Below, piece after piece: positions 1 to 64,000 of a stretch of 64,000 nt of DNA; positions within the stretch are counted from its first letter, which is position 1; the number at the start of each line of letters is the position of its first letter. The position numbers and the translations under genes were made by a program. The notes under the pieces were generated by a model. That model saw only the letters and a list, made by a program, of their open reading frames with translations. It searched no databases and was not told the origin of the DNA. This stretch comes from Nitrobacter sp. Nb-311A (GTDB lineage Bacteria; Pseudomonadota; Alphaproteobacteria; Rhizobiales; Xanthobacteraceae), in NCBI RefSeq assembly GCF_000152905.1, contig NZ_CH672416.1, positions 268,398 through 332,397 of the forward strand, given 5' to 3'.

Positions 1-1
1 G

Positions 2-394
2 GTCTCGCCTGACGGCGGGAAATTCTGCGCCGCAGAACCGATTGCGACCCGACCGTTTCCTCCCTCCGGTTCTCAATGGATCGCCGCCGTCAGCCGTTCC
101 CATGCCGATCACCGCTCGAACGCCTTCATCGCGAGCCGGCCCGGCGCGGTGCGCAAACCGATCGGCTCCGCCGTCAAGTTCTGCCGGATCGCGGAAGGCG
201 GCGCCGACATCTACCCGCGACTCGCTCCGACCGGCGAATGGGACGTTGCGGCGGGTCACGCTCTTGTCACCGCCGCCGGCGGCAAGGTCACGGACGAGTT
301 GGGCGCGCCGCTGCGTTTCGGCCAGACCCGTGAGGGCTTTCTGGTCCCGGAATTTATCGCCTGGGGCGACCCTTCTGCCGCGCCCCGAGGTTAG
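2..394 (+). CDS. cysQ: 3'(2'),5'-bisphosphate nucleotidase CysQ, C-terminal part
   Basis: The reading frame is open from the first bases of the window, so the start codon lies upstream and only about 130 C-terminal residues are seen. The family (inositol monophosphatase superfamily) hydrolyses the phosphate of PAP or PAPS and is tied to sulfate assimilation. The visible part has the family signature GEWDVAAGHAL, whose Trp-Asp supplies a metal-binding Asp, and the upstream segment KPIGSAVKFCRIAEGGADIY, typical of CysQ. It faces the YHS gene tail-to-tail with a 17-base gap. CysQ is preferred over a general inositol monophosphatase because of the SAVKFCRIAEG motif. Confidence 0.85.
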   Translation, partial: VSPDGGKFCAAEPIATRPFPPSGSQWIAAVSRSHADHRSNAFIASRPGAVRKPIGSAVKFCRIAEGGADIYPRLAPTGEWDVAAGHALVTAAGGKVTDELGAPLRFGQTREGFLVPEFIAWGDPSAAPRG

Positions 395-411
395 GCGAAG
401 CCGGGCCAGCG

Positions 412-918
412 CTACTGCGCGAGCGTTTCCTTCAGCACGGCCCAGCGGCGCGTCGCCTCGGGCAGATAGTGCGCCGGATTGGCTGCGAACGCCGCTCGGC
501 TGTCCTCATGAGCGAATAGATAAAGCCGTTGGCCGAAAATCAGCCAGAGTCGCGCGGTTCCGGCGCAAGTCACGCCCCGCGCGATGTCCACCGGATCGTA
601 GCCCCCGAAACGTGGACTATAAACATCGGGGTCGGCGATGAAAAAAGCGCGATTGTCGGGATTGCTGAAGCGCCAGATGGCGCCGCCCTGCGACACCTCG
701 TAGTCGGGATCGCCCTGCACCGGCCGCGCGTCGGTAAAAAAAGCCACGGGATCAAACCCGCCGATCGCAAGCCCCGTGAACCGATCGACCACGATCCGTT
801 CGGAGGTGGCGGCCCTGGCCGCTAAATCGATGCCGGAGATCGCGAATCCGCATCCCAACATGGCGATCAAGGCTATTCCGAGTCGCAAGCCATTCCTTTC
901 CTGCCGCCGTGCCGTCAT
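412..918 (-). CDS. Membrane-anchored or secreted YHS-domain protein
   Basis: 168 residues. A hydrophobic segment at about residues 11-32 looks like an uncleaved anchor or a signal peptide. A YHS-like region follows at about 40-110, with the pattern IGGFDPVAFF, a SQGGAIWRFSNPDNRAFF core and a GYDPVDIARG segment. YHS domains are small modules often found in metal-related proteins; the substrate here is unknown. A Cys in GVTCAGTA (after the core) is the only Cys in the mature part. The ATG at 918 has no strong ribosome site, and a TTG 30 bases inside, preceded by GGAAAGG, is an alternative start. Confidence 0.7.
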   Translation of the reverse strand: MTARRQERNGLRLGIALIAMLGCGFAISGIDLAARAATSERIVVDRFTGLAIGGFDPVAFFTDARPVQGDPDYEVSQGGAIWRFSNPDNRAFFIADPDVYSPRFGGYDPVDIARGVTCAGTARLWLIFGQRLYLFAHEDSRAAFAANPAHYLPEATRRWAVLKETLAQ

Positions 919-1030
919 AGTTGGTGCCGATAACTTGCGAGTCGAGGGGACGATCGCCGCATCCTATGGACCTGCATCTCAGCATCGGGTTAAGGCCGCA
1001 GCGACAAGTTTTGCTTCTGGGGTGCTTTTC

Positions 1031-1633
1031 ATGACTTTCATTTCGCGCCTTGCTGCGGTCGCGCTCGTTGCAATAACGTTCTGGATTGTACCGGCCTCAG
1101 CCCAGCAATCTGCGCCGTACCAGGCGCCGCCGGCGCAACGGAACGGTCCTGGCACCTATTCCTCGGATGAACTCCTCAAATCCGGCACCCGGTTCTTCGG
1201 CAACGTTTCGCGCGGCCTCGCATCGGTCATCGAGCGGGCGGTGAGCCAATGGGGATTGCCGAACGGCTACATCCTGGGCGAGGAAGGCTCGGGGGCCTTC
1301 GTGGCGGGCCTGCGCTACGGCGAAGGCACCCTCTACACAAAAAATGCCGGCGACCTGAAAGTCTATTGGCAGGGACCATCCGTCGGCTTCGACTGGGGCG
1401 GCGACGGCGCCCGCACCATGACGCTGGTCTACAACCTGCCTGCCACGAACGCGATCTATCAGCGTTTCGTCGGCATCGACGGTTCCGCCTATATTGTGGG
1501 CGGCTTCGGAATGACAGCGCTGACCGCAAACAACATCGTGCTGGTGCCGATCCGCTCTGGCCTCGGGCTCCGGCTTGGCGCCAATGTCGGCTATTTGAAG
1601 TATACGCCACAAGCGACCTGGAACCCGTTCTGA
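1031..1633 (+). CDS. EipA-family envelope protein (DUF1134)
   Basis: 200 residues from the ATG at 1031; the open frame extends upstream, but that part is coding-unlike and the ATG starts directly at a signal peptide ending in PASA. The mature protein is a DUF1134 domain, rich in Gly, with segments such as YGEGTLYTKN and VGFDWGGDGAR. In Brucella, EipA is a periplasmic protein needed for envelope integrity and linked to O-antigen synthesis (established knowledge of the family). Nothing in the flanking genes adds to that role. Predicted location is the periplasm. Confidence 0.85.
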   Translation: MTFISRLAAVALVAITFWIVPASAQQSAPYQAPPAQRNGPGTYSSDELLKSGTRFFGNVSRGLASVIERAVSQWGLPNGYILGEEGSGAFVAGLRYGEGTLYTKNAGDLKVYWQGPSVGFDWGGDGARTMTLVYNLPATNAIYQRFVGIDGSAYIVGGFGMTALTANNIVLVPIRSGLGLRLGANVGYLKYTPQATWNPF

Positions 1634-1880
1634 CCTCCCGTAAGGTTTGTCCCCCCCCCGACGCGGATGAGCGCGATTGATGAAAGCTTCTACGCGTCGT
1701 CGGCAAAAGTGGATGCGGTTCTTACATCGGAGTCGGCGCAGGCAATGACCGAAAGCATTTTCTTAGGGCTATTCCGCTCAACTGGGAAAGGATTCGAGGC
1801 GTGATGCTGGCGTTTTGCCAGCCGCCCGTGGCATGGTAACCAGATCCGTACTGGCCTATCCGGGTTGTGGAGCGTTGCCC

Positions 1881-3152
1881 ATGGTCGAGCCGATCATGTA
1901 TCTGGCGATCGGTTTTCTGATTTCGATGCTGTGCGGACTGATGGTCATGCCGCTTGTGCATAACCGCGCCGTCCGTCTCACCATCAAACGCATGGAAGCC
2001 ACTACCCCGATTTCGATGGTCGAAATCCAGGCCGACAAAGACCAGCTGCGCGCCGAGTTTGCGATGTCGGCGCGGCGGCTGGAAATGAGGGCCGACCAAC
2101 TCAAAAGAAAGGTCGCCAGCCAGTCCGCGGAGCTCGGCAAGAAGGCCGACGCCATCAACCGTCTGAAGGTGGAGCTCGGCGAGAAGAACGCGAGGATCTT
2201 CAGTCTGGAGGGACGCGGGAAATCGGCGGGGGAGCGTTTGCAGTCCGCCGAACAGGAACTTGCCGCCAAGGCCGAAGTGTTGCGGAGCGTCGAGCAGACC
2301 CTCGCCGAGCGGCAGAACGAACTCGGGCGGCTTCGCCAGGAGTTGTCGGACCGCTCGTTGACTGCCGATGGCCGGCAAGCCGAACTGTTCGTGGTCCGCG
2401 CGCAGGTCGAGCGATTGGAAAGCCGCCTCAACGATGTCGAAAGCGAGCTTGCCGCCACGCATGTACTGCTCGAGCAACAGCGCGACGAAACGACAGTCGC
2501 TGCCCGGCAGCGTGACGAGGCACACAAACACGTTGAAAATTTGAGCCAGCGCATCGTCAAGATTGACGGCCAGCTCATCGACAAGACCAGGGACGTGGAA
2601 AGGCTCGGCGGGCGGGTCAGAGAACTCGAAGCCGAGCTCGCCGCGCAAACCACGGCGCTTGCCGAGCGCAATGCGAAGAACAGTGAGTTGCGGCGCGCCA
2701 AAACCGCCGCGGAACGCGCCAACAGTGAGTTGCGCGACGAGATTTCATCGCTGACCGGCGGCAAGTCTCCGCTGATCGATGGGCTGCGCAACGAAATGCT
2801 GGCGGCCGAACGGGCGCTGCGCGCAGCCCATGACGAGCGAGCCAAATTGCAGCGCGACATCAACGTGCTCCAGCGTCAGGCGGAATCCGGCACGGTCGAG
2901 CAGATGGAAAATGCGCTGCTGCGTGAGCATATCAATGACATTGCCGCCGAGGTCGCGAAGCTGGCCATGACCATCGAAGGACCGGATTCACCGATCGAAG
3001 CCATCCTGGCGGCAGCAGCTAAGGGTCCCGCCAAGGCCGCGAAAGCCGTCAACGGCTCGGCGGGCAATGGCGTGATCCCGGCCGGCACGCTTGCCGACCG
3101 CATTCGCGCGCTGCAATCTCGGCCCCCCCGCAGCGGGCGTCGGCCGGGCTAG
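1881..3152 (+). CDS. Membrane-anchored long coiled-coil protein, unknown function
   Basis: 423 residues. The start at 1881 is chosen because GGAG lies 8 bases before it and the protein then opens directly with a transmembrane helix (residues about 4-26); upstream ATGs at 1815 and 1833 lack a ribosome site. From about residue 45 to 360 the sequence is a long, nearly continuous Ala/Glu/Leu/Arg coiled coil with many heptads. A short Pro/Ala/Gly-rich tail follows. It could be a scaffold or a spacer bound to the inner membrane. It looks conserved in Bradyrhizobium relatives but has no known job. Its TAG stop overlaps the first bases of repeat copy A1. Confidence 0.75.
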   Translation: MVEPIMYLAIGFLISMLCGLMVMPLVHNRAVRLTIKRMEATTPISMVEIQADKDQLRAEFAMSARRLEMRADQLKRKVASQSAELGKKADAINRLKVELGEKNARIFSLEGRGKSAGERLQSAEQELAAKAEVLRSVEQTLAERQNELGRLRQELSDRSLTADGRQAELFVVRAQVERLESRLNDVESELAATHVLLEQQRDETTVAARQRDEAHKHVENLSQRIVKIDGQLIDKTRDVERLGGRVRELEAELAAQTTALAERNAKNSELRRAKTAAERANSELRDEISSLTGGKSPLIDGLRNEMLAAERALRAAHDERAKLQRDINVLQRQAESGTVEQMENALLREHINDIAAEVAKLAMTIEGPDSPIEAILAAAAKGPAKAAKAVNGSAGNGVIPAGTLADRIRALQSRPPRSGRRPG

Positions 3153-3255
3153 AGTCCGTTTCAACTGCGTTGAACCAGACCCGTCGCTTATCTTTATTGT
3201 TTGGGCATGATCTTCTCCGAAAACCGGCTTCCCCTTTTTCGGGATCATGCTCCGG
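3151..3255. repeat. Dispersed palindromic repeat, family A (copy A1)
   Basis: Starts AGAGTCCGTTTCAAC and contains the dyad GCATGATC ... GATCATGC around CCGAAAA ... TTTTTCGG, so it can fold as a long hairpin. Related copies are at 47214-47310 and, with a duplicated arm, 50070-50240. The first two bases of the copy lie within the TAG stop codon of the upstream coiled-coil gene. Confidence 0.85.
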
Positions 3256-3341
3256 CCAACGCATCAACCAGTCAGGTTTTCCGCGCTATCCTCGTCCGCC
3301 ACACTCGTGGCCGGCACCCATGTCTTGAGCCGCCGCGCCGG

Positions 3342-4268
3342 CTACCCGCACGCGTCGAGACACCAGGCCAGAATACCCTTCTGGGCGTGCAGGCGGTTTT
3401 CGGCCTCGTCGAACACCACCGACTGCGGTCCGTCGATCACCTCGTCGGTGACCTCCTCGCCGCGGTGCGCCGGCAGGCAATGCATGAACAGCGCCTCAGG
3501 CTTGGCAAGCCGCATCAGCTCCGCATTGACCTGATAGGGCCTGAGCAGATTGTGACGGTGCTCGCCGTCCTTGTCGCCCATCGACACCCAGGTGTCGGTG
3601 ACGACGCAGTCAGCGCCGCGCACCGCCGCTTCGGGATCGGTACCAACCCTGATCGATGCCCCGCTCGATCTGATCCAGTCCTTCAGCAGCTTGTTCGGCG
3701 CAAGCTCGCGTGGGGTCGCGATGTTGAGATTGAAGCTGAAGCGCTCCGCCGCGTGCGCCCACGAGGCCAGCACGTTGTTGTCGTCACCGGTCCACGCCAC
3801 GGTGCGTCCCTTGATCGGCCCGCGATGCTCCTCGAAAGTCAGTACGTCGGCCATCACCTGGCATGGATGCGAGCGTCGCGTCAGTCCGTTGATGACGGGC
3901 ACGGTGGCGTGGGTCGCCAGCTCCGTCAGTGCATCGTGGCTGAGGATGCGGATCATGATGATATCGACGAAGCGCGACAGGACCCTCGCGGTATCCGCGA
4001 TGGTCTCGCCACGCCCAAGCTGCATTTCGGCTCCCGTCAGCATGATCGCCTCGCCGCCAAGCTGGCGCATACCGACGTCGAACGACACGCGGGTGCGTGT
4101 CGAGGGCTTGTCAAAGATCATCGCCAGCGTCTTGCCTTCGAGCGGCTTGTCGGCGATGAGGCCCTGCTTGCGCCGCTGCTTCATCGCGACGCTGGCGTCG
4201 AGGATCGCGCGCAATTCTCCGGTTCCCATGTCGAGCAGGTCGAGAAAATGCCTCGGCGCCTTGCTCAT
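3342..4268 (-). CDS. argF: Ornithine carbamoyltransferase
   Basis: 308 residues, the usual length. Makes citrulline from ornithine and carbamoyl phosphate in arginine synthesis. The carbamoyl-phosphate motif STRTR is in [10 protein letters not shown], followed by HPCQVMAD, and the ornithine-binding HCLP is in [11 protein letters not shown]. The ATG at 4268 overlaps the argD stop by ATGA, so translation is probably coupled; longer in-frame starts inside argD are not needed. The arg genes face away from the coiled-coil gene and are followed by no clear terminator. Confidence 0.96.
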
Positions 4269-5476
4269 TGCGCGGCTTCCTTCTTGGCGGATGCGCCGGA
4301 CAGCCTGACGCAAGCCCGCTCCAGCCGCCGCACCGACTCGTCGATCTCGGCGTCGCCGATGATCAGCGGCGGCAGCAAACGCACGACATTTTCGCCGGCG
4401 CCAACGGTCAAGAGCTTTTCCTCACGAAGCGCCCCGACCAGATCGCCCGATGGGACCACGGCCTTGAGGCCGATCAGAAGCCCCTCGCCTCGCACCTCGC
4501 TGAGCACATCGGGGTATCGATCGACCACCGAGGCCAGCTTTTGTTTCAGCAGCAGCGACATCTTCCGGGTCCGCTCGAAAAAGCCAGGCTCAAGCATCAC
4601 ATCGAGCACGGCATGGGCCACCGCAACCGCCAGCGGATTGCCGCCGAAGGTCGACCCGTGCGAACCGGGAGTCATGCCCGACGCGGCTTCCGCGGTCGCA
4701 AGGCAGGCGCCGATCGGAAAACCACCGCCGAGCGCCTTCGCCAATGACATCACATCCGGCGCGACACCGATGCGCTTGTAGGCAAACAGATCGCCGGTGC
4801 GGCCCATGCCGGTCTGCACCTCGTCAAACACCAGCAGCAGTCCACGCTCGTCGCAAAGCTGACGCAGAGCCCGGAAGAACGCATGAGGCGGCTCCCGCAC
4901 GCCGCCTTCGCCTTGCAACGGCTCGATCAGGATGCCGGCGGTCTCAGGACCGATCGCCTTCTTCACGGCTTCCATATCGTCGAGTGGCACTTGATCAAAG
5001 CCGTCCGCCGGCGGCCCGTATCCTTCGAGATATTTTTTCGAGCCGGTCGCGGCCAGCATCGCCAGCGTGCGGCCATGGAAGGCGCCTTCAAAGGTGATGA
5101 TCCGATAGCGTTCCGGATGACCCCGATGGGCATGATAACGCCGCACGACCTTGATGGCGCACTCCACCGCCTCGGCGCCGGAATTGGCGAAGAAAACGAA
5201 ATCGGCAAAGCTCTGGTCACAGAGCCGCGCCGCCAGACGCTCGCCGTCCGGCGACTTGAAAAGGTTCGAGACGTGCCAGAGCTTTGCCGCCTGCGCCTGA
5301 AGCGCGGCGATGAGATGCGGGTGGCAATGGCCCAGCGCATTCACCGCAACACCGCTGGTGAAATCGAGATAGCGTCCGCCGTCGGAGCCGAGCAGCCAGG
5401 CTCCCTCGCCGCTCTCGAATGAGAGATCGGCCCTTGCGAAAACGGGCAACAGATGAGACGCCGCGGCTGTAGTCAT
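4265..5476 (-). CDS. argD: Acetylornithine aminotransferase
   Basis: 403 residues, class III PLP-dependent aminotransferase. Converts N-acetylglutamate semialdehyde to N-acetylornithine, and may also act in lysine synthesis. Visible features are [12 protein letters not shown] near the N-terminus, the NSGAEAVE phosphate-binding segment, [12 protein letters not shown], and the PLP lysine in [14 protein letters not shown]. First gene of an argD-argF pair with a 4-base overlap. A perfect hairpin sits in its 5' region (5562-5583), which could influence expression. ArgD is favoured over ornithine or succinylornithine aminotransferase by the pairing with argF. Confidence 0.95.
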
Positions 5477-5561
5477 GACGGTTTGCCGATTGATGGTGGG
5501 AGCGGATCGGCCCGACTGCGCTGTGACGCGATCGATGAACTGTCAGCCCCGGAAACGAAAT

Positions 5562-5583
5562 GTGCCGCCTTTCGAGGCGGCAC
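5562..5583 (-). promoter_or_regulatory. Perfect inverted repeat in the argD 5' region
   Basis: GTGCCGCC, a six-base loop TTTCGA, then GGCGGCAC. It lies 85 bases before the argD start. No T-run follows on the minus strand, so it is not a typical terminator. It could be an mRNA leader hairpin or an operator. The structure is seen; the role is a guess. Confidence 0.35.
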
Positions 5584-5710
5584 GCGACAGCTATTCTAGG
5601 TGGGCGGCGATCACTGTCAATATTCCACTTGCGCCCCGGTGATGCGGGAAAGTCGCAGAATGCGCCCTTTCTCGCATTTTCTTGCAGAAGGTGTGGACGC
5701 CGCAAGGCCC

Positions 5711-5853
5711 GACTCTTGCGCGTGAGTCACGGCATATTGTAGCGTTAGGGCCGTCGAATACGACATCTCGTGCGGTGTTTTGATCCTCGATTGGTCCCTG
5801 TTCTCGGCGTAAGCGCCCGGGCGTTATCCCGCCCGGCGAGGGTTAAGGGATTC
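5711..5853 (+). promoter_or_regulatory. Three GANTC (CcrM methylation) sites upstream of gcrA
   Basis: GACTC at 5711-5715, GAGTC at 5723-5727 and GATTC at 5849-5853. In Caulobacter, CcrM methylates GANTC and GcrA binds methylated sites at promoters it controls. A cluster in front of gcrA itself would allow methylation-linked autoregulation. The sites are seen; their use is inferred. Confidence 0.45.
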
Positions 5854-5932
5854 TGCCGACACGGGTTTTTAAGGGAGCGCTTCAGGTGCGCGGCCTTGCG
5901 GAGGCACGCCTTAAACAAGGGAACAATGTGCG

Positions 5933-6439
5933 ATGACGGTGATAAACTGGACCGACGACCGCGTCGAACAACTGAAGAAGCTTTGGGAAGCGGGTCTCTC
6001 CGCAAGTCAGATCGCCGCCGAACTCGGCAACGTGACCCGGAACGCGGTAATCGGCAAGGTGCATCGGCTGGGGCTGTCGGGCCGCGCCAAGAGTCCTTCG
6101 TCAACGGTGCCTCGGCCCCGCAAGGCCCGGCCCGCCCAGCACATGATGCGGGTATCCCGCCCTGTTTCCCGAGGCAATACCGCGCTCGCGCAAGCCTTCG
6201 AGGTTGAGCTCGAACCAAACCCGATCGCCTACGACAATGTCGTGCCCATGAGCCAGCGCCTATCGCTGCTCGAACTCAGCGAGGCCACCTGCCATTGGCC
6301 GGTTGGCGACCCCTCGAGTCCGGAGTTCTTCTTTTGCGGCGGCAAGGCTCTCACCGGCCTGCCCTATTGCGCGCACCACTCGCGCATCGCCTATCAACCC
6401 GCCACCGACCGCCGCCGCCAATCACCAAAGGCGCGATAA
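5933..6439 (+). CDS. gcrA: Cell-cycle regulator GcrA
   Basis: 168 residues. Opens with the diagnostic WTDDRVEQLKKLWEAG helix-turn-helix region (residues about 6-55), including SASQIAAELG and NAVIGKVHRLGLSGR. The C-terminal part (residues about 110-155) has the paired motifs CHWPVGDP and FCGGKALTGLPYCAHH, the domain that contacts sigma-70 in Caulobacter. GcrA acts as a sigma70 co-activator on GANTC-methylated promoters controlling S-phase genes. It stands alone between divergent argD and convergent phoB. Confidence 0.95.
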   Translation: MTVINWTDDRVEQLKKLWEAGLSASQIAAELGNVTRNAVIGKVHRLGLSGRAKSPSSTVPRPRKARPAQHMMRVSRPVSRGNTALAQAFEVELEPNPIAYDNVVPMSQRLSLLELSEATCHWPVGDPSSPEFFFCGGKALTGLPYCAHHSRIAYQPATDRRRQSPKAR

Positions 6440-6468
6440 TCACAGCGTAAACTTCTAAATCCCGCCAT

Positions 6469-6530
6469 AGAGCACTTTTCGAGCGAAGTGGATATCGGTT
6501 GCGTTAAGCGTCAGATCCAAATCATAGATC
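6469..6530. repeat. Dispersed repeat, family B (diverged copy B1)
   Basis: Begins AGAGCACTTTTCGAGCG and ends AAATCATAGATC, matching the B copies at 30177, 32525 and 35129 with several changes in the middle. It lies between the convergent gcrA and phoB genes. Confidence 0.7.
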
Positions 6531-6683
6531 GACGTTTCCAATTTCTGTCAGGCGCATAAAGGTTATAGGTCAGATCAGAGTCGGCCGTTTCTGTTTTGCG
6601 ACCTGCCGTAGACCTGCGGAAAGCCGCGGTTTGCACGTCTGGTGCAGCATCACCACGATTATCGGCGCTTTTCGGTTCTCCGC

Positions 6684-7388
6684 CTACTCGGTTGCATTCG
6701 CGAACTGCTCGTCCAACGCGTAGCCGGCGCCACGCACCGTGCGGATCGGATCCGCCTCACCGTCAGGATTGAGCAGCTTGCGCAATCGTCCGATGTGAAC
6801 GTCCACGGTGCGCTCGTCGATATAGACGTCACGGCCCCACACGCTGTTGAGCAACTGCTCGCGGCTGAACACCCGGCCGGGGTGCTCGAGGAAAAACTCC
6901 AACAGCCGATACTCCGTCGGGCCAAGATCGATCGGACGGCCGGAACGCGCGACGCGGTGCCTGTCGCGGTCGAGTTCTATGTCGCCAAAGGTCAGGATCG
7001 ACGCCAGCCGCGCCGGGCTCGCGCGCCGCAGCAGGCTTTTCACCCTTGCCAGGAGTTCCGGCACCGAGAACGGCTTGACCACATAGTCGTCGGCGCCGGT
7101 CGCAAGCCCTCGCACCCGCTCGCTTTCCTCGCCGCGAGCGGTGAGCATGATGATCGGAAGTTCCTTGGTTTCGGGACGCGCCCGCAGCCGGCGGCACAGC
7201 TCGATGCCGGACAGGCCCGGCAGCATCCAGTCCAGGATCAAAAGATCGGGGATGCGCTCTTTAAGGCCCGTGTCCGCCTCATCGCCCCGCGCTACCGTTT
7301 CGACCTCATAGCCTGCCGCTTCAAGATTATAACGCAGCAGCGTCGTCAACGCTTCCTCGTCTTCAACTACCAGAATGCGTGCACCCAT
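6684..7388 (-). CDS. phoB: Phosphate regulon response regulator PhoB
   Basis: 234 residues. Receiver domain in the first 120 residues with acidic VVEDEEA, the phosphoacceptor Asp in LLILDWMLPG and the Lys in VVKPFS. A winged-helix DNA-binding domain follows (residues about 135-228), with GPTEYRLLEFF and RTVDVHIGRLRKLL. It binds Pho boxes when phosphorylated by PhoR. It is the last gene of the pst-pho cluster, 21 bases after phoU, while its kinase gene lies at the other end. Confidence 0.95.
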   Translation of the reverse strand: MGARILVVEDEEALTTLLRYNLEAAGYEVETVARGDEADTGLKERIPDLLILDWMLPGLSGIELCRRLRARPETKELPIIMLTARGEESERVRGLATGADDYVVKPFSVPELLARVKSLLRRASPARLASILTFGDIELDRDRHRVARSGRPIDLGPTEYRLLEFFLEHPGRVFSREQLLNSVWGRDVYIDERTVDVHIGRLRKLLNPDGEADPIRTVRGAGYALDEQFANATE

Positions 7389-7409
7389 CGTGTCTCGCCT
7401 GATCCCATT

Positions 7410-8126
7410 TCAGTTTCGCGGAGTCGCCGACGCGAAATCGGTCATGTCCCCCTTGGGACGCTTTTCGAGAATCTGCTGCCCCTCGATCATGTAGAATACC
7501 GTCTCGGCGATATTGGTGGCATGGTCCCCGATCCGCTCGATATTCTTGGCGCAGAACATCAGGTGGATACAGAACCCGATATTGCGCGGATCTTCCATCA
7601 TGTAAGTGAGAAGTTCGCGGAACAAAGACGTGCAGATAGCGTCCACTTCCTCGTCCCCCTTCCAGACCGCCATCGCCGATGGCAGATCGTGTGCCGCATA
7701 AGCGTCGAGCACCGACTTGACCTGCGACCGCACAAGGTCGGTCATGTGCTCGAGGCCGCGGATCAGTTTCAGCGGATGGAAATCGCTGTCGATCGCAACC
7801 ACGCGCTTGCCTATGTTCTTGGCGAGATCGCCGATACGCTCCAGATCGATGGCAACCCGCATGGCGCCGACAATCTCGCGTAAATCCACCGCCATTGGTT
7901 GCCGGCGCGCGATGGTAAGCACGGCGCGTTCCTCGATCATGCGCTGCAGCTGGTCGATTTCGGCATCGGCGGCGACGACGCGATCTCCCAATACGGCGTC
8001 GCGGCGGATCAGCGCGTCCAGCGACTCCACGATCTGCCGTTCCGCCAGTCCGCCCATTTCGGAAACCAGCCGCGTCAACTCCTGGAGGTCGTCGTCGAAA
8101 GCCTTTGCGGTGTGTTCAAACGCCAT
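7410..8126 (-). CDS. phoU: Phosphate signalling protein PhoU
   Basis: 238 residues. Two similar PhoU helical-bundle repeats; each has the acidic metal-binding pattern, seen as LERIGDLAKNIGKR in the first and IERIGDHATNIAE in the second. PhoU links the PstSCAB transporter to PhoR, keeping the kinase off when phosphate is plentiful. It sits 30 bases after pstB, as in most pst operons. Cytoplasmic, associated with the membrane complex. Confidence 0.96.
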   Translation of the reverse strand: MAFEHTAKAFDDDLQELTRLVSEMGGLAERQIVESLDALIRRDAVLGDRVVAADAEIDQLQRMIEERAVLTIARRQPMAVDLREIVGAMRVAIDLERIGDLAKNIGKRVVAIDSDFHPLKLIRGLEHMTDLVRSQVKSVLDAYAAHDLPSAMAVWKGDEEVDAICTSLFRELLTYMMEDPRNIGFCIHLMFCAKNIERIGDHATNIAETVFYMIEGQQILEKRPKGDMTDFASATPRN

Positions 8127-8156
8127 ATCAAATTCTCCCCGCGCTTCTGCGCAGCC

Positions 8157-8969
8157 TCAGCCGAAACGGCCGGTGATGTAATCCTGGGTGCGGCGATCTG
8201 ACGGCGATGTGAACAGTTTGTTTGTTGGACCGAACTCGATCATCTCGCCGAGATACATGAACGAGGTGTAATCCGATACGCGCGCCGCCTGCTGCATGTT
8301 GTGGGTGACGATCGCGATCGTGTAATGCGTTTTCAGTTCGGCGATCAGTTCTTCGACCTTGGCCGTGGAGATCGGATCGAGCGCCGAGCATGGCTCATCG
8401 AACAGGATCACTTCCGGCCGCACCGCAACCGTCCGCGCGATGCACAGGCGTTGTTGCTGACCGCCGGAGAGACTGAGCCCGCTCGCATTGAGCTTATCCT
8501 TGACCTCATTCCACAAGGCGCCGTCCCGCAGCGCCTTCTCTACCCGACCGTCCATTTCCGATTTCGAAAGCTTCTCGTACAAGCGAATGCCGAACGCGAT
8601 GTTTTCATAGATCGTCATCGGGAACGGCGTCGGCTTCTGAAACACCATGCCGACCCGCGCGCGCAGAAGATTGAGATCGAGCTTGGGGTCCAGGATGTTG
8701 GCGTTGTCCAGTAACACCCGCCCTTCGACGCGCTGGCCGGGGTAGAGGTCGTACATGCGGTTGAAGATACGAAGCAGGGTCGACTTTCCGCAACCCGAGG
8801 GGCCGATGAAGGCCGTCACGCGATTGGTCGCGATCGACAGGTTGATATTCTTCAGCGCATGATGCTGGCCATAATAGAAGTTGAGATTACAGGCAGCGAC
8901 CTTCGCCGGAACGTCCGGATCGATCACTGCAAGAGCCGGACCCGAGGCGCCGGCGGCAACGACGGTCAT
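8157..8969 (-). CDS. pstB: Phosphate ABC transporter ATP-binding protein PstB
   Basis: 270 residues. Walker [13 protein letters not shown] signature LSGGQQQR, Walker [14 protein letters not shown] and the H-loop in [12 protein letters not shown]. The ALDP and [10 protein letters not shown] segments are typical of PstB rather than other ABC ATPases. The ATG at 8969 overlaps the pstA stop by four bases, indicating coupled translation. It powers phosphate import and takes part in Pho signalling. Confidence 0.97.
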
Positions 8970-9811
8970 TTTGCAGTCCTTTCAGAGCCGAGCAATCTCG
9001 CGCCGATGTTCAGCGCCAGTACGGCCAAGGTGATCAGCAGCGCGGCGCTCCACGCCAGTTGTTTCCAGTAGGCGTAAGGGCTCTGCACGAAGTTGTTGAT
9101 GGTGACGGGAAGGTTTGCGACCGGGTTGGTCAGATCCAGGCTGAAGAACTGGTTGCTCAGTGCGGTGAACAGCAACGGCGCGGTCTCGCCGGCAACGCGC
9201 GCGGTGGCGAGCAGCACCCCGGTGATCAAGCCGGCGCGCGCTGCGCGATAGGCAATGCGCTTGATGACGAGCGAGCGCGGCAAGCCGAGCGCGGAAGCCG
9301 CCTCGCGTAGCGAGTTCGGTACCAGGTTCAGCATGTCCTCGGTCGTGCGCACCACGACCGGAATGACGATCACCGCGAGCGCAAGCGAGCCTGCGAGCGC
9401 CGAGAAGCCTCCCATCGGCACCACGATCGCGCCGTATATGAACAGGCCGATGATGATTGAAGGCGCACTGAGAAGAATGTCGTTGATGAAGCGAATGACG
9501 GGCGCGAGGCGATCGTGCTTGCCATATTCGGCAAGATAGGTGCCCGCAAACATCCCGATCGGCGCGCCCACCCCCACACCGATCACGGTCATGATGATGG
9601 AGCCAATGAGGGCGTTCAGGAGACCGCCTTCGGATGCGCCGGGCGGCGGCGTGTTCTGGGTGAAAAGCTGCCAGCTCATCCCGGCGAGACCGTTATAGAA
9701 CAGCGTGAACAGAATGAGGCCGAGCCAGGACACGCCGAATGCCGCGGCAACAAAGCAGAGGGTGCGGACGACAAAGTCTCGACGGCGGCGGGACGCATAG
9801 ATGGGATTCAT
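8966..9811 (-). CDS. pstA: Phosphate ABC transporter permease PstA
   Basis: 281 residues from the ATG at 9811, chosen because AGGT lies just before it; the in-frame ATG at 9844 has no ribosome site. About six transmembrane helices. The permease loop near residues 190-215 ([20 protein letters not shown]) matches the EAA motif that contacts PstB. The N-terminal [10 protein letters not shown] is cytoplasmic. Part of the pstSCAB operon, with an 82-base gap to pstC. Confidence 0.95.
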
Positions 9812-9893
9812 GACTTTACCTGAACAGGCATAATCGTGGGACAAACGAATTCGCGTGCAGGGAAAGCCAGGCTTCTGTCCTTCGGCATCATGC

Positions 9894-10892
9894 CTATTTC
9901 CCTGCCTTCTTTTCCAACCGCAACAGCATCAGCCGCGCCGCCGCGAGCACAAAGAACGTCAGAACGAACAACAGCAGACCGAGCAGCATCAGGCTCGACT
10001 GATGTAGTCCGTCGCTCTCCGCGAACTCGCTGGCGATTGCCGCGGAAATCGTCGTGCCGGGCGCGAAGATCGATGGCGAGATGCGGAACGAGTTGCCGAT
10101 AATGAATGTCACCGCCATCGTTTCGCCAAGCGCGCGGCCGAGCGCCAGCATGGCGCCGCCGATCACGCCAACGCGCGTATAGGGCAACACGACGTGGCGG
10201 ACGACTTCCCAGGTGGTGCAGCCGACGCCATAGGCCGCCTCCTTCAGGACGGGCGGCACGGTTGCGAACACGTCACGCGAAATCGCGGTGATGAAAGGCA
10301 GCACCATGATCGCAAGGATCAGCGAGGCGTTGAACAGGCTCAAATACGATGGCGGACCGCCGAAGATCGAGCCGAGGATCGGCACGCCTTCAAACAGGTC
10401 GATGAAGAAGGGTTGCACCGTATTGGCGAGGATCGGACCGAGGATAAAGAAGCCCCACATGCCGTAGATGATCGAGGGAATGCCCGCGAGCAGCTCGATC
10501 GCCATCCCAATCGGCGGACGCGCCCATAGCGGGCACAACTCGGTGAGGAAAATGGCGATTCCGATTCCGGCCGGGATAGCGATCATCATAGCGATGACCG
10601 AGGTCAGGATGGTGCCGTACACCGGGCTCAGCGCGCCCAGCACCGGTGGCTCGGCGGATGGCGCCCAGCGCTGCGTCGTCAGGAAGGAGCTTCCGAACTC
10701 CACGATCGCAGGCCACGAGCCCACGACCAGCGAAATGATGATTCCACCGAGCAACGTCAGAACGAGCATCGCGCTGATGCGCGTGGTCCAGTAGAACGCG
10801 CGATCCCCGAGCTTGAATGCATTCAGAGCGCGGGTTCGATCACAGCTGCCCGCGGACTCCATCGCGCTGCTATGAACGGCTATGTCCGTCAC
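9894..10892 (-). CDS. pstC: Phosphate ABC transporter permease PstC
   Basis: 332 residues from a GTG at 10892 preceded by AAAGGAG; the frame extends 92 codons further but that part is Arg/Ser-rich and noncoding in look. About six transmembrane helices, with the EAA loop [22 protein letters not shown] near residues 230-250. It pairs with PstA to form the phosphate channel. The GTG start is an annotation trap, since a naive caller would choose an ATG inside. Confidence 0.93.
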
Positions 10893-11007
10893 GCCCACTC
10901 CTTTGTCTTGTGTTTCACAGAACACCATATTCGGGATTGCGGAGACAGTTTCGTAGCCGTCCAAAAGCGAATGGAGAGGCACCCTGGCGCTCCTCCTCGG
11001 CCCAAGG

Positions 11008-12033
11008 TCAGCTTTTGATATCGGAGGTCCAGGTTTTCTTGATCTGCTCCACGACCGAATCCGGCATCGGAATGTAGTCGAGCTCCTCGGCCATCCCGCC
11101 GCCCTTCTCGAACGCCCATTTGAAGAACTTGATAGCTTCAGCGGAGGCCGCCTTGTCGGCCGGCTCATTGTGCATCAGGATGAACGTCGCGGCAGTGATC
11201 GGCCACGAAGCCTCGCCCGGCTGATCCGTCAGGATCACGTAGTAGCCCGGCGAGTGAGCCCAATCGGCGCTGGCGGCCGCGGCCTGGAAGGAGGCAACGG
11301 TGGGCTGCACCGCCTTGCCGGCCTTGTTGACGAGCGCGGCGTAGGTCAGCTTGTTCTGCTTGGCATAGGCGTATTCGACATAGCCGATCGAGTTCCTGGT
11401 CTGGCCGACATTGCCGGAAACCCCTTCATTGCCTTTGGCGCCGACGCCGGCCGGCCACTCAACCGCGGTACCCTCGCCAATCTTGGACTTCCACTCGGCA
11501 TTCACCTTGGACAGATAGTTGGTGAAGTTGAACGAGGTGCCTGACCCGTCCGAACGGTGCACCACCGCGATCGGAGCCGAAGGCAGCTTGATGCCCGGAT
11601 TGAGTTTCACGATCATGGGATCGTCCCATTTCGTGACCTTGCCGAGGTAGATATCACCGAGCAGTTCACCCGAAAGAACCAGCTCGCCAGGCTTCACACC
11701 CTCGACGTTCACGACCGGTACGATCGCCCCCATCACCATCGGCCACTGCACGAGACCGTCTTTCTCGAGCTTGTCGGCCTTCAGCGGCGCATCGGTCGCG
11801 CCGAATGTCACCGTCTTGGCGAGAATCTGTTTGATGCCGGCGCCCGAACCGATCGACTGATAGTTCAGACTTTTGCCGGTCTCTTTCTTGTAGGCATCAG
11901 CCCATTTCGAATAGACCGGAAACGGGAAGGTCGCCCCCGCGCCGGTAACGTCGGCCGCCTTCGCCGAAATCGAAAGGGCGGCCGTGGAAACGATGGCGAG
12001 GCCGGCGGCAACGATGGCCTTGAAGACATTCAT
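11008..12033 (-). CDS. pstS: Periplasmic phosphate-binding protein PstS
   Basis: 341 residues from the ATG at 12033, with GGGAG upstream; earlier in-frame starts are discounted. A signal peptide of about 24 residues ends SAKA, before [18 protein letters not shown], a PstS hallmark. Phosphate-binding segments include [11 protein letters not shown] and [16 protein letters not shown]. First gene of the Pho-controlled part of the cluster: a tandem Pho-box array lies about 65-105 bases upstream of the start. Confidence 0.96.
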
Positions 12034-12097
12034 GCGGGATCTCCCTCGGATTGAGCGGAGCGCAGATGCGCTCATGGCCTCTTCTAGGTCCCGACCG

Positions 12098-12137
12098 ATG
12101 CCGCTTTTACGACGGTTTGACGACAGCGGCATGACTA
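12098..12137 (-). promoter_or_regulatory. Tandem Pho box upstream of pstS
   Basis: On the minus strand four 7-base units lie exactly 11 bases apart: TAGTCAT, CTGTCGT, CCGTCGT and GCGGCAT, with 4-base spacers GCCG, CAAA and AAAA. The two central units (12109-12126) match the classic CTGTCAT-N4-CTGTCAT PhoB site well; the outer units match partly. A weak -10-like CCTAGA follows at 12084-12089. The spacing is seen; PhoB binding is inferred. Confidence 0.75.
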
Positions 12138-12163
12138 CGCTAAGTAAATGAAATTATTAAACT

Positions 12164-13510
12164 TCATGCTTCCGGCGCGGCCTGCGCCGGTGGAAAACCC
12201 GCAGTGAAACTCGCGCCATGGCCGGGCACGCTCTCGATCAGGAGGCGACCGCGATGACGGTTGAGAATATGCTTTACCAACGACAGGCCAAGGCCCGTGC
12301 CGCCCTGGGCCCGGCTATCGCCGACGTCGACCCGATAGAAGCGTTCAGTAAGGCGCGGCAAATGCTCAGGTGCGATGCCGGGTCCGAAGTCCCGCACCAC
12401 CACCCGGAATTCCGGCCCGCCCTCCGGCGAGACGTCGAGCATCGACGACACCCTCACCTTGCCGCCGGACGCGCCGTATTTCAGCGCATTCTCGATCAGG
12501 TTCTCGAATAAGCGCAGAAGCTCCTCACGATCGCCGCAGATCGCCACCGACGTCTCGGAAAGCGCGACCTCGATCTCGACCTGACGCTCCGCCGCGAGCG
12601 GCTCAAGTCCGTCGACGACCTCGCGGACGATCGGAACAAGATCGACGATCGTCTCCGGCCGCACATGGGCCGAAAGCTCGACCCGCGACAGCGACAAGAG
12701 GTCGTCGATCAGCCGCGCCATCCGCGCCGCCTGCGCATGCATGATGCCGAGAAAACGTTCGCGCGCCCGGGCGTCCTCGCGCGCCGGGCCCTGGAGCGTG
12801 TCGATGAACCCAGACAGCGCCGCGAGAGGCGTGCGCAACTCATGGCTCGCATTGGCGACGAAATCCGCGCGCATTTCCTCGACCCGTCGCAACGGCGTCT
12901 GATCGTGAAATGTCAAAAGCATGCAATAGTCGACGCCGCCGAATGCAGTCGGCACCGGAATCGGCGTGATGATCAATTCCATCCACCGATCGACCGGAAC
13001 AGGATTGAGATAGGTCGTCCGCCGCGCTTCCCGGGTCGCGATCGCCTCACGCAACGCCGTGACGATCTCGGGCGCTCGGAGCGCGAACTGCGCGAGCTCG
13101 TTCCGGCGCAGCGCCGGCACGAGCTGCGCCGCCGCGGCATTGAGGTGGATGACGCGGCCAGCCCTATCAAGCAGCACGTTGGGATCCGGCATACCGGCAA
13201 CGATGGCTCGCGCCACCGCTGTCTCTACCGGATTGGCTCCGAGATCGGTTTCGCGCGACCCGTCGGAATCATGAACCTGCCAGGGCACCAGCGCCGCGCC
13301 AGTGATGCAGACAAAGGCGGCGATGGCACCCAAAGGCTGCAAGCCGCCGAACACAACCAGCGCGATCAACGCAAGCCCGGCAACGAGCAGGACGAGCGCG
13401 GAGCGGCGCAACCGGTCCGGCCAGGATGCGGGCCTCGCGGCAAATCCTGGGGCGCGGGAGGCGTTTCCCTCCGCAGCCGCTTGAATGTTGTCAGGCGCCA
13501 GAATCGCCAT
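12164..13510 (-). CDS. phoR: Phosphate regulon sensor histidine kinase PhoR
   Basis: 448 residues from the ATG at 13510; a TTG at 13519 is an alternative. Two hydrophobic helices near residues 30-80 form the anchor, then a PAS-like region (about 110-210), then HisKA with the phosphoacceptor His in NASHELRTPLAA, then the ATPase domain with NLIENALKYG, DFGPGIAPEHLPRLTERFYRVD and GGTGLGLSLVKHI. It phosphorylates PhoB when phosphate is low. Its start overlaps the end of the upstream membrane-protein gene by 20 bases. Confidence 0.92.
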   Translation of the reverse strand: MAILAPDNIQAAAEGNASRAPGFAARPASWPDRLRRSALVLLVAGLALIALVVFGGLQPLGAIAAFVCITGAALVPWQVHDSDGSRETDLGANPVETAVARAIVAGMPDPNVLLDRAGRVIHLNAAAAQLVPALRRNELAQFALRAPEIVTALREAIATREARRTTYLNPVPVDRWMELIITPIPVPTAFGGVDYCMLLTFHDQTPLRRVEEMRADFVANASHELRTPLAALSGFIDTLQGPAREDARARERFLGIMHAQAARMARLIDDLLSLSRVELSAHVRPETIVDLVPIVREVVDGLEPLAAERQVEIEVALSETSVAICGDREELLRLFENLIENALKYGASGGKVRVSSMLDVSPEGGPEFRVVVRDFGPGIAPEHLPRLTERFYRVDVGDSRAQGGTGLGLSLVKHILNRHRGRLLIESVPGHGASFTAGFPPAQAAPEA

Positions 13511-14546
13511 GCTCTCCAAGATAGGGCAGTTTACTGTCAGGCCCAGCGTTCAGTCCGGTCGGCGCGTTGCCCACGCGTCTCATTCGCGCGCTGACGAAAA
13601 TTTCCCTGAGTGTCAGCAAGATGATGGAAATCGCGAAGGGTGCAATATAATAGAACAGCCGGAACAACAGCATCCCGGCCAGAAGGTCCTTCTTCTCCAT
13701 CTGCCAGAGGCCGATCAGCATGGCGGCGTCGAACACGCCGAGTCCCCCCGGCGAATGACTCGCAAAACCAAGCAACGTCGCCGACACGAAAATCACTGCG
13801 ACAACGACAAAGCCGACATTGGGCTGGTGGGGAAGCAGCACGTACATCGCGAGCGCGCAAAATCCCAGATCGACAATTCCGATAAAAATTTGCAGCAGCG
13901 TTAGCGGACCGCCCGGCAGAACCACGGTCCATGACCCGCTGCCGACGCGACGCGGCCGGATCCAGACCCAGATCACGTACCCGATCAGTGCGAGAATGAT
14001 CGCGATTGCGATCAGCCGATTGAGCAATGGCGGAAGCTGATCGATGCTCGTTGCCGCCTCGGGGTGGTAGGCAATGCCCAATCCGAGCACGGCGGCATTG
14101 CCGAGCCAGAAGGTAAGGCCGGCCAGAAAACAGATTTTCGCGACATCGACCGCATTCAGTCCCCAGGCGGAATAGATACGATAGCGCACAGCCCCGCCAG
14201 TGAACACGCTGGCGCCGACATTGTGACCGACCGAATAGCTGGTGAAGGCCGCGAACGCCGTGATGCGGTACGGCACATGAGTGACCCCGATGGTCCGCAC
14301 CGCAAACAGGTCGTAGAATGTCAGTGTGAAATAGCCCGCGGCAACGAACAGACCCGCCAACGCGATCGAGCGCCACTCGGTCCGCTTGATGGCTTCCATT
14401 ACCTCCTCGGCATCGATGTCCCGGAGAATATGGAAGAGCACGTAGAACGCGGCCGCGATGACAGTGACGCTGATCGCCACACCAAGCTTGTGCAGGATTC
14501 GTTTCCGGCGCAGAATCGAGATCGCTCTGCGTATTAATCCGAGCAT
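13491..14546 (-). CDS. MprF/YbhN-type integral membrane protein (flippase-like domain only)
   Basis: 351 residues from the ATG at 14546, which has GAGG six bases before it; the ATG at 14600 has no ribosome site. About eight transmembrane helices. It matches the lysylphosphatidylglycerol synthase transmembrane region (UPF0104), with SYSVGHNVGASVFTGGAVRY near residue 95 and FASHSPGGLGVFDAAML near residue 260. The C-terminal aminoacyl-transferase domain of MprF is absent, so it cannot make lysyl-PG itself. It overlaps phoR by 20 bases, so the two are probably co-translated. The lipid or substrate handled is unknown. Confidence 0.8.
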   Translation of the reverse strand: MLGLIRRAISILRRKRILHKLGVAISVTVIAAAFYVLFHILRDIDAEEVMEAIKRTEWRSIALAGLFVAAGYFTLTFYDLFAVRTIGVTHVPYRITAFAAFTSYSVGHNVGASVFTGGAVRYRIYSAWGLNAVDVAKICFLAGLTFWLGNAAVLGLGIAYHPEAATSIDQLPPLLNRLIAIAIILALIGYVIWVWIRPRRVGSGSWTVVLPGGPLTLLQIFIGIVDLGFCALAMYVLLPHQPNVGFVVVAVIFVSATLLGFASHSPGGLGVFDAAMLIGLWQMEKKDLLAGMLLFRLFYYIAPFAISIILLTLREIFVSARMRRVGNAPTGLNAGPDSKLPYLGEHGDSGA

Positions 14547-14662
14547 CGAGAACCTCGAAATGCGGTCCACGGCAAGTCGTACCTTTCCGCATCCATTCAC
14601 GTGGACAGGGTCGTAGCGTGTTTTGGTTCCTGGTGGAATTCAGCCGGCGTCAATAGGTCCCT

Positions 14663-15001
14663 TTATTCCAACACATCAGATGTCCCGCCAGCATGTTCCG
14701 TCGGTCCGCCGGACGCCGCCTGGCGCGAGACCACCCCGTCACGTAACCACGATCCGACCGCGCAACCTACAAGATAAACCCCGAACATCACCAGTCCAAG
14801 GTCGAGCCAGTAACCGAACCGGCCAGGAACAACGTGCATGAGCGCCACCACAACCAGCGCCAAGACCAGGACCGACAGCCACCGCGCAGCTGATTTCGAA
14901 ACTTCCCGTCCGCGATGCACCACCGCAATCCACCCCATCGCAAGGCCGAGAAGTAACGATGCAACGAGCCAACCCCAGTGAAATCCTGCCAGGTAGACCA
15001 T
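14663..15001 (-). CDS. Small membrane protein, unknown function
   Basis: 112 residues with three likely transmembrane helices (about residues 6-27, 40-60 and 66-88), the first starting directly at the N-terminus. The C-terminal 25 residues are polar (VSRQAASGGPTEHAGG). It follows the BON-OmpA gene by only four bases, so the two form an operon and the protein may work with it. No family was recognised. Confidence 0.65.
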   Translation of the reverse strand: MVYLAGFHWGWLVASLLLGLAMGWIAVVHRGREVSKSAARWLSVLVLALVVVALMHVVPGRFGYWLDLGLVMFGVYLVGCAVGSWLRDGVVSRQAASGGPTEHAGGTSDVLE

Positions 15002-15005
15002 ATCT

Positions 15006-16397
15006 CTATTGCCTCACGATGAAGTCAATGCGTCGATTCTTTGCTTTGCCTTCGTCGGTGTCATTGGTGGCGATTGGCTGTGCGCTGCCGTAGCCGATCG
15101 GTCTGAACCGATTGGCAGGCAATCCAGCTTTCACCATAAAATCCACAACCGCCTGCGCGCGTCGCTCGGACAGCGCCTGGTTAAATGAAGCGTCGCCGTC
15201 CCCGTCGGTGTGTCCCACGATCTCGATCGTCGCCGTCGGACAACGCAGCGCGGTTTCAGTCAATTGATCCAGAAGGCCGATCGAATCGGGGTCCAACGTC
15301 GCCTTGCCGGTTTCAAACTGGACGGTGCGCTTTTCCAGCAGATCGCTCAACAATTGCTGACAAACCGTCGGATCGACAGGGCCGGCCGACGGCTTGACCG
15401 AAACCTCCAGTTTCGCCTCCCAGCCGCGAGGCAGGTCGCCTGGCAAACCAGCGCGGATCTGTCTTCCGGCTGGGTCATATAGCGCGTCACCGGAGAGATC
15501 GACGCTCCGATCAGAGACGACGAGTCTCCCTGTCGACAAACGCGACAAAGATCGCAGCGCCCGCGTGACGACGGCATCGAAGCCTGACGGCGCACCAAGA
15601 CTTGCCTTGAGTTTATCAATGATCTTCTCGCCGAACTTGCGGCCAGCGGATGCGACGATCGCGGCATGAATCGCGTTGTCCGGCACATACCCGGTCAATA
15701 TCAGCGTTCCGGCGACCGGATCCTTATTGGCCTCGAAGACATATGGCGGAGCGTGAATATCGTTATCCACCGAGTATCCATCGGGCAAATTCTTCAGCGC
15801 CGCGGCAATTGCCTCGCGCCCGCCCAGTTCACGCGCCATGCCCGTCAGACTCACCGCTAAATCCGAAATCGTTGCCTTGCCGGTTTTCAGCTTGCCCGTC
15901 TCACCGATCAGTAATGTCGCTGCGGCTTCAAACCGCGGCGGCGCCCCGCGCTTCAAATCCATGCGATCAGCGATGTCGATACCGGTGAACGTCGCACGCG
16001 CGGCATCCAGCAGCTTGTTCCTGACCACCGGCAACGGCGCGTTTCCACCGAGCGTCACTCTGCCGACCTCCCGTTCGATGGTCCACACAAACGGTTTGGC
16101 TTCGGCGACGAGCGCAGTGCGATCGTTGACCCGTCGCACACCCGGGACTGTCTCCACCAAGGCCACCGCGTTGCTGCGTTCCTGCTCCGAAAATGCCTCG
16201 GCGGAGAACGTAATGTCGCGTCCCGCGGCGCTGATCGTGGTCTTATCGAGAACGCTATCCTTGAGTACAGCGGTAGCCTGCGCGCTCAGATCGGCTTCCA
16301 GCGGACCCATGGTCGTCCACGCGGCGAGCCCCCAAAGAACGGTGAGCGGGATGACACCTGGCCACCACTTGCCGCTCCATCTGAAAAATCCGCGCAT
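15006..16397 (-). CDS. OmpA-family protein with BON-like repeats
   Basis: 463 residues. One N-terminal transmembrane helix (about residues 12-30), then two or more BON-like repeats in residues 35-330 (ERSNAVALVETVPGVRRVND; TLILTGYVPDNAIHAAIV), then a C-terminal OmpA peptidoglycan-binding domain (about 345-463) with IEIVGHTDGDGD, NQALSERRAQAVVDFM and NRRIDF. The layout recalls mycobacterial ArfA, a BON plus OmpA protein. It may link the inner membrane to peptidoglycan. Start is the ATG at 16397. A small membrane protein gene follows directly. Confidence 0.8.
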   Translation of the reverse strand: MRGFFRWSGKWWPGVIPLTVLWGLAAWTTMGPLEADLSAQATAVLKDSVLDKTTISAAGRDITFSAEAFSEQERSNAVALVETVPGVRRVNDRTALVAEAKPFVWTIEREVGRVTLGGNAPLPVVRNKLLDAARATFTGIDIADRMDLKRGAPPRFEAAATLLIGETGKLKTGKATISDLAVSLTGMARELGGREAIAAALKNLPDGYSVDNDIHAPPYVFEANKDPVAGTLILTGYVPDNAIHAAIVASAGRKFGEKIIDKLKASLGAPSGFDAVVTRALRSLSRLSTGRLVVSDRSVDLSGDALYDPAGRQIRAGLPGDLPRGWEAKLEVSVKPSAGPVDPTVCQQLLSDLLEKRTVQFETGKATLDPDSIGLLDQLTETALRCPTATIEIVGHTDGDGDASFNQALSERRAQAVVDFMVKAGLPANRFRPIGYGSAQPIATNDTDEGKAKNRRIDFIVRQ

Positions 16398-16660
16398 TCA
16401 ATTTCCTGTCGCGCAAAATCTGCCGGCTGGCCGATGGATCGGATTATGCAATCCGCTCCAGCTTCGACGCGCGCCCCGGGTAAAACCGGCCGCGATTCGG
16501 TCGGCCACGCGTGATGAAATGAAGAGAAAACAAACCCTTGCCGGGCTGTCAAACCGAAATGAAATGGAAGCTTCATCCCCGGAGGGACAGAAGGATAACC
16601 GTTTCTTCAACCGTTTCCGATTAAGATTTGGTCAAAGAAGGGACTAGCCGATCACTTCAA

Positions 16661-17719
16661 ATGAAGCAGCTCCGCAACACAGTCATTGGGGCCGGATTGG
16701 ACGTCCTGTATTTTAGCGGCGCTCATCACCTGCTGCGGCCAATCTTCTCAGGCGTCGGAACGATCTTCATGCTGCACCATGTGCGGCCGCACCGAAACGT
16801 CTCGTTCCAACCCAATCATCACCTAGAAGTGACCCCGGAATTTCTGCGCACGGTCCTGGCTCATGTCCGATCGCGCGGGATCGACATCGTTACGGCGAAC
16901 GAGATGCACCGCCGGTTGACCCAACGTGATTTCTCGCGACGGTTTGCTTGCTTCACCTTCGATGATGGCTATCGCGATAACCGCGACTTCGCGCTGCCCG
17001 CAATGCGCGAATATGACGCGCCGTTCACCGTCTACGTCGCAAATGATTTCGCAAACGGAAACGGTCGCCTCTGGTGGGTAGCGCTCGAACGGATCATTGC
17101 TTCCACCGAGCAAATCGACAGTAAGATCGATGACACCACCTTACGTCTCGAGACCCGCACGGTCGAACAAAAGCAGAGAGCGTTCTCTCGAATTCACGAC
17201 CTGCTGCGCGGGCTGCCGGACGACCGCGATATCGCGCGCGAACTGGACGGGTTGTGTGCCCGCTACCACATCGATCAATCCGTCATCAGCCCGGAACTGT
17301 GTCTATCCTGGGAGGAATTGAAGTCGTTTGCCGCCGATCCGCTGGTCACGATCGGCGCCCATACCGTCAGTCACTGCAACCTCGCAAAACGAAGCGAGGA
17401 ACAAGCCCTTCAGGAGATCACCTTCAGCCGGACACGGATCGAAGCCATCTTGCAGCGTCCGATCGTCCATCTCGCCTACCCCTACGGCGACCGTACCGCC
17501 GCGGGACCTCGCGAGTTCGCCATGACCAAGGCGGCCGGTTTCCATACCGCGGTCACAACGCGACCGGGTATGATCTTTTCTGAAAATGCCGAGCACCCTA
17601 CGGCGTTGCCGCGAATTTCCCTCAACGGAAACTATCAGACTGCCCGCGTCCTTCCGGTGCTGACGTCGGGCGCGGCCACCGCCATGTGGAATGGCTTCCG
17701 TCGCGTCGATGTCACTTGA
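16661..17719 (+). CDS. Polysaccharide deacetylase family protein (NodB homology)
   Basis: 352 residues from the ATG at 16661; a TTG 33 bases upstream is in frame. The NodB domain has motif 1 in CFTFDDGYRDN (Asp-Asp, residues about 101-102), the zinc ligands in GAHTVSHCNLA (HxxxH), and YPYGDRTAAG. Members remove acetyl groups from sugar polymers. The N-terminal RPIFSGVGTIFMLHHVRPH resembles deacetylases found with exopolysaccharide loci, but no such genes are adjacent. No signal peptide is seen, so it may act in the cytoplasm or at the membrane. Confidence 0.85.
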   Translation: MKQLRNTVIGAGLDVLYFSGAHHLLRPIFSGVGTIFMLHHVRPHRNVSFQPNHHLEVTPEFLRTVLAHVRSRGIDIVTANEMHRRLTQRDFSRRFACFTFDDGYRDNRDFALPAMREYDAPFTVYVANDFANGNGRLWWVALERIIASTEQIDSKIDDTTLRLETRTVEQKQRAFSRIHDLLRGLPDDRDIARELDGLCARYHIDQSVISPELCLSWEELKSFAADPLVTIGAHTVSHCNLAKRSEEQALQEITFSRTRIEAILQRPIVHLAYPYGDRTAAGPREFAMTKAAGFHTAVTTRPGMIFSENAEHPTALPRISLNGNYQTARVLPVLTSGAATAMWNGFRRVDVT

Positions 17720-17850
17720 GCCTTGAGAAGGTTGCGTTCAAGCATCCTTCCTCCAAGTGAAAATCCCCTCGTCGCAATACCATCGCGGTGCATTTTTCAT
17801 TCTGCCCGGCAGAAGGAAGGGGCAGCACCTGCCGATGCGAATGAAGGGTC

Positions 17851-19695
17851 TCAGTTCGTCGCCGGAACGGCCGCCGGAACGCTCCACGGTCGCGCCGGCG
17901 AAGCAAGGCCGATCAGCCTGCCCTGGATATAGTCGCAGCCCCAGTCGCGCAGCATGGCAGCCGACTGCTCGTCCTGAACCCATTCGGCAACCGTCCTGAT
18001 ATCGAGCCGCCGGGCAAGATCGATCAGCGTCTGTACGAATGCCCGGTCGTCGGAGGAGTGCGCGAGGTTCTGCACGAACGCGCCGTCGATTTTGACGATG
18101 TCCACGCCGAGCTTGCGCAAGTTCCGGAACGAGGTGTAGCCGGCGCCGAAATCGTCGATCGCGATGCGACTGCCCAAATTCTTCAACCGCACAACGAATT
18201 GCTGGATGTCGTCGATATCCTGAATCGCCGCGGTTTCGGTAATCTCCACGATCAGGCGTTCGGCCACGCCAGGATGCGCGCCCATCAGCGCTTCGATCGC
18301 GGCCCACCAGTCGACGTCCATGGTGGTTTCCGGCGATATATTGAGGCTGAGCCGGACCTGGGGCGCTTCGGCGAGCTCGGCGATCACAAGCTCGAGCACG
18401 CGATGATCGACCAGACGGATCAGGCCGAGCTTCTCCGCGACCGGCACAACATCGGGCGCGAGCAGGACCTGACCATTGTGCTGCTCCATCCGGACCAGGC
18501 ATTCATAAAACGCCGCTTCGCGCGTGCGCGCGTCGGCCACCCGTTCGAACGCGGTGAGAATGCGGCGCTCGTTCAACGCAGTGACGATCTCGTCGGTGAC
18601 CCGGATGTTGATTCTCCGCTGCGCATCGCGCTCGATATCGGGTCGCCACATTGCGAGCGAACCGCTGCGGCGACTTTTCGCGGCCTCGAGAATTTCCTGA
18701 GCGCGATTGATGGCTTCATCGGCGGTACGAGCATAGCGCGGGGCCAGAACGGCGCCGATCGAGGCGGTGACCGAAACGGGGCCGGATTTGGTAATCACAA
18801 TCTCTTCGCGGATGCCTGCCAGAAGGCGTTCGGCCGCGACACTTGCGTCATCCAGGCCGCAGTTCTTCAGTATCACTCCGAACTTGTTGCCGGAGAAGCG
18901 GCCAAGTACGTCGCCGCCGCGCAATCGTGCCCTGATGCGCCTGGCGACGTCTCCGATCACCTCGTCGGCGACGTCGAATCCGAAAGCATTGTTGATGCGC
19001 GCGAGGTGATCGATCCCGACCATCATGAAAGCGAACGAGGAGCGGTAGCGGGTGGCCTCCTCGATCGCTTCGGCGAGCGCCGCCGTCAGATACGTGCGGT
19101 TAAGCTCGCCGGTCAGGGCGTCGTTCCGGGACAAACTGATAAGCCGCTCGTCGCGCGCGCGCCGCTCATTCTCAAGCCGCACGATACCCTCGACGCGCAC
19201 TGTTTTGCCATCGGCGTCGGCAAACCAGCATCCGGACTCCTCGATCCACAGCGCAGGCGTGGAGGCGCTGGCGCGCAATCCATATTCGATGCGATAGGGC
19301 ACTCCCCCTTCGCAGAGCCGCCGTGTGGTTGGCGTGGCGGACAGAACATCGACCCGGATCGATCCCGACGGTTCGATCAGGCTTCCATACCCGGCTCCGG
19401 TTGCAAGCAAGGCGGGGTCGATGCCCTGAAAGATCGACGCCGCTCCCTCGGTCCAGGTCATGGTATCGCTTGGAATATCCCAGGCAAACGCGGCCCGACC
19501 AAGCGCCGCAAGAATCGCCGGCACCCGAGGCCCTTGAGCCGTCGGGGACAGGGGCGCTGGGGCGCTGGCGGCTTGTGGCGCATCCGCGCCGGACGAGGGA
19601 TCGACTGCCGGTAAAATGGCGGATGTCACGGTCGCCTCATTTTGGGACGCTGAAGTGATTCCCCGCTGAAGAATAGGTCGTTCCATCCCGTTCAC
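17851..19695 (-). CDS. GGDEF-EAL protein with degenerate cyclase site
   Basis: 614 residues, no transmembrane helix. A PAS-like region (about residues 60-175) precedes GGDEF (about 185-345) and EAL (about 365-605). The cyclase signature is replaced by SGNKF at residues 268-272, so cyclase activity is probably lost, yet the RGGD inhibitory c-di-GMP site at 259-262 is kept. The EAL domain keeps E398 (YECL), N452, E487, D514-D515, K535, E571 and Q591, so phosphodiesterase activity is likely. It faces the deacetylase gene tail-to-tail. An alternative start is the ATG at 19686. Confidence 0.9.
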   Translation of the reverse strand: MNGMERPILQRGITSASQNEATVTSAILPAVDPSSGADAPQAASAPAPLSPTAQGPRVPAILAALGRAAFAWDIPSDTMTWTEGAASIFQGIDPALLATGAGYGSLIEPSGSIRVDVLSATPTTRRLCEGGVPYRIEYGLRASASTPALWIEESGCWFADADGKTVRVEGIVRLENERRARDERLISLSRNDALTGELNRTYLTAALAEAIEEATRYRSSFAFMMVGIDHLARINNAFGFDVADEVIGDVARRIRARLRGGDVLGRFSGNKFGVILKNCGLDDASVAAERLLAGIREEIVITKSGPVSVTASIGAVLAPRYARTADEAINRAQEILEAAKSRRSGSLAMWRPDIERDAQRRINIRVTDEIVTALNERRILTAFERVADARTREAAFYECLVRMEQHNGQVLLAPDVVPVAEKLGLIRLVDHRVLELVIAELAEAPQVRLSLNISPETTMDVDWWAAIEALMGAHPGVAERLIVEITETAAIQDIDDIQQFVVRLKNLGSRIAIDDFGAGYTSFRNLRKLGVDIVKIDGAFVQNLAHSSDDRAFVQTLIDLARRLDIRTVAEWVQDEQSAAMLRDWGCDYIQGRLIGLASPARPWSVPAAVPATN

Positions 19696-19835
19696 GCTAG
19701 GTAAAGTTCACATACAACCTGAAAAACCACCATTTCCAACCCAAATCCCCAGAAAGAGATCCCCGGCACGGCTCTTGCGATGGCGGTTGCGAGAGCGGGG
19801 CTCCATGTCCCGGAACAACACATCCGCATAGGCTG

Positions 19836-20147
19836 ATGAACATGACGATCGCAGGAATGAGCCGAATCACTGCCAGTATCGCGCGGGATCGTGGTAGCAC
19901 GAGGAAGTTTACAAGCCCCGAACCCATGTCAGCCGTCGCGGCTGTGGAGCATCGTCCCGTTCGGCGTTGCGCGGCGCACCATGACGCCTTCTTCGTCACT
20001 CAACTGATCGCCATTGCGGTAAATGGTCCACAAACGCGGATATTCCGCCGTGCCACGCCGCAGGTCGCGCAGGCCGCCTATCATTCAACGGGCGAGCGGA
20101 ATCAGGCGAGCGCGCAGTCAGGACCGCGGCTACTGCGCGTCATCTAA
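19836..20147 (+). CDS. Small conserved-looking protein, unknown function
   Basis: 103 residues. Codon third positions are GC-rich like the neighbours. The C-terminal half (DAFFVTQLIAIAVNGPQTRIFRR, then A/Y-rich, ending LLRVI) resembles a short protein family I recall from Bradyrhizobium relatives. It lies divergent from the GGDEF-EAL gene, and its TAA shares four bases with the TAG of the convergent membrane-protein gene. Start could be the ATG at 19836 or 19842. No function is known. Confidence 0.5.
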   Translation: MNMTIAGMSRITASIARDRGSTRKFTSPEPMSAVAAVEHRPVRRCAAHHDAFFVTQLIAIAVNGPQTRIFRRATPQVAQAAYHSTGERNQASAQSGPRLLRVI

Positions 20148-20800
20148 GCCTGACGGCCGGACTGATCCGAAGGCGTCGGCGTCTCACCGCCCGGCTGGAT
20201 GCCAGGACCCGGAACGTCCGGATGCGGTTCCATTCCGGCAGCCTCACCATGAACGATTGCCGACTCCGGAGCACTCTGCGGGACAGGTCCGGCAGGGGCC
20301 GCTGAAGCGTCGGCAGGCTGCGACAAGGAAACCGATGCCGTCAGGGATGCAGGCGCCGGATCGACGCGCGATTCGCGCGCTTCGGCTGCCTCCGCCACGT
20401 CTTGCGACGGTCCGGCGGCGGCACGGGCCGGCCGCCGCGCGCGCAAGGCGAACCCCGAGAGGAAGTCGACCAGCGCCAGCAGCGTCAGCATGAAGTAGGT
20501 CGACGAGCCGAATTGCGGCAGCATCACGAATTCCGCCGCAGCGCCTGCGAACACCACCAGCGACAGCAGATGGTCGGTCAGATACTTGCCACCGGGGCGG
20601 GCGCCTTTGACAACCTCGAACAGCAACAGCACGATGCCGAGCGCGAGCAGCGCATCTCCGAGCGTCACCAGCCAAGGCACACCCGACATCAAGGTCAATG
20701 TGGCAACGGGCTCCGTCAACAGGACGCCCGGCATCAGGAAAACGATGATGTTGCAGATCGCCAGCGGAATTAGAAGCAGCGGGAAACCGATTACGGACAT
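20144..20800 (-). CDS. Integral membrane protein with Pro/Ala-rich tail
   Basis: 218 residues from the ATG at 20800, which has AAGGAGG eight bases before it; the ATG at 20818 lies within that ribosome site. Four transmembrane helices in the first 125 residues (FPLLLIPLAICNIIVFL; WLVTLGDALLALGIVLLLF; HLLSLVVFAGAAAEFVML; YFMLTLLALVDFLSGFAL). The C-terminal 90 residues are low-complexity and acidic, rich in Ala, Pro and Gly, and likely cytoplasmic. No family was recognised. The 3' end overlaps the convergent small gene by four bases. Confidence 0.75.
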   Translation of the reverse strand: MSVIGFPLLLIPLAICNIIVFLMPGVLLTEPVATLTLMSGVPWLVTLGDALLALGIVLLLFEVVKGARPGGKYLTDHLLSLVVFAGAAAEFVMLPQFGSSTYFMLTLLALVDFLSGFALRARRPARAAAGPSQDVAEAAEARESRVDPAPASLTASVSLSQPADASAAPAGPVPQSAPESAIVHGEAAGMEPHPDVPGPGIQPGGETPTPSDQSGRQA

Positions 20801-20915
20801 CACCGAGGCCTCCTTCATTCAAGCGGGAGGGTCGAACCGCGTGCCGAATCCCTGGCGTACCCTTCAGTCCAGCCCCCGCGCCTGTTCCCGACCGCAAGCC
20901 TGATCTGGCCTGGAG

Positions 20916-21101
20916 TCAGGAGTCGCTCTTGGCCTTCAAAACCTGCCGACCCTTGTACATGCCGGTTTTCAGGTCGAGATGGTGAGGACGGCGCAGCTCG
21001 CCGGAATCCTTGTCCTCGGCGTAGGTCGGCTTGCTGAGCGCATCCGCCGAACGGCGCATGCCGCGCCGCGACGGCGATGTTTTTCTTCTTGGAACGGCCA
21101 T
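20916..21101 (-). CDS. rpmF: Ribosomal protein L32
   Basis: 61 residues beginning [21 protein letters not shown], the typical alphaproteobacterial bL32 N-terminus, then [17 protein letters not shown]. It lacks the zinc-binding Cys pairs, as usual for this class. AGGA lies six bases before the start. It follows mtgA on the same strand after about 100 bases. Confidence 0.96.
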
Positions 21102-21200
21102 ATCCGTGTCCTTGCAGGATGTTGTCGAGTTCCGTCTCGAAACGCCAATAAGCAGGCGCGGCGAGTCCCGAACGCGCGTTGAATGCTGGTAAGCCCGGCC

Positions 21201-21881
21201 TTATAGGCCACGATCGTCGCGCCAGCAACCGCGCAGTTCGGCTGCCCGGGCCCGGACCATATAGGTTCCGGCCAGCCGGCGAACCCCGGGCCCCGGCTTT
21301 CGGGCGCTGCGCCGGACCGGATTAGGCAGGATCGCAGCCATGAGCGCCGCCTCCCGCGCCGTCAGGTGGGCTGCGGATCGCCCGAAGGCATAGCGGGCCC
21401 CTGCCTCGACGCCAAACTGGCCGTCCGGGCCCCATTCCGCAATATTCAGATAGATTTCGAGAATCCGCCGCTTGGGCAGCACCGCATCGATCCAGAACGC
21501 CAGCGGAAATTCCAGCGCCTTGCGGACCATGCTGCGTCCCGGCCAGAGAAACAGATTTTTCGCCACCTGCTGCGTGATGGTGGAGCCGCCGCGCTTGAAC
21601 TCGCCGTCCTCGGCATCATCGAGCACTTCCCGCAGCGAACCCCAATCAATGCCGTGATGGCTGCAGAACTTGGCGTCCTCCGACGCGACCACGGAACGCG
21701 GCAACGCCGGCGGAAGCGCGGCGAAATCGATCCACTGCCGCGACATCGGCGCGCCCGAAAGCTTGCGCCATATCATCAGCGTCGAGACCGGATGACCGGT
21801 CCGATACAGCGGCGTCAGCAGATAAGGCAACAACAGCAGTCCGATGACGGAGAGCGCCACGACGCGGATCGCTCGCCGCAT
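21201..21881 (-). CDS. mtgA: Monofunctional peptidoglycan glycosyltransferase
   Basis: 226 residues. One N-terminal transmembrane helix (about residues 7-25), then the GT51 domain with the catalytic Glu in [16 protein letters not shown], the second motif [30 protein letters not shown] and [12 protein letters not shown]. It polymerises lipid II glycan strands and lacks a transpeptidase domain. Its ATG overlaps the stop of a 35-codon ORF (TGATG) and has only a weak ribosome site of its own, so translation may depend on that ORF. Confidence 0.95.
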
Positions 21882-21988
21882 CAGGCCACAAAGCCTTCGG
21901 GCGATCGACGGGCAGGTTCATCGCGCCCGCGACGAAGAGCATTCACAAAATCGCCCTTAATGACACCGGAGCCGGTGTAAGAAGGCAT
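21881..21988 (-). CDS. Small ORF coupled to mtgA (35 aa)
   Basis: A 35-codon frame starting at 21988 with GGGAG seven bases before the ATG and ending TGATG on the mtgA start. The peptide ([20 protein letters not shown], then [15 protein letters not shown]) is basic, with no signal peptide or membrane helix. The strong ribosome site and one-base overlap suggest it is translated, as a small protein or as a leader that feeds ribosomes to mtgA. No family was recognised. Confidence 0.5.
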
Positions 21989-22141
21989 CGAAAACTCCCT
22001 CTGTCGATCACCATGGCCGCGCGGCAGATTGTCGGCCGCCCGGAATTGACGAAGCCGATACCATGAAGGATTGTCCCGCAAAAATCGACCTCGCCGGACT
22101 TTTGCGGTCAGGACGCCGTTTTCAGTTTTTGGAGCCATTTG

Positions 22142-23068
22142 ATGACGTCAGGACTTTCATCCGCCGATTTCGCAAAGCGCCTTGACAGCACGGCGGACGA
22201 GACCGAGGCCCTGCTGGAAAAGCTGCTTTCCGACGCCCCCCTGCCCGACGAGATCGCGCGCCCGAAGCGGCTGATGGACGCCATGCGCTATTCCTCGCTC
22301 GGCGGCGGCAAGCGGCTGCGGCCGTTTCTCGTGGTCGAAAGTTCGGCCGTGTTCGGCGTGGCGCGCGAGGCGGCGCTGCTGGCCGGCGCGGCGCTCGAAT
22401 GCATCCATTGCTATTCGCTGATTCATGACGACCTGCCGGCGATGGACAACAGCGACCTGCGCCGCGGGCGGCCGACCCTGCACAAGACCACCGACGACGC
22501 CACCGCCATCCTGGCCGGCGACGGTCTTTTGACGCTCGCCTTCGATATCATCACCCGCGACGAGGTCCATCAGGATCCGACTGTTCGCCTGTTGTTGACG
22601 CGCGCGCTGGCGCGCGCCGCCGGCATCGGCGGCATGGTCGGCGGGCAGTTGCTCGATCTCGCCGGTGAAGGACGCTTCGGCGACCGCGGGCCGGTCGACG
22701 TGGCGCGCGTGCAGCAGATGAAGACAGGCGCGCTGCTGCGCTTCGGCTGCATCGCCGGCGCGCTGCTGGGCCAGGCCTCGCAGGAAGATTATCAGGCTCT
22801 CGACACTTACGGTCGCGCGCTGGGCGAAGCCTTCCAGATCGCCGACGACCTTCTCGACGTCGAAGGCGACGCGGCCGCGCTCGGCAAGCCGGCCGGCGCT
22901 GACGCAGCGCTCGGCAAAACCACTTTCGTCACCCAACTCGGCATTGACGGCGCCAAGAAACGCGTTCGGGACCTTCTGGCGAAGGCGGATGAAGCGTTGT
23001 CGGTATTCGGTACACGCGGTGAGGTGCTGCGCGCCGCAGCGCACTTCGTCGCCGACCGCAAGAGCTGA
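22142..23068 (+). CDS. ispA: Farnesyl diphosphate synthase (polyprenyl synthetase family)
   Basis: 308 residues from the ATG at 22142 (GGAG seven bases before; a TTG lies just upstream). First Asp-rich motif HDDLPAMDNSDLRRGRPT with the DDx4D spacing of bacterial FPP synthases, the GGQLLDL segment, and the second motif ADDLLD. SSLGGGKRLRPFL is the substrate-binding N-terminal motif. Makes C15 (or C20) diphosphate for quinones, hopanoids and lipid carriers. It is convergent with ispG, five bases away. Geranylgeranyl diphosphate synthase cannot be excluded from motifs alone. Confidence 0.9.
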   Translation: MTSGLSSADFAKRLDSTADETEALLEKLLSDAPLPDEIARPKRLMDAMRYSSLGGGKRLRPFLVVESSAVFGVAREAALLAGAALECIHCYSLIHDDLPAMDNSDLRRGRPTLHKTTDDATAILAGDGLLTLAFDIITRDEVHQDPTVRLLLTRALARAAGIGGMVGGQLLDLAGEGRFGDRGPVDVARVQQMKTGALLRFGCIAGALLGQASQEDYQALDTYGRALGEAFQIADDLLDVEGDAAALGKPAGADAALGKTTFVTQLGIDGAKKRVRDLLAKADEALSVFGTRGEVLRAAAHFVADRKS

Positions 23069-23073
23069 ACCGG

Positions 23074-24366
23074 CTACTCCGCCGCACTCACCGCTTCGGC
23101 CCGCGCCTTGCCGCCGTTGCCATAACGCTGCTCGATGTAATCGATCACCAGCGCCTTGAAATCCTGCGCGATCGCCGGCCCGCGCAGCGTCTTGAACTTC
23201 TTGCCGTCGACGAAAACCGGCGCCGCCGGCGCTTCGCCCGTGCCGGGCAGCGAGATGCCGATATCAGCGTGCTTGGATTCGCCAGGGCCGTTGACAATAC
23301 AGCCCATGACCGCAACGTTGAGCTGCTCCACGCCGGGATATTGCGCCTTCCAGTTCGGCATCTCGTCACGGATGAAATCCTGGATCGACCGCGCCAGTTC
23401 CTGGAAGGTGGTCGAAGTCGTGCGGCCGCAGCCAGGACATGCCGCGACCAGCGGCACGAAGGTGCGGAAGCCCATGGTCTGCAACAGTTCCTGCGCGACC
23501 TGAACCTCCAGTGTGCGGTCGCCGCCGGGCTCCGGCGTCAGCGAAATCCGGATGGTGTCGCCGATGCCCTGCTGGAGCAGGATGCCGAGCGCGGCGCTTG
23601 AGGCGACGATGCCCTTCGAGCCCATGCCGGCCTCGGTGAGACCGAGATGGATCGCGTAATCGGAGCGCTGCGCCAGCGTCTGGTAGACGGCGATCAGATC
23701 CTGCACCGCCGAGACCTTCGCCGACAAAACCATCTTGGTCTTCGGCAGCCCGATCTCCTCGGCGCGCTTCGCCGACAATAACGCCGATTGCACCATCGCC
23801 TCGCGCGTCACCGCGCGGGCGTCGCGCGGCGCGGACGAACTGGCGTTCTCCTCCATCAGATGCGTCAGCAATTCCTGATCGAGCGAACCCCAGTTGGCGC
23901 CGATCCGCACCGCCTTGCCGTACTTGATCGCCGTTTCGACAATGTCGCCGAACTGCTTGTCGCGCTTGTCCTTGAACCCGACATTGCCCGGATTGATCCG
24001 GTACTTGTCGAGCGCCTCGGCGCAGGCCGGATGATCGGCGAGCAGCTTGTGGCCGATATAGTGGAAATCGCCGATCAGCGGCGTGGTGATGCCGCGCTTG
24101 CGAAGACCATCGCGGATATGCGGCACGGCGGCGGCGGCCTCGTCGCGGTCCACCGTCATGCGAACCATTTCCGAACCGGCGCGCGACAAGGCTGCGACCT
24201 GGGCGATCGTGCCCTCGACGTCAGCGGTGTCGGTGTTGGTCATCGACTGCACCACGATCGGCGCGCCACCGCCGACAGTGATATTGCCGACCATCACCTG
24301 CGTGGTCTTGTGCCGCGGGCTCGGACCTGCGACGTCGATTTCCGACGGACTTTCCAACTTGTTCAT
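23074..24366 (-). CDS. ispG: 4-hydroxy-3-methylbut-2-enyl diphosphate synthase IspG
   Basis: 430 residues. Reduces MEcPP to HMBPP, the seventh step of the MEP isoprenoid pathway. Visible are [27 protein letters not shown], and the 4Fe-4S cysteines in ACPGCGRT and [10 protein letters not shown]. The 430-residue length fits alphaproteobacterial IspG. It shares a pathway with the convergent farnesyl diphosphate synthase gene. Confidence 0.96.
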
Positions 24367-24630
24367 GGGCTCAAATATCAGGTTTTCGTAAGATTCAGCA
24401 ACGGATCAATGTGAGAGTTAAGGTGCGCCGGTTGCAGGTCTGTGACCAGCATTACCACAGCGCCGCGATGCTGAAAGTCGCATCTCAAAGCCTGAGATAG
24501 CCAGTCCCGAGAGCCAAAACAAAGGCAAAAGCCGGAAATCCACTGCGAAATCAATGTAAGATATTGAAATACAACAAATTATCATATGACATCAATTCAA
24601 CGATCAACGGAAATTCGCGGCGGGCGACGA

Positions 24631-25128
24631 TTATTTTTTGGATGCGTTCTGGCAATGCGCGCAGGTGCCAGTAATTTCGACCACTGACAGTTTCGGTGTG
24701 AACCCCGTGGTGCGGACGGCATCGCTCAGACTCTGCGCCACGCGGCTCGCGGGAATTTCGCCGACCGAGCCGCACTGCTCGCAAATCAAAAACGCCACCA
24801 TCGCGCTCTCATCGTGATCGTGCCCGCAGGCCAGGAACGCATTGCGGCTTTCGATACGGTGAACCAGCCCGTTTCCTATCAAAAAATCCAGCGCGCGATA
24901 GACGGTGATCGGCGCAGGACGCGGCATCGATTTCGCCAGTTCCTCGATCACTTCATAAGCGCCGAGCGGCCGATGGCTCGACAGCAACGCCTGCAGCACC
25001 TGGCGGCGGATCGGCGTGAATTTCTGAGCACGCCGCGCGCAGATTTGCTCCGCGTGGCTGATCGCCTCCGCGGCGCACCGGTTATGGTCGTGCCCCGGAA
25101 CGGGGAATGTCGGTCTCGTCGCGGTCAT
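24631..25128 (-). CDS. Fur-family regulator, Zur-like
   Basis: 165 residues. Fur-type winged helix (about residues 28-95: FTPIRRQVLQALLSSHRPLG, ITVYRALDFLIGNGLVHRIE), then the dimerisation and metal region with HDHDES, the structural zinc pair in CEQCG and the C-terminal CAHC. The N-terminal HDHNRC and HDHDES His runs and the overall form fit zinc-sensing Zur better than Fur, Irr or Mur. An 11-base palindrome lies upstream. Zinc sensing is inferred. Confidence 0.8.
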   Translation of the reverse strand: MTATRPTFPVPGHDHNRCAAEAISHAEQICARRAQKFTPIRRQVLQALLSSHRPLGAYEVIEELAKSMPRPAPITVYRALDFLIGNGLVHRIESRNAFLACGHDHDESAMVAFLICEQCGSVGEIPASRVAQSLSDAVRTTGFTPKLSVVEITGTCAHCQNASKK

Positions 25129-25501
25129 TTCGACTCACCCATTTAACCCGTTTAAGCCGGTTCTGCTCTCATTTCAGCAACATCACCCCGACAATTTTCG
25201 ACTCATGCTGCATTGCAGTATAAGGAGCCCGAGCGTCAAGCCTCTTCGGGCCGGATGATCCATGGCTGGAACCGGCGCGACACTCGTGGTCTTGCGGCGC
25301 AGCGCCGCGAAAATTTTATGCAGTTCGTTACGGCGCGAATCTGATGCCAATCACCCAGGAGCCGCAATGGGCCAACGTCCACCATGTGGTGGTGAGTGGG
25401 GCTCAGCGGCGCGAGGTCGAGAGCTTTACAGGGAATCCATGCTCATCCGAAACGTCGTCGAAGGGATCGGCGCTCGGGACGCTTGGCTTGGTGCGCGGCG
25501 C
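25129..25501. other. Intergenic region between the Zur-like gene and the hydrolase gene
   Basis: 373 bases. No gene is convincing; a plus-strand frame starting at 25262 is open but coding-unlike. CTGCATTGCAG at 25208-25218 is a perfect palindrome (apart from the centre) in the upstream region of the Zur-like gene and could be an operator. Confidence 0.5.
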
Positions 25502-26362
25502 TCAAGCAACGCTACGGATTCGTTGCTGCGTTGTATTGTCGGTGCGGCTGAAATCGATGTCATTCAGAAAGCGAAACAGCAGCGGATTGAACCGCTCGGG
25601 CGCTTCGAGGAAAGGCGCGTGGCCGACGCCGTCGATGATATGGCAGCGTTGATCCCAAAGGGATTCGTAGGAGATGCCTGCCACGTAGTCGAGACGCGCA
25701 AACGGCTCCTCTGAACCGTTGACGACGGCAATCGGTGTCGGCAGGTTTTCGACGATCCAGCGTTGATCGACGCCGAGTCCGGCTCTCAATCCACGCCCCA
25801 GGATCTGGCGCGCGCGACGGTCCGTGCGCGCGATCGTGTCGTGAAGCTGCGCCGCGTGCTTCTCCCCGACGCAGACACGTGCAAATCGGCTGATATCGCG
25901 CGCATTCAGTGTGCGTTTGGTGGCGAGCAGCAGATCGAGCTGGGGTTGAAAGCCGCGGAACATTCCCAGAATACCAGGCTTAACGGGCGGCGCGCCGACG
26001 ATCATGGCGCCGACGGCTTCAAACCCCTGCCCGATCATTTCGAGGCTGATATGTCCACCCAGCGACCAGCCAACGAGCGCCGCCCGCGTAACGTTCAACG
26101 ATCGCAAAGCCTCGATCAGCGTGGCCGCATAACCGGGAATGGTATAAGCTTGTCGCGGATCCAGCGCGTCGTCCGATTGTCCGTGCCCCGGCAAATCGAT
26201 CGCGATGATATGCTGTGTGGTCGCCAACGCCGTTTCGAACTGATATCGAAATACGTCACGACAGGTCGAGTTTCCATGTATAAAAACGACAGGCGTGCCG
26301 CTCCCTGAACTTTCCAAGAAGGCCACCCGCCCTTGTGGCGTATCGATCGTGCGCGACAACAT
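25502..26362 (-). CDS. Alpha/beta hydrolase
   Basis: 286 residues. Oxyanion segment VFIHGNSTCRD, nucleophile elbow GWSLGGH, and the catalytic His in DGVGHAPFLEAPERF. The acid residue would be Glu rather than Asp in VNGSEEPF, if that loop is the acid site. No signal peptide. Similar to haloalkane-dehalogenase or epoxide-hydrolase-like esterases; the substrate cannot be told. It is divergent from the methyltransferase gene, 68 bases away. Confidence 0.85.
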   Translation of the reverse strand: MLSRTIDTPQGRVAFLESSGSGTPVVFIHGNSTCRDVFRYQFETALATTQHIIAIDLPGHGQSDDALDPRQAYTIPGYAATLIEALRSLNVTRAALVGWSLGGHISLEMIGQGFEAVGAMIVGAPPVKPGILGMFRGFQPQLDLLLATKRTLNARDISRFARVCVGEKHAAQLHDTIARTDRRARQILGRGLRAGLGVDQRWIVENLPTPIAVVNGSEEPFARLDYVAGISYESLWDQRCHIIDGVGHAPFLEAPERFNPLLFRFLNDIDFSRTDNTTQQRIRSVA

Positions 26363-26430
26363 TTTCGTACCTCTGCGTCCAGCCTAGGCGCGATAAAATG
26401 TAAAAGGTGTGAAAGATTTAGGAGACATTT

Positions 26431-27297
26431 GTGAGGAATCCGCCTCTTTCTGGAGCCGACACTGCGGCGGCCGAAGATCAGGACGGTAAGACCCGCGCAG
26501 ATTATGTGTTGGGACATTCCGATCTAGAACTTAAGAGGCTTGGCCGCCAGGGCGCGCTATTCTCCGATCTCACACGTGATCTTCTCCAGCGCGCTGGACT
26601 AAAGAAGGGGATGCAGGTTCTCGATATTGGTTGCGGCGTGGGCGATGTTTCCCTGATTGCTGCAGACCTCGTTTCCCAGGAAGGAACCGTAAAGGGAATC
26701 GATCCGGCAGCCGAGGCGCTGGCGATTGCGCGGATGCGGCTTGAGGCCGACGGCAAGACCTGGGCGAGCTTCTCGCAGGGAACGCTCGAAAGCCTTGAGG
26801 AATGCACCCCGTTCGATGCGGTCATAGGCCGATTTATTCTTATCCATCTTGCAAACCCGGCGCAGGCATTGAGCGCGCTGCGCAGCCGGTTGCGGACCGG
26901 AGCGATCATGTCGTTTATCGAATTTGATCTGAGTACGGCAGAGGTCTATCCGCCGTTGACTTTTTTCCAACAGTGTATCGGCTGGGTTAATGAGGTTTAT
27001 CGCCGGATCGGACGCCAGCTCGATATGGGGGTGGCGCTGTTCAGTACGTTCCGTGCCGCGGGTTTGACACCGGAGATGGCTGGGCTCACCCGGATAACGC
27101 CCGCTAACGACGCGGCAATAGACTTCCTGGTCGACTCCGTGCGCAGCCTGCTGCCGGCGATCGTGAAGCTGGGAATAGCGACCGAGGAAATCGTGGGGAT
27201 TGATACGCTGCGCCAGCGGCTTTTGCAGGAAGCCGCTTCCGACGAATATTGCGTTTTCTACCCTCGTCTTGTGGGGGCCTGGGCAACCGTGCCCTGA
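26431..27297 (+). CDS. Class I SAM-dependent methyltransferase
   Basis: 288 residues. GTG start at 26431 with GGAG six bases before it. The SAM-binding motif I is VLDIGCGVGDVSLIAA (about residues 64-80), with the acidic residue in VKGIDPAAEAL and motif IV-like region FDAVIGRFILIHLANP. C-terminal 130 residues resemble UbiE/Coq5-like enzymes acting on small molecules. Substrate unknown. No operon partner; the hydrolase is divergent. Confidence 0.85.
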   Translation: MRNPPLSGADTAAAEDQDGKTRADYVLGHSDLELKRLGRQGALFSDLTRDLLQRAGLKKGMQVLDIGCGVGDVSLIAADLVSQEGTVKGIDPAAEALAIARMRLEADGKTWASFSQGTLESLEECTPFDAVIGRFILIHLANPAQALSALRSRLRTGAIMSFIEFDLSTAEVYPPLTFFQQCIGWVNEVYRRIGRQLDMGVALFSTFRAAGLTPEMAGLTRITPANDAAIDFLVDSVRSLLPAIVKLGIATEEIVGIDTLRQRLLQEAASDEYCVFYPRLVGAWATVP

Positions 27298-27451
27298 TCG
27301 CTATCAGCGCTTGTTTGTTTCTCCGGTTCTTTCAAGAGCAGGGCGATAGCAAGATCGCTCCACGACGCAACCGCGAAGCGATGCGTGGAAAAGACGCACG
27401 ACCGCCGCAATGCCGTAGGAGCCGGCGCCGAAACTTTGTAGCTTCGCCGCC

Positions 27452-30178
27452 ATGACGATCCAGCGCACCGTGCCGATATCACCAAACCCGGCCGCCCCCG
27501 CCGAGGCGGCGCGGGTGACGCCGATGATGGAACAGTACCTTGAAATAAAGGCGGCCAATCCCGGCCTGCTGCTGTTCTACCGGATGGGCGATTTCTACGA
27601 GCTGTTCTTCGAGGACGCCGAAATCGCCTCGCGCGCGCTCGGCATCACGCTGACCAAACGCGGCAAGCATCAGGGCGCGGACATCCCGATGTGCGGCGTT
27701 CCGGTCGAACGCTCGGACGACTACCTGCACCGGTTGATCGCAGCCGGCCACCGGGTCGCGGTATGCGAACAGACGGAGGACCCGTCCGCCGCGCGCAAAC
27801 GCGGCAACAAGAGCGTGGTTCGCCGCGATGTGATCCGGCTTGTCACACCAGGAACGCTGACCGAAGATACGCTGCTCGATGCCAGAGCCAACAATTACCT
27901 GCTGGCATTGGCGCGCGCGCGAGCGTCCTCCGACGCGGATCGTTTCGCGCTAGCCTGGATCGACATCTCGACCGCCGAATTCATGGTCACCGAATGCGGA
28001 GCCAGTGAACTCGCGGCGACGCTCGCGCGCATCAATCCCAATGAGGTGATCGTATCCGACGCACTCCATGGCGACCCGGGCCTGAACGTCCTGCTGCGCG
28101 AACTGCCGTCGGTGACGCCACTGACCCGCGACGTGTTCGACGGCGCCACCGCCGAACAGCGACTATGCGATTACTTCGCCGTGGCGACCATGGACGGCCT
28201 CAGCGCCATGTCGCGGCTGGAAGCGACCGCGGCCGCCGCCGCCGTCACCTACATCGACCGCACCCAGATCGGCCAACGGCCACCGCTCTCGCCGCCATCA
28301 CGCGAGGCGTCCGGCAGCACCATGGCGATCGATCCCGCCACCCGCGCCAACCTCGAACTGACGCGCACACTCGCCGGCGAACGGCGCGGTTCGCTGCTCG
28401 ACGCCATCGACCGCACCACGACGGCGGCGGGATCGCGCCTTCTGGCGCAACGGCTGGCGGCCCCGCTGACCGACACGGCGGCGATCACCCGGCGGCTCGA
28501 TGCCGTCGCCGCATTCACCTCGGACAACACGGCGCGCGATGACATCCGCGCCATCCTGCGGACCGCGCCTGACATGTCGCGGGCCCTGGCGCGGCTTTCG
28601 CTCGGGCGCGGCGGACCGCGCGACCTCGCAGGCCTGCGTGACGGCATCATGGCGGCGGACCAGGCGCTGACGCGGCTCGCGGAGTTTCCTGATCCGCCGG
28701 AGGACATCGCCGCGGCGATGCAGGGGTTGCGGCGGCCGTCCCGCGAGCTTGCGCGCGAACTCGGCAACGCTCTCTCCGAGAGCCTGCCCCTGATGAAGCG
28801 CGACGGCGGCTTCGTCCGCGAAGGCTATCACGCCGCGCTCGATGAGGCACGAAAGCTGCGCGACGATTCGCGCCTGGTCGTCGCCGCGATGCAGGCACGC
28901 TACGCCGAGGAGACCGGCGTCAAGACGCTCAAAATTCGCCATAATAACGTGCTCGGCTATTTCGTAGAGGTGACGGCGCAGCATGCCGACCGGCTGATGA
29001 GCGCTCCCCTGAACGCCACCTTCATCCATCGCCAAACGCTGGCAGGTCAGGTGCGTTTCACCACATCGGAGCTTGGTGAAATCGAAGCCAGGATCGCCAA
29101 TGCCGGCGAACGCGCGCTTGGTCTTGAACTTGAAATTTTCGAGCGGCTTGCCGGGATGGCAATCCAGAATGGCGACGAAATACGCAATGCCGCGCACGCC
29201 TTCGCGCAACTGGACGTCGCGGCGGCGCTCGCAACACTCGCGATCGACGAGAATTATACCCGGCCGGAGGTTGACGCCTCGCTCGGCTTCGCCATCGAAA
29301 GCGGGCGGCATCCGGTGGTCGAGCAGGCGCTGAAGCGCACCGGCCAGCCGTTCATCGCCAACGCCTGTGATCTGTCGCCGGGCCCAGGCCAGACTTCGGG
29401 GCAGGTCTGGCTGCTCACCGGTCCGAACATGGCCGGGAAATCGACGTTTCTGCGCCAGAACGCGCTGATCGCGCTGATGGCGCAGATCGGCAGTTTCGTG
29501 CCAGCGCGCCGCGCGCGCATCGGCATGATCGACCGGCTGTTCTCACGCGTGGGCGCTGCCGACGATCTCGCGCGCGGACGCTCGACCTTCATGGTGGAGA
29601 TGGTGGAAACCGCCGTCATCCTCAATCAGGCGTCGGAACGCGCGCTGGTCATTCTCGACGAGATCGGCCGCGGCACCGCGACCTTCGACGGGCTGTCGAT
29701 CGCTTGGGCGACCATCGAGCACCTGCACGAAAGCAACCGGTGCCGCGCGCTGTTCGCCACGCATTATCACGAACTGACCGCGCTGTCGGCAAAGCTGCCG
29801 CGGCTGTTCAACGCCACCGTTCGGGTCAAGGAATGGCATGGCGAGGTCATATTCCTGCACGAAGTGCTGCCTGGCGCCGCCGACCGCTCTTACGGCATCC
29901 AGGTAGCCAGGCTCGCCGGGCTTCCACCCTCGGTCATTGCGCGGGCGAAATCCGTGCTGGCGAAACTGGAGGCGCAGGATCGCGGATCGACCGCGCGCGC
30001 GCTGGCGGACGATCTGCCGCTGTTCGCGGTGCCCGCGCGCAGGGTCGGCGAATCCGCACCATCGAGCGAAACCGCTCCATTGATCGAAGCGTTGACATCC
30101 CTGCACCCCGACGAGATGTCGCCGCGTGAGGCGCTGGACGCGCTCTATGCGCTGAAGGCGAAACTGCCGAAACAATAG
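27452..30178 (+). CDS. mutS: DNA mismatch repair protein MutS
   Basis: 908 residues. The mismatch-reading Phe-x-Glu motif is in GDFYELFF (residues about 46-53). Later come the connector and lever domains, Walker [11 protein letters not shown] (about residue 655), the STFMVEM segment, Walker [13 protein letters not shown] and the ATPase His in THYHELTA. The C-terminal end has a dimerisation region. Binds mispaired bases and recruits MutL. Standing alone here, with no mutL in the window. Its TAG stop overlaps repeat copy B2. Confidence 0.98.
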
Positions 30179-30246
30179 AGCGTTTTCGAGCGAAGCGGAC
30201 ACCGGTTCGCGTGAAGGAAACGCGTCAAAATAAAATCATAGAGCGT
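30177..30246. repeat. Dispersed repeat, family B (copy B2)
   Basis: Runs from AGAGCGTTTTCGAGCG to AAAATCATAGAGCG, with the inner arms GGTTCGCGTG and AAACGCGTC able to pair in part. The first two bases lie in the mutS TAG stop codon. Related copies: 32525, 35129, inverted at about 33254-33345, and diverged at 6469. Confidence 0.85.
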
Positions 30247-30262
30247 TAGTCAGCGTGGCGAC

Positions 30263-31522
30263 ATGTCGCAAAGTTTCCCTTCCAACGTCGATGTCGCCAT
30301 TATCGGAGCCGGCGCCGCCGGGCTCGGCGCGGCCGATGCACTGAAAGACTCCGGCCTCTCCGTCATCGTGCTGGAAGCTCGCGATCGCGTCGGCGGACGC
30401 GCCCACACCATTATTCCCGCCCCCGGCATCGTCTTCGATCTCGGCTGCGGCTGGCTGCATTCGGCCGACAGGAACTCCTTCGTTCCAATCGCAGACAAGC
30501 TCGGCTTCGAAATCGACAAAACGCCGCCCCCATGGCGCGAGCAAAACTTTGCCACCGGATTCACGGCGGCCGAACGCGAGAATTTTTTTGCCGCGCTGGA
30601 TGCGTTCGACGACCGCATCCAGAAAGCAGCGAAGAACGATACCGACGATGCAGACGACACTGCCACTCGCTATCTCGAACAAGGCAACCGCTGGAATCCG
30701 ATGATCGACGCCATCTCGACCTATGTGAACGGCTGCGAACTCGACGGCGTCTCGGTTCGCGACACAGGCGCGTATGAAGATACAAAGGTAAACTGGCGGG
30801 TGCGCCGCGGCTACGGCGCGCTGATCGCGGCCTACGCGCGGCCCTGTCCGCTCGTGCTGAACACGCGGGTGTGGCGCATCGATCATTCCGCTCCGCGCAT
30901 TCGCATCGAAACATCGAACGGCGCGCTGTCCGCGACGCAGGTGATCATCACCGTCCCGACCAATCTGCTCGCGAACGAATCAATCCGCTTTCATCCCGAG
31001 CTGCCCGCAAAAGTGAACGCCGCGGCCGGCCTGCCGCTCGGCGTCGACGACAAGGTCATACTGGCGCTCGACGATCCCGAAAACATGGTGCCGAAAGACG
31101 GCAACCTGAGCGGCGCGACCATGCGGACGAGAACGGGAGCCTTTCACATGCGCCCGTTCGGCCAGCCCTGCATCGAGGGCTTTTTCGGCGGCAGCTTTGC
31201 GCGCGAACTGGAAGCCGCTGGCGATGGCGCGTTCGCGGCGCAGGCGATCGACGAGATCGTGGCACTGCTCGGCTCCGATTTTCGCAGCAAGTTGACGCCC
31301 CTCGCGGAATCGCGCTGGGCCAGCGATCCCTTCGCGCAAGGCGCCTATTCCCACGCTCTGCCGGGCCGGGCCTGTGCCCGCGCCATCCTCGCCATGCCGG
31401 TCGACGGCCGCCTGTTTTTTGCTGGCGAAGCCACGTCGGCGAACTTCTTTTCCACGGCGCACGGCGCGCGCGATAGCGGCGAGCGGGCCGCGGGAGAAGT
31501 GATGGCGGCAAGGCGGAGTTGA
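30263..31522 (+). CDS. FAD-dependent amine oxidase family protein
   Basis: 419 residues. The N-terminal FAD-binding motif is VAIIGAGAAGLGAADAL, followed by VIVLEARDRVGGRAHT, the Glu-Arg and GGR segments of flavin monoamine oxidases. The C-terminal FAD contact is RLFFAGEATSANFFSTAHGA. The middle region (residues about 85-330) would hold the substrate site. Substrate unknown: amines, polyamines or an unrelated oxidation are all possible. A frameshifted SDR fragment follows 10 bases after the stop codon. Confidence 0.88.
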   Translation: MSQSFPSNVDVAIIGAGAAGLGAADALKDSGLSVIVLEARDRVGGRAHTIIPAPGIVFDLGCGWLHSADRNSFVPIADKLGFEIDKTPPPWREQNFATGFTAAERENFFAALDAFDDRIQKAAKNDTDDADDTATRYLEQGNRWNPMIDAISTYVNGCELDGVSVRDTGAYEDTKVNWRVRRGYGALIAAYARPCPLVLNTRVWRIDHSAPRIRIETSNGALSATQVIITVPTNLLANESIRFHPELPAKVNAAAGLPLGVDDKVILALDDPENMVPKDGNLSGATMRTRTGAFHMRPFGQPCIEGFFGGSFARELEAAGDGAFAAQAIDEIVALLGSDFRSKLTPLAESRWASDPFAQGAYSHALPGRACARAILAMPVDGRLFFAGEATSANFFSTAHGARDSGERAAGEVMAARRS

Positions 31523-31531
31523 TCGCTGCCC

Positions 31532-31667
31532 GCGCGATCGAAATTCACCGGCACCGGCCTCACCGGCATTCGCGATATCGTCCCCTTCATCCGGTTTCTG
31601 GTGTCGGACGGCTGGTGGATGAACCGGCCGGACGATTCTGGTCAACGGCGGCTATACGACAAAATAG
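31532..31667 (+). pseudogene. Remnant of a short-chain dehydrogenase (3' end, frameshifted)
   Basis: Translation gives ARSKFTGTGLTGIRDIVPFI then RFLVSDGWWM, then a shift of one base after WWM (around 31620), then TGRTILVNGGYTTK and a TAG at 31665. The last part is the usual C-terminal end of SDR enzymes (WWMTGQTILVNGG). Everything upstream is missing, since the amine oxidase gene ends at 31522. So this is a deletion remnant with a one-base insertion. Confidence 0.8.
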
Positions 31668-31973
31668 ACGGACGACGACGCACCGACTCCGTCTTTTAAG
31701 AGTGTATCGCCGCCATCGGCGATGCGGTCGGCACGTCGCAACCGGAACAGCTTGCGGGTGCAATGAAGCGCATCAACAACTTCCTCGTGCCGATGATTCC
31801 CTCCGATATTTTCGTGCGTTTGCCAGGCCGCGAACAGATCCCGCAGACGTCACGATGTCTCCAACCGATTTCTCTATCGACGTGTCGCGTTCCCCGCGCC
31901 GCAACTGTCCCTTTTCGATACAAAACGTCGCACCTGTGATACGCGAAATCCACATTTTAACCCTTAATTAACG
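31668..31973. other. Intergenic region with an orphan coding-like fragment
   Basis: From about 31696 a plus-strand frame reads ECIAAIGDAVGTSQPEQLAG then AMKRINNFLVPMIPSDIF. It sits directly after a TAA and has no start until the ATG inside. It looks like the decayed end of another gene, perhaps a regulator's C-terminal domain, but no family was recognised. The remainder holds nothing clear. Confidence 0.45.
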
Positions 31974-32015
31974 ATGGAGCTTGAAGACGGCGCGCCGACT
32001 TGCTTTGATCGGGAC

Positions 32016-32525
32016 ATGAGCACGATCCTGATTGAACTCCGGCAAGCCAAGGTCGCGGATGCATCCGCGGTCGCAGCAACGCACGACGAGTCCTGGCGTT
32101 CGACCTATCAGGGCATCATCCCCGGAGCGGAGCTGGAAAAGCTTATCAACCGGCGCGGCCCGCACTGGTGGGATAGCGCGATCCGCAAGGGCAGCCGCAT
32201 CAGCGTTCTGGTATTCGGCGAAAGCGTCGCCGGCTACGCCAACTACGGCCGCAACCGCGCCCGCAGCCTGCAGTATGATGGCGAAATTTACGAGCTTTAC
32301 CTGCGCCCCGAATTCCAGGGTTTAGGCTTCGGCCGGCGTCTGTTCACCGCGGCCCGGCGCGATTTGATACAAAGCGGGCTGAAAAGCATGGTGACGTGGG
32401 CGCTGTCCGACAACGAGCCCGCGATGGAATTCTATCGTGCACTCGGTGGCCGCATGGTCGCCCGCTCCTCCGAGAAGTTCGGGCCGAAGTCGCTCGACAA
32501 GATGGCGTTCGCCTGGACGAGTTAG
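32016..32525 (+). CDS. GNAT-family acetyltransferase
   Basis: 169 residues from the ATG at 32016 (an ATG at 31974 would add 14). GNAT core: LRQAKVADASAVAATHDESW at the N-terminus, acetyl-CoA motif A in LRPEFQGLGFGRRLFTAAR (Q/RxxGxG/A pattern), and motif B WALSDNEPAMEFYRALGG. Substrate unknown. The TAG stop overlaps the start of repeat copy B3, and ppa lies just beyond. Confidence 0.88.
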   Translation: MSTILIELRQAKVADASAVAATHDESWRSTYQGIIPGAELEKLINRRGPHWWDSAIRKGSRISVLVFGESVAGYANYGRNRARSLQYDGEIYELYLRPEFQGLGFGRRLFTAARRDLIQSGLKSMVTWALSDNEPAMEFYRALGGRMVARSSEKFGPKSLDKMAFAWTS

Positions 32526-32588
32526 TGCGTTTTCGAGCGAGGTGGATGACCTGCTCGCGTGAAGAAAACACATCAGACCAAAATGTGT
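32524..32588. repeat. Dispersed repeat, family B (diverged copy B3)
   Basis: Begins AGTGCGTTTTCGAGCGAG, with its first bases inside the GNAT TAG stop codon, and continues CTCGCGTGAAGAAAACACATC. It ends before the ppa start at 32619 and lies wholly in that gene's upstream region. Confidence 0.7.
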
Positions 32589-32618
32589 TGACCAACACTC
32601 TTCAATCATGGGGCACCG

Positions 32619-33149
32619 ATGCGTATCGACGCGATCTCGACCGGACCCAATCCGCCGCACGAGGTGAATGTCATCGTTGAGGTGCCGGTCGGCGGTGAGC
32701 CGATCAAGTACGAGATGGATAAGGATGCCGGCACACTGGTGGTCGACCGGTTTCTCTACACGGCGATGCGCTATCCCGGCAATTATGGCTTCATCCCGCA
32801 CACGCTGTCGCAAGATGGAGATCCCTGCGACGTTTTGGTCGCCAACACGCGCGCCATCGTGCCGGGCGCCGTAATGTGCGTGCGGCCGGTCGGCGTGCTC
32901 TTGATGGAGGACGAGGCAGGAGGCGACGAGAAAATCATCGCCGTTCCGACGTCGAAACTGACCCAGCGATACGACAGGGTGAGAAACTACAGCGACCTGC
33001 CGGACATAACGCTGCAGCAAATCCAGCACTTCTTCGAGCACTACAAGGACCTCGAACCGAGCAAATGGGTCAAGGTGCTGCGCTGGGGTAGTGCTGACGA
33101 GGCCCACAAGTTGATCCTGGAGGCCATCACGCGGGCCGAAGGCGCGTAA
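32619..33149 (+). CDS. ppa: Inorganic pyrophosphatase
   Basis: 176 residues, the size of family I hexameric enzymes. Signature GDPCDVLV (D-x-D-P-x-D-x-L pattern) and the catalytic residues in [20 protein letters not shown] and KIIAVP. Hydrolyses pyrophosphate from biosynthesis and drives polymer formation. Monocistronic, with repeats on both sides. Confidence 0.97.
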
Positions 33150-33213
33150 TCGAGCGTCATTCACGGGCACAGCTTTCAAAAGCTGCGCCACTCGCGTCGC
33201 ACGCGAATTCGAT

Positions 33214-33345
33214 AGAGCCATTTCGCTTCTGATGAAATCAGAAGCGCGGCTCTCAGATGTTGATTTGATGCCTTTCGTCACGCGAACCGGATTCCATTCG
33301 AGTCAAGCCCGAGGACATGCTTCGCTCGGAAACGCGACAATTCCA
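33214..33345. repeat. Composite repeat C plus inverted B
   Basis: A near-perfect hairpin (AGAGCC ... GCTTCTGAT gaa ATCAGAAGC ... GGCTCT, 33214-33253) is followed by an inverted, diverged B copy (CACGCGAACCGGATTCC, CTTCGCTCGGAAACGCG). As a unit it is the reverse of the B plus C pair at 35129-35231. It lies between the convergent ppa and folD genes. Confidence 0.75.
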
Positions 33346-33380
33346 TAGACGATCAAGTCGGCAATGACGCCCTTCGGCGT

Positions 33381-34265
33381 TCATACCCCCGGCGCAGGCA
33401 GCCCTCTGATCGCGCAAGCCGCGCGAAGCGTGTTGACCAACAGGCAAGCCACGGTCATCTGCCCGACGCCACCGGGAACCGGCGTGACCGCGCCCGCGAC
33501 CTTCATCGCCTCATTGAATGCAACATCGCCTATCAGCCGCGTTTGGCCCTCGACTGTCGGCACGCGCGTGATGCCGACATCGATCACGGTCGCGCCCGGC
33601 TTGAGCCAGTCGCCGCGGACCATTTCGGCCTTGCCGACAGCCGCATAGACGAGATCGGCGCGGCGACAGAGTTCAGGCAGGTTGCGGGAGCGCGAATGCG
33701 CGATCGTCACCGTAACGTTTTCATTCAGCAACAACTGCACCAGCGGCCGTCCCACGAGATTGGAGCGTCCGAGCACGATGGCGTCCAGGCCTTCGAGCGA
33801 GGCATGCACGCTTTTGGTCAGGATGATGCAGCCGAGCGGCGTGCAAGGCGACAGGGCTGGCAGGCCGCCCGCGAGGCGGCCGGCGTTGTGGGGATGCAGC
33901 CCGTCGACATCCTTGGCCGGATCGATGGCGGCGATGACCGCCCCGGTATCAAGCCGCTTCGGCAGCGGCAGTTGAACCAGAATGCCGTGAACGGCGGGAT
34001 CCGCATTCAGTTCAGCGATCAGCGCCAACAGATCGGCCTGCGCGACGTCCGCGGACAGCGTATGCTCGAACGACGCCATGCCGGCGGCCTGGGTCTGCTT
34101 GTGCTTGCTGCGGACGTAGACTTCGCTCGCCGGATCGTTGCCGACCAGCACCACGGCGAGACCCGGCGTCAGCCCGTGATCACGCTTCATCCGCGTCACC
34201 TCACCGGCCACCTGCGCACGCAAATCGGCGGCGATGACTTTTCCATCGATGATACTGGCCGCCAT
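33381..34265 (-). CDS. folD: Methylenetetrahydrofolate dehydrogenase/cyclohydrolase FolD
   Basis: 294 residues. Converts 5,10-methylene-THF to 10-formyl-THF in two steps, with NADP. Seen are the catalytic Lys in [24 protein letters not shown], the nucleotide-binding [16 protein letters not shown] and the C-terminal [16 protein letters not shown]. First in a run with yggU and yggT on the same strand, 18 bases after yggU. Confidence 0.97.
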
Positions 34266-34283
34266 GCTGATCCTCAGTTCGGG

Positions 34284-34604
34284 CTATTTCGATTGAGCCG
34301 CCGTCAATGCCCGCAGGGCGTCGCCGAGTTGAACGGGATCGCCCTCGACTGCGACCTGCTTCAGCCGCGACGTTGCTCCCGCAAGTATCCGGACGTCGAC
34401 TTTCCGTACGCCCAGCGCCTTTGCCAGCACCGCCATGACAGCTCGGTTGGCCTCGCCGCCCTCGGCAACGGCACGTACGCGAACTTTCACCACCGGCCGG
34501 CCGTCCGCCAGCATTTCAATGCCGTCGATTCCGTCGCGGCCGCCGCGCGGCGTCACTCGCAAGGCGATGCGGAGCCCCTGCGAAGAATACCGCCACGGCT
34601 CCAT
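34284..34604 (-). CDS. yggU: DUF167 (YggU) family protein
   Basis: 106 residues. Motifs RVTPRGGRDGIDG, VKVRVRAVAEGGEANRAVMAVLAKALGV and RILAGATSRLKQVAVEG are diagnostic of DUF167. Function is unknown in this widespread family. It lies between yggT (upstream, 11 bases) and folD. Confidence 0.93.
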   Translation of the reverse strand: MEPWRYSSQGLRIALRVTPRGGRDGIDGIEMLADGRPVVKVRVRAVAEGGEANRAVMAVLAKALGVRKVDVRILAGATSRLKQVAVEGDPVQLGDALRALTAAQSK

Positions 34605-34615
34605 CAGGCTGCCGG

Positions 34616-34906
34616 TCAGAACACGGCAGGGTAGATGTAATAGGTGATGACTCGCTGCATGAACAGGATGATCAGAATCAGGATGATCGGAGAAATATCC
34701 AGCCCGCCGAGATTCGGCAGCATCCGGCGGATCGGCGCCAGCAGAGGCTCGGTGATCCGCTCCAGAAACTCAGCCACCGCGGCGACGAACTGATTGCGGG
34801 TATTCACCACATTGAACGCAATCAGCCATGACAGGATCGCCGAGGCAATCAGCAGCCAAACATAGAGGTCAAGGATGATAAGAACGATATCCAGTATGGC
34901 TCGCAT
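34616..34906 (-). CDS. yggT: YggT-family membrane protein
   Basis: 96 residues from the ATG at 34906, the usual YggT length; the ATG at 34945 would add 13 residues. Two transmembrane regions: residues about 3-28 (DIVLIILDLYVWLLIASAIL) and 68-92. The middle has the family motif EPLLAPIRRMLPNLGGLDISPII. YggT is linked to osmotic or division functions in other bacteria. YggT-YggU pairing is common. Confidence 0.93.
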   Translation of the reverse strand: MRAILDIVLIILDLYVWLLIASAILSWLIAFNVVNTRNQFVAAVAEFLERITEPLLAPIRRMLPNLGGLDISPIILILIILFMQRVITYYIYPAVF

Positions 34907-35128
34907 GGCGGATTGGCTCGCGGGTTTGATCGTGAACACGACCATTGGAGTGAATTTGACGTTCGCGACTTATTTGCCAGTGATGTTCGATTCTGACATT
35001 CGCGGGAACGCGTGGTGAAACCGGATGCGAATGTCAGGATCTGACCACCGGTGTCTGAAGCGGCGGTTCGAATGTTCCTTTACCTAGCCAAAAGTCCGTC
35101 AAGAGAACCTCCGAATTGCAGCCACACT

Positions 35129-35231
35129 ATAGCGTTTTCGAGCGAAGTGGATACCGGTTCGCGTGAGAAAACGCGTCAAGTCAAAATCATAGAGCCCCGC
35201 TTCTGACTCCGTCAAAAGCGCAAAGGCTCTA
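35129..35231. repeat. Composite repeat B plus C
   Basis: B part: AGCGTTTTCGAGCGAAGTGG, then GGTTCGCGTGAGAAAACGCG to AAAATCATAGAG. C part: AGAGCC, GCTTCTGA, loop, TCAAAAGC, GGCTCT, a hairpin. The same composite occurs inverted at 33214-33345. Confidence 0.8.
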
Positions 35232-35409
35232 CGAGCATTGGTCTCTCGTGTCCCTGGATTTCGAAGATTCGTCGCTTTATAGCGCAGTCACGGGAACGGG
35301 CTTCGAACGCGGAACACGAGCCTGCTAAATATCGTTTCGGTTCCGGCTAAACAAGGGAAGGCCGGGCAAATGAGGTCTAAAGAGCCGATTCGCACTATTT
35401 TGACCGTTC

Positions 35410-35438
35410 TTGACTTGCCGTTGGCGAGGATTGTAAAT
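35410..35438 (+). promoter_or_regulatory. Possible sigma-70 promoter for tRNA-Ala
   Basis: TTGACT at 35410-35415 and a -10-like TGTAAAT at 35432-35438, with 16-17 bases between. It would start transcription about 40 bases before the tRNA. A motif match only. Confidence 0.4.
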
Positions 35439-35485
35439 GGCGGCGTTCCGGTCGGAGCGCCGTTTATTCGCCGCCGATCGCAGAC

Positions 35486-35561
<76 letters not shown>

Positions 35562-35655
35562 ATTGCTTGGCTTCCCTAACTGCTTTGTTTCACCCGCTTC
35601 TCCGGACTTCGTCGGCGTCATCGCGACGTCAGTATCCACACAGGCCGATGAAGCC

Positions 35656-36438
35656 TCACAATCCTCTTCGCGTCTGAAACCCTGCGGCAGCCCATAGGAT
35701 AACGTCGCGCGGAAACAGCCGAAGCAACAACGGCAGCATTCTGATCCCCAGGCCGGGCAGCACCGCCCTCTTGTTGGCCATCAGCCCCCGATAACCCGCC
35801 AGAGCGACATCCTTTGCAGATACCTTCAGGATTGAGGAGTGGAAACCGGGTTTCACACCGGCTCGCGCCTGAAACTCGGTTGGGACCGGGCCCGGACAGA
35901 TCACGGTGACACGGACGCCGCGGGGACCGAGTTCGCCGCGCAACGCCTCGCTGAACGACAGGACATAGGCCTTCGACGCATAATAGACGGCCATGCCCGG
36001 CCCCGGCAGAAATCCGGCGATCGACCCGACGTTGAGAATGCCCCCGCGCAGCCGGATCAAGCTTTCGGAAAACCGCAGCGACAAATCCGTCAGCGCCCGA
36101 ACATTGACGTCGATCATCGCGAGTTGATCGGCGCGATCCAGTTCGACGGCGTGACCGAACAGCCCGTAGCCGGCATTGTTCACGAGATACTTGACCTCGA
36201 CACGTTCGGCCGTGAGCGCCGCCGCGATCCGGTCTGCCGCACCCGCCTCGCCGAGATCGCAGGAGATGACGATCGGAGCCATGCGCCCCGATGCGACGAT
36301 TTCAGCCGCAAGGGCGTGGAGGCGATCGGCACGCCGGGCGACCAGAGCCACCCTGTGTCCATGCGCAGCGAATACCCGCGCGAACTCGGCGCCGATCCCG
36401 GAGGACGCGCCTGTTATCAATGTTACCGGGTTAGTCAC
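35656..36438 (-). CDS. Short-chain dehydrogenase/reductase
   Basis: 260 residues. NAD(P)-binding TGASSGIGAEFARVFA, NNAGYG, catalytic Ser in NVGSIAGFLPG and YYASK (Tyr-x-x-x-Lys), then PGPVPTEF. Resembles the DltE-like and YqjQ-like oxidoreductases, with a C-terminal segment (RMLPLLLRLFPRDVILWAA) that may touch the membrane. Substrate unknown. Divergence and spacing show no operon partner. Confidence 0.9.
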   Translation of the reverse strand: MTNPVTLITGASSGIGAEFARVFAAHGHRVALVARRADRLHALAAEIVASGRMAPIVISCDLGEAGAADRIAAALTAERVEVKYLVNNAGYGLFGHAVELDRADQLAMIDVNVRALTDLSLRFSESLIRLRGGILNVGSIAGFLPGPGMAVYYASKAYVLSFSEALRGELGPRGVRVTVICPGPVPTEFQARAGVKPGFHSSILKVSAKDVALAGYRGLMANKRAVLPGLGIRMLPLLLRLFPRDVILWAAAGFQTRRGL

Positions 36439-36543
36439 GATCTGCTCTTACCTCGAAATGGTTAGAACATGACACGATCAAGGCTCGATGCAACGACCGG
36501 GCTTGCCGGCTTATCGCTGGAGTCTTGCTTCGCAGACCCCCGG

Positions 36544-37023
36544 TCAGGTCGCAGCATCGGGCGCTGGCCGCTTGCGGCCGACGCGATGCTTGAGTTTGAT
36601 ACGATCGCGCGACGAAATGGCCAGCAGATCAGCGGCGCGCCACACGACATTTTCCTCGAATTCGCTGACGCGGCCGTCCGCATAGACCAACTCCCACATC
36701 ATTTCGACGATGCGCAAACGATCTTCATCATTCAGCGAACGCATCAGCACACTGGTGAATTGATAGAGGTCGACCGCCTCGCCTTCGGCCAGCGTCGCCG
36801 ATGTGATCAACTTGTCGGCAATACCGGGATCCAATCCGAAACGGGTTTCGATCAGTTCGTGCAGCTTGCGGATTTCCACGTCGGAAGGCTGGCCATCGAG
36901 TGAGATGACATGGATGAACAGCGCGGTCGCCGCGAGCTTGCAGCCATTCTCATCGAATGATCGATGCTCAGGTGCCTCTGGCGATATCACGTCGATGATG
37001 AAATGGCGCAATCTATCAAGCAT
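36544..37023 (-). CDS. TerB-like protein
   Basis: 159 residues. A TerB/DjlA-N type helical domain at about residues 25-145, with metal-binding-like acidic residues in HVISLDGQPSDVEIRKL and LVYADGRVSEFEENVVWRAA, the paired D-G-x-x-S/D-x-x-E pattern. The family is named from tellurite resistance, but most members are of unknown function. No other ter genes are present, so tellurite resistance is not implied. Confidence 0.85.
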   Translation of the reverse strand: MLDRLRHFIIDVISPEAPEHRSFDENGCKLAATALFIHVISLDGQPSDVEIRKLHELIETRFGLDPGIADKLITSATLAEGEAVDLYQFTSVLMRSLNDEDRLRIVEMMWELVYADGRVSEFEENVVWRAADLLAISSRDRIKLKHRVGRKRPAPDAAT

Positions 37024-37153
37024 TGATCCATCTGCCGCAGCGTTTGGAATGTCGCAAGAGTATGTTCAATACGCGCGCGGAACGCAAAACGTGCGCCATA
37101 TGCCGGAGTTTCGCAGCCGGATTCCACGTCGGCAAGACCAGGTCGCTGTTGAT

Positions 37154-37378
37154 TTAATGGCCGTGCGCCGCCAAGGTCCTCGCGCACTTTCTGCTCAGCT
37201 TCGCGCGGTGCGCCTTCAAACACGTGAGCACAGCCATGTCGCCATGGTTCATTTGGGCCCGGCAATATTTGGCGGCGTCGCGCGAGCAACCGGAATTGCG
37301 CTTCTCCGCAGCGGTCTGCGCCGATGCCGCGGCGGCGAGCAAGGGAAGAAACGATAAAACGACGACAAAACGGACCAT
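37154..37378 (-). CDS. Small secreted Cys-rich repeat protein
   Basis: 74 residues: a signal peptide ending ASAQ (about residue 21), then a 50-residue Cys-rich repeat with the pattern CSRDAAKYC ... DMAVLTCL ... KLSRKCARTL, resembling the Cys_rich_FGFR/GLG1 repeat found in short alphaproteobacterial proteins. Four Cys could form two disulfides. Predicted periplasmic. Function unknown. Confidence 0.75.
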   Translation of the reverse strand: MVRFVVVLSFLPLLAAAASAQTAAEKRNSGCSRDAAKYCRAQMNHGDMAVLTCLKAHRAKLSRKCARTLAAHGH

Positions 37379-37457
37379 TGGCGCGCTCCATCAGGTAAAA
37401 TCTTGCTGGTCTCGACGGCGACCGTTCCCACCAATTTGGATCGAACGATGAAGGAAG

Positions 37458-37533
37458 TGGTGCCGCTTGCGTGACTCGAACACGCGACCCCATCATTACG
37501 AATGATGTGCTCTACCAACTGAGCTAAAGCGGC
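37458..37533 (-). tRNA. tRNA-Thr (anticodon CGT)
   Basis: 76 bases on the minus strand. Acceptor GCCGCTT/AAGCGGC, D-arm GCTC/GAGC, anticodon stem CATCA/TGATG with loop TTCGTAA (anticodon CGT), T-arm GCGTG TTCGAGT CACGC, discriminator A and CCA. It decodes ACG. Confidence 0.96.
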
Positions 37534-37664
37534 TATCCTTTACAACATGCCGTGTTTGCGGCCCCGGCAACCGTCCGGCGCGCGGGACCTCTGATATCGG
37601 GCACGACCTCCCTTGGCAAGAACCCGGCCGCCGCGCCGCCGCTAAAAATCGCCGCCCGGCCGCA

Positions 37665-39320
37665 TCAGTTCCCCCGGCGCGACAGGAGTCCGCGCAACCC
37701 TCCCGCCTGACGCGCAGCCGCGGAGTCGTCTTCAGCAAACTCATCGTTTTGGGGACTGTCATCGACCCCCGGATCGTCCGGAGCGCGGACAATCGGGATC
37801 ACGTCCGGAATAGCGCCGGGCTTGTCTTCCTCTGTATGACTGATCGGCGACGCCGCAGTCTCGTCCGGCATAGGAATAGTTCCAAACGATGCGGCTTCGA
37901 CATCAGCCGGTGACATTGCGTCGTCTTGAGCTTTGGACTCCCCGCCGGGGGAAGCGGCGGGCAAGGCTTCGACGCGAGGCGTCTCTTCCGCGATCTGGTC
38001 CGAAACGTCCGCCTCAACCAAGGGAGGCCTGCTCGAAGGCAGCGCCGCCAGAGGCGTTTGCCACTGAAACGCGTCAACGCGGCCAGTGACAGGTGAAACC
38101 GGACGCCAGTGGTCGGACACGTACCCGTCTGCAGTCCAGACCGGATCGTGCAGGGCACGCACGGCGCGCAACGTCCAGGCGCGGGCGCGCCCACTATCGC
38201 CATGCTCGCTATGCTCTATTTCGGCCATCAACATCGCGACGCGTTGCGTCGGCGCTGCGATCAGCGGCTCCAGAGCATCACGGGCCCGCGCGAATTCGCT
38301 GGCATCGAGCGCGGCGCGCGCAATCGCCATCGCGCTTTCCGGATGACCAGGCGCTTTTTCCGAGAGTTTCTCGACGCGCGCCAACCGCTGCAACGCTGAA
38401 TCGCCCGGCATCACATGGGCATAGGCATCAGCGAGATCGGGGTGCGGCTGTGCCAGCCACGCGGTTTCGATCATACGCATCGCGCGCCGCATCTGGTTGG
38501 CTTCGCTCAGGTACTTGCTTGCAAGCACCACGGCCGGAACCAGCGTCGGCGCAAACTTTACCGCCTCCATCACGGTCTGGCGTGACAGGTCGCGATCGGA
38601 CGTCTCAAGCTCCAACGCCCTCGCCGTGAGCAGCACGCCACGCTGACGGCGATACAGCGCCTTGTCGATACGGCCTGACGCGGCGTTTCTGTCGAGAATG
38701 GCGAGCGCGCCAGCCCAGTCGCCCCTGGCGCATCGGAAGCCAAGCGCGGCTTGAGAAGCCCATATCGAGGATGGCGACGTCTTAAGCGCTTCTTCCGCGA
38801 TCGCAACTGCAGCCGCCGGATCGCCGGCACGCTGGGCTTCGATGAAAAGCCCTCGCAAACCCAATAGCCGCGTATCCGCGCGTTCGGCCATGGTGCGGAA
38901 GACGCGCTGCGCACGGTCCGCGTCGCCGTCAAGTTGCGCAGCTTGGGCATGTAGGAGCAGCGCCAACGGGTCCTGCGACACCAGACGCCGGGCAACCCTG
39001 GCATGATTGCGCGCGGCTGTCGCATCGCCATGTCCGATCGCAAGCAGTCCACGCGTAATGGCGTCCCTGCCGCGCGCGGTCCGGCGCGCCCGGCGCGCGC
39101 GGCGGAGCCGCGTTGGGGCTTGCCACAATCCGCGCACGGCGCTCCATACCAGGAGCGAGGCAACGACCAGCAGGCCCAGCCCGAGCGCGAATACCGGCAG
39201 CGTCGTCTCGATCCGCCAGACGTCCCACGACAGCACGATCGTGCCGGTCTGATCAGCGATCCAGGAAGCGCCCAAGGCAGAGAGGGCGATAAGAACGAGA
39301 AACAGGATGATACGCAACAT
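37665..39320 (-). CDS. hemY: HemY N-terminal-domain TPR membrane protein
   Basis: 551 residues from the ATG at 39320; upstream in-frame ATG would overlap Mic60. Two transmembrane helices in the first 65 residues (LRIILFLVLIALSALGASWIA; LPVFALGLGLLVVASLLVW), then TPR-like helical repeats (about 90-390) with GDWAGALAILDR and GHPESAMAIARAALD patterns, then an acidic Pro-rich tail. It was linked to haem synthesis by operon position, but its job is not known. Not the protoporphyrinogen oxidase also called HemY. Seven bases follow Mic60. Confidence 0.9.
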   Translation of the reverse strand: MLRIILFLVLIALSALGASWIADQTGTIVLSWDVWRIETTLPVFALGLGLLVVASLLVWSAVRGLWQAPTRLRRARRARRTARGRDAITRGLLAIGHGDATAARNHARVARRLVSQDPLALLLHAQAAQLDGDADRAQRVFRTMAERADTRLLGLRGLFIEAQRAGDPAAAVAIAEEALKTSPSSIWASQAALGFRCARGDWAGALAILDRNAASGRIDKALYRRQRGVLLTARALELETSDRDLSRQTVMEAVKFAPTLVPAVVLASKYLSEANQMRRAMRMIETAWLAQPHPDLADAYAHVMPGDSALQRLARVEKLSEKAPGHPESAMAIARAALDASEFARARDALEPLIAAPTQRVAMLMAEIEHSEHGDSGRARAWTLRAVRALHDPVWTADGYVSDHWRPVSPVTGRVDAFQWQTPLAALPSSRPPLVEADVSDQIAEETPRVEALPAASPGGESKAQDDAMSPADVEAASFGTIPMPDETAASPISHTEEDKPGAIPDVIPIVRAPDDPGVDDSPQNDEFAEDDSAAARQAGGLRGLLSRRGN

Positions 39321-39327
39321 CTGGAAC

Positions 39328-40725
39328 CTATGGCGCCGGTTTGGCCAGTGCCGCCATCGCTTCGGAAGCGAATTGACGCGCAGTGGCGAGAGCAGCATCG
39401 CGGGCGTCGACCTTGGCGATCCAGGGCTCCGCGGTGGTACGATCGGTCGGCGGAAGTGTATTCAGTTCTTTTCTCGCGGCGGCGACATCGTTGTGCCGGG
39501 CGGCCACCTTGATGCGAGCGACGACGGCGCCGGCGGAATCTCCGGCTGGCGGCGCGTCCAGGCGTTCGATGCGCACCAAACGCACGGCGCTTTCCTGCAA
39601 CCGGTTCACGATGTCGTTGGCGGAGACCTTGATCGGCGCAGGCTCGAGTTTCGGAACGATCGCAAGAAGTTCGCGAGATAGCACGTTCGCGCTCGGGACC
39701 CCGGACTCTGCGAACGCCTCCAACGGTTTCAACTTATCCGGCTCGGAGATCAGCGTCCTGAACACCGCCAGCAAATCGCCATAAGGCTGCCCCTGGCGCA
39801 CCGCGACATTCAGCAGCGTCGCAGCAACGGCCAGCCGAAGCGGTCCGTCGTCGGCCGGAGCCGCGCCACGCTTGGCTGTCTCCTCCGCGGTGAGGGTTTG
39901 CGTCATCTGCTCGACCTGTTGTTGGGTCTGCGCGAGTCGCGCGCTGAGAGCCGCAAGATCGGACGGCGCAGGGTCGGATGGAACAACATCGGACGGCGTC
40001 TCGCCGTCTTGCCGCGGCACAGCCGTTCCATCCTTCAGCGCGGCGGCCAGCCTGTCGGATTGGCCGCGAACGGTTGCCAATTCCTCGCGCAACGACGTCA
40101 GTTCCTCGCGCAAGGAGGCGGCGGACTTGTCCAGCGTCTCGATGCGCTCCGCCGCGGCCTGATCGAGCGACGAGGCGGCCGGCTTGCCCGCCGCCGCTTC
40201 GATCCGATCCACCCGGTTCGCGAGAGCGCCGAATTCCGCCTGACTCACTTGTGGCTCCGAGGATGGGACGGTGGGTGACGGCGGCAAGCCCGCCAGCCAC
40301 GCGCCGCCGGCTACGATCCCGGCGGCGACAGCGCCTGAAAAGGCGGCGATCAGAACCAACGATGCGCGGGATGGAGACCGCGGAGGAGCCGGCTGCCGGG
40401 CCAAGGGCTGATCATCAACCGCCCCGCCCGAACCAGGGTCGGTTTCATCGGCTGCGACGGAAAGGTCGGCCCCGAGGTCTGTAGCCGACGACTGATCCTG
40501 CCAGCCTCGGTCCTGAGAGGCGTCATCCGCGCCCGAACTGGCGCTGAAGGGCGCATCCGAAGACGTGGACGGCCAGTTCCCGGCCTGTTGATCGCCCGCT
40601 GCCTCACCCCCATCCGCTGGGGCCGCATTCTCCGCCGCCCCGGAGATTCCAGTCGCGTCGTCGCCTGTGGAAAGCGGACGCGAGTTTCCCTCCTGGGAGA
40701 CGTCGTCATGCTTGTCATCTGCCAT
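39328..40725 (-). CDS. Mic60/mitofilin-like inner-membrane protein
   Basis: 465 residues from the ATG at 40725. Acidic, Ser/Asp/Ala-rich cytoplasmic N-terminus (about 1-115), one transmembrane helix (about 118-145, VLIAAFSGAVAAGIVAGGAWL), a coiled coil (about 165-265) and a conserved C-terminal mitofilin domain (about 280-465) with LLAVFRTLI and RLVRIERLD. Alphaproteobacterial Mic60 homologues lie next to hemY and hemD (established work). These are thought to shape intracytoplasmic membranes in photosynthetic relatives. Confidence 0.85.
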   Translation of the reverse strand: MADDKHDDVSQEGNSRPLSTGDDATGISGAAENAAPADGGEAAGDQQAGNWPSTSSDAPFSASSGADDASQDRGWQDQSSATDLGADLSVAADETDPGSGGAVDDQPLARQPAPPRSPSRASLVLIAAFSGAVAAGIVAGGAWLAGLPPSPTVPSSEPQVSQAEFGALANRVDRIEAAAGKPAASSLDQAAAERIETLDKSAASLREELTSLREELATVRGQSDRLAAALKDGTAVPRQDGETPSDVVPSDPAPSDLAALSARLAQTQQQVEQMTQTLTAEETAKRGAAPADDGPLRLAVAATLLNVAVRQGQPYGDLLAVFRTLISEPDKLKPLEAFAESGVPSANVLSRELLAIVPKLEPAPIKVSANDIVNRLQESAVRLVRIERLDAPPAGDSAGAVVARIKVAARHNDVAAARKELNTLPPTDRTTAEPWIAKVDARDAALATARQFASEAMAALAKPAP

Positions 40726-40814
40726 CGTCACGGTTCCCCATTGCAGCGACACATCGTGTATCAGATTCGAGACCCCTCCCCCTCTTTACCGCGATTGTGG
40801 CCGTAACGCACGTC

Positions 40815-41561
40815 TTACTGCGACGACGACCGCAACGCACAATCCAGTGCCTCCAATACGGCTTGCTCGGCCGGGACGCTCGCCTCCAGCACATGGGGAG
40901 CACCGGCGTCCCGCAGAATCGAGGCGACTGCGCCAGAGATGCAACATTGCGGCACCGCCAACGCCGAAATCTCGACGCCCCCGATACGGACGGCATCCAG
41001 GAACGCACGGGCGCTGCGCCGCGAATAATGCAGCACCGCTGATATCCGGTGCGAGGCAAATGCGTCACAGACCTCGCGAGACAGGCTCGCCACCGGCGCC
41101 ATGCGGTAACATGTTGTCGTTACGACAATCAAACCGTGCCCTTCGAGCTTCCCGGCGAGATCGCATGAACGATCCGCCGCAGCGAGATAAAGAATCCTGG
41201 CGCCTTTTATCAGACGTTTCGCGCGGACACCCTCCAAAATGAGCTCGCACAATGCCGCGGCATCTCCGGTTGCCGCCACCACATCCTGGAAGCCGATCCG
41301 GCGCGCGGCCTCGGCAGTGTGACGGCCGACCGCGAACACGGCCAGATTCAGCAGCGATTCAATCCCCGGATGGACGGCGAGCGCGCGCAGCGCGTTGGCG
41401 CTGGTCACAATGACCGCGCCATAATTCGCGTCCTGATCGATTTCGAAAGCAACCGCCTCGAAGCGTAACACCGGCGACAACAGCGCCTCGCGCCCCATCG
41501 CGCGCAGCGCCGCCGCCGTGGTTCCATTGTCCGGTTCAGGCCGTGTGACGAGAACCGCCAC
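40815..41561 (-). CDS. hemD: Uroporphyrinogen-III synthase
   Basis: 248 residues. Divergent family recognised by two Rossmann-like halves and motifs AVLVTRPEPDN, VIVTSANALRAL and the NxY/PxxC-like stretch YLAAADRSCDLA. It closes hydroxymethylbilane to uroporphyrinogen III. Starts three bases after the hemC stop codon, so the two are translated in concert. Confidence 0.9.
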   Translation of the reverse strand: MAVLVTRPEPDNGTTAAALRAMGREALLSPVLRFEAVAFEIDQDANYGAVIVTSANALRALAVHPGIESLLNLAVFAVGRHTAEAARRIGFQDVVAATGDAAALCELILEGVRAKRLIKGARILYLAAADRSCDLAGKLEGHGLIVVTTTCYRMAPVASLSREVCDAFASHRISAVLHYSRRSARAFLDAVRIGGVEISALAVPQCCISGAVASILRDAGAPHVLEASVPAEQAVLEALDCALRSSSQ

Positions 41562-41564
41562 GCC

Positions 41565-42515
41565 TCACGCTCCGGCAAACAAAGTGAAGAACTTTTCGCC
41601 GGCGCGCTCACGCAGTTCATGCGCGGCGTCCGCCCCGAGTGCGGCCGCATCGGCACGTGCTCCCTCACGCGTGGTTTCATAGGATTCCGTGCCATCGGGA
41701 GAAATAATAAGGCCACGGAAGTGGATGCGGTCGCCGTTCACGCGACAATGACCGCCGATCGGCGTGCGGCAGGAGCCGTCGAGCAATGCCAGAAAGCTCC
41801 GCTCCGCGCTCAGCGCCACCTCCGTTTCAGAATCGCCGATCGCTTTCACGAACGCGTTGATGCGATCATCGTCACGGCGCGATTCGATCGCGATGGCGCC
41901 TTGCCCGACCGCCGGCAGGAATTCCTCGGTCTCGAGAATGCGCGTCGCCTTGTCCTGCAATCCGAGGCGATTCAACCCGGCGAGCGCCAGCAGCGTGGCG
42001 TCGGCCTCCCCGGCATCGATCTTGCGCAAACGCGTCTCGACGTTGCCGCGCAGCGCATTGACCTTCAGATCAGGGCGTAACCGAAGCACCATGGCCTGCC
42101 GCCGCAGCGACGCTGTCCCGACGATCGAGCCGGCGGGAAGATCGTGCAAAGACGCAGCGCGCGGGCTGATGAAGACGTCGCGCACGTCCTCGCGCGGCAG
42201 AAAGGCCGGCAGCCAGGTCGCGTCGGGCAGGAATGTCGGCACGTCCTTGGAAGAATGCACCGCGAAGTCGATGGCGCCGGCGAGCAGCGCCTCCTCGATT
42301 TCCTTGGTGAAAAGTCCCTTGCCTCCGACATCGAACAGCGGCCGGTCCTGAATGGCGTCGCCCGAGGTTCGGATGGTCTTGATGGCGATCCGCTCGGGCG
42401 CCACCTGATGCGCACGCGCCAACCGGTCCCGCACCTCGTGAGCCTGCGCCAGCGCCAGCGGGCTGCCCCGAGTGCCGATCGTTGCCAGAATCTCTGTCTC
42501 GTCCGAGGATTGCAC
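41565..42515 (-). CDS. hemC: Porphobilinogen deaminase (hydroxymethylbilane synthase)
   Basis: 316 residues. IGTRGSPLALAQAHEV at the N-terminus, HSSKDVPT, and the dipyrromethane cofactor Cys in LLDGSCRTPIGGH. It joins four porphobilinogens. First gene of the hemC-hemD-mic60-hemY cluster and divergent from tsaD, 93 bases away. Confidence 0.97.
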   Translation of the reverse strand: MQSSDETEILATIGTRGSPLALAQAHEVRDRLARAHQVAPERIAIKTIRTSGDAIQDRPLFDVGGKGLFTKEIEEALLAGAIDFAVHSSKDVPTFLPDATWLPAFLPREDVRDVFISPRAASLHDLPAGSIVGTASLRRQAMVLRLRPDLKVNALRGNVETRLRKIDAGEADATLLALAGLNRLGLQDKATRILETEEFLPAVGQGAIAIESRRDDDRINAFVKAIGDSETEVALSAERSFLALLDGSCRTPIGGHCRVNGDRIHFRGLIISPDGTESYETTREGARADAAALGADAAHELRERAGEKFFTLFAGA

Positions 42516-42608
42516 GCCAAGACCTCATAGTGCTACGCCGTTGGGGAAGGGAAACGCTGGTTTGCCCGATAACGCAAGGGCCACATCTAGTCTAGGTACA
42601 ATACGCCA

Positions 42609-43682
42609 ATGCTGGTGCTGGGGATCGAGACCACCTGCGACGAGACCGCCGCCGCCGTGGTCGAGCGTCTCCCGGACGGCAGCGCCCGGATTCTCTCCAA
42701 CATCGTACGGTCGCAGACCGAAGAACACGCCCCCTATGGCGGCGTGGTTCCGGAAATCGCGGCCCGCGCCCATGTCGAACTGCTCGACGGCCTTGTGGCC
42801 CGTGCGATGAAGGAATCAGGCGTCGGATTCCCACAGCTTTCGGGAATCGCCGCCGCAGCCGGTCCGGGCCTGATCGGTGGAGTCATCGTAGGGCTGACCA
42901 CGGCCAAGGCGATCGCACTTGTTCATCGCACGCCGCTGATCGCGGTCAACCATCTCGAAGCCCACGCGCTGACGCCGCGGCTGACCCGCGCGCTGGAATT
43001 CCCCTACTGCCTGTTCCTCGCCTCCGGCGGGCATACCCAGATCGTCGCCGTGCTCGGCGTCGGCAACTATGTCCGGCTCGGCACCACGGTCGATGACGCC
43101 ATGGGCGAAGCCTTCGACAAGGTTGCGAAGATGCTTGGCCTGCCCTACCCCGGCGGCCCGCAGGTCGAGCGCGCCGCGGAGGGTGGCGATGCGTCGCGAT
43201 TCAATTTTCCGCGGCCGATGCTCGGACGGCCCGACGCCAATTTCTCGCTCTCCGGGCTGAAGACAGCCGTGCGGAACGAAGCCAGTCGCATCGATCCGCT
43301 GAAGCCGCAGGACATCAGCGATCTCTGCGCCGGGTTTCAGGCGGCCGTGCTGGAGGCGACCGCGGATCGGCTCGGCGTCGGGCTCAAACTGTTTCAAGAG
43401 CGGTTCGGAACGCCGCGCGCCCTGGTCGCCGCCGGCGGCGTCGCCGCCAACCGGGCGATCCGCGCCTCGCTCGAAGGCGTTGCCGCCAAGGCGCAGACCA
43501 TGCTCATCATTCCACCGCCGGCCCTTTGCACCGACAATGGCGCCATGATCGCATGGGCGGGCGCCGAGCGGCTGGCGGCGGGATTGACCGACACGCTTGA
43601 AGCTCCTCCGCGCGCCCGTTGGCTGCTCGATGCCAATGCGCAAGCGCCGGCAGGCTTCGCCAATACCCGCGCCGGATTTTGA
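42609..43682 (+). CDS. tsaD: tRNA N6-threonylcarbamoyladenosine synthase TsaD
   Basis: 357 residues. N-terminal [15 protein letters not shown] (ASKHA fold), metal-binding HLEAH in [11 protein letters not shown], and [14 protein letters not shown], the ATP-site signatures. With TsaB/C/E, adds the t6A modification at A37 of tRNAs decoding ANN codons. First gene of a plus-strand run with gpsA and an EVE gene. Confidence 0.97.
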
Positions 43683-43695
43683 AGGCGACGCCGCG

Positions 43696-44676
43696 ATGAG
43701 ACCGCTCAACCGCGTTTGCGTGATCGGCGCAGGAGCCTGGGGTACCGCCCTGGCTGGCGTCGCCGCGCGCGCGGGCCGGGAGGTCACGTTGTATGCGCGC
43801 GACGCCGCTGCCGCAGCACAGATCTCGGCAACGCGGGACAATCCGCGCCTGCCCGGCATTCCGCTCGACCGCAACATCATCGTGACGCACGATCTCGCCG
43901 CCGCCGGTAGCGCCGATATCGTCGTGATCGCGGTGCCCGCGCAACATTCGCGCGCGGCGGTCGCCGCACTGGCGCCGCATCTTCCGCGCGGGACTCCCGT
44001 GATCGCCAGCGCCAAAGGCATCGAGCATGGCACCCGGCGCTTCATGACCGAGGTGATCGAAGAGGCCGCGCCTCATGCCGTCCCCGCGATCCTGTCCGGA
44101 CCGAGTTTTGCCGACGACGTGGCAAAGGGGCTGCCCACGGCCGTGACGCTGGCCGCGAGAGACGACGAGTTGGCGGTCGCGTTGGTTCACGCGCTCGGCT
44201 CGGCCGCCTTCCGCCCCTATCACACGACGGACGTCCGCGGCGTCGAGATCGGCGGCGCCGCCAAAAACGTCCTCGCTATCGCTGCCGGGATCGTCGTCGG
44301 TAAACAACTCGGCGCGTCGGCGCTGGCGGCGCTGACCACGCGCGGGTTCAGCGAACTGGTTCGCCTCGGATGCGCGTGCGGCGGGCGCGGCGAAACGCTG
44401 GCCGGCCTGTCCGGTCTCGGCGATCTCATCCTCACCTGTTCGAGTCTCCAGTCGCGCAATTTCTCGCTCGGCATCGCGCTGGGGCGCGGCGAGCCAGCGC
44501 CTCACGGCAAACTCAGCGAAGGCGCACTTACCGCGCCGGCGCTGCTCGAACTGGCAGCCGCCCACGAGGTCGAGATGCCGGTCGCGCAGGCTGTCGCGGC
44601 CATTCTGGCCGGGCGATTGACGATCGACGGCGCCATCGACAATCTGCTGACGCGGCCGTTCCGGGGAGAGGGATAG
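43696..44676 (+). CDS. gpsA: Glycerol-3-phosphate dehydrogenase [NAD(P)+]
   Basis: 326 residues from the ATG at 43696; the upstream ORF overlaps tsaD and is rejected. NAD-binding [19 protein letters not shown], catalytic Lys in ASAKGIE and in [12 protein letters not shown], and [12 protein letters not shown]. Makes sn-glycerol-3-phosphate for phospholipids. Thirteen bases after tsaD. Confidence 0.96.
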
Positions 44677-44678
44677 CG

Positions 44679-45092
44679 ATGGCCTACTGGCTGGTGAAAT
44701 CGGAGCCTTCGGCGTGGTCATGGGAGCAGCAGGTGGCGAAGGGTGCCAAGGGCGAGCCCTGGACCGGCGTGCGCAACTTCACCGCGCGGCAGAATCTCGC
44801 CGCCATGAAAAAAGGCGACCTCGCCTTCTTCTATCATTCCAACGAGGGCAAGGAGATCGTCGGCATCGCCGAAATCATCCGCGAGGCCTATCCAGATCCC
44901 ACCGACAAGACCGGCAAGTTCGTCTGCGTGGATATCAAGGCGAACAAGCCGCTGAAGACACCGGTGACGATCGCCGCCGTCAAGGCCGACGAGCGCCTGG
45001 CCGACATGGCGCTGGTGAAATATTCGCGTCTGTCGGTACAGCCGGTGACCCCGGCGGAATGGAAGCTTATCTGCAAGATGGGCGGGCTGTAG
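44679..45092 (+). CDS. EVE-domain protein
   Basis: 137 residues. Opens AYWLVKSEPSAWSWEQ, the family start, then VRNFTARQNLAAMKKGDLAFFYHS, KEIVGIAEI and DPTDKTGKFVCVDIKA. EVE domains are related to PUA and YTH folds and bind modified nucleic acid bases; the target here is unknown. Starts two bases after the gpsA TAG, with GGGGAGAGGG before it, so gpsA-EVE is an operon. Confidence 0.92.
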   Translation: MAYWLVKSEPSAWSWEQQVAKGAKGEPWTGVRNFTARQNLAAMKKGDLAFFYHSNEGKEIVGIAEIIREAYPDPTDKTGKFVCVDIKANKPLKTPVTIAAVKADERLADMALVKYSRLSVQPVTPAEWKLICKMGGL

Positions 45093-45256
45093 GCAGACGC
45101 GAGCGCTCCAGGCCGGATTCCGGACCTCGACACAGTTGAATGAGAATCCAACCTGGCGGCTTGTCGCCGTTACACACCGCGACGCATAATCGTCGCAACG
45201 GCGAAGACGGACCTGCCTTCGGTTCCGGGGCCCGAGTCCTGCGGTGGAGCAAAACA

Positions 45257-47215
45257 ATGTCCGACAATATTTATGATGTAAGCGCGGATTGGGCCAAGCG
45301 GGCTTGGGTCGACGACGCCAAATATCGCGAGATGTATGCGCGCTCGATCAAGGATCCGGACGGATTCTGGTCCGAGGCGGCGCAGCGCCTGGACTGGATC
45401 ACGCCGTTCACCAAGGTCGAGAACGCCTCGTTCGAACTCGGCAAGGTCTCGATCAAATGGTTCGAGGACGGCGTGCTCAACGCCGCCTACAACTGCATCG
45501 ACCGGCATCTGGAAACACGCGGCGACCAGACCGCGATCATCTGGGAAGGCGACGATCCCTCGCAGTCCAGGCACATCACCTATCGCGAACTGCACGACGA
45601 AGTCTGCAAGATGGCCAACATCCTGCGGCTGCGCAACGTCAAGAAGGGCGACCGCGTCACCATCTACCTGCCGATGATTCCGGAAGCTGCCTACGCGATC
45701 CTTGCCTGCGCGCGGATCGGCGCGATCCACTCGGTGGTGTTCGGCGGCTTCTCCCCGGACTCCATCGCAGGCCGCCTGCGCGATTGCAAATCGCGCGTCA
45801 TCATCACCTCCGACGAGGGCCTGCGCGGCGGCCGCACCATCGCGATGAAGGCCAATGTCGACGCCGCGATCGAGAAGGTCAACGGCGAGGTCGACTGGGT
45901 GATCGTCGTCAAACGCACGGGCGGCAATGTCGACATGAATCCGACGCGCGACGTCTGGTATCACGAGGCCGCGGCCGTGGTCGAAAGTGAATGCCCGTGC
46001 GAACCGATGAACGCGGAAGATCCGCTGTTCATCCTCTACACCTCGGGATCGACCGGACAGCCCAAGGGCGTCCTGCACACCACCGCCGGCTATCTGGTCT
46101 TCGTGGCGATGACGCACCAATACGTCTTCGACTATCACGACGGCGACATCTACTGGTGCACCGCCGACGTCGGCTGGGTCACCGGCCACAGCTACATCCT
46201 GTACGGGCCGCTGGCGAACGGCGCGACCACGATAATATTCGAGGGCGTGCCGAACTATCCCGACACCTCCCGTTTCTGGAACGTGATCGACAAGCACAAG
46301 GTCAACATCTTCTATACCGCGCCGACCGCGATCCGCGCTTTGATGCAGGCGGGCGACGAGCCGGTGAAGAAAACCTCGCGCGCGAGCCTTCGCCTGCTCG
46401 GCTCGGTCGGCGAGCCGATCAACCCCGAAGCCTGGGAATGGTACCACCGCGTGGTCGGTGACGGCCGCTGCCCGGTGGTCGACACCTGGTGGCAAACGGA
46501 AACCGGCGGCATCATGATCTCGGCGCTGCCGGGCGCGATCGCTCAGAAGCCCGGCTCCGCGACCAAGCCGTTCTTCGGAATCGTGCCCGAGATCGTCGAT
46601 GCCGACGGCAATGTTTTGGAAGGCGAATGCAGCGGCAACCTGTGCATCGCAAGATCGTGGCCGGCCCAGGTGCGCACGGTCTATGGCGATCACGCCCGCT
46701 TCGAGCAGACCTACTTCTCCTCCTACAAGGGAAGATACTTTTCCGGCGACGGCTGCCGCCGCGACGCCGACGGCTATTACTGGATCACCGGCCGCGTCGA
46801 TGACGTCATCAACGTCTCCGGTCACCGCATGGGCACGGCGGAAGTCGAAAGCTCGCTGGTCGCGCATGAAAGCGTGTCGGAAGCCGCCGTGGTCGGCTAT
46901 CCCCACAACATCAAGGGCCAGGGCATCTACGCTTACGTCACCCTGATGCAGGGCGTGGAGCCGAGCGAGACACTGCGCAAGGAACTGGTCGCGTGGGTCC
47001 GCAAGGACATCGGCCCGATCGCTTCCCCTGACCTGATCCAGTTTGCGCCCGGCCTGCCGAAAACCCGTTCCGGCAAGATCATGCGCCGCATCCTGCGCAA
47101 GATCGCCGAGGATGAGCCGTCCAGCCTCGGCGACACCACGACGCTTGCTGATCCTGCCGTCGTCACCGATCTCGTCAAGAATCGCCAGAACAAAAAAGAC
47201 GGCGCGACAGCTTAG
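45257..47215 (+). CDS. acs: Acetate-CoA ligase (acetyl-CoA synthetase)
   Basis: 652 residues from the ATG at 45257 (GGAG eight bases before). AMP-forming: [12 protein letters not shown] (P-loop), [22 protein letters not shown] and the acetylatable catalytic Lys in [11 protein letters not shown]. Activates acetate. Length matches the usual 650. Its TAG stop overlaps repeat copy A2. Upstream 160 bases hold no clear promoter. Confidence 0.97.
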
Positions 47216-47310
47216 AGTTTGTTTCAACTTCGTTGAATCAGACTCGTCGCTTATTGTTTGAGCATGATCTTTTTCCGAAAACCTGTTTCCACTTTTCGGG
47301 ATCATGCTCC
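47214..47310. repeat. Dispersed palindromic repeat, family A (copy A2)
   Basis: AGAGTTTGTTTCAAC to the dyad GCATGATCTT ... TTTTCGGGATCATGC, matching A1 at 3151. Its first bases are in the acs TAG stop codon. It lies between the convergent acs and S24-type regulator genes. Confidence 0.85.
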
Positions 47311-47330
47311 AGCGGGAGATTTCAACGAGG

Positions 47331-47963
47331 TCATTGGCTCGCCCACACGATCCGCGCGATCCATTCCACGTCGGAAGCGGGCAGCGTGCGGTTGGCATGG
47401 CTCGGATTGAGCGACTGCAATTCAATCGTCTTCGCAGTCCGGCGCTTGAGTTCCTTCACCATCACCTCGCCATCCCTGGTCTTCACCACCACGCGATCGC
47501 CACGCCGGATCGGCGTCCCCGGCGAGACCACGATGACATCGCCGTCACGATAGGCCGGCTTCATCGAGTCTCCGGATATCTCCAGCGCGTACGCGTGCTC
47601 GTCGTTGACAGCAGGAAGCCCCACCTCATCCCAGCCCTTCCCCACAGGAAAGCCGCCATCGTCGAAATAGCCGCCGGCGCCGGCTTCGGCGAACCCCAAC
47701 AACGGCACGGCCTGCGCGGCTCGCGCCGAATCTTCGATGAACTGCACGAAGGTGTCGATCGCGGTATCGGTCGCGGCGAGCGCTTTGGCCACCGACTCGG
47801 TTGAAGGCCACCGCTCCCGTCCGTCGCTGGTAATGCGCTTCGATTTGTTGAAGGTGGTTGGATCGAGCCCTGCCCTTCTCGCAAGGCCCGACGGCGATAG
47901 GCCGGCGCGCTCCGCGAGACGGTCCAGCGCGGTCCATATCTGGGCGTGTGTCAGCATGACCAT
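47331..47963 (-). CDS. S24/LexA-like repressor with HTH
   Basis: 210 residues. N-terminal XRE-type helix-turn-helix (about residues 8-45: LSPSGLARRAGLDPTTFNK), linker, then an S24 peptidase domain with the nucleophile Ser in ISGDSMKPAYRDGD (Ser133) and the base Lys in VMVKELKR (Lys170). An Ala-Gly pair before it (FAEAGAGG) is a plausible self-cleavage site. Such proteins resemble phage CI repressors and damage-responsive regulators; there is no phage nearby. An imperfect dyad lies upstream at 48007-48020. Confidence 0.88.
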   Translation of the reverse strand: MVMLTHAQIWTALDRLAERAGLSPSGLARRAGLDPTTFNKSKRITSDGRERWPSTESVAKALAATDTAIDTFVQFIEDSARAAQAVPLLGFAEAGAGGYFDDGGFPVGKGWDEVGLPAVNDEHAYALEISGDSMKPAYRDGDVIVVSPGTPIRRGDRVVVKTRDGEVMVKELKRRTAKTIELQSLNPSHANRTLPASDVEWIARIVWASQ

Positions 47964-48176
47964 GGGGCGCGTCCTGATTCCGCGGCGGTGAATTCTGTCA
48001 AAGATTAGGAATTATTACCTCAACGGGCGCAAGCCTGCAATTGCGCCGGGGATAAAATGCGGCTCTTGAAGTGCGGGCGAGCCACCGATACGGTCACGCA
48101 TGATCCGCCGCAATTTTAGCGGGTGGCAAGGGGGTTATGCGCTTTTCAGGAAGCGCGATGACGGGCTCGGACACGC

Positions 48177-48521
48177 GTGCGCACGATCTACAAAATCTGT
48201 CCTGCTTCGGCCTGGCGGGAGGCCGAGCGGCACGGCGTCTTTCGCGGCAGCGCCGACGATTTCCGTGACGGGTTCATTCATTTTTCAACCGCGTCCCAGC
48301 TCGAAGGCACGGCCCGCAAGCACTTTTTTGGCCAGACCGGGCTGCTCCTGATCGCGATCGATGCCGATGGACTGGGTGAGGCGCTGCGGTGGGAAATCTC
48401 GCGCGGAGGCGAACCGTTTCCACATCTCTATGGCGAACTCGATCTGCGTCATGTCACAACTGTGCTGGATATGCCCGCGCGACCGGACGGATATCACGAT
48501 ATTCCGGAGCTTGCGCCGTGA
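48177..48521 (+). CDS. DUF952 family protein
   Basis: 114 residues from a GTG at 48177. Motifs RTIYKICPASAWREAERHG, DDFRDGFIHFSTASQLEGTA and LYGELDLRHVTTV are typical of DUF952. Function unknown; the family is often found in bacteria near nucleotide genes. Its TGA overlaps the pyrD GTG start (GTGA), so the two are translationally coupled. Confidence 0.9.
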   Translation: MRTIYKICPASAWREAERHGVFRGSADDFRDGFIHFSTASQLEGTARKHFFGQTGLLLIAIDADGLGEALRWEISRGGEPFPHLYGELDLRHVTTVLDMPARPDGYHDIPELAP

Positions 48522-49612
48522 TCCGCGCCTTCGATAACTTCTCGCTGCCCCTGTTGCGCTGGTTCGATCCCGAAGATGCGCATCGCATGGCGATACAGGG
48601 TTTACGGCTCCTGCCGCCGATACGCCAGCGCACCGAGGATCCGAAACTTGCGGTCCGCGCCTTCGGCCTGAATTTTCCTAATCCGATCGGCCTGGCCGCC
48701 GGTTTTGACAAGAGCGCCGAGGTTCCGGACGCACTGCTGAAACTCGGATTCGGCTTCGTCGAAATCGGTTCGGTAACGCCGAGAGCCCAGCCCGGCAATC
48801 CGCGTCCCCGCGTGTTCCGGCTTGAACGCGACGAGGGCGTCATCAACCGCATGGGATTCAACAACGACGGCGCACACACCGTGCTTCGCCGGCTTGCGGC
48901 CCGCGCGCATTCCGGCGGCATCGTTGGAGTGAACATCGGCGCCAACAAGGACTCGGCCAATCACATCGCCGACTATGTCAGGCTGATCGAAATCTTTGCC
49001 CCGGTGGCAAGTTACTTCACTGTGAACGTGTCGTCGCCCAATACTCCCGGCCTGCGCAACCTGCAGCAGGCGGCGGCGCTCGACGAATTGCTGGCGAGGG
49101 TGATCGACGCCCGCGAGCGTGTCCGACAGAACGCAGGCGACACGCCGGTGCTGCTCAAGATCGCGCCCGACCTGACCCTGGCAGAGCTCGACGACGTCGT
49201 TCACATCGCACGCTCACGACGCACCGACGGTATGATCGTCGGCAACACTACCTTGACGCGCCCCTCGACCCTGCGCGATCAAGCGCGCGCGAAAGAACAG
49301 GGTGGATTATCAGGACGACCGCTGTTCCGCCTGTCGACGCGGATGGTGGCGGAAACCTATGTGCGGACGGAAGGCGCATTTCCGCTGGTCGGCGTCGGCG
49401 GCATCGACTCAGGCGGCGCCGCACTGACCAAAATTCGCGCAGGCGCCACCTTGATTCAGCTCTACTCGTCCCTGGTCTACAAGGGGCTCGGACTGATCGA
49501 CAACATCAAGAGCGATCTGACTTCGACATTGCTGCGAACCGGCCGCGACTCGCTAGCGGATGTCATCGGCGCTGACGCGGCGACCATTACGGCGGAAGAC
49601 TGGCCGGTGTAG
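48518..49612 (+). CDS. pyrD: Dihydroorotate dehydrogenase (class 2, quinone)
   Basis: 364 residues, GTG start at 48518 overlapping the DUF952 stop. Class 2 signature FGFVEIGSVTPRAQPGNPRPRVFRL, catalytic Ser region VNVSSPNTPGLRNLQ, and FMN site GVGGIDSGGAALTKIRAGATLIQLY. The N-terminal RAFDNFSLPLLRWFDPEDAH is the membrane-associated helix. Oxidises dihydroorotate to orotate with quinone. Its TAG overlaps repeat copy C3. Confidence 0.96.
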   Translation: MIRAFDNFSLPLLRWFDPEDAHRMAIQGLRLLPPIRQRTEDPKLAVRAFGLNFPNPIGLAAGFDKSAEVPDALLKLGFGFVEIGSVTPRAQPGNPRPRVFRLERDEGVINRMGFNNDGAHTVLRRLAARAHSGGIVGVNIGANKDSANHIADYVRLIEIFAPVASYFTVNVSSPNTPGLRNLQQAAALDELLARVIDARERVRQNAGDTPVLLKIAPDLTLAELDDVVHIARSRRTDGMIVGNTTLTRPSTLRDQARAKEQGGLSGRPLFRLSTRMVAETYVRTEGAFPLVGVGGIDSGGAALTKIRAGATLIQLYSSLVYKGLGLIDNIKSDLTSTLLRTGRDSLADVIGADAATITAEDWPV

Positions 49613-49650
49613 AGCCTGTCCGCTCCTGATAGAACCAGAAGCGGGGCTTT
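49611..49650. repeat. Dispersed repeat, family C (copy C3)
   Basis: AGAGCC, then GCTCCTGAT, AGAAGC and GGCTTT, matching the hairpin arms of the C parts at 33214 and 35191. It starts inside the pyrD TAG stop codon. Confidence 0.7.
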
Positions 49651-49678
49651 CAGATCTGATGACGTGCCGGAAAACTCT

Positions 49679-49984
49679 CTACCGCCCGCGCGGCGCGCCG
49701 AACAGGCGCGACAGCAGCCAGATCGGGATCACGATGACGGCGCCGAGCAGGAAGTAGCGCCACAATCCGTTGATTGCATCAAAGCCGAGATCCCAGACGC
49801 GTTCGATCAGCAGGCGAATGCTTTGCACGATATTCCAGGGGTCGAAGCCGATCGCCGCGAGCATGACGCCGACCAGCGTCGATAGCAGGATCAGGCGAAA
49901 CGCGACCGCGAGCGGCGAGCCGCCCAGAAAACGCGACAGGCTGTCTTGGCTGGCCTGCAAGTTCCGGGTGTCGTCGTTCGGCAT
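49679..49984 (-). CDS. Small integral membrane protein, unknown function
   Basis: 101 residues from the ATG at 49984, which has AGGAG seven bases before it; the longer frame to 50152 runs into repeat A3. Two transmembrane helices (about residues 27-47 AFRLILLSTLVGVMLAAIGF and 70-93 WRYFLLGAVIVIPIWLLSRLF). N-terminal DDTRNLQASQDSLSRFLGGS recalls a small conserved alphaproteobacterial family without known role. Convergent with pyrD, 66 bases away. Confidence 0.8.
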   Translation of the reverse strand: MPNDDTRNLQASQDSLSRFLGGSPLAVAFRLILLSTLVGVMLAAIGFDPWNIVQSIRLLIERVWDLGFDAINGLWRYFLLGAVIVIPIWLLSRLFGAPRGR

Positions 49985-50069
49985 CAAAGTTCTCCTGCGG
50001 ACATAAGGCCCACCAACATAATCAGTATGCGGCGGAGGGGAAACCACCGTTCCGCCATCAATGGCCGTT

Positions 50070-50240
50070 AGAGTCGGGTTCAACCGCGTTGAACAAGACT
50101 CTAACCTTAACTTTTTGATCGCGCATGATCTTATCCGAAAACCGGTTTCCACTTTTCGGGATCATGCTCCAGCCTTAACTTTTTGATCGCGCACAATCTT
50201 AGCCGGAAACCAGCTTCCACTTTTCGGGATCATGCGCCAG
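50070..50240. repeat. Family A repeat with a directly duplicated arm (copy A3)
   Basis: AGAGTCGGGTTCAACCG opens a normal A copy. Its right arm, CCTTAACTTTTTGATCGCG through TTTTCGGGATCATGCTCCAG (50105-50172), is repeated directly at 50173-50240 with about six changes. The right end also encodes the last residues and the TGA stop of the DNA ligase gene. Confidence 0.85.
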
Positions 50241-51981
50241 CGCCGGTTGATTTGGCGGCTTCAGAGGTCAGCATCCGTTCCAGCGTTTCCAACCGATCCG
50301 CCTCGCGCGGCGGCTTGTCCCAACGCAGCCGGTTGATCCGCGGAAAGCGCATCGCCACTCCTGATTTATGCCGGGCCGAACGCTGCAAGCCCTCAAAGGC
50401 GATTTCGAGCACCAGTCCCCGATCGGGCTCATGCAGGACATGGCGCACCGGGCCGAAACTCTCGGTGGTGTTGCGGCGGACGAACCGGTCGATCCGGACC
50501 AATTCCTCATCGGTAAAGCCGAAATAAGCCTTGCCGACGGGCACCAGCTGTTCGCCCTCCTCCCCCGCGGTCCAGACCCCAAAGGTGTAATCGGAGTAAT
50601 AGGACGAGCGCCTGCCGTGTCCGCGCTGCGCATACATCAGGACGGCGTCGATGATACGCGGATCGCGCTTCCACTTCCACCAAAGACCTTTTGGACGCCC
50701 CGGCAGATAGGACGCGTCACAACGTTTCAACATGATGCCTTCGATGGCATCGGCATCTGCCCCCGCGCCGGCGGCGGCCGGGTCGGCCCGGGCTGCCGCC
50801 AATTCGCCCCAGGTCGCGAAAGCCACCCGCGGCGAAAGGTCGATGCGCGGGTCGTCAAGCGCGGCGATGAAATCAACAAGCCGCCGCCGCCGATCCTCGA
50901 ACGGCAACTCGCGCAGATCGTTGTCGCCATCTTCGAGCAGGTCGTAGGCGCGCAGGTGAATAGGAAACTCCTTCATCAGCCTGGACGTCACCGCCTTGCG
51001 GTTCAGCCGCTGTTGCAGGACGTTGAACGATTGCACCCGTCCATCGCGCACCACCAGCAACTCGCCATCGATAGCGAAAGTTTGCTGCCGAAAAGCGCCA
51101 AAAGGCTTCCGCGAGTCATTGAGCCTCCCTTCAGAAGAGCCCTCGCGCCGCAACGAGGGGAGCAAATCGGGGAAACTGTGGGTGATGTCCTCGCCCGTGC
51201 GCGAATAGAGCCGTGTCGCGATATTGCCATGCTCATCGCAGCCGCTCACCGCCTGCACCCGGATGCCGTCCCATTTCCACTCGGCGATGAAATCGGCGGC
51301 ATCCAGACGCGCAAAATCGGCATCATCGATCGCATGCGCCAGCATCACCGGCCGAAACGGCGCGGGGATGCGATTGACCGGTCTTTCGCCGCGGCCCTCA
51401 AGCCATGCGAACAGATCGAGGTAAGGCGGCGCGAGACCGGGCCAGATCAATTCGACATCGTGAACGTCTTTGCCACCAAGCGCGGCGGCTGCGGTCTTGG
51501 CGAGTCTGGCGGAGATGCCGATCCGCATGGCGCCGGTGACGAGTTTCAACAGCGCCCAGCGCCCGGTCTCGTCCAGTTCGTCAAGCCAGCGTGCAAGTTG
51601 CGCCGGCAGTTCGGCTTTGCCGAGCGTGCGAAGCGTCGTGACGACGTTTGTGAGAGTCGGGGGTGGAGAACTGTCGTGGTGGTCGTCCATTGCCCCTTCG
51701 GCAAGTGATGACGTCGGCCACATCAGTGCCGCCGTTTCAGAGAGATCGCCGACATAATCATAGGACAGCGCGAACAACACCGGATCGACGCGCGCGGCGA
51801 TCAGATCGCGGACCAGCCCCGCCTTGGCGTGTTTGAACGACAATGCGCCGGTGAGCGCGGCCAGTGCGTAGCCTCGATCCGGATCCGGCGTGTCGCGAAA
51901 GTATGCGGTGATCAGCCGCAGCTTGTTGTTGCGGCCGGGCTCGTAGGCGAGGCGGTCGAGAAGTTCGGCGAAGCGATTCAC
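50230..51981 (-). CDS. ATP-dependent DNA ligase (ligase-associated DNA damage response type)
   Basis: 583 residues. Adenylation domain motif I with the AMP-accepting Lys in EWKWDGIRVQ (K236), motif III AIDGELLVV, motif IV EGIMLKRCDASY and motif V GLWWKWKRDP. N-terminal helical domain in residues about 1-200. The homologues I recall run directly from SFPDLLPSL to AIDGELL, while here about 25 residues are inserted between them (residues 278-302). The ATG overlaps the exonuclease stop (ATGA). The helicase and PdeM partners of this cassette are not adjacent. It ends inside repeat A3. Confidence 0.88.
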   Translation of the reverse strand: MNRFAELLDRLAYEPGRNNKLRLITAYFRDTPDPDRGYALAALTGALSFKHAKAGLVRDLIAARVDPVLFALSYDYVGDLSETAALMWPTSSLAEGAMDDHHDSSPPPTLTNVVTTLRTLGKAELPAQLARWLDELDETGRWALLKLVTGAMRIGISARLAKTAAAALGGKDVHDVELIWPGLAPPYLDLFAWLEGRGERPVNRIPAPFRPVMLAHAIDDADFARLDAADFIAEWKWDGIRVQAVSGCDEHGNIATRLYSRTGEDITHSFPDLLPSLRREGSSEGRLNDSRKPFGAFRQQTFAIDGELLVVRDGRVQSFNVLQQRLNRKAVTSRLMKEFPIHLRAYDLLEDGDNDLRELPFEDRRRRLVDFIAALDDPRIDLSPRVAFATWGELAAARADPAAAGAGADADAIEGIMLKRCDASYLPGRPKGLWWKWKRDPRIIDAVLMYAQRGHGRRSSYYSDYTFGVWTAGEEGEQLVPVGKAYFGFTDEELVRIDRFVRRNTTESFGPVRHVLHEPDRGLVLEIAFEGLQRSARHKSGVAMRFPRINRLRWDKPPREADRLETLERMLTSEAAKSTGAGA

Positions 51982-53024
51982 GAGTTTGACTCTCCGCCGG
52001 AGAAACCAACCGTATCCCCCTCGCCGTCTTCATCGCCATAGCCGACCAGCGCCAGCGGGCGCGCGACGAGACCTTTGGTCATGCACCAGCGCACCAGCGC
52101 ATCCTCCTGACCGTGGGTCACCCAGATCTCGCCCGCTCCTGTCGCGGCGATGATGCGGGTCAATCCAGTCCAGTCGGCATGATCCGAGATGACCAGCGGC
52201 AGTTCGATGCCGCGCTGGCGCGCCCGCGCGCGCACGCGCATCCAGCCCGAGGCGAAGGCTCTCACCGGATCGGGAAATCGCCGCGTCCAGAGATCGGTCG
52301 TGGCCGAGGGCGGCGCCAATGTGACGGCGCCGGCAAGATCGGCTTTCTTCATTCCCCTGACCGGCCTCAGATCACCAAGCGCGATGCCGCGGCTCTGATA
52401 ATATCGGGTCACCTTGTCCATCGCGCCGTGCAGATAGATCGGCGCGTCGTAACCGGCCTCGCGGAGCAGCGCGATCACACGCTGCGTCTTGCCGAGCGAG
52501 TAAGCACCCACCAGATGCGCTCGCTCCGGAAACAGCGCGACCGAGGCCAGCAGCTTGCCTACTTCCGAAGCCGGATCGCCATGAAGGAACACCGGCAATC
52601 CGAACGTGGCCTCGGTGATGAAGACATCACAAGGAACCACCTCAAATGGGGCGCAGGTCGGATCGCAAACGTCCTTGTAATCGCCCGATGCAACGATGCG
52701 AACCCCGCCATGCGTGACAGCGATCTGCGCCGAACCCAGCACATGCCCCGCGGGATGGAGCACGATCGAGACATCGCCCAGCTTGATCTCTTGCCCATAG
52801 GAGATCGCCTGCACCGAGCCCGCGAAATCGTTCCCGTAGCGCAGCCGCATGATGTCAAGCGTTTCCGGCGTCGCCAGCACCGCCCCATGGCCAGGCCGGG
52901 CGTGATCGGAATGACCGTGGGTGACGATCGCGCGGTTCACAGGCCGCACCGGATCGATATGAAAGCCGCCAGGCTTGCAGAACAATCCGGCGGCATCAAG
53001 CATCAGGATGTCATGCGGGCGCAT
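51978..53024 (-). CDS. Ligase-associated DNA damage response exonuclease (MBL fold)
   Basis: 348 residues from the ATG at 53024; the longer frame to 53087 covers the terminator. Metallo-beta-lactamase site HGHSDHARPGHG (HxHxDH), GHVLGSAQI, and beta-CASP-like SLGKTQRVIALL and VISDHADWTGL. Family members (SNM1/YSH1-like) are linked to the neighbouring ligase. TATATA lies just before the start with no clear ribosome site, so a leaderless message is possible. Overlap of four bases with the ligase. Confidence 0.9.
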   Translation of the reverse strand: MRPHDILMLDAAGLFCKPGGFHIDPVRPVNRAIVTHGHSDHARPGHGAVLATPETLDIMRLRYGNDFAGSVQAISYGQEIKLGDVSIVLHPAGHVLGSAQIAVTHGGVRIVASGDYKDVCDPTCAPFEVVPCDVFITEATFGLPVFLHGDPASEVGKLLASVALFPERAHLVGAYSLGKTQRVIALLREAGYDAPIYLHGAMDKVTRYYQSRGIALGDLRPVRGMKKADLAGAVTLAPPSATTDLWTRRFPDPVRAFASGWMRVRARARQRGIELPLVISDHADWTGLTRIIAATGAGEIWVTHGQEDALVRWCMTKGLVARPLALVGYGDEDGEGDTVGFSGGESNS

Positions 53025-53090
53025 GAGGGGTATATAGGCGGACGCGGATATCGTTCGAGTCCAGCGCCTGACGGGTACTCCCGGCATAAC

Positions 53091-53118
53091 AAAAAGCCCC
53101 GGCTAAAACCCGGGGCTT
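53091..53118 (-). terminator. Rho-independent terminator of the Bax-inhibitor-like gene
   Basis: A perfect 9-bp stem AAGCCCCGG/CCGGGGCTT (53094-53102 with 53110-53118) with a 7-base loop, followed on the minus strand by TTTTT (53095-53091). It lies 72 bases past the stop of the membrane-protein gene and 67 bases before the exonuclease start. Confidence 0.9.
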
Positions 53119-53189
53119 CACGTCCTAAATCATCTGTTCATTCTAGCAGGACCATCCGAAAGCCGGCAGACCGGTTTTCAAAGCCCTGC

Positions 53190-53981
53190 CTACTCCCGCT
53201 GCCCGAGCAACTGCAGCAGCAGCGTGAACAGGTTGATGAAGTTCAGATAGAGCGACAGTGCGCCGGTGATCGCCGCGCGTTCGGCGATTTCGCCGCCCTG
53301 CGAGGCGTAACCGTAAATGTAGTCGTTCTTCAGCCGCTGGGTGTCGTAGGCTGTCAGACCCGCGAACACCAGCACGCCAACGACCGACACCACGAACTGC
53401 AGCGCAGAGCTTGCGATGAAGAGGTTCACCAGACTCGCGATGATGACGCCGAACAGACCCATGATCAGGAATGAGCCCATGCCGCTCATGTCACGCTTGG
53501 TGGTATAACCGAACAGGCTCAGCGCGCCGAACGAGGCCGCGGTGATGAAGAACACCCGCACGATCGATGTGTGGGTATACACCAGAAAGATCGAGGACAG
53601 CGACAGACCCATCAACGCCGAGAACGCCCAGAACAACATCTGCGCGGTCGCAGGCTTGAGCCGGTTGATGCCAAAGGAGATGACGAAGACCATCGCCAGC
53701 GGCGCGAGGATGAAGACCCACTTCAACGGGCTCACAAACAGCGCGTAGCCGAACGGCGTCAGATAAGCGTTACCGATCTGGGCAGCTGCGCCCGATGGAT
53801 CGCCGGTGACGGCCGCCATGTAGACGCCGAGCGCAGCCAGGCCGGTAATGGCGAGACCGATCGACATGTAATTGTAGATCTTGAGCATATAGGACCGCAG
53901 ACCGGCGTCGACGGCCGCGGTATCAACGCGCCCGGCGGTCCGGCCAAACGGAGAGGCATAATTACGGTCTAAGTCCGGCAT
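53190..53981 (-). CDS. Bax inhibitor-1/YccA family membrane protein
   Basis: 263 residues from the ATG at 53981 (an upstream ATG lacks a better site). Seven transmembrane helices. C-terminal family motif GLTAYDTQRLKNDYIYGY then AAITGALSLYLNFINLFTLLLQLL, typical of alphaproteobacterial BI-1 proteins. In other organisms BI-1 proteins are calcium or proton-linked channels; the role here is not known. Confidence 0.92.
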   Translation of the reverse strand: MPDLDRNYASPFGRTAGRVDTAAVDAGLRSYMLKIYNYMSIGLAITGLAALGVYMAAVTGDPSGAAAQIGNAYLTPFGYALFVSPLKWVFILAPLAMVFVISFGINRLKPATAQMLFWAFSALMGLSLSSIFLVYTHTSIVRVFFITAASFGALSLFGYTTKRDMSGMGSFLIMGLFGVIIASLVNLFIASSALQFVVSVVGVLVFAGLTAYDTQRLKNDYIYGYASQGGEIAERAAITGALSLYLNFINLFTLLLQLLGQRE

Positions 53982-54289
53982 GGTCGAATTCCCGTGGTTG
54001 GTCTGGCGCCGCAAAGAATTTACGCGCCAGTTCGAATTCTGTCTCGGATAGGTCAGCCCGCTATATTAATTTTTGGTCATCAGGGCATGTCATCCGACCC
54101 AAGCTGTATGTGGGAAACTAGCACAACCGGCGCAAGCTTCCGCGCGGCTGAATGTCGCCCTCAGGATAGGGAATCAGCTCATCCGCGGAAGACCGAATGC
54201 GCCAAAAGCGTCCGACTCGCAAGAGAGCCCCTGACCGCCTGCTTTCGGCCATGGCGGGAGGAGAACGCCATGAGACCTGCTACATATTG
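53982..54289. other. Intergenic region, no gene recognised
   Basis: 308 bases between the Bax-inhibitor-like gene and the ABC permease. It is the upstream region of the former. AT-rich ATTAATATAG lies at about 54060 but no convincing promoter pair was found. Confidence 0.5.
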
Positions 54290-56845
54290 TCATAAATTCC
54301 TCAGTATTGTGGCCGGCTTCCGGTTGAGCGCCATCAGCGTGCCGATCAATCCCAGCGCCACGGTGACGATCAGCGCGGCGCCCACCACAATAGCCGCGCT
54401 GCCGGCCTGCCATTCGAAACCAAGTGTCATCAACCGCGTCACGATCAGCCACGCGGCAAGCGAACCAGCCGCCATGCCGAACATCGCGGTGGCCGCTCCG
54501 ATCATGAAATACTCCAGCGTATAGGCGCCAAGCAGCCGCAACCTGGTGGCGCCGAGGGTTTTCAGAATCACCGCGTCATAGACGCGGTGCCGATGGCCGG
54601 CAGCCAGCGCACCGCCAAGGACGAGAACCGCCGAGATCAGCGTGACGGCGCTGGCGCAACGGATCGCCAGCACCAGATTGGTGACGACCGTCCCGATGGT
54701 TTCGAGGGCCTCTCGCACGCGCACGCTCGTCACCATCGGGAAGGCGTCGGCGACAGCCTTGATGATCGATGCGTCCTCCGCAAAGCTGCCATGCATTCCG
54801 GTCAGAGTTGCGATATGAGTGTGCGGCGCGCCGCGAAAAGCATTGGGCGAGAACACCAATACGAAGTTGATGCCGAGGCTCTGCCAGTCGACGCTACGCA
54901 TGTTGCTGATGGTGGCCGTGATCTCGCGGCCGAGCACATTCACGACGACGGCGTCGCCGATCTTGAGCCCGAGCCCGTCGGCAAGCTTCTTCTCAAACGA
55001 CACCAGCGGCGGCCCGGCATAGTCTGGTCCCCACCACTCGCCCTCGACCACCTTCGATCCCTTCGGCACCTCGCCGGTGTAGGTCAGGCCGCGATCGCTT
55101 TGCAGCACCCATTGGGCGTCGCGGGAAGGTTTCAGGTCTTCGGCCTTGACGCCGCGCGCCGCGACGATGCGCCCGCGCAGCATCGGCACGTCCTCCACGA
55201 CCGCGTGCGGGGTCAGCCGCCTGAGAAACTCGTCGAACCGGTCCGATACCGACGAGGGAATGTCAATGAAGTACAAGGAGGGGGCGCGCTCCGGCAGCGC
55301 CGCCAAGAACTGCCGCCGCAGATTGCCGTCGATCTGGGTGATCGTAACCAGGACGGCAAGACCGAGGCCGAGCGAAAGCACCACGGACGGCGTCAGCGTT
55401 CCCGGACGATGGATGTTTGAAATCGCAAGCCTCACCATGGTGATCCGGGATCGCGGTAGCCGCCGCGCCAGCGCCATCAGGGCGGAGGCGATGCCGCGCA
55501 ACAATCCGAACACAATCGCCGACGCCGCCACGAACACCAGAGCCACGCGCTTGTCGTAGGCAAGACCAATGGCGATCCCGGCCAAGGTTGCGATCAGGAG
55601 CATCATCAAGACAAGGTAGCGGGTTTGCGGCCGAAGAACTTCGTGAGCAACGGTGTCACGAAACAAGGCCGAGACCGGAATGTCATGAACTCGTGCCAGC
55701 GGCCATATGCCGAATGCCAGCGCCGTCAACAGGCCATATACGGCAGACAACGCCAGTTCATCGGGATGCAGCGTCGGAACGACCGAAAGCGGCAGCAGAT
55801 GGCCGAAGGCGCCGATAATGATGAAAGGCAGCGCAGCTCCGACGATCAGGCCGGCGATTGAACCGAGCGCGGCCAGTACCATCACTTGCACCAGATAAAT
55901 CGCAAATACGTCGCGCCCGGTCGCGCCCACCGCCTTGAACGTTGCAATGGTGTCGCGTCGCCGGTCGATATGACTCTTGACGGCATTGCCGACGCCGACG
56001 CCCCCCACCAGCAAGGCGGCGAGCCCGACCAGGGTCAGGTACTGCGTAAACCGCAAGATGGTCCGCTCAAGTTGCGGCGAGGCATTGGTGCGGCTGCGGA
56101 TGTCCCAGCCCGCCTCCGGCAGCGCCGTTCGCGCGGCATCGACCAGCGCAGTCGCCGTCCGATCATCCGCACCATTGCCCGCAAGCCGAACTCGGTAAAT
56201 CCAGCGCACCAGACTGCCGGGCTGCAGCAATGCCGTGGCGCGCAGGCCATCAATGCTGACCAGGAAGCGCGGCCCGAGCCCAAGTCCGCCTGCCAGCTTG
56301 TCCGGCTCGGCATCAACCACGCTGCGGATCTCGAATCTGGCGCCGCCGATGGTGAGGCGATCGCCGATCTTAAGATCCAGTCGCGCCAGAAGAGCCGGGT
56401 CGGCGGCCGCGCCGAATATTCCGTCTTGTTCGGCGAACAGATCGGACATCCGAATGTCAGGATCCAGCGCCAGCCCGCCGAGCAGGGGATAGGCCTGATC
56501 GACCGCCTTCAGTTCGACCAGCGCCAGCCTGCCGTCCGGCGCGCGCGCCATCGCACGCAGCGTCGCCGCCACCGAGACCGTTCCTCGCGCACGCAGGAAG
56601 GCGATCTCATCCGGCTTGGCTTCGCGCTGAATCAATGAAAACGAAACATCACCGCCGAGCAGCGTGCGGCCCTCGCGCGCCAACCCGTCCGACAGACTGG
56701 AGGCCAAGGAGCCGACGCCGGCAATCGTCATGACGCCGAGCGCGATGCAGGCGATAAAAACATAGAAGCCGCGCAGCCCGCTGCGCAGTTCGCGCAACGC
56801 CAACCGCAATGGAAGGAGCAGCCTGCTGGTCCTGTTTGTCGTCAT
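54290..56845 (-). CDS. ABC transporter permease, FtsX/YbbP type
   Basis: 851 residues from the ATG at 56845. About ten transmembrane helices in the FtsX layout: an N-terminal helix (about residues 25-50), a large periplasmic domain, a central block of helices (about 250-470), a second periplasmic domain (about 480-690) and a C-terminal block of three helices (about 710-850). Works with the adjacent ATPase. The YbbAP/TesA group is linked to export or lipoprotein/acyl-chain functions; the substrate here is unknown. Confidence 0.88.
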   Translation of the reverse strand: MTTNRTSRLLLPLRLALRELRSGLRGFYVFIACIALGVMTIAGVGSLASSLSDGLAREGRTLLGGDVSFSLIQREAKPDEIAFLRARGTVSVAATLRAMARAPDGRLALVELKAVDQAYPLLGGLALDPDIRMSDLFAEQDGIFGAAADPALLARLDLKIGDRLTIGGARFEIRSVVDAEPDKLAGGLGLGPRFLVSIDGLRATALLQPGSLVRWIYRVRLAGNGADDRTATALVDAARTALPEAGWDIRSRTNASPQLERTILRFTQYLTLVGLAALLVGGVGVGNAVKSHIDRRRDTIATFKAVGATGRDVFAIYLVQVMVLAALGSIAGLIVGAALPFIIIGAFGHLLPLSVVPTLHPDELALSAVYGLLTALAFGIWPLARVHDIPVSALFRDTVAHEVLRPQTRYLVLMMLLIATLAGIAIGLAYDKRVALVFVAASAIVFGLLRGIASALMALARRLPRSRITMVRLAISNIHRPGTLTPSVVLSLGLGLAVLVTITQIDGNLRRQFLAALPERAPSLYFIDIPSSVSDRFDEFLRRLTPHAVVEDVPMLRGRIVAARGVKAEDLKPSRDAQWVLQSDRGLTYTGEVPKGSKVVEGEWWGPDYAGPPLVSFEKKLADGLGLKIGDAVVVNVLGREITATISNMRSVDWQSLGINFVLVFSPNAFRGAPHTHIATLTGMHGSFAEDASIIKAVADAFPMVTSVRVREALETIGTVVTNLVLAIRCASAVTLISAVLVLGGALAAGHRHRVYDAVILKTLGATRLRLLGAYTLEYFMIGAATAMFGMAAGSLAAWLIVTRLMTLGFEWQAGSAAIVVGAALIVTVALGLIGTLMALNRKPATILRNL

Positions 56846-56927
56846 GCGCGAAAGGCCATGAAGACGGATGGGGCGCACCGATGACGGTGTTTTGGCTTAC
56901 CGCACCTCGGGAATGGCGGATGACAAG

Positions 56928-57650
56928 TCATCGACCTGCCCCGTCGATGCGCCCCGAGCGTAGTTTCACAACGCGGTCGCAACGTTGCGCCAGCGCGGTA
57001 TCGTGGGTCACCAGCACCAGTGTCATGCCGCGTTCCGCGTGCTTGGCGAACAGGAGATCGACGATCTGCTGGCCGGTCGCCTCATCCAGGTTGCCGGTCG
57101 GCTCGTCGGCGACAAGTATCGCCGGATCTGGCGCGAACGCCCGCGCCAGCGCCACGCGCTGCTGCTCGCCGCCAGATAGCTGCGCCGGATAATGATGCAG
57201 CCGCGCGCCGAGACCTACAGCATTCAACTCGCTCGCTGCACGCGCCGACGCGTCTGGCGCGCCTGCGAGTTCGAGTGGCACGGCGACATTCTCCAACGCC
57301 GTCATGGTCGGGATCAGATGAAAGGACTGGAACACAATGCCGACATGACGACCGCGAAATCGCGCCAGACCGTCTTCGTCGAGAGCGTTGAAATGGGCGC
57401 CATCGACCACCACCTCTCCACTGTCGGGACGCTCCAGTCCCGCCATGACCATGAGAAGGGTGGATTTTCCCGACCCGGACGGACCGATCAAACCGATCGC
57501 TTCGGCTCGGGCAATGCGGAGACTGATGTCTTTCAGGATATGAACGCGCGCAGCGCCGCTGCCAAGCGTAAGATTGACATTGGAAATGGCGATGGCATCC
57601 GGGATTTCGGAATAACCGGCTGGAGACGAGCGTTCGATGAGATTGTCCAT
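56928..57650 (-). CDS. ABC transporter ATP-binding protein (YbbA-like)
   Basis: 240 residues. Walker A GPSGSGKST, Q-loop, signature LSGGEQQRVALARAF, Walker B ILVADEPTGNLDEATGQQI and H-loop LVTHD. The FQSFHLIPTMTALENVAVPLELAG segment is typical of the LolD/YbbA group. Followed by the large permease gene (82 bases) and divergent from the SGNH esterase gene, the usual YbbA-YbbP-TesA arrangement. Confidence 0.93.
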   Translation of the reverse strand: MDNLIERSSPAGYSEIPDAIAISNVNLTLGSGAARVHILKDISLRIARAEAIGLIGPSGSGKSTLLMVMAGLERPDSGEVVVDGAHFNALDEDGLARFRGRHVGIVFQSFHLIPTMTALENVAVPLELAGAPDASARAASELNAVGLGARLHHYPAQLSGGEQQRVALARAFAPDPAILVADEPTGNLDEATGQQIVDLLFAKHAERGMTLVLVTHDTALAQRCDRVVKLRSGRIDGAGR

Positions 57651-57732
57651 GCCTGATCCTATGTTCGCCTATCCTGCCGCACCGCTCCGAGCGAACTTCG
57701 GATTCAGAAGGACACTGGAAACTTATTCCAGG

Positions 57733-58479
57733 ATGCTTGGGTTCAGAAAGTCTCGAGAGCGCCTGAAGCAAAATGACGGAGACCTTCCGAGCCGCCTTGC
57801 TGGCTCATATGGCATTTCTTTTTCAGCGATCGAGAGGTTGACGCGCAGGTTTGCGTGCCTGCTGGTTGGCGCTGGCCTGGTTATCGCAGGACCGGTCCGG
57901 GCGTCCGACGCCCCCGTCAGGATCGTGGTGCTCGGCGATTCCTTAAGCGCCGGCCTCGGACTTCCCGCCGCCGACGCATTTCCCGCTCAACTGGAAAAGA
58001 CGTTAAAAGACAAGGGGATGAACATCACGATCAACAATGCCGGCGTCTCCGGCGACACCGCGTCCGGCGGTCTTGACCGGCTGGACTGGTCCGTTCCGGC
58101 CGGCACGCAAGGCGTCATCCTGGAACTGGGCGCAAACGATGCGCTGCGCGGCATTGATCCCAAGGTGACGAGCGCCGCGCTGGACGAAATCCTCAAACGC
58201 CTGAAGGCGCGCAATGTCGCGGTCCTGCTATGCGGCATGGTCGCGCCGCCGAATTACGGCGACGAATACGCCGCTCAATTCAACGCAATCTTTCCCGATC
58301 TCGCGAAGAAATATGACGTACCCTTATATCCATTCTTCCTGGAAGGCGTTGCGGCGAATGCCGAACTCAATCAGGCGGACGGAATGCATCCCACGACGGC
58401 TGGCGTGACAATGATCGTCAGGAATATTCTGCCCACGGTTGAAGCCTTTCTCGACACACTTCCCGCGGGGAAAACTTGA
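57733..58479 (+). CDS. tesA: SGNH-hydrolase arylesterase/acyl-CoA thioesterase I (TesA-like)
   Basis: About 248 residues from the ATG at 57733; the frame is open to 57637, which would overlap the ATPase start, so the exact start is uncertain. Signal peptide around RFACLLVGAGLVIAGPVRA. Block I GDSLSAGLGL (nucleophile Ser), block III GANDALRG, block V DGMHPTTAG (Asp, His). Predicted periplasmic esterase. Divergent from the ybbA-like gene with a short shared promoter region. Confidence 0.88.
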   Translation: MLGFRKSRERLKQNDGDLPSRLAGSYGISFSAIERLTRRFACLLVGAGLVIAGPVRASDAPVRIVVLGDSLSAGLGLPAADAFPAQLEKTLKDKGMNITINNAGVSGDTASGGLDRLDWSVPAGTQGVILELGANDALRGIDPKVTSAALDEILKRLKARNVAVLLCGMVAPPNYGDEYAAQFNAIFPDLAKKYDVPLYPFFLEGVAANAELNQADGMHPTTAGVTMIVRNILPTVEAFLDTLPAGKT

Positions 58480-58617
58480 AAAGGCATGCGCATCCAGGCC
58501 ACGGCTTGCACCGTCATGAAACTGCGATAGAACGGCAGCCGTAATCGTCGCCAAGCCGACAGACGATTGTCCCGGCTGCGATAGCGGCGGGACCAAAGCC
58601 AAGCGTCGAGGATTGCG

Positions 58618-59154
58618 ATGCCGCGTTTGTTCACGGGACTGGAAATACCGCCCGAGATTTGCCACACGCTGTCCGGTCTGCGCGGCGGCTTGCCAGGCGC
58701 CCGCTGGATCGATCCGGAGAACTATCACCTCACCCTCCGCTTCATCGGCGATATCGACGGCGCGGCCGCGAACGAGGTCGCATCGGTGCTGCTGCGGGTC
58801 AATCGCAAGCCTTTCGAGGTGACACTGCGGGGGCTGTCGAGTTTTGGCGGCAAGAAGCCGCGCGCCGTGGTCGCCTCGGTGGAACCGAGCGCGCCCCTGG
58901 TCGAATTGCAGGCCGAGCTTGAACGGCTGATGCAGCGGTGCGGGCTGGGTGCCGAAGGACGCAAGTTCACGCCCCACGTCACGCTGGCGCGCTTGCGCGA
59001 TGCATCGAACCAGGACGTCGCGAACTATCTGTCGATTCGGGGTTACTTCCCAACCACGGTATTCACCGCCGAGCGATTCGTGTTGTTCTCCTCACGCGCC
59101 TCGGTCGGCGGGGGCCCTTACGTCATCGAGGACGCCTACGAGCTCAACGCGTAA
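58618..59154 (+). CDS. thpR: RNA 2',3'-cyclic phosphodiesterase
   Basis: 178 residues. 2H-phosphoesterase with both HxTx motifs: HLTLRFIGD and HVTLARLRD. RLFTGLEIPPEI and FGGKKPRAVVA fit the LigT/ThpR family. It opens 2',3'-cyclic phosphates, with reversible 2'-5' ligase activity in vitro. A GTCCCG/CGGGAC hairpin lies upstream at 58569-58593 without a T-run. Confidence 0.93.
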   Translation: MPRLFTGLEIPPEICHTLSGLRGGLPGARWIDPENYHLTLRFIGDIDGAAANEVASVLLRVNRKPFEVTLRGLSSFGGKKPRAVVASVEPSAPLVELQAELERLMQRCGLGAEGRKFTPHVTLARLRDASNQDVANYLSIRGYFPTTVFTAERFVLFSSRASVGGGPYVIEDAYELNA

Positions 59155-59226
59155 TCGCTGATTCGCAAGACTTTTCAACCAAATTCACGCCTTGCGTTCC
59201 CGCCGCCCAGGAGTCGTAACTGACCG

Positions 59227-60411
59227 ATGTTTTCGGCGTCTTCCACATCGTTCCGGAATCACTATCAGGCCCTCGTCGCCTCTGGCGCGATCGAGGCGGA
59301 CGCCGCGCAGGCGCGGGCGGTGGAAGCGCTTGCCGCGCTGGACGAACGGCTCATGACCTACAAGCCCGCGGGCAGGTCAGGCTTCCTCGACAAGCTCTTC
59401 CATTCCGATGACGAACCTCCGCCGAAGGGACTTTATATCCATGGTGACGTCGGGCGCGGCAAAACCATGCTGATGGATCTATTCTTCCAGGAGAGCCAGA
59501 TCGCCCACAAACGCCGGGTCCATTTCCATGAGTTCATGGCAGACGTCCATGAACGCATCTTTGCCTTTCGCCAGAGCATCGCGCGCGGTGAGATAGCCGA
59601 CGCCGACGTCGTTCAGCTCACCGCGACATCGATATTCGAGCAAGCGTGGCTTTTGTGCTTCGACGAATTTCATGTCACCGATATCGCCGACGCCATGATC
59701 CTCGGCCGCCTGTTCGCGCGGCTGTTTGAACTCGGCACCGTCGTGGTGGCGACATCGAACGTGCCTCCTGACAACCTCTATGAAGGCGGCCTCAACCGCG
59801 TGCTGTTCCTGCCATTCCTTGCGCAGATCGAGGAACGCATGGACGTGCTGCGTCTCGACGCCCGCACGGATTTCCGCATGGAGAAGCTCGCCAGCGTCAA
59901 GATGTGGTTAACACCCGCCGACGCCGAGGCCGAGGAGGCGCTCGACAGGGCGTGGACGCTCATGACCGGCGGCGCGCCCTGCAAGCCGCGCGACATCGCG
60001 ATCAAAGGCCGCCTGCTGCACGTGCCATGCTCGGCCCACGGCGTCGCGCGCTTTTCCTTTGCAACCCTGTGCGAGCAGCCGCTTGCTGCTTCCGACTACC
60101 TCCGTCTTGCGCGGGATTATCATACCATTATGATCGACCGCATCCCGGTGATGGACCATGCCGACCGCGACGCCGCCAAGCGGTTCATCGCCCTGATCGA
60201 CGCGCTGTATGACAACGGCGTGAAACTGATGGCCTCGAGCGATGCCGATCCGCTTTCGCTCTATCGTACCAGCGAGGGCTTCGAGGCGAATGAATTCAAG
60301 CGCACCTCCTCGCGCCTGATCGAGATGAACGCGGAATCCTATCTGGCCAAGGCTCACGGCCGCAGCGATTCCGCAGCCAGCAGCTCCAGCGCCGGACTGG
60401 TCGAGACTTGA
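59227..60411 (+). CDS. zapE: Cell-division ATPase ZapE (AFG1 family)
   Basis: 394 residues. Walker A GDVGRGKTMLMD (about residue 80), Walker B LLCFDEFHVTDIADA and arginine region NVPPDNLYEGGLNR, all AFG1-type. In E. coli ZapE destabilises FtsZ rings under stress; in mitochondria the relative Lace1/Afg1 helps degrade membrane proteins. Lies 105 bases before mdh. Confidence 0.93.
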   Translation: MFSASSTSFRNHYQALVASGAIEADAAQARAVEALAALDERLMTYKPAGRSGFLDKLFHSDDEPPPKGLYIHGDVGRGKTMLMDLFFQESQIAHKRRVHFHEFMADVHERIFAFRQSIARGEIADADVVQLTATSIFEQAWLLCFDEFHVTDIADAMILGRLFARLFELGTVVVATSNVPPDNLYEGGLNRVLFLPFLAQIEERMDVLRLDARTDFRMEKLASVKMWLTPADAEAEEALDRAWTLMTGGAPCKPRDIAIKGRLLHVPCSAHGVARFSFATLCEQPLAASDYLRLARDYHTIMIDRIPVMDHADRDAAKRFIALIDALYDNGVKLMASSDADPLSLYRTSEGFEANEFKRTSSRLIEMNAESYLAKAHGRSDSAASSSSAGLVET

Positions 60412-60509
60412 CGTTGCACGTTGCGACGACTTGAACGGGCGGGACGAAAGGTCTAACCACGATCGTATCGAGATTTTCTCGTCCTGCATGTTTTGCCATC
60501 AAAGGATAG

Positions 60510-61484
<975 letters not shown>

Positions 61485-61631
61485 TCGGCACGGCCATCAG
61501 TACGGTGCCGAGGGGATACGCATGCGCCGCCGGCAAGGCCATCGCGGCGGGCATATCTTGGCCGGCGAAAAATAGTGAACTCGAAGTGGCCCTTGCCAGA
61601 ACTGTCCTGCCGCGGGTCGGAGACCATCCAG

Positions 61632-62831
61632 ATGAACATCCACGAATATCAGGCCAAGGCGTTGCTGCGCGAGTTCGGCGTGCCGGTCTCGCGCGGGGTG
61701 CCGGCGCTCAAAGCATCGGAGGCCGAGGCAGCGGCGCACACGCTGGGCGGTCCGGTCTGGGTGGTGAAAAGCCAGATCCATGCGGGCGGCCGCGGCAAGG
61801 GCACATTCAAGGAATCCGCCGCCGGCGACAAGGGCGGCGTCCGCCTTGCCAGATCGATCGACGAGGTGAAGCAGTTTGCCGGCCAGATGCTTGGCGCGAC
61901 GCTGGTTACGGCGCAGACCGGCCCGGCCGGCAAGCAGGTCAACCGCCTCTACATCGAGGAAGGCTCTGACATCGACAAGGAGTTCTATCTCTCGGCGCTG
62001 GTCGATCGCGAGACATCGAGGATTTCGTTCGTCGTCTCGACCGAAGGCGGAATGAATATTGAGGAAGTCGCCCACAAAACGCCTGAGAAGATCGTGACCT
62101 TCTCGGTCGATCCCGTCACGGGGGTGATGGGCCATCACGGCCGCACCGCCGCCAAGGCGCTGGGATTGCGCGGCGATCTCGGCAAGCAGGCGGAGAAGCT
62201 GGTGGCGCAGCTTTATAACGCCTTCATCGCCAAGGACATGGCGATGCTGGAAATCAATCCGCTGGTGGTCACGAAGCAAGGCGAACTGCGCGTGCTCGAC
62301 GCCAAGATATCGTTCGACAGCAACGCGCTGTACCGCCACTCCGAGGTCGTGGCGCTACGCGACGAGAGCGAGGAAGACGCCAAGGAAATCAAGGCGTCGA
62401 GGTATGATCTGAGTTACGTCGCGCTCGACGGCCAGATCGGCTGCATGGTCAACGGCGCCGGCCTTGCCATGGCGACCATGGACATCATCAAGCTCTACGG
62501 CATGAGCCCTGCGAACTTCCTCGACGTCGGCGGCGGCGCCACCAAGGACAAGGTCGCCGCCGCCTTCAAGATCATCACCGCCGATCCGAATGTGAAGGGC
62601 ATCCTGATCAATATCTTCGGCGGCATCATGAAGTGCGACGTCATCGCCGACGGCGTCGTCGCCGCGGTGAAACAGGTGGGGCTGAATGTGCCGCTGGTGG
62701 TTCGCCTCGAAGGCACCAATGTCGACGCCGGCAAGAAGATTATCCGCGAGTCGGGCCTCAACGTGCTGCCCGCCGACGATCTCGACGACGCGGCACAAAA
62801 GATCGTCAAGGCCGTGAAGGGGGTCGCGTGA
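61632..62831 (+). CDS. sucC: Succinate-CoA ligase, beta subunit
   Basis: 399 residues from the ATG at 61632. [20 protein letters not shown] start, ATP-grasp [28 protein letters not shown] and the [11 protein letters not shown] signature. Joins succinate and CoA with ATP or GTP, reversible. Its stop overlaps the sucD start as TGATG. Confidence 0.97.
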
Positions 62832-63715
62832 TGTCCATCCTGATCGACAAGAACACCAGGGTCATCTGCCAGGGCTTCACCGGCAAGAACGGCACGTTCC
62901 ATTCCGAGGCCGCCATCGCCTACGGCACCAAGATGGTCGGCGGCACCTCCCCGGGCAAAGGCGGACAGACCCATCTCGACCTGCCGGTGTTCGACACCGT
63001 CCGCGAAGCCCGCGAGGCGACCGGCGCCGACGCCAGCGTAGTCTATGTGCCGCCGGCAGGCGCCGCAGATGCGATATGCGAGGCGATCGACGCCGAAATC
63101 CCGCTGATCGTCTGTATCACGGAGGGCATTCCGGTGCTGGACATGGTGCGGGTCAAGCGCTCGCTGTCGGGTTCGAAGTCGCGGCTGATCGGGCCGAATT
63201 GCCCGGGCGTCGTGACCGCGGGCGAATGCAAGATCGGCATCATGCCGGCGAACATCTTCAAAACCGGCAATGTCGGCATCGTCTCCCGCTCAGGCACGCT
63301 GACCTATGAGGCGGTGTTCCAGACCAGTCAGGAGGGCCTCGGTCAGACCACGGCGGTCGGCATCGGCGGCGACCCGGTCAAGGGCACGGAGTTCATCGAC
63401 GTGCTGGAAATGTTTCTGGCCGACCCCAAGACCAGCGCGATCGTCATGATCGGCGAGATCGGCGGTTCGGCCGAGGAAGACGCCGCCCAGTTCCTGATCG
63501 ACGAGGCCAAACGCGGCCGCAAGAAGCCCGTGGTCGGCTTCATTGCCGGGGTCACAGCGCCTCCAGGCCGCCGCATGGGACATGCGGGCGCGATCATTTC
63601 CGGTGGAAAGGGCGATGCCGTATCCAAGACTGCGGCCATGGAAGCGGCCGGAATCGTGGTTTCCCCGTCCCCCGCACGATTGGGAAAAACTCTTGTCGAA
63701 AAATTGAAGTCCTGA
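62831..63715 (+). CDS. sucD: Succinate-CoA ligase, alpha subunit
   Basis: 294 residues from the ATG at 62831, overlapping the sucC TGA. CoA-binding [32 protein letters not shown], and the phosphohistidine in [14 protein letters not shown]. The catalytic partner of SucC. A 132-base gap precedes sucA with no terminator seen. Confidence 0.97.
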
Positions 63716-63847
63716 TTCATCTCTTGGTTCTTTTCGGCGGGAAGTTTCTCCCCAAATAAGGTAACGTTTGAATTCGCTCTGATCTCGCCGGGGGGAAAGC
63801 GCGTGCGCTGTCTGTCACGCGCATGACCGAAAACGTCAGGACGCGAT

Positions 63848-64000
63848 ATGTCTCGCCAGGACGCGAATACCGCATTTGCCCTTTCCTCGTTCTTGCAGGG
63901 CGCGAATGCCAGCTACATCGACGGACTTTACGCCCGCTATCAGAAGGATCCCGGTTCGGTCGACGCCGAGTGGCAGGAATTCTTCAAAAGCCTGAAGGAC
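63848..64000 (+). CDS. sucA: 2-oxoglutarate dehydrogenase E1, N-terminal part
   Basis: The first 51 codons, running off the window. MSRQDANTAFALSSFLQGAN then SYIDGLYARYQKDPGSVDAE and WQEFFKSLKD is the standard E1 N-terminus that binds the E2 core. It continues beyond 64000. Confidence 0.96.
   Translation, partial: MSRQDANTAFALSSFLQGANASYIDGLYARYQKDPGSVDAEWQEFFKSLKD

Follow-up and report, generated by a model that had tools for sequence, protein, structure and literature searches.

Why should gene after gene in one stretch of bacterial DNA end exactly where a repeated sequence begins? We address this question in a window of 64,000 nucleotides, by which we mean the whole stretch analysed, a part of contig C11 of Nitrobacter sp. 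Nb-311A, whose genome measures 4.1 Mb. A profile search found two repeat families there, with ten copies or part copies (Table 1). The first-pass annotation of this DNA had claimed that in five genes a repeat terminus forms the final TAG, and all five junctions lie where it had placed them; the frames that they close are open for 461, 919, 185, 691 and 410 codons. According to Pfam, four of the five genes encode MutS, a GNAT protein, acetyl-CoA synthetase and dihydroorotate dehydrogenase, and the fifth gives coiled-coil matches alone, all under the curated cut-offs. The MutS is 90% identical to those of two Nitrobacter MAGs, the closest among the matches listed. Rfam, at the gathering cut-off, returned two tRNAs in the window and no family covering the repeats. 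A sixth gene, the DNA ligase, had been said to end inside repeat A3: its last codons do lie in an A-type copy, but this copy is the second of a tandem pair, and the TGA stands 7 nt inside it (projected copy end 50239). The same offset of -7 as in the window at 50230-50239 was also seen at 4 of the 108 A right ends.

Table 1. Genes and repeat copies of the window, with window positions and the basis of each assignment.
Feature	Position	Strand	Basis and relation to stops
Coiled-coil gene	1815-3152	+	ORF; stop TAG 3150-3152 is the left-end TAG of A1
A1, A-family element	3150-3254	+	Profile match, offset 0; left-end TAG ends coiled-coil gene
BC-family element, away from stops	6468-6567	+	Profile match
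mutS	27452-30178	+	ORF and Pfam; stop TAG 30176-30178 overlaps element B2
B2, left part of BC-family element	30176-30246	+	Profile; its TAG is the mutS stop
GNAT acetyltransferase	31974-32525	+	ORF and Pfam; stop TAG 32523-32525
B3, left part of BC-family element	32523-32586	+	Profile; overlaps GNAT stop
BC-family element with additional internal stretch, away from stops	33213-33339	-	Profile
Full BC-family element, away from stops	35128-35231	+	Profile
acs	45140-47215	+	ORF and Pfam; stop TAG 47213-47215
A2, A-family element	47213-47311	+	Profile; left-end TAG is the acs stop
pyrD	48389-49612	+	ORF and Pfam; stop TAG 49610-49612
C3, right half of BC-family element	49610-49658	-	Profile positions 56-104; right end gives pyrD stop
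A3, A-family element, first of tandem pair	50069-50171	+	Profile
Second A-family copy of tandem pair, left-truncated	50172-50239	+	Left limit approximate; contains ligase stop TGA
ATP-dependent DNA ligase	50230-51981	-	ORF and Pfam; final two full codons and stop within A-family copy

What had been described as separate repeats B and C are the left and right halves of a single BC family, whose profile of about 104 bp runs from TA[G/T]AGCGTTTTCGAGCG... to ...GGCTCTA, and the A family has a profile of about 101 bp running from TAGAGTCTGTTTCAAC... to ...GGATCATGCTCTA. The consensus ends of the repeats are TAGAGC, TATAGC or TAGAGT; at position 3 of the BC left end, T (55%) is more frequent than G (40%). 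Both consensus sequences are predicted to form two strong hairpins each (z -7.0 and -7.4), and lengths of 104 and 101 bp, a size in the MITE range, leave no room for a transposase gene. The CcrM methylation site GANTC is found 8.3 times per kb in BC and 13.8 times in A elements, against 3.8 in the other noncoding DNA of the 2.83 Mb searched, so that GANTC sites, two hairpins and TA ends are combined here as in CIR and Bru-RS-type repeats. Some BC copies, among them that at 33213-33339 of the window and those at mutS in genomes G007 and G008, contain at one fixed place a further inverted repeat, internal and about 25 bp long (like ATGTCCTCGGGCTTGACCCGAGGAT). Concerning distribution, a query consisting largely of a left part of BC matched 21 of the 121 genomes sampled from the order, the host's own included. 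Sequences resembling BC occur in 7 plasmid records, and those resembling A in 104 plasmid records from six genera, which we take to be Rhizobiales; 7 of these cover at least 80% of the query. Six candidate gaps were found in which paired half-elements stand around a long stretch.

The coincidence was then counted in 2.83 Mb of DNA from a single genus, namely stretches of four contigs of the host genome and of two sister genomes. Profiles built for both families yielded 507 copies with 697 resolved ends, and the stops were taken from a simple home-made ORF finder based on hexamers and independent of annotation. Exactly 100 of the 697 ends from the three genomes fall on an in-frame stop, as opposed to 44 ends altogether at the 18 remaining offsets between -9 and +9, a mean of 2.4 per offset; the view of the first-pass annotation that chance was unlikely is thus borne out. 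The host genome alone (30% sampled) gave 44 of 296 ends on a stop versus 17 over the other offsets from -9 to +9. These counts include shared ancestral insertions, and the 100 stops collapse to 86 orthologue groups. The rule had been tied to the left end, (T)AGAG, and this part of it does not hold. In the window, it is the right end of C3 that sits on pyrD, so the coincidence concerns both element ends, and in the larger sample the ends on stops number 33 of 321 for BC left, 31 of 212 for BC right, 9 of 56 for A left and 27 of 108 for A right; a rule restricted to left ends is ruled out, since both ends of both families occur at stops. The share of window copies at stops, 5 of the 10 found by profile, is not clearly unusual beside the 65 of 225 seen among all copies with both ends resolved.

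The mechanism of insertion can be read from sites that are occupied in one genome and empty in another. We collected 26 clean cases at 24 loci, each flank matching at 9 or more of 12 bases, and a junction of two bases was found in 14 of them: TA in 8, CA in 2, TG in 2, GG in 1 and CG in 1, the CA and TG junctions (4 of the 14) being one transition away from TA. This is the TA target-site duplication that characterizes MITEs of the IS630/Tc1-mariner type. The other 12 cases gave another junction length, in some of them probably because the end of the profile is off by a few bases. In one example, the element at g7b:23495, compared with the host genome, has the empty site gatgacc-TA-gcctgcc, both flanks matching at 12 of 12 bases; for C11:169702, the empty site in G007 reads gaatggt-TA-gctttcg, and for g5:301065 the empty site is CA and the orthologue ends in TGA. 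At the best-resolved ends, a pyrimidine flanks the TA on its outer side in 88-91% of cases for all four end classes, and the target is therefore Y-TA-R. Thus, the elements insert at Y-TA-R and duplicate the TA. The preferential insertion at TAG proposed earlier stands as a preference, but its target is Y-TA-R and not TAG itself.

Any TAG or TAA preceded by a pyrimidine matches Y-TA-R, and since most element termini start with G after the TA, insertion there rebuilds TAG. The stops that carry elements have the corresponding composition: 90 are TAG, 9 TAA and 1 TGA, while all called genes use TAG 579, TAA 406 and TGA 1387 times, and a pyrimidine precedes 86 of the 100 element-bearing stops versus 395 of the 985 TAG/TAA stops overall. 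The lowest rate of stops is that of the BC left end (33 of 321), where TAG would often not be rebuilt since position 3 is more often T than G. In this DNA of about 60% G+C, Y-TA-R makes up 6% of coding TA sites and 34% of free stop TA sites. We compared the insertions with a supply model in which sites are weighted by the end logo, using the 203 of the 225 copies with both ends resolved that lie in gaps between called genes (the 22 others, five of them at stops, were left out). A model with nothing but raw TA supply, in which stops should receive 20% of the insertions in convergent gaps and 8.6% of those in co-directional gaps, falls below what was observed and was rejected; weighting by Y-TA-R lifts these shares to 31% and 17%. 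Convergent gaps then have 32 of 74 insertions at stops where 23.2 are expected (P 0.02), co-directional gaps 28 of 106 where 18.0 are expected (P 0.01), and divergent gaps, with 23 insertions, have no stop on offer. In total, 60 of 203 insertions are at stops versus 41.3 expected, and the 1.45-fold excess left over could reflect miscalled genes, selection on a finer scale or some additional preference for sequence. Relative to the weighted target supply, the 430 copies in which an end was resolved (omitting 49 that lie in called genes or elsewhere) give ratios of 2.29 for convergent gaps, 1.52 for stops, 0.99 for co-directional gaps and 0.36 for divergent gaps, the last being what a loss of insertions close to promoters would produce.

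The remaining excess and the over-representation in convergent gaps are also what one could advance, together with the two strong hairpins of each consensus, for the reading that a selected 3'-end hairpin, acting in mRNA stability, termination or ribosome release, and not a target preference, drives the coincidence. We hold this improbable, given that either end of both families is found at stops, that a hairpin function has no need of a spike one base sharp, and that the scan for intrinsic terminators between positions 47100 and 50400 of the window found none. The exact register is accounted for by the Y-TA-R context and the TA duplication, and a selected transcript-end structure would not be needed to explain where the repeats lie.

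The first-pass annotation had also considered that genes were cut back by the insertions and now use a stop supplied by the repeat. To follow this, orthologues were found for 84 of the 100 stops, giving 165 comparisons without doubled sources, and were called element-free when a crude pattern scan saw no element signature in the 140 bases downstream. Of the 107 element-free comparisons, to which the window genes contribute 21, 85 have an identical stop position, 17 have the stop shifted by up to 9 nt and 5 by more; restricted to the three main genomes, the figures are 57 of 72, 10 and 5. Taken gene by gene, one or more element-free orthologues stop at offset 0 for 49 of 61, and for 3 genes none stops within 9 nt. 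As evidence against its own claim, the annotation had named relatives that lack the repeat and have the same TAG, and to a large extent these were found: the stops of the 85 same-codon orthologues are TAG in 53, TGA in 17 and TAA in 15, the 17 TGA requiring that the stop changed afterwards in one of the lineages. Where the orthologue does have an element signature, the stop is at offset 0 in 52 of 58 cases (two relatives counted twice). The window genes behave in the same way. The end codon of mutS is identical in L069 and L070, MAG contigs without the element; six relatives of the GNAT gene in the genus have no element signature and the same end codon, TAG or TAA; element-free relatives of acs stop at the same codon; and the sole relative found for the coiled-coil gene has an unchanged end codon, which lies on another element. 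The end codon of pyrD is shared by six relatives with element-like sequence behind the stop, and two element-free relatives end one codon later.

That the termini do provide a TAG, that the ligase and some other genes read into an element, and that 5 of the 107 element-free comparisons differ by more than 9 nt would all suit cut-back genes, but the 85 with an unchanged codon do not. Truncation in a random frame should, by our reasoning, leave about twice as many read-ins as exact stops; in fact a called gene of the same direction reads into 22 of the 697 element ends (all lengths), compared with the 100 exact stops, and 10 ends altogether are at offset -1 or -2. As judged from these sequence comparisons, the genes appear mostly not to have been cut back and their proteins would be mostly unchanged, which makes the cut-back scenario very improbable as the source of the coincidence. 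Finally, a chance meeting of dense repeats with short intergenic gaps, to which 507 copies in 2.83 Mb might lend some colour, is negligible before a spike of 100 ends over 2.4 per neighbouring offset.

Because every insertion leaves a Y-TA-R at both ends, elements can stack. Close pairs of neighbouring elements with facing ends have exactly one TA in common in 12 of 20 cases, and when occupied orthologous stops are paired across genomes, 8 of the 15 pairs differ in family or end, one stop entering two of these eight. A likely partner for mobilisation is an IS630-type insertion sequence, found in G007 in four copies of about 1.05 kb that are 99.8-100% identical (stretches g7/g7b/g7c, L189-L263), with one relative in another stretch. 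Both it and its relative encode DDE_3 domains (E=3.1e-35 and 1e-33), the coding sequence being divided among more than one frame. Their ends are TA|GAGC.../...GCTC|TA or TA|GAGTC.../...GGCTC|TA, and the G007 IS ends TA|GAGCGGGATGGG and TA|GAGCATGATGAG resemble the right end of the A family, TA|GAGCATGATCCC, by eye over no more than 4-9 bp. Two of the four copies adjoin ends that look by eye like those of elements, and one right end falls exactly on the stop of a called gene. The host genome (G000) has four DDE_3 matches, three of them over the cut-off. At locus L007 (about 1125-1319), a C-terminal remnant of an IS630-type transposase directly follows a small gene, and a BC element lies no more than about 0.2 kb away. 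From the shared target and the end bases, we infer that transposases of the IS630-type group may mobilise the repeats. The search for a RAYT partner gave only fragments, namely two partial Y1_Tnp matches in open frames of 74 and 66 aa.

Together, these results lead us to a scenario that we consider highly probable as a whole. Non-autonomous, MITE-like elements of about 100 bp would enter Y-TA-R sites and duplicate the TA, as the empty sites indicate. Where the target TA belongs to a TAG or TAA stop, the near TA and the G of the element would re-form TAG at the same place and in the same frame, and the protein would stay unchanged in most cases, to judge from the element-free orthologues. The distribution of the copies suggests that insertions at stops survive and that those inside genes or between divergent genes are mostly lost. 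With the target re-created at each end, further elements could stack on the same stop, a step for which the junctions sharing a TA and the different elements on the same orthologous stop argue. The elements would be mobilised by a transposase of the IS630 type whose target is the same and whose end bases are similar. A bolder proposal is that occupying stops is an evolved strategy, the termini TA|GAG...CTC|TA rebuilding both stop and target in either orientation; we find this rather unlikely. If it were true, stop codons would be harmless, reusable docking sites which gather successive elements across Rhizobiales, and many genes would come to have a hairpin immediately behind their stop.

Stop codons provided by repeats have been published before, for GTAG REPs and for pneumococcal BOX. 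The termini of GTAG REPs "often provide" a TAG stop to flanking ORFs, and these repeats, which occur in Bradyrhizobium and Rhodopseudomonas, include uni- and convergent-type copies near the 3' ends of genes (PMC3733652). They are described there as palindromes of 20-40 bp tagged GTAG or CGTC, unlike the window repeats with their about 100 bp, two hairpins and TA duplication. The window repeats are accordingly not assigned to the REPs: in place of a single tagged palindrome of 20-40 bp, they have about 100 bp and the ends TAGAGC/TATAGC/TAGAGT. In Streptococcus pneumoniae, BOX encodes the stop in 36 genes, whose orthologues gave no strong evidence of truncation; that host is unrelated, and the passages concerned do not report a Y-TA-R rule (PMC3049150). 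ERIC, Correia/NEMIS and RUP are shorter than 200 bp, encode no protein, and have TA at their ends and a target duplication, and IS630-Spn1 has been proposed to move RUP (PMC2229807). They belong to other hosts and their ends are listed as pairing contiguously over 7-24 bp (PMC2229807), whereas those of the window repeats do so over GAGC/GAGT only. A unit of the ERIC type was described to extend a gene instead of keeping its stop (PMC2759123).

Concerning the target, targeting of TA has been demonstrated in vitro for an IS630-family transposase (PMC2170065), and IS711 of Brucella inserts at YTAR with duplication of the TA and has a preference for the palindromic Bru-RS repeats (PMC2266754). IS711 is an autonomous IS, unlike these repeats, and Bru-RS is likened to them by description only. 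The CIR of alphaproteobacteria have two inverted-repeat arms with a linker, TA ends and GANTC (Chen and Shapiro 2003, cited in PMC2229807); the two-hairpin layout, the TA ends and the GANTC enrichment are the points of likeness, again by description only. Br-REP1 of Bradyrhizobium is an intergenic repeat with three hairpins, located in 3'-UTRs and first met between convergent genes (PMC5082802); its core palindrome, with 3 mismatches allowed, is absent from the 507 copies and from the 2.83 Mb. MITEPsy1 of Pseudomonas syringae, a MITE of 100 nt, inserts at CTAG or YTAA and differs from these repeats by its 4-nt duplication, its 18-nt inverted repeats and its tentative link to IS5 (PMC3189936). 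A search for papers on MITE or IS630 elements in Nitrobacter and Bradyrhizobium found none that matched, and in the literature as judged from titles and the openings of abstracts we found no statement of a Y-TA-R/stop rule. The repeats therefore belong to a known kind of mobile repeat, in which the stop-codon rule is unusually clear.

A target site, a terminal base and purifying selection would together make genes stop precisely where a repeat starts, in most cases with the protein unchanged. The rule predicts the possible positions of repeats and is a warning for annotation, in that such junctions should not be taken for truncations. It may also bear on the preference of IS711 for Bru-RS, as the ends of the elements re-create YTAR sites. 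In this genome, strong predicted hairpins are placed in this way directly behind the stops of housekeeping genes such as mutS, acs and pyrD, where effects on mRNA decay and on the termination of translation could be tested.
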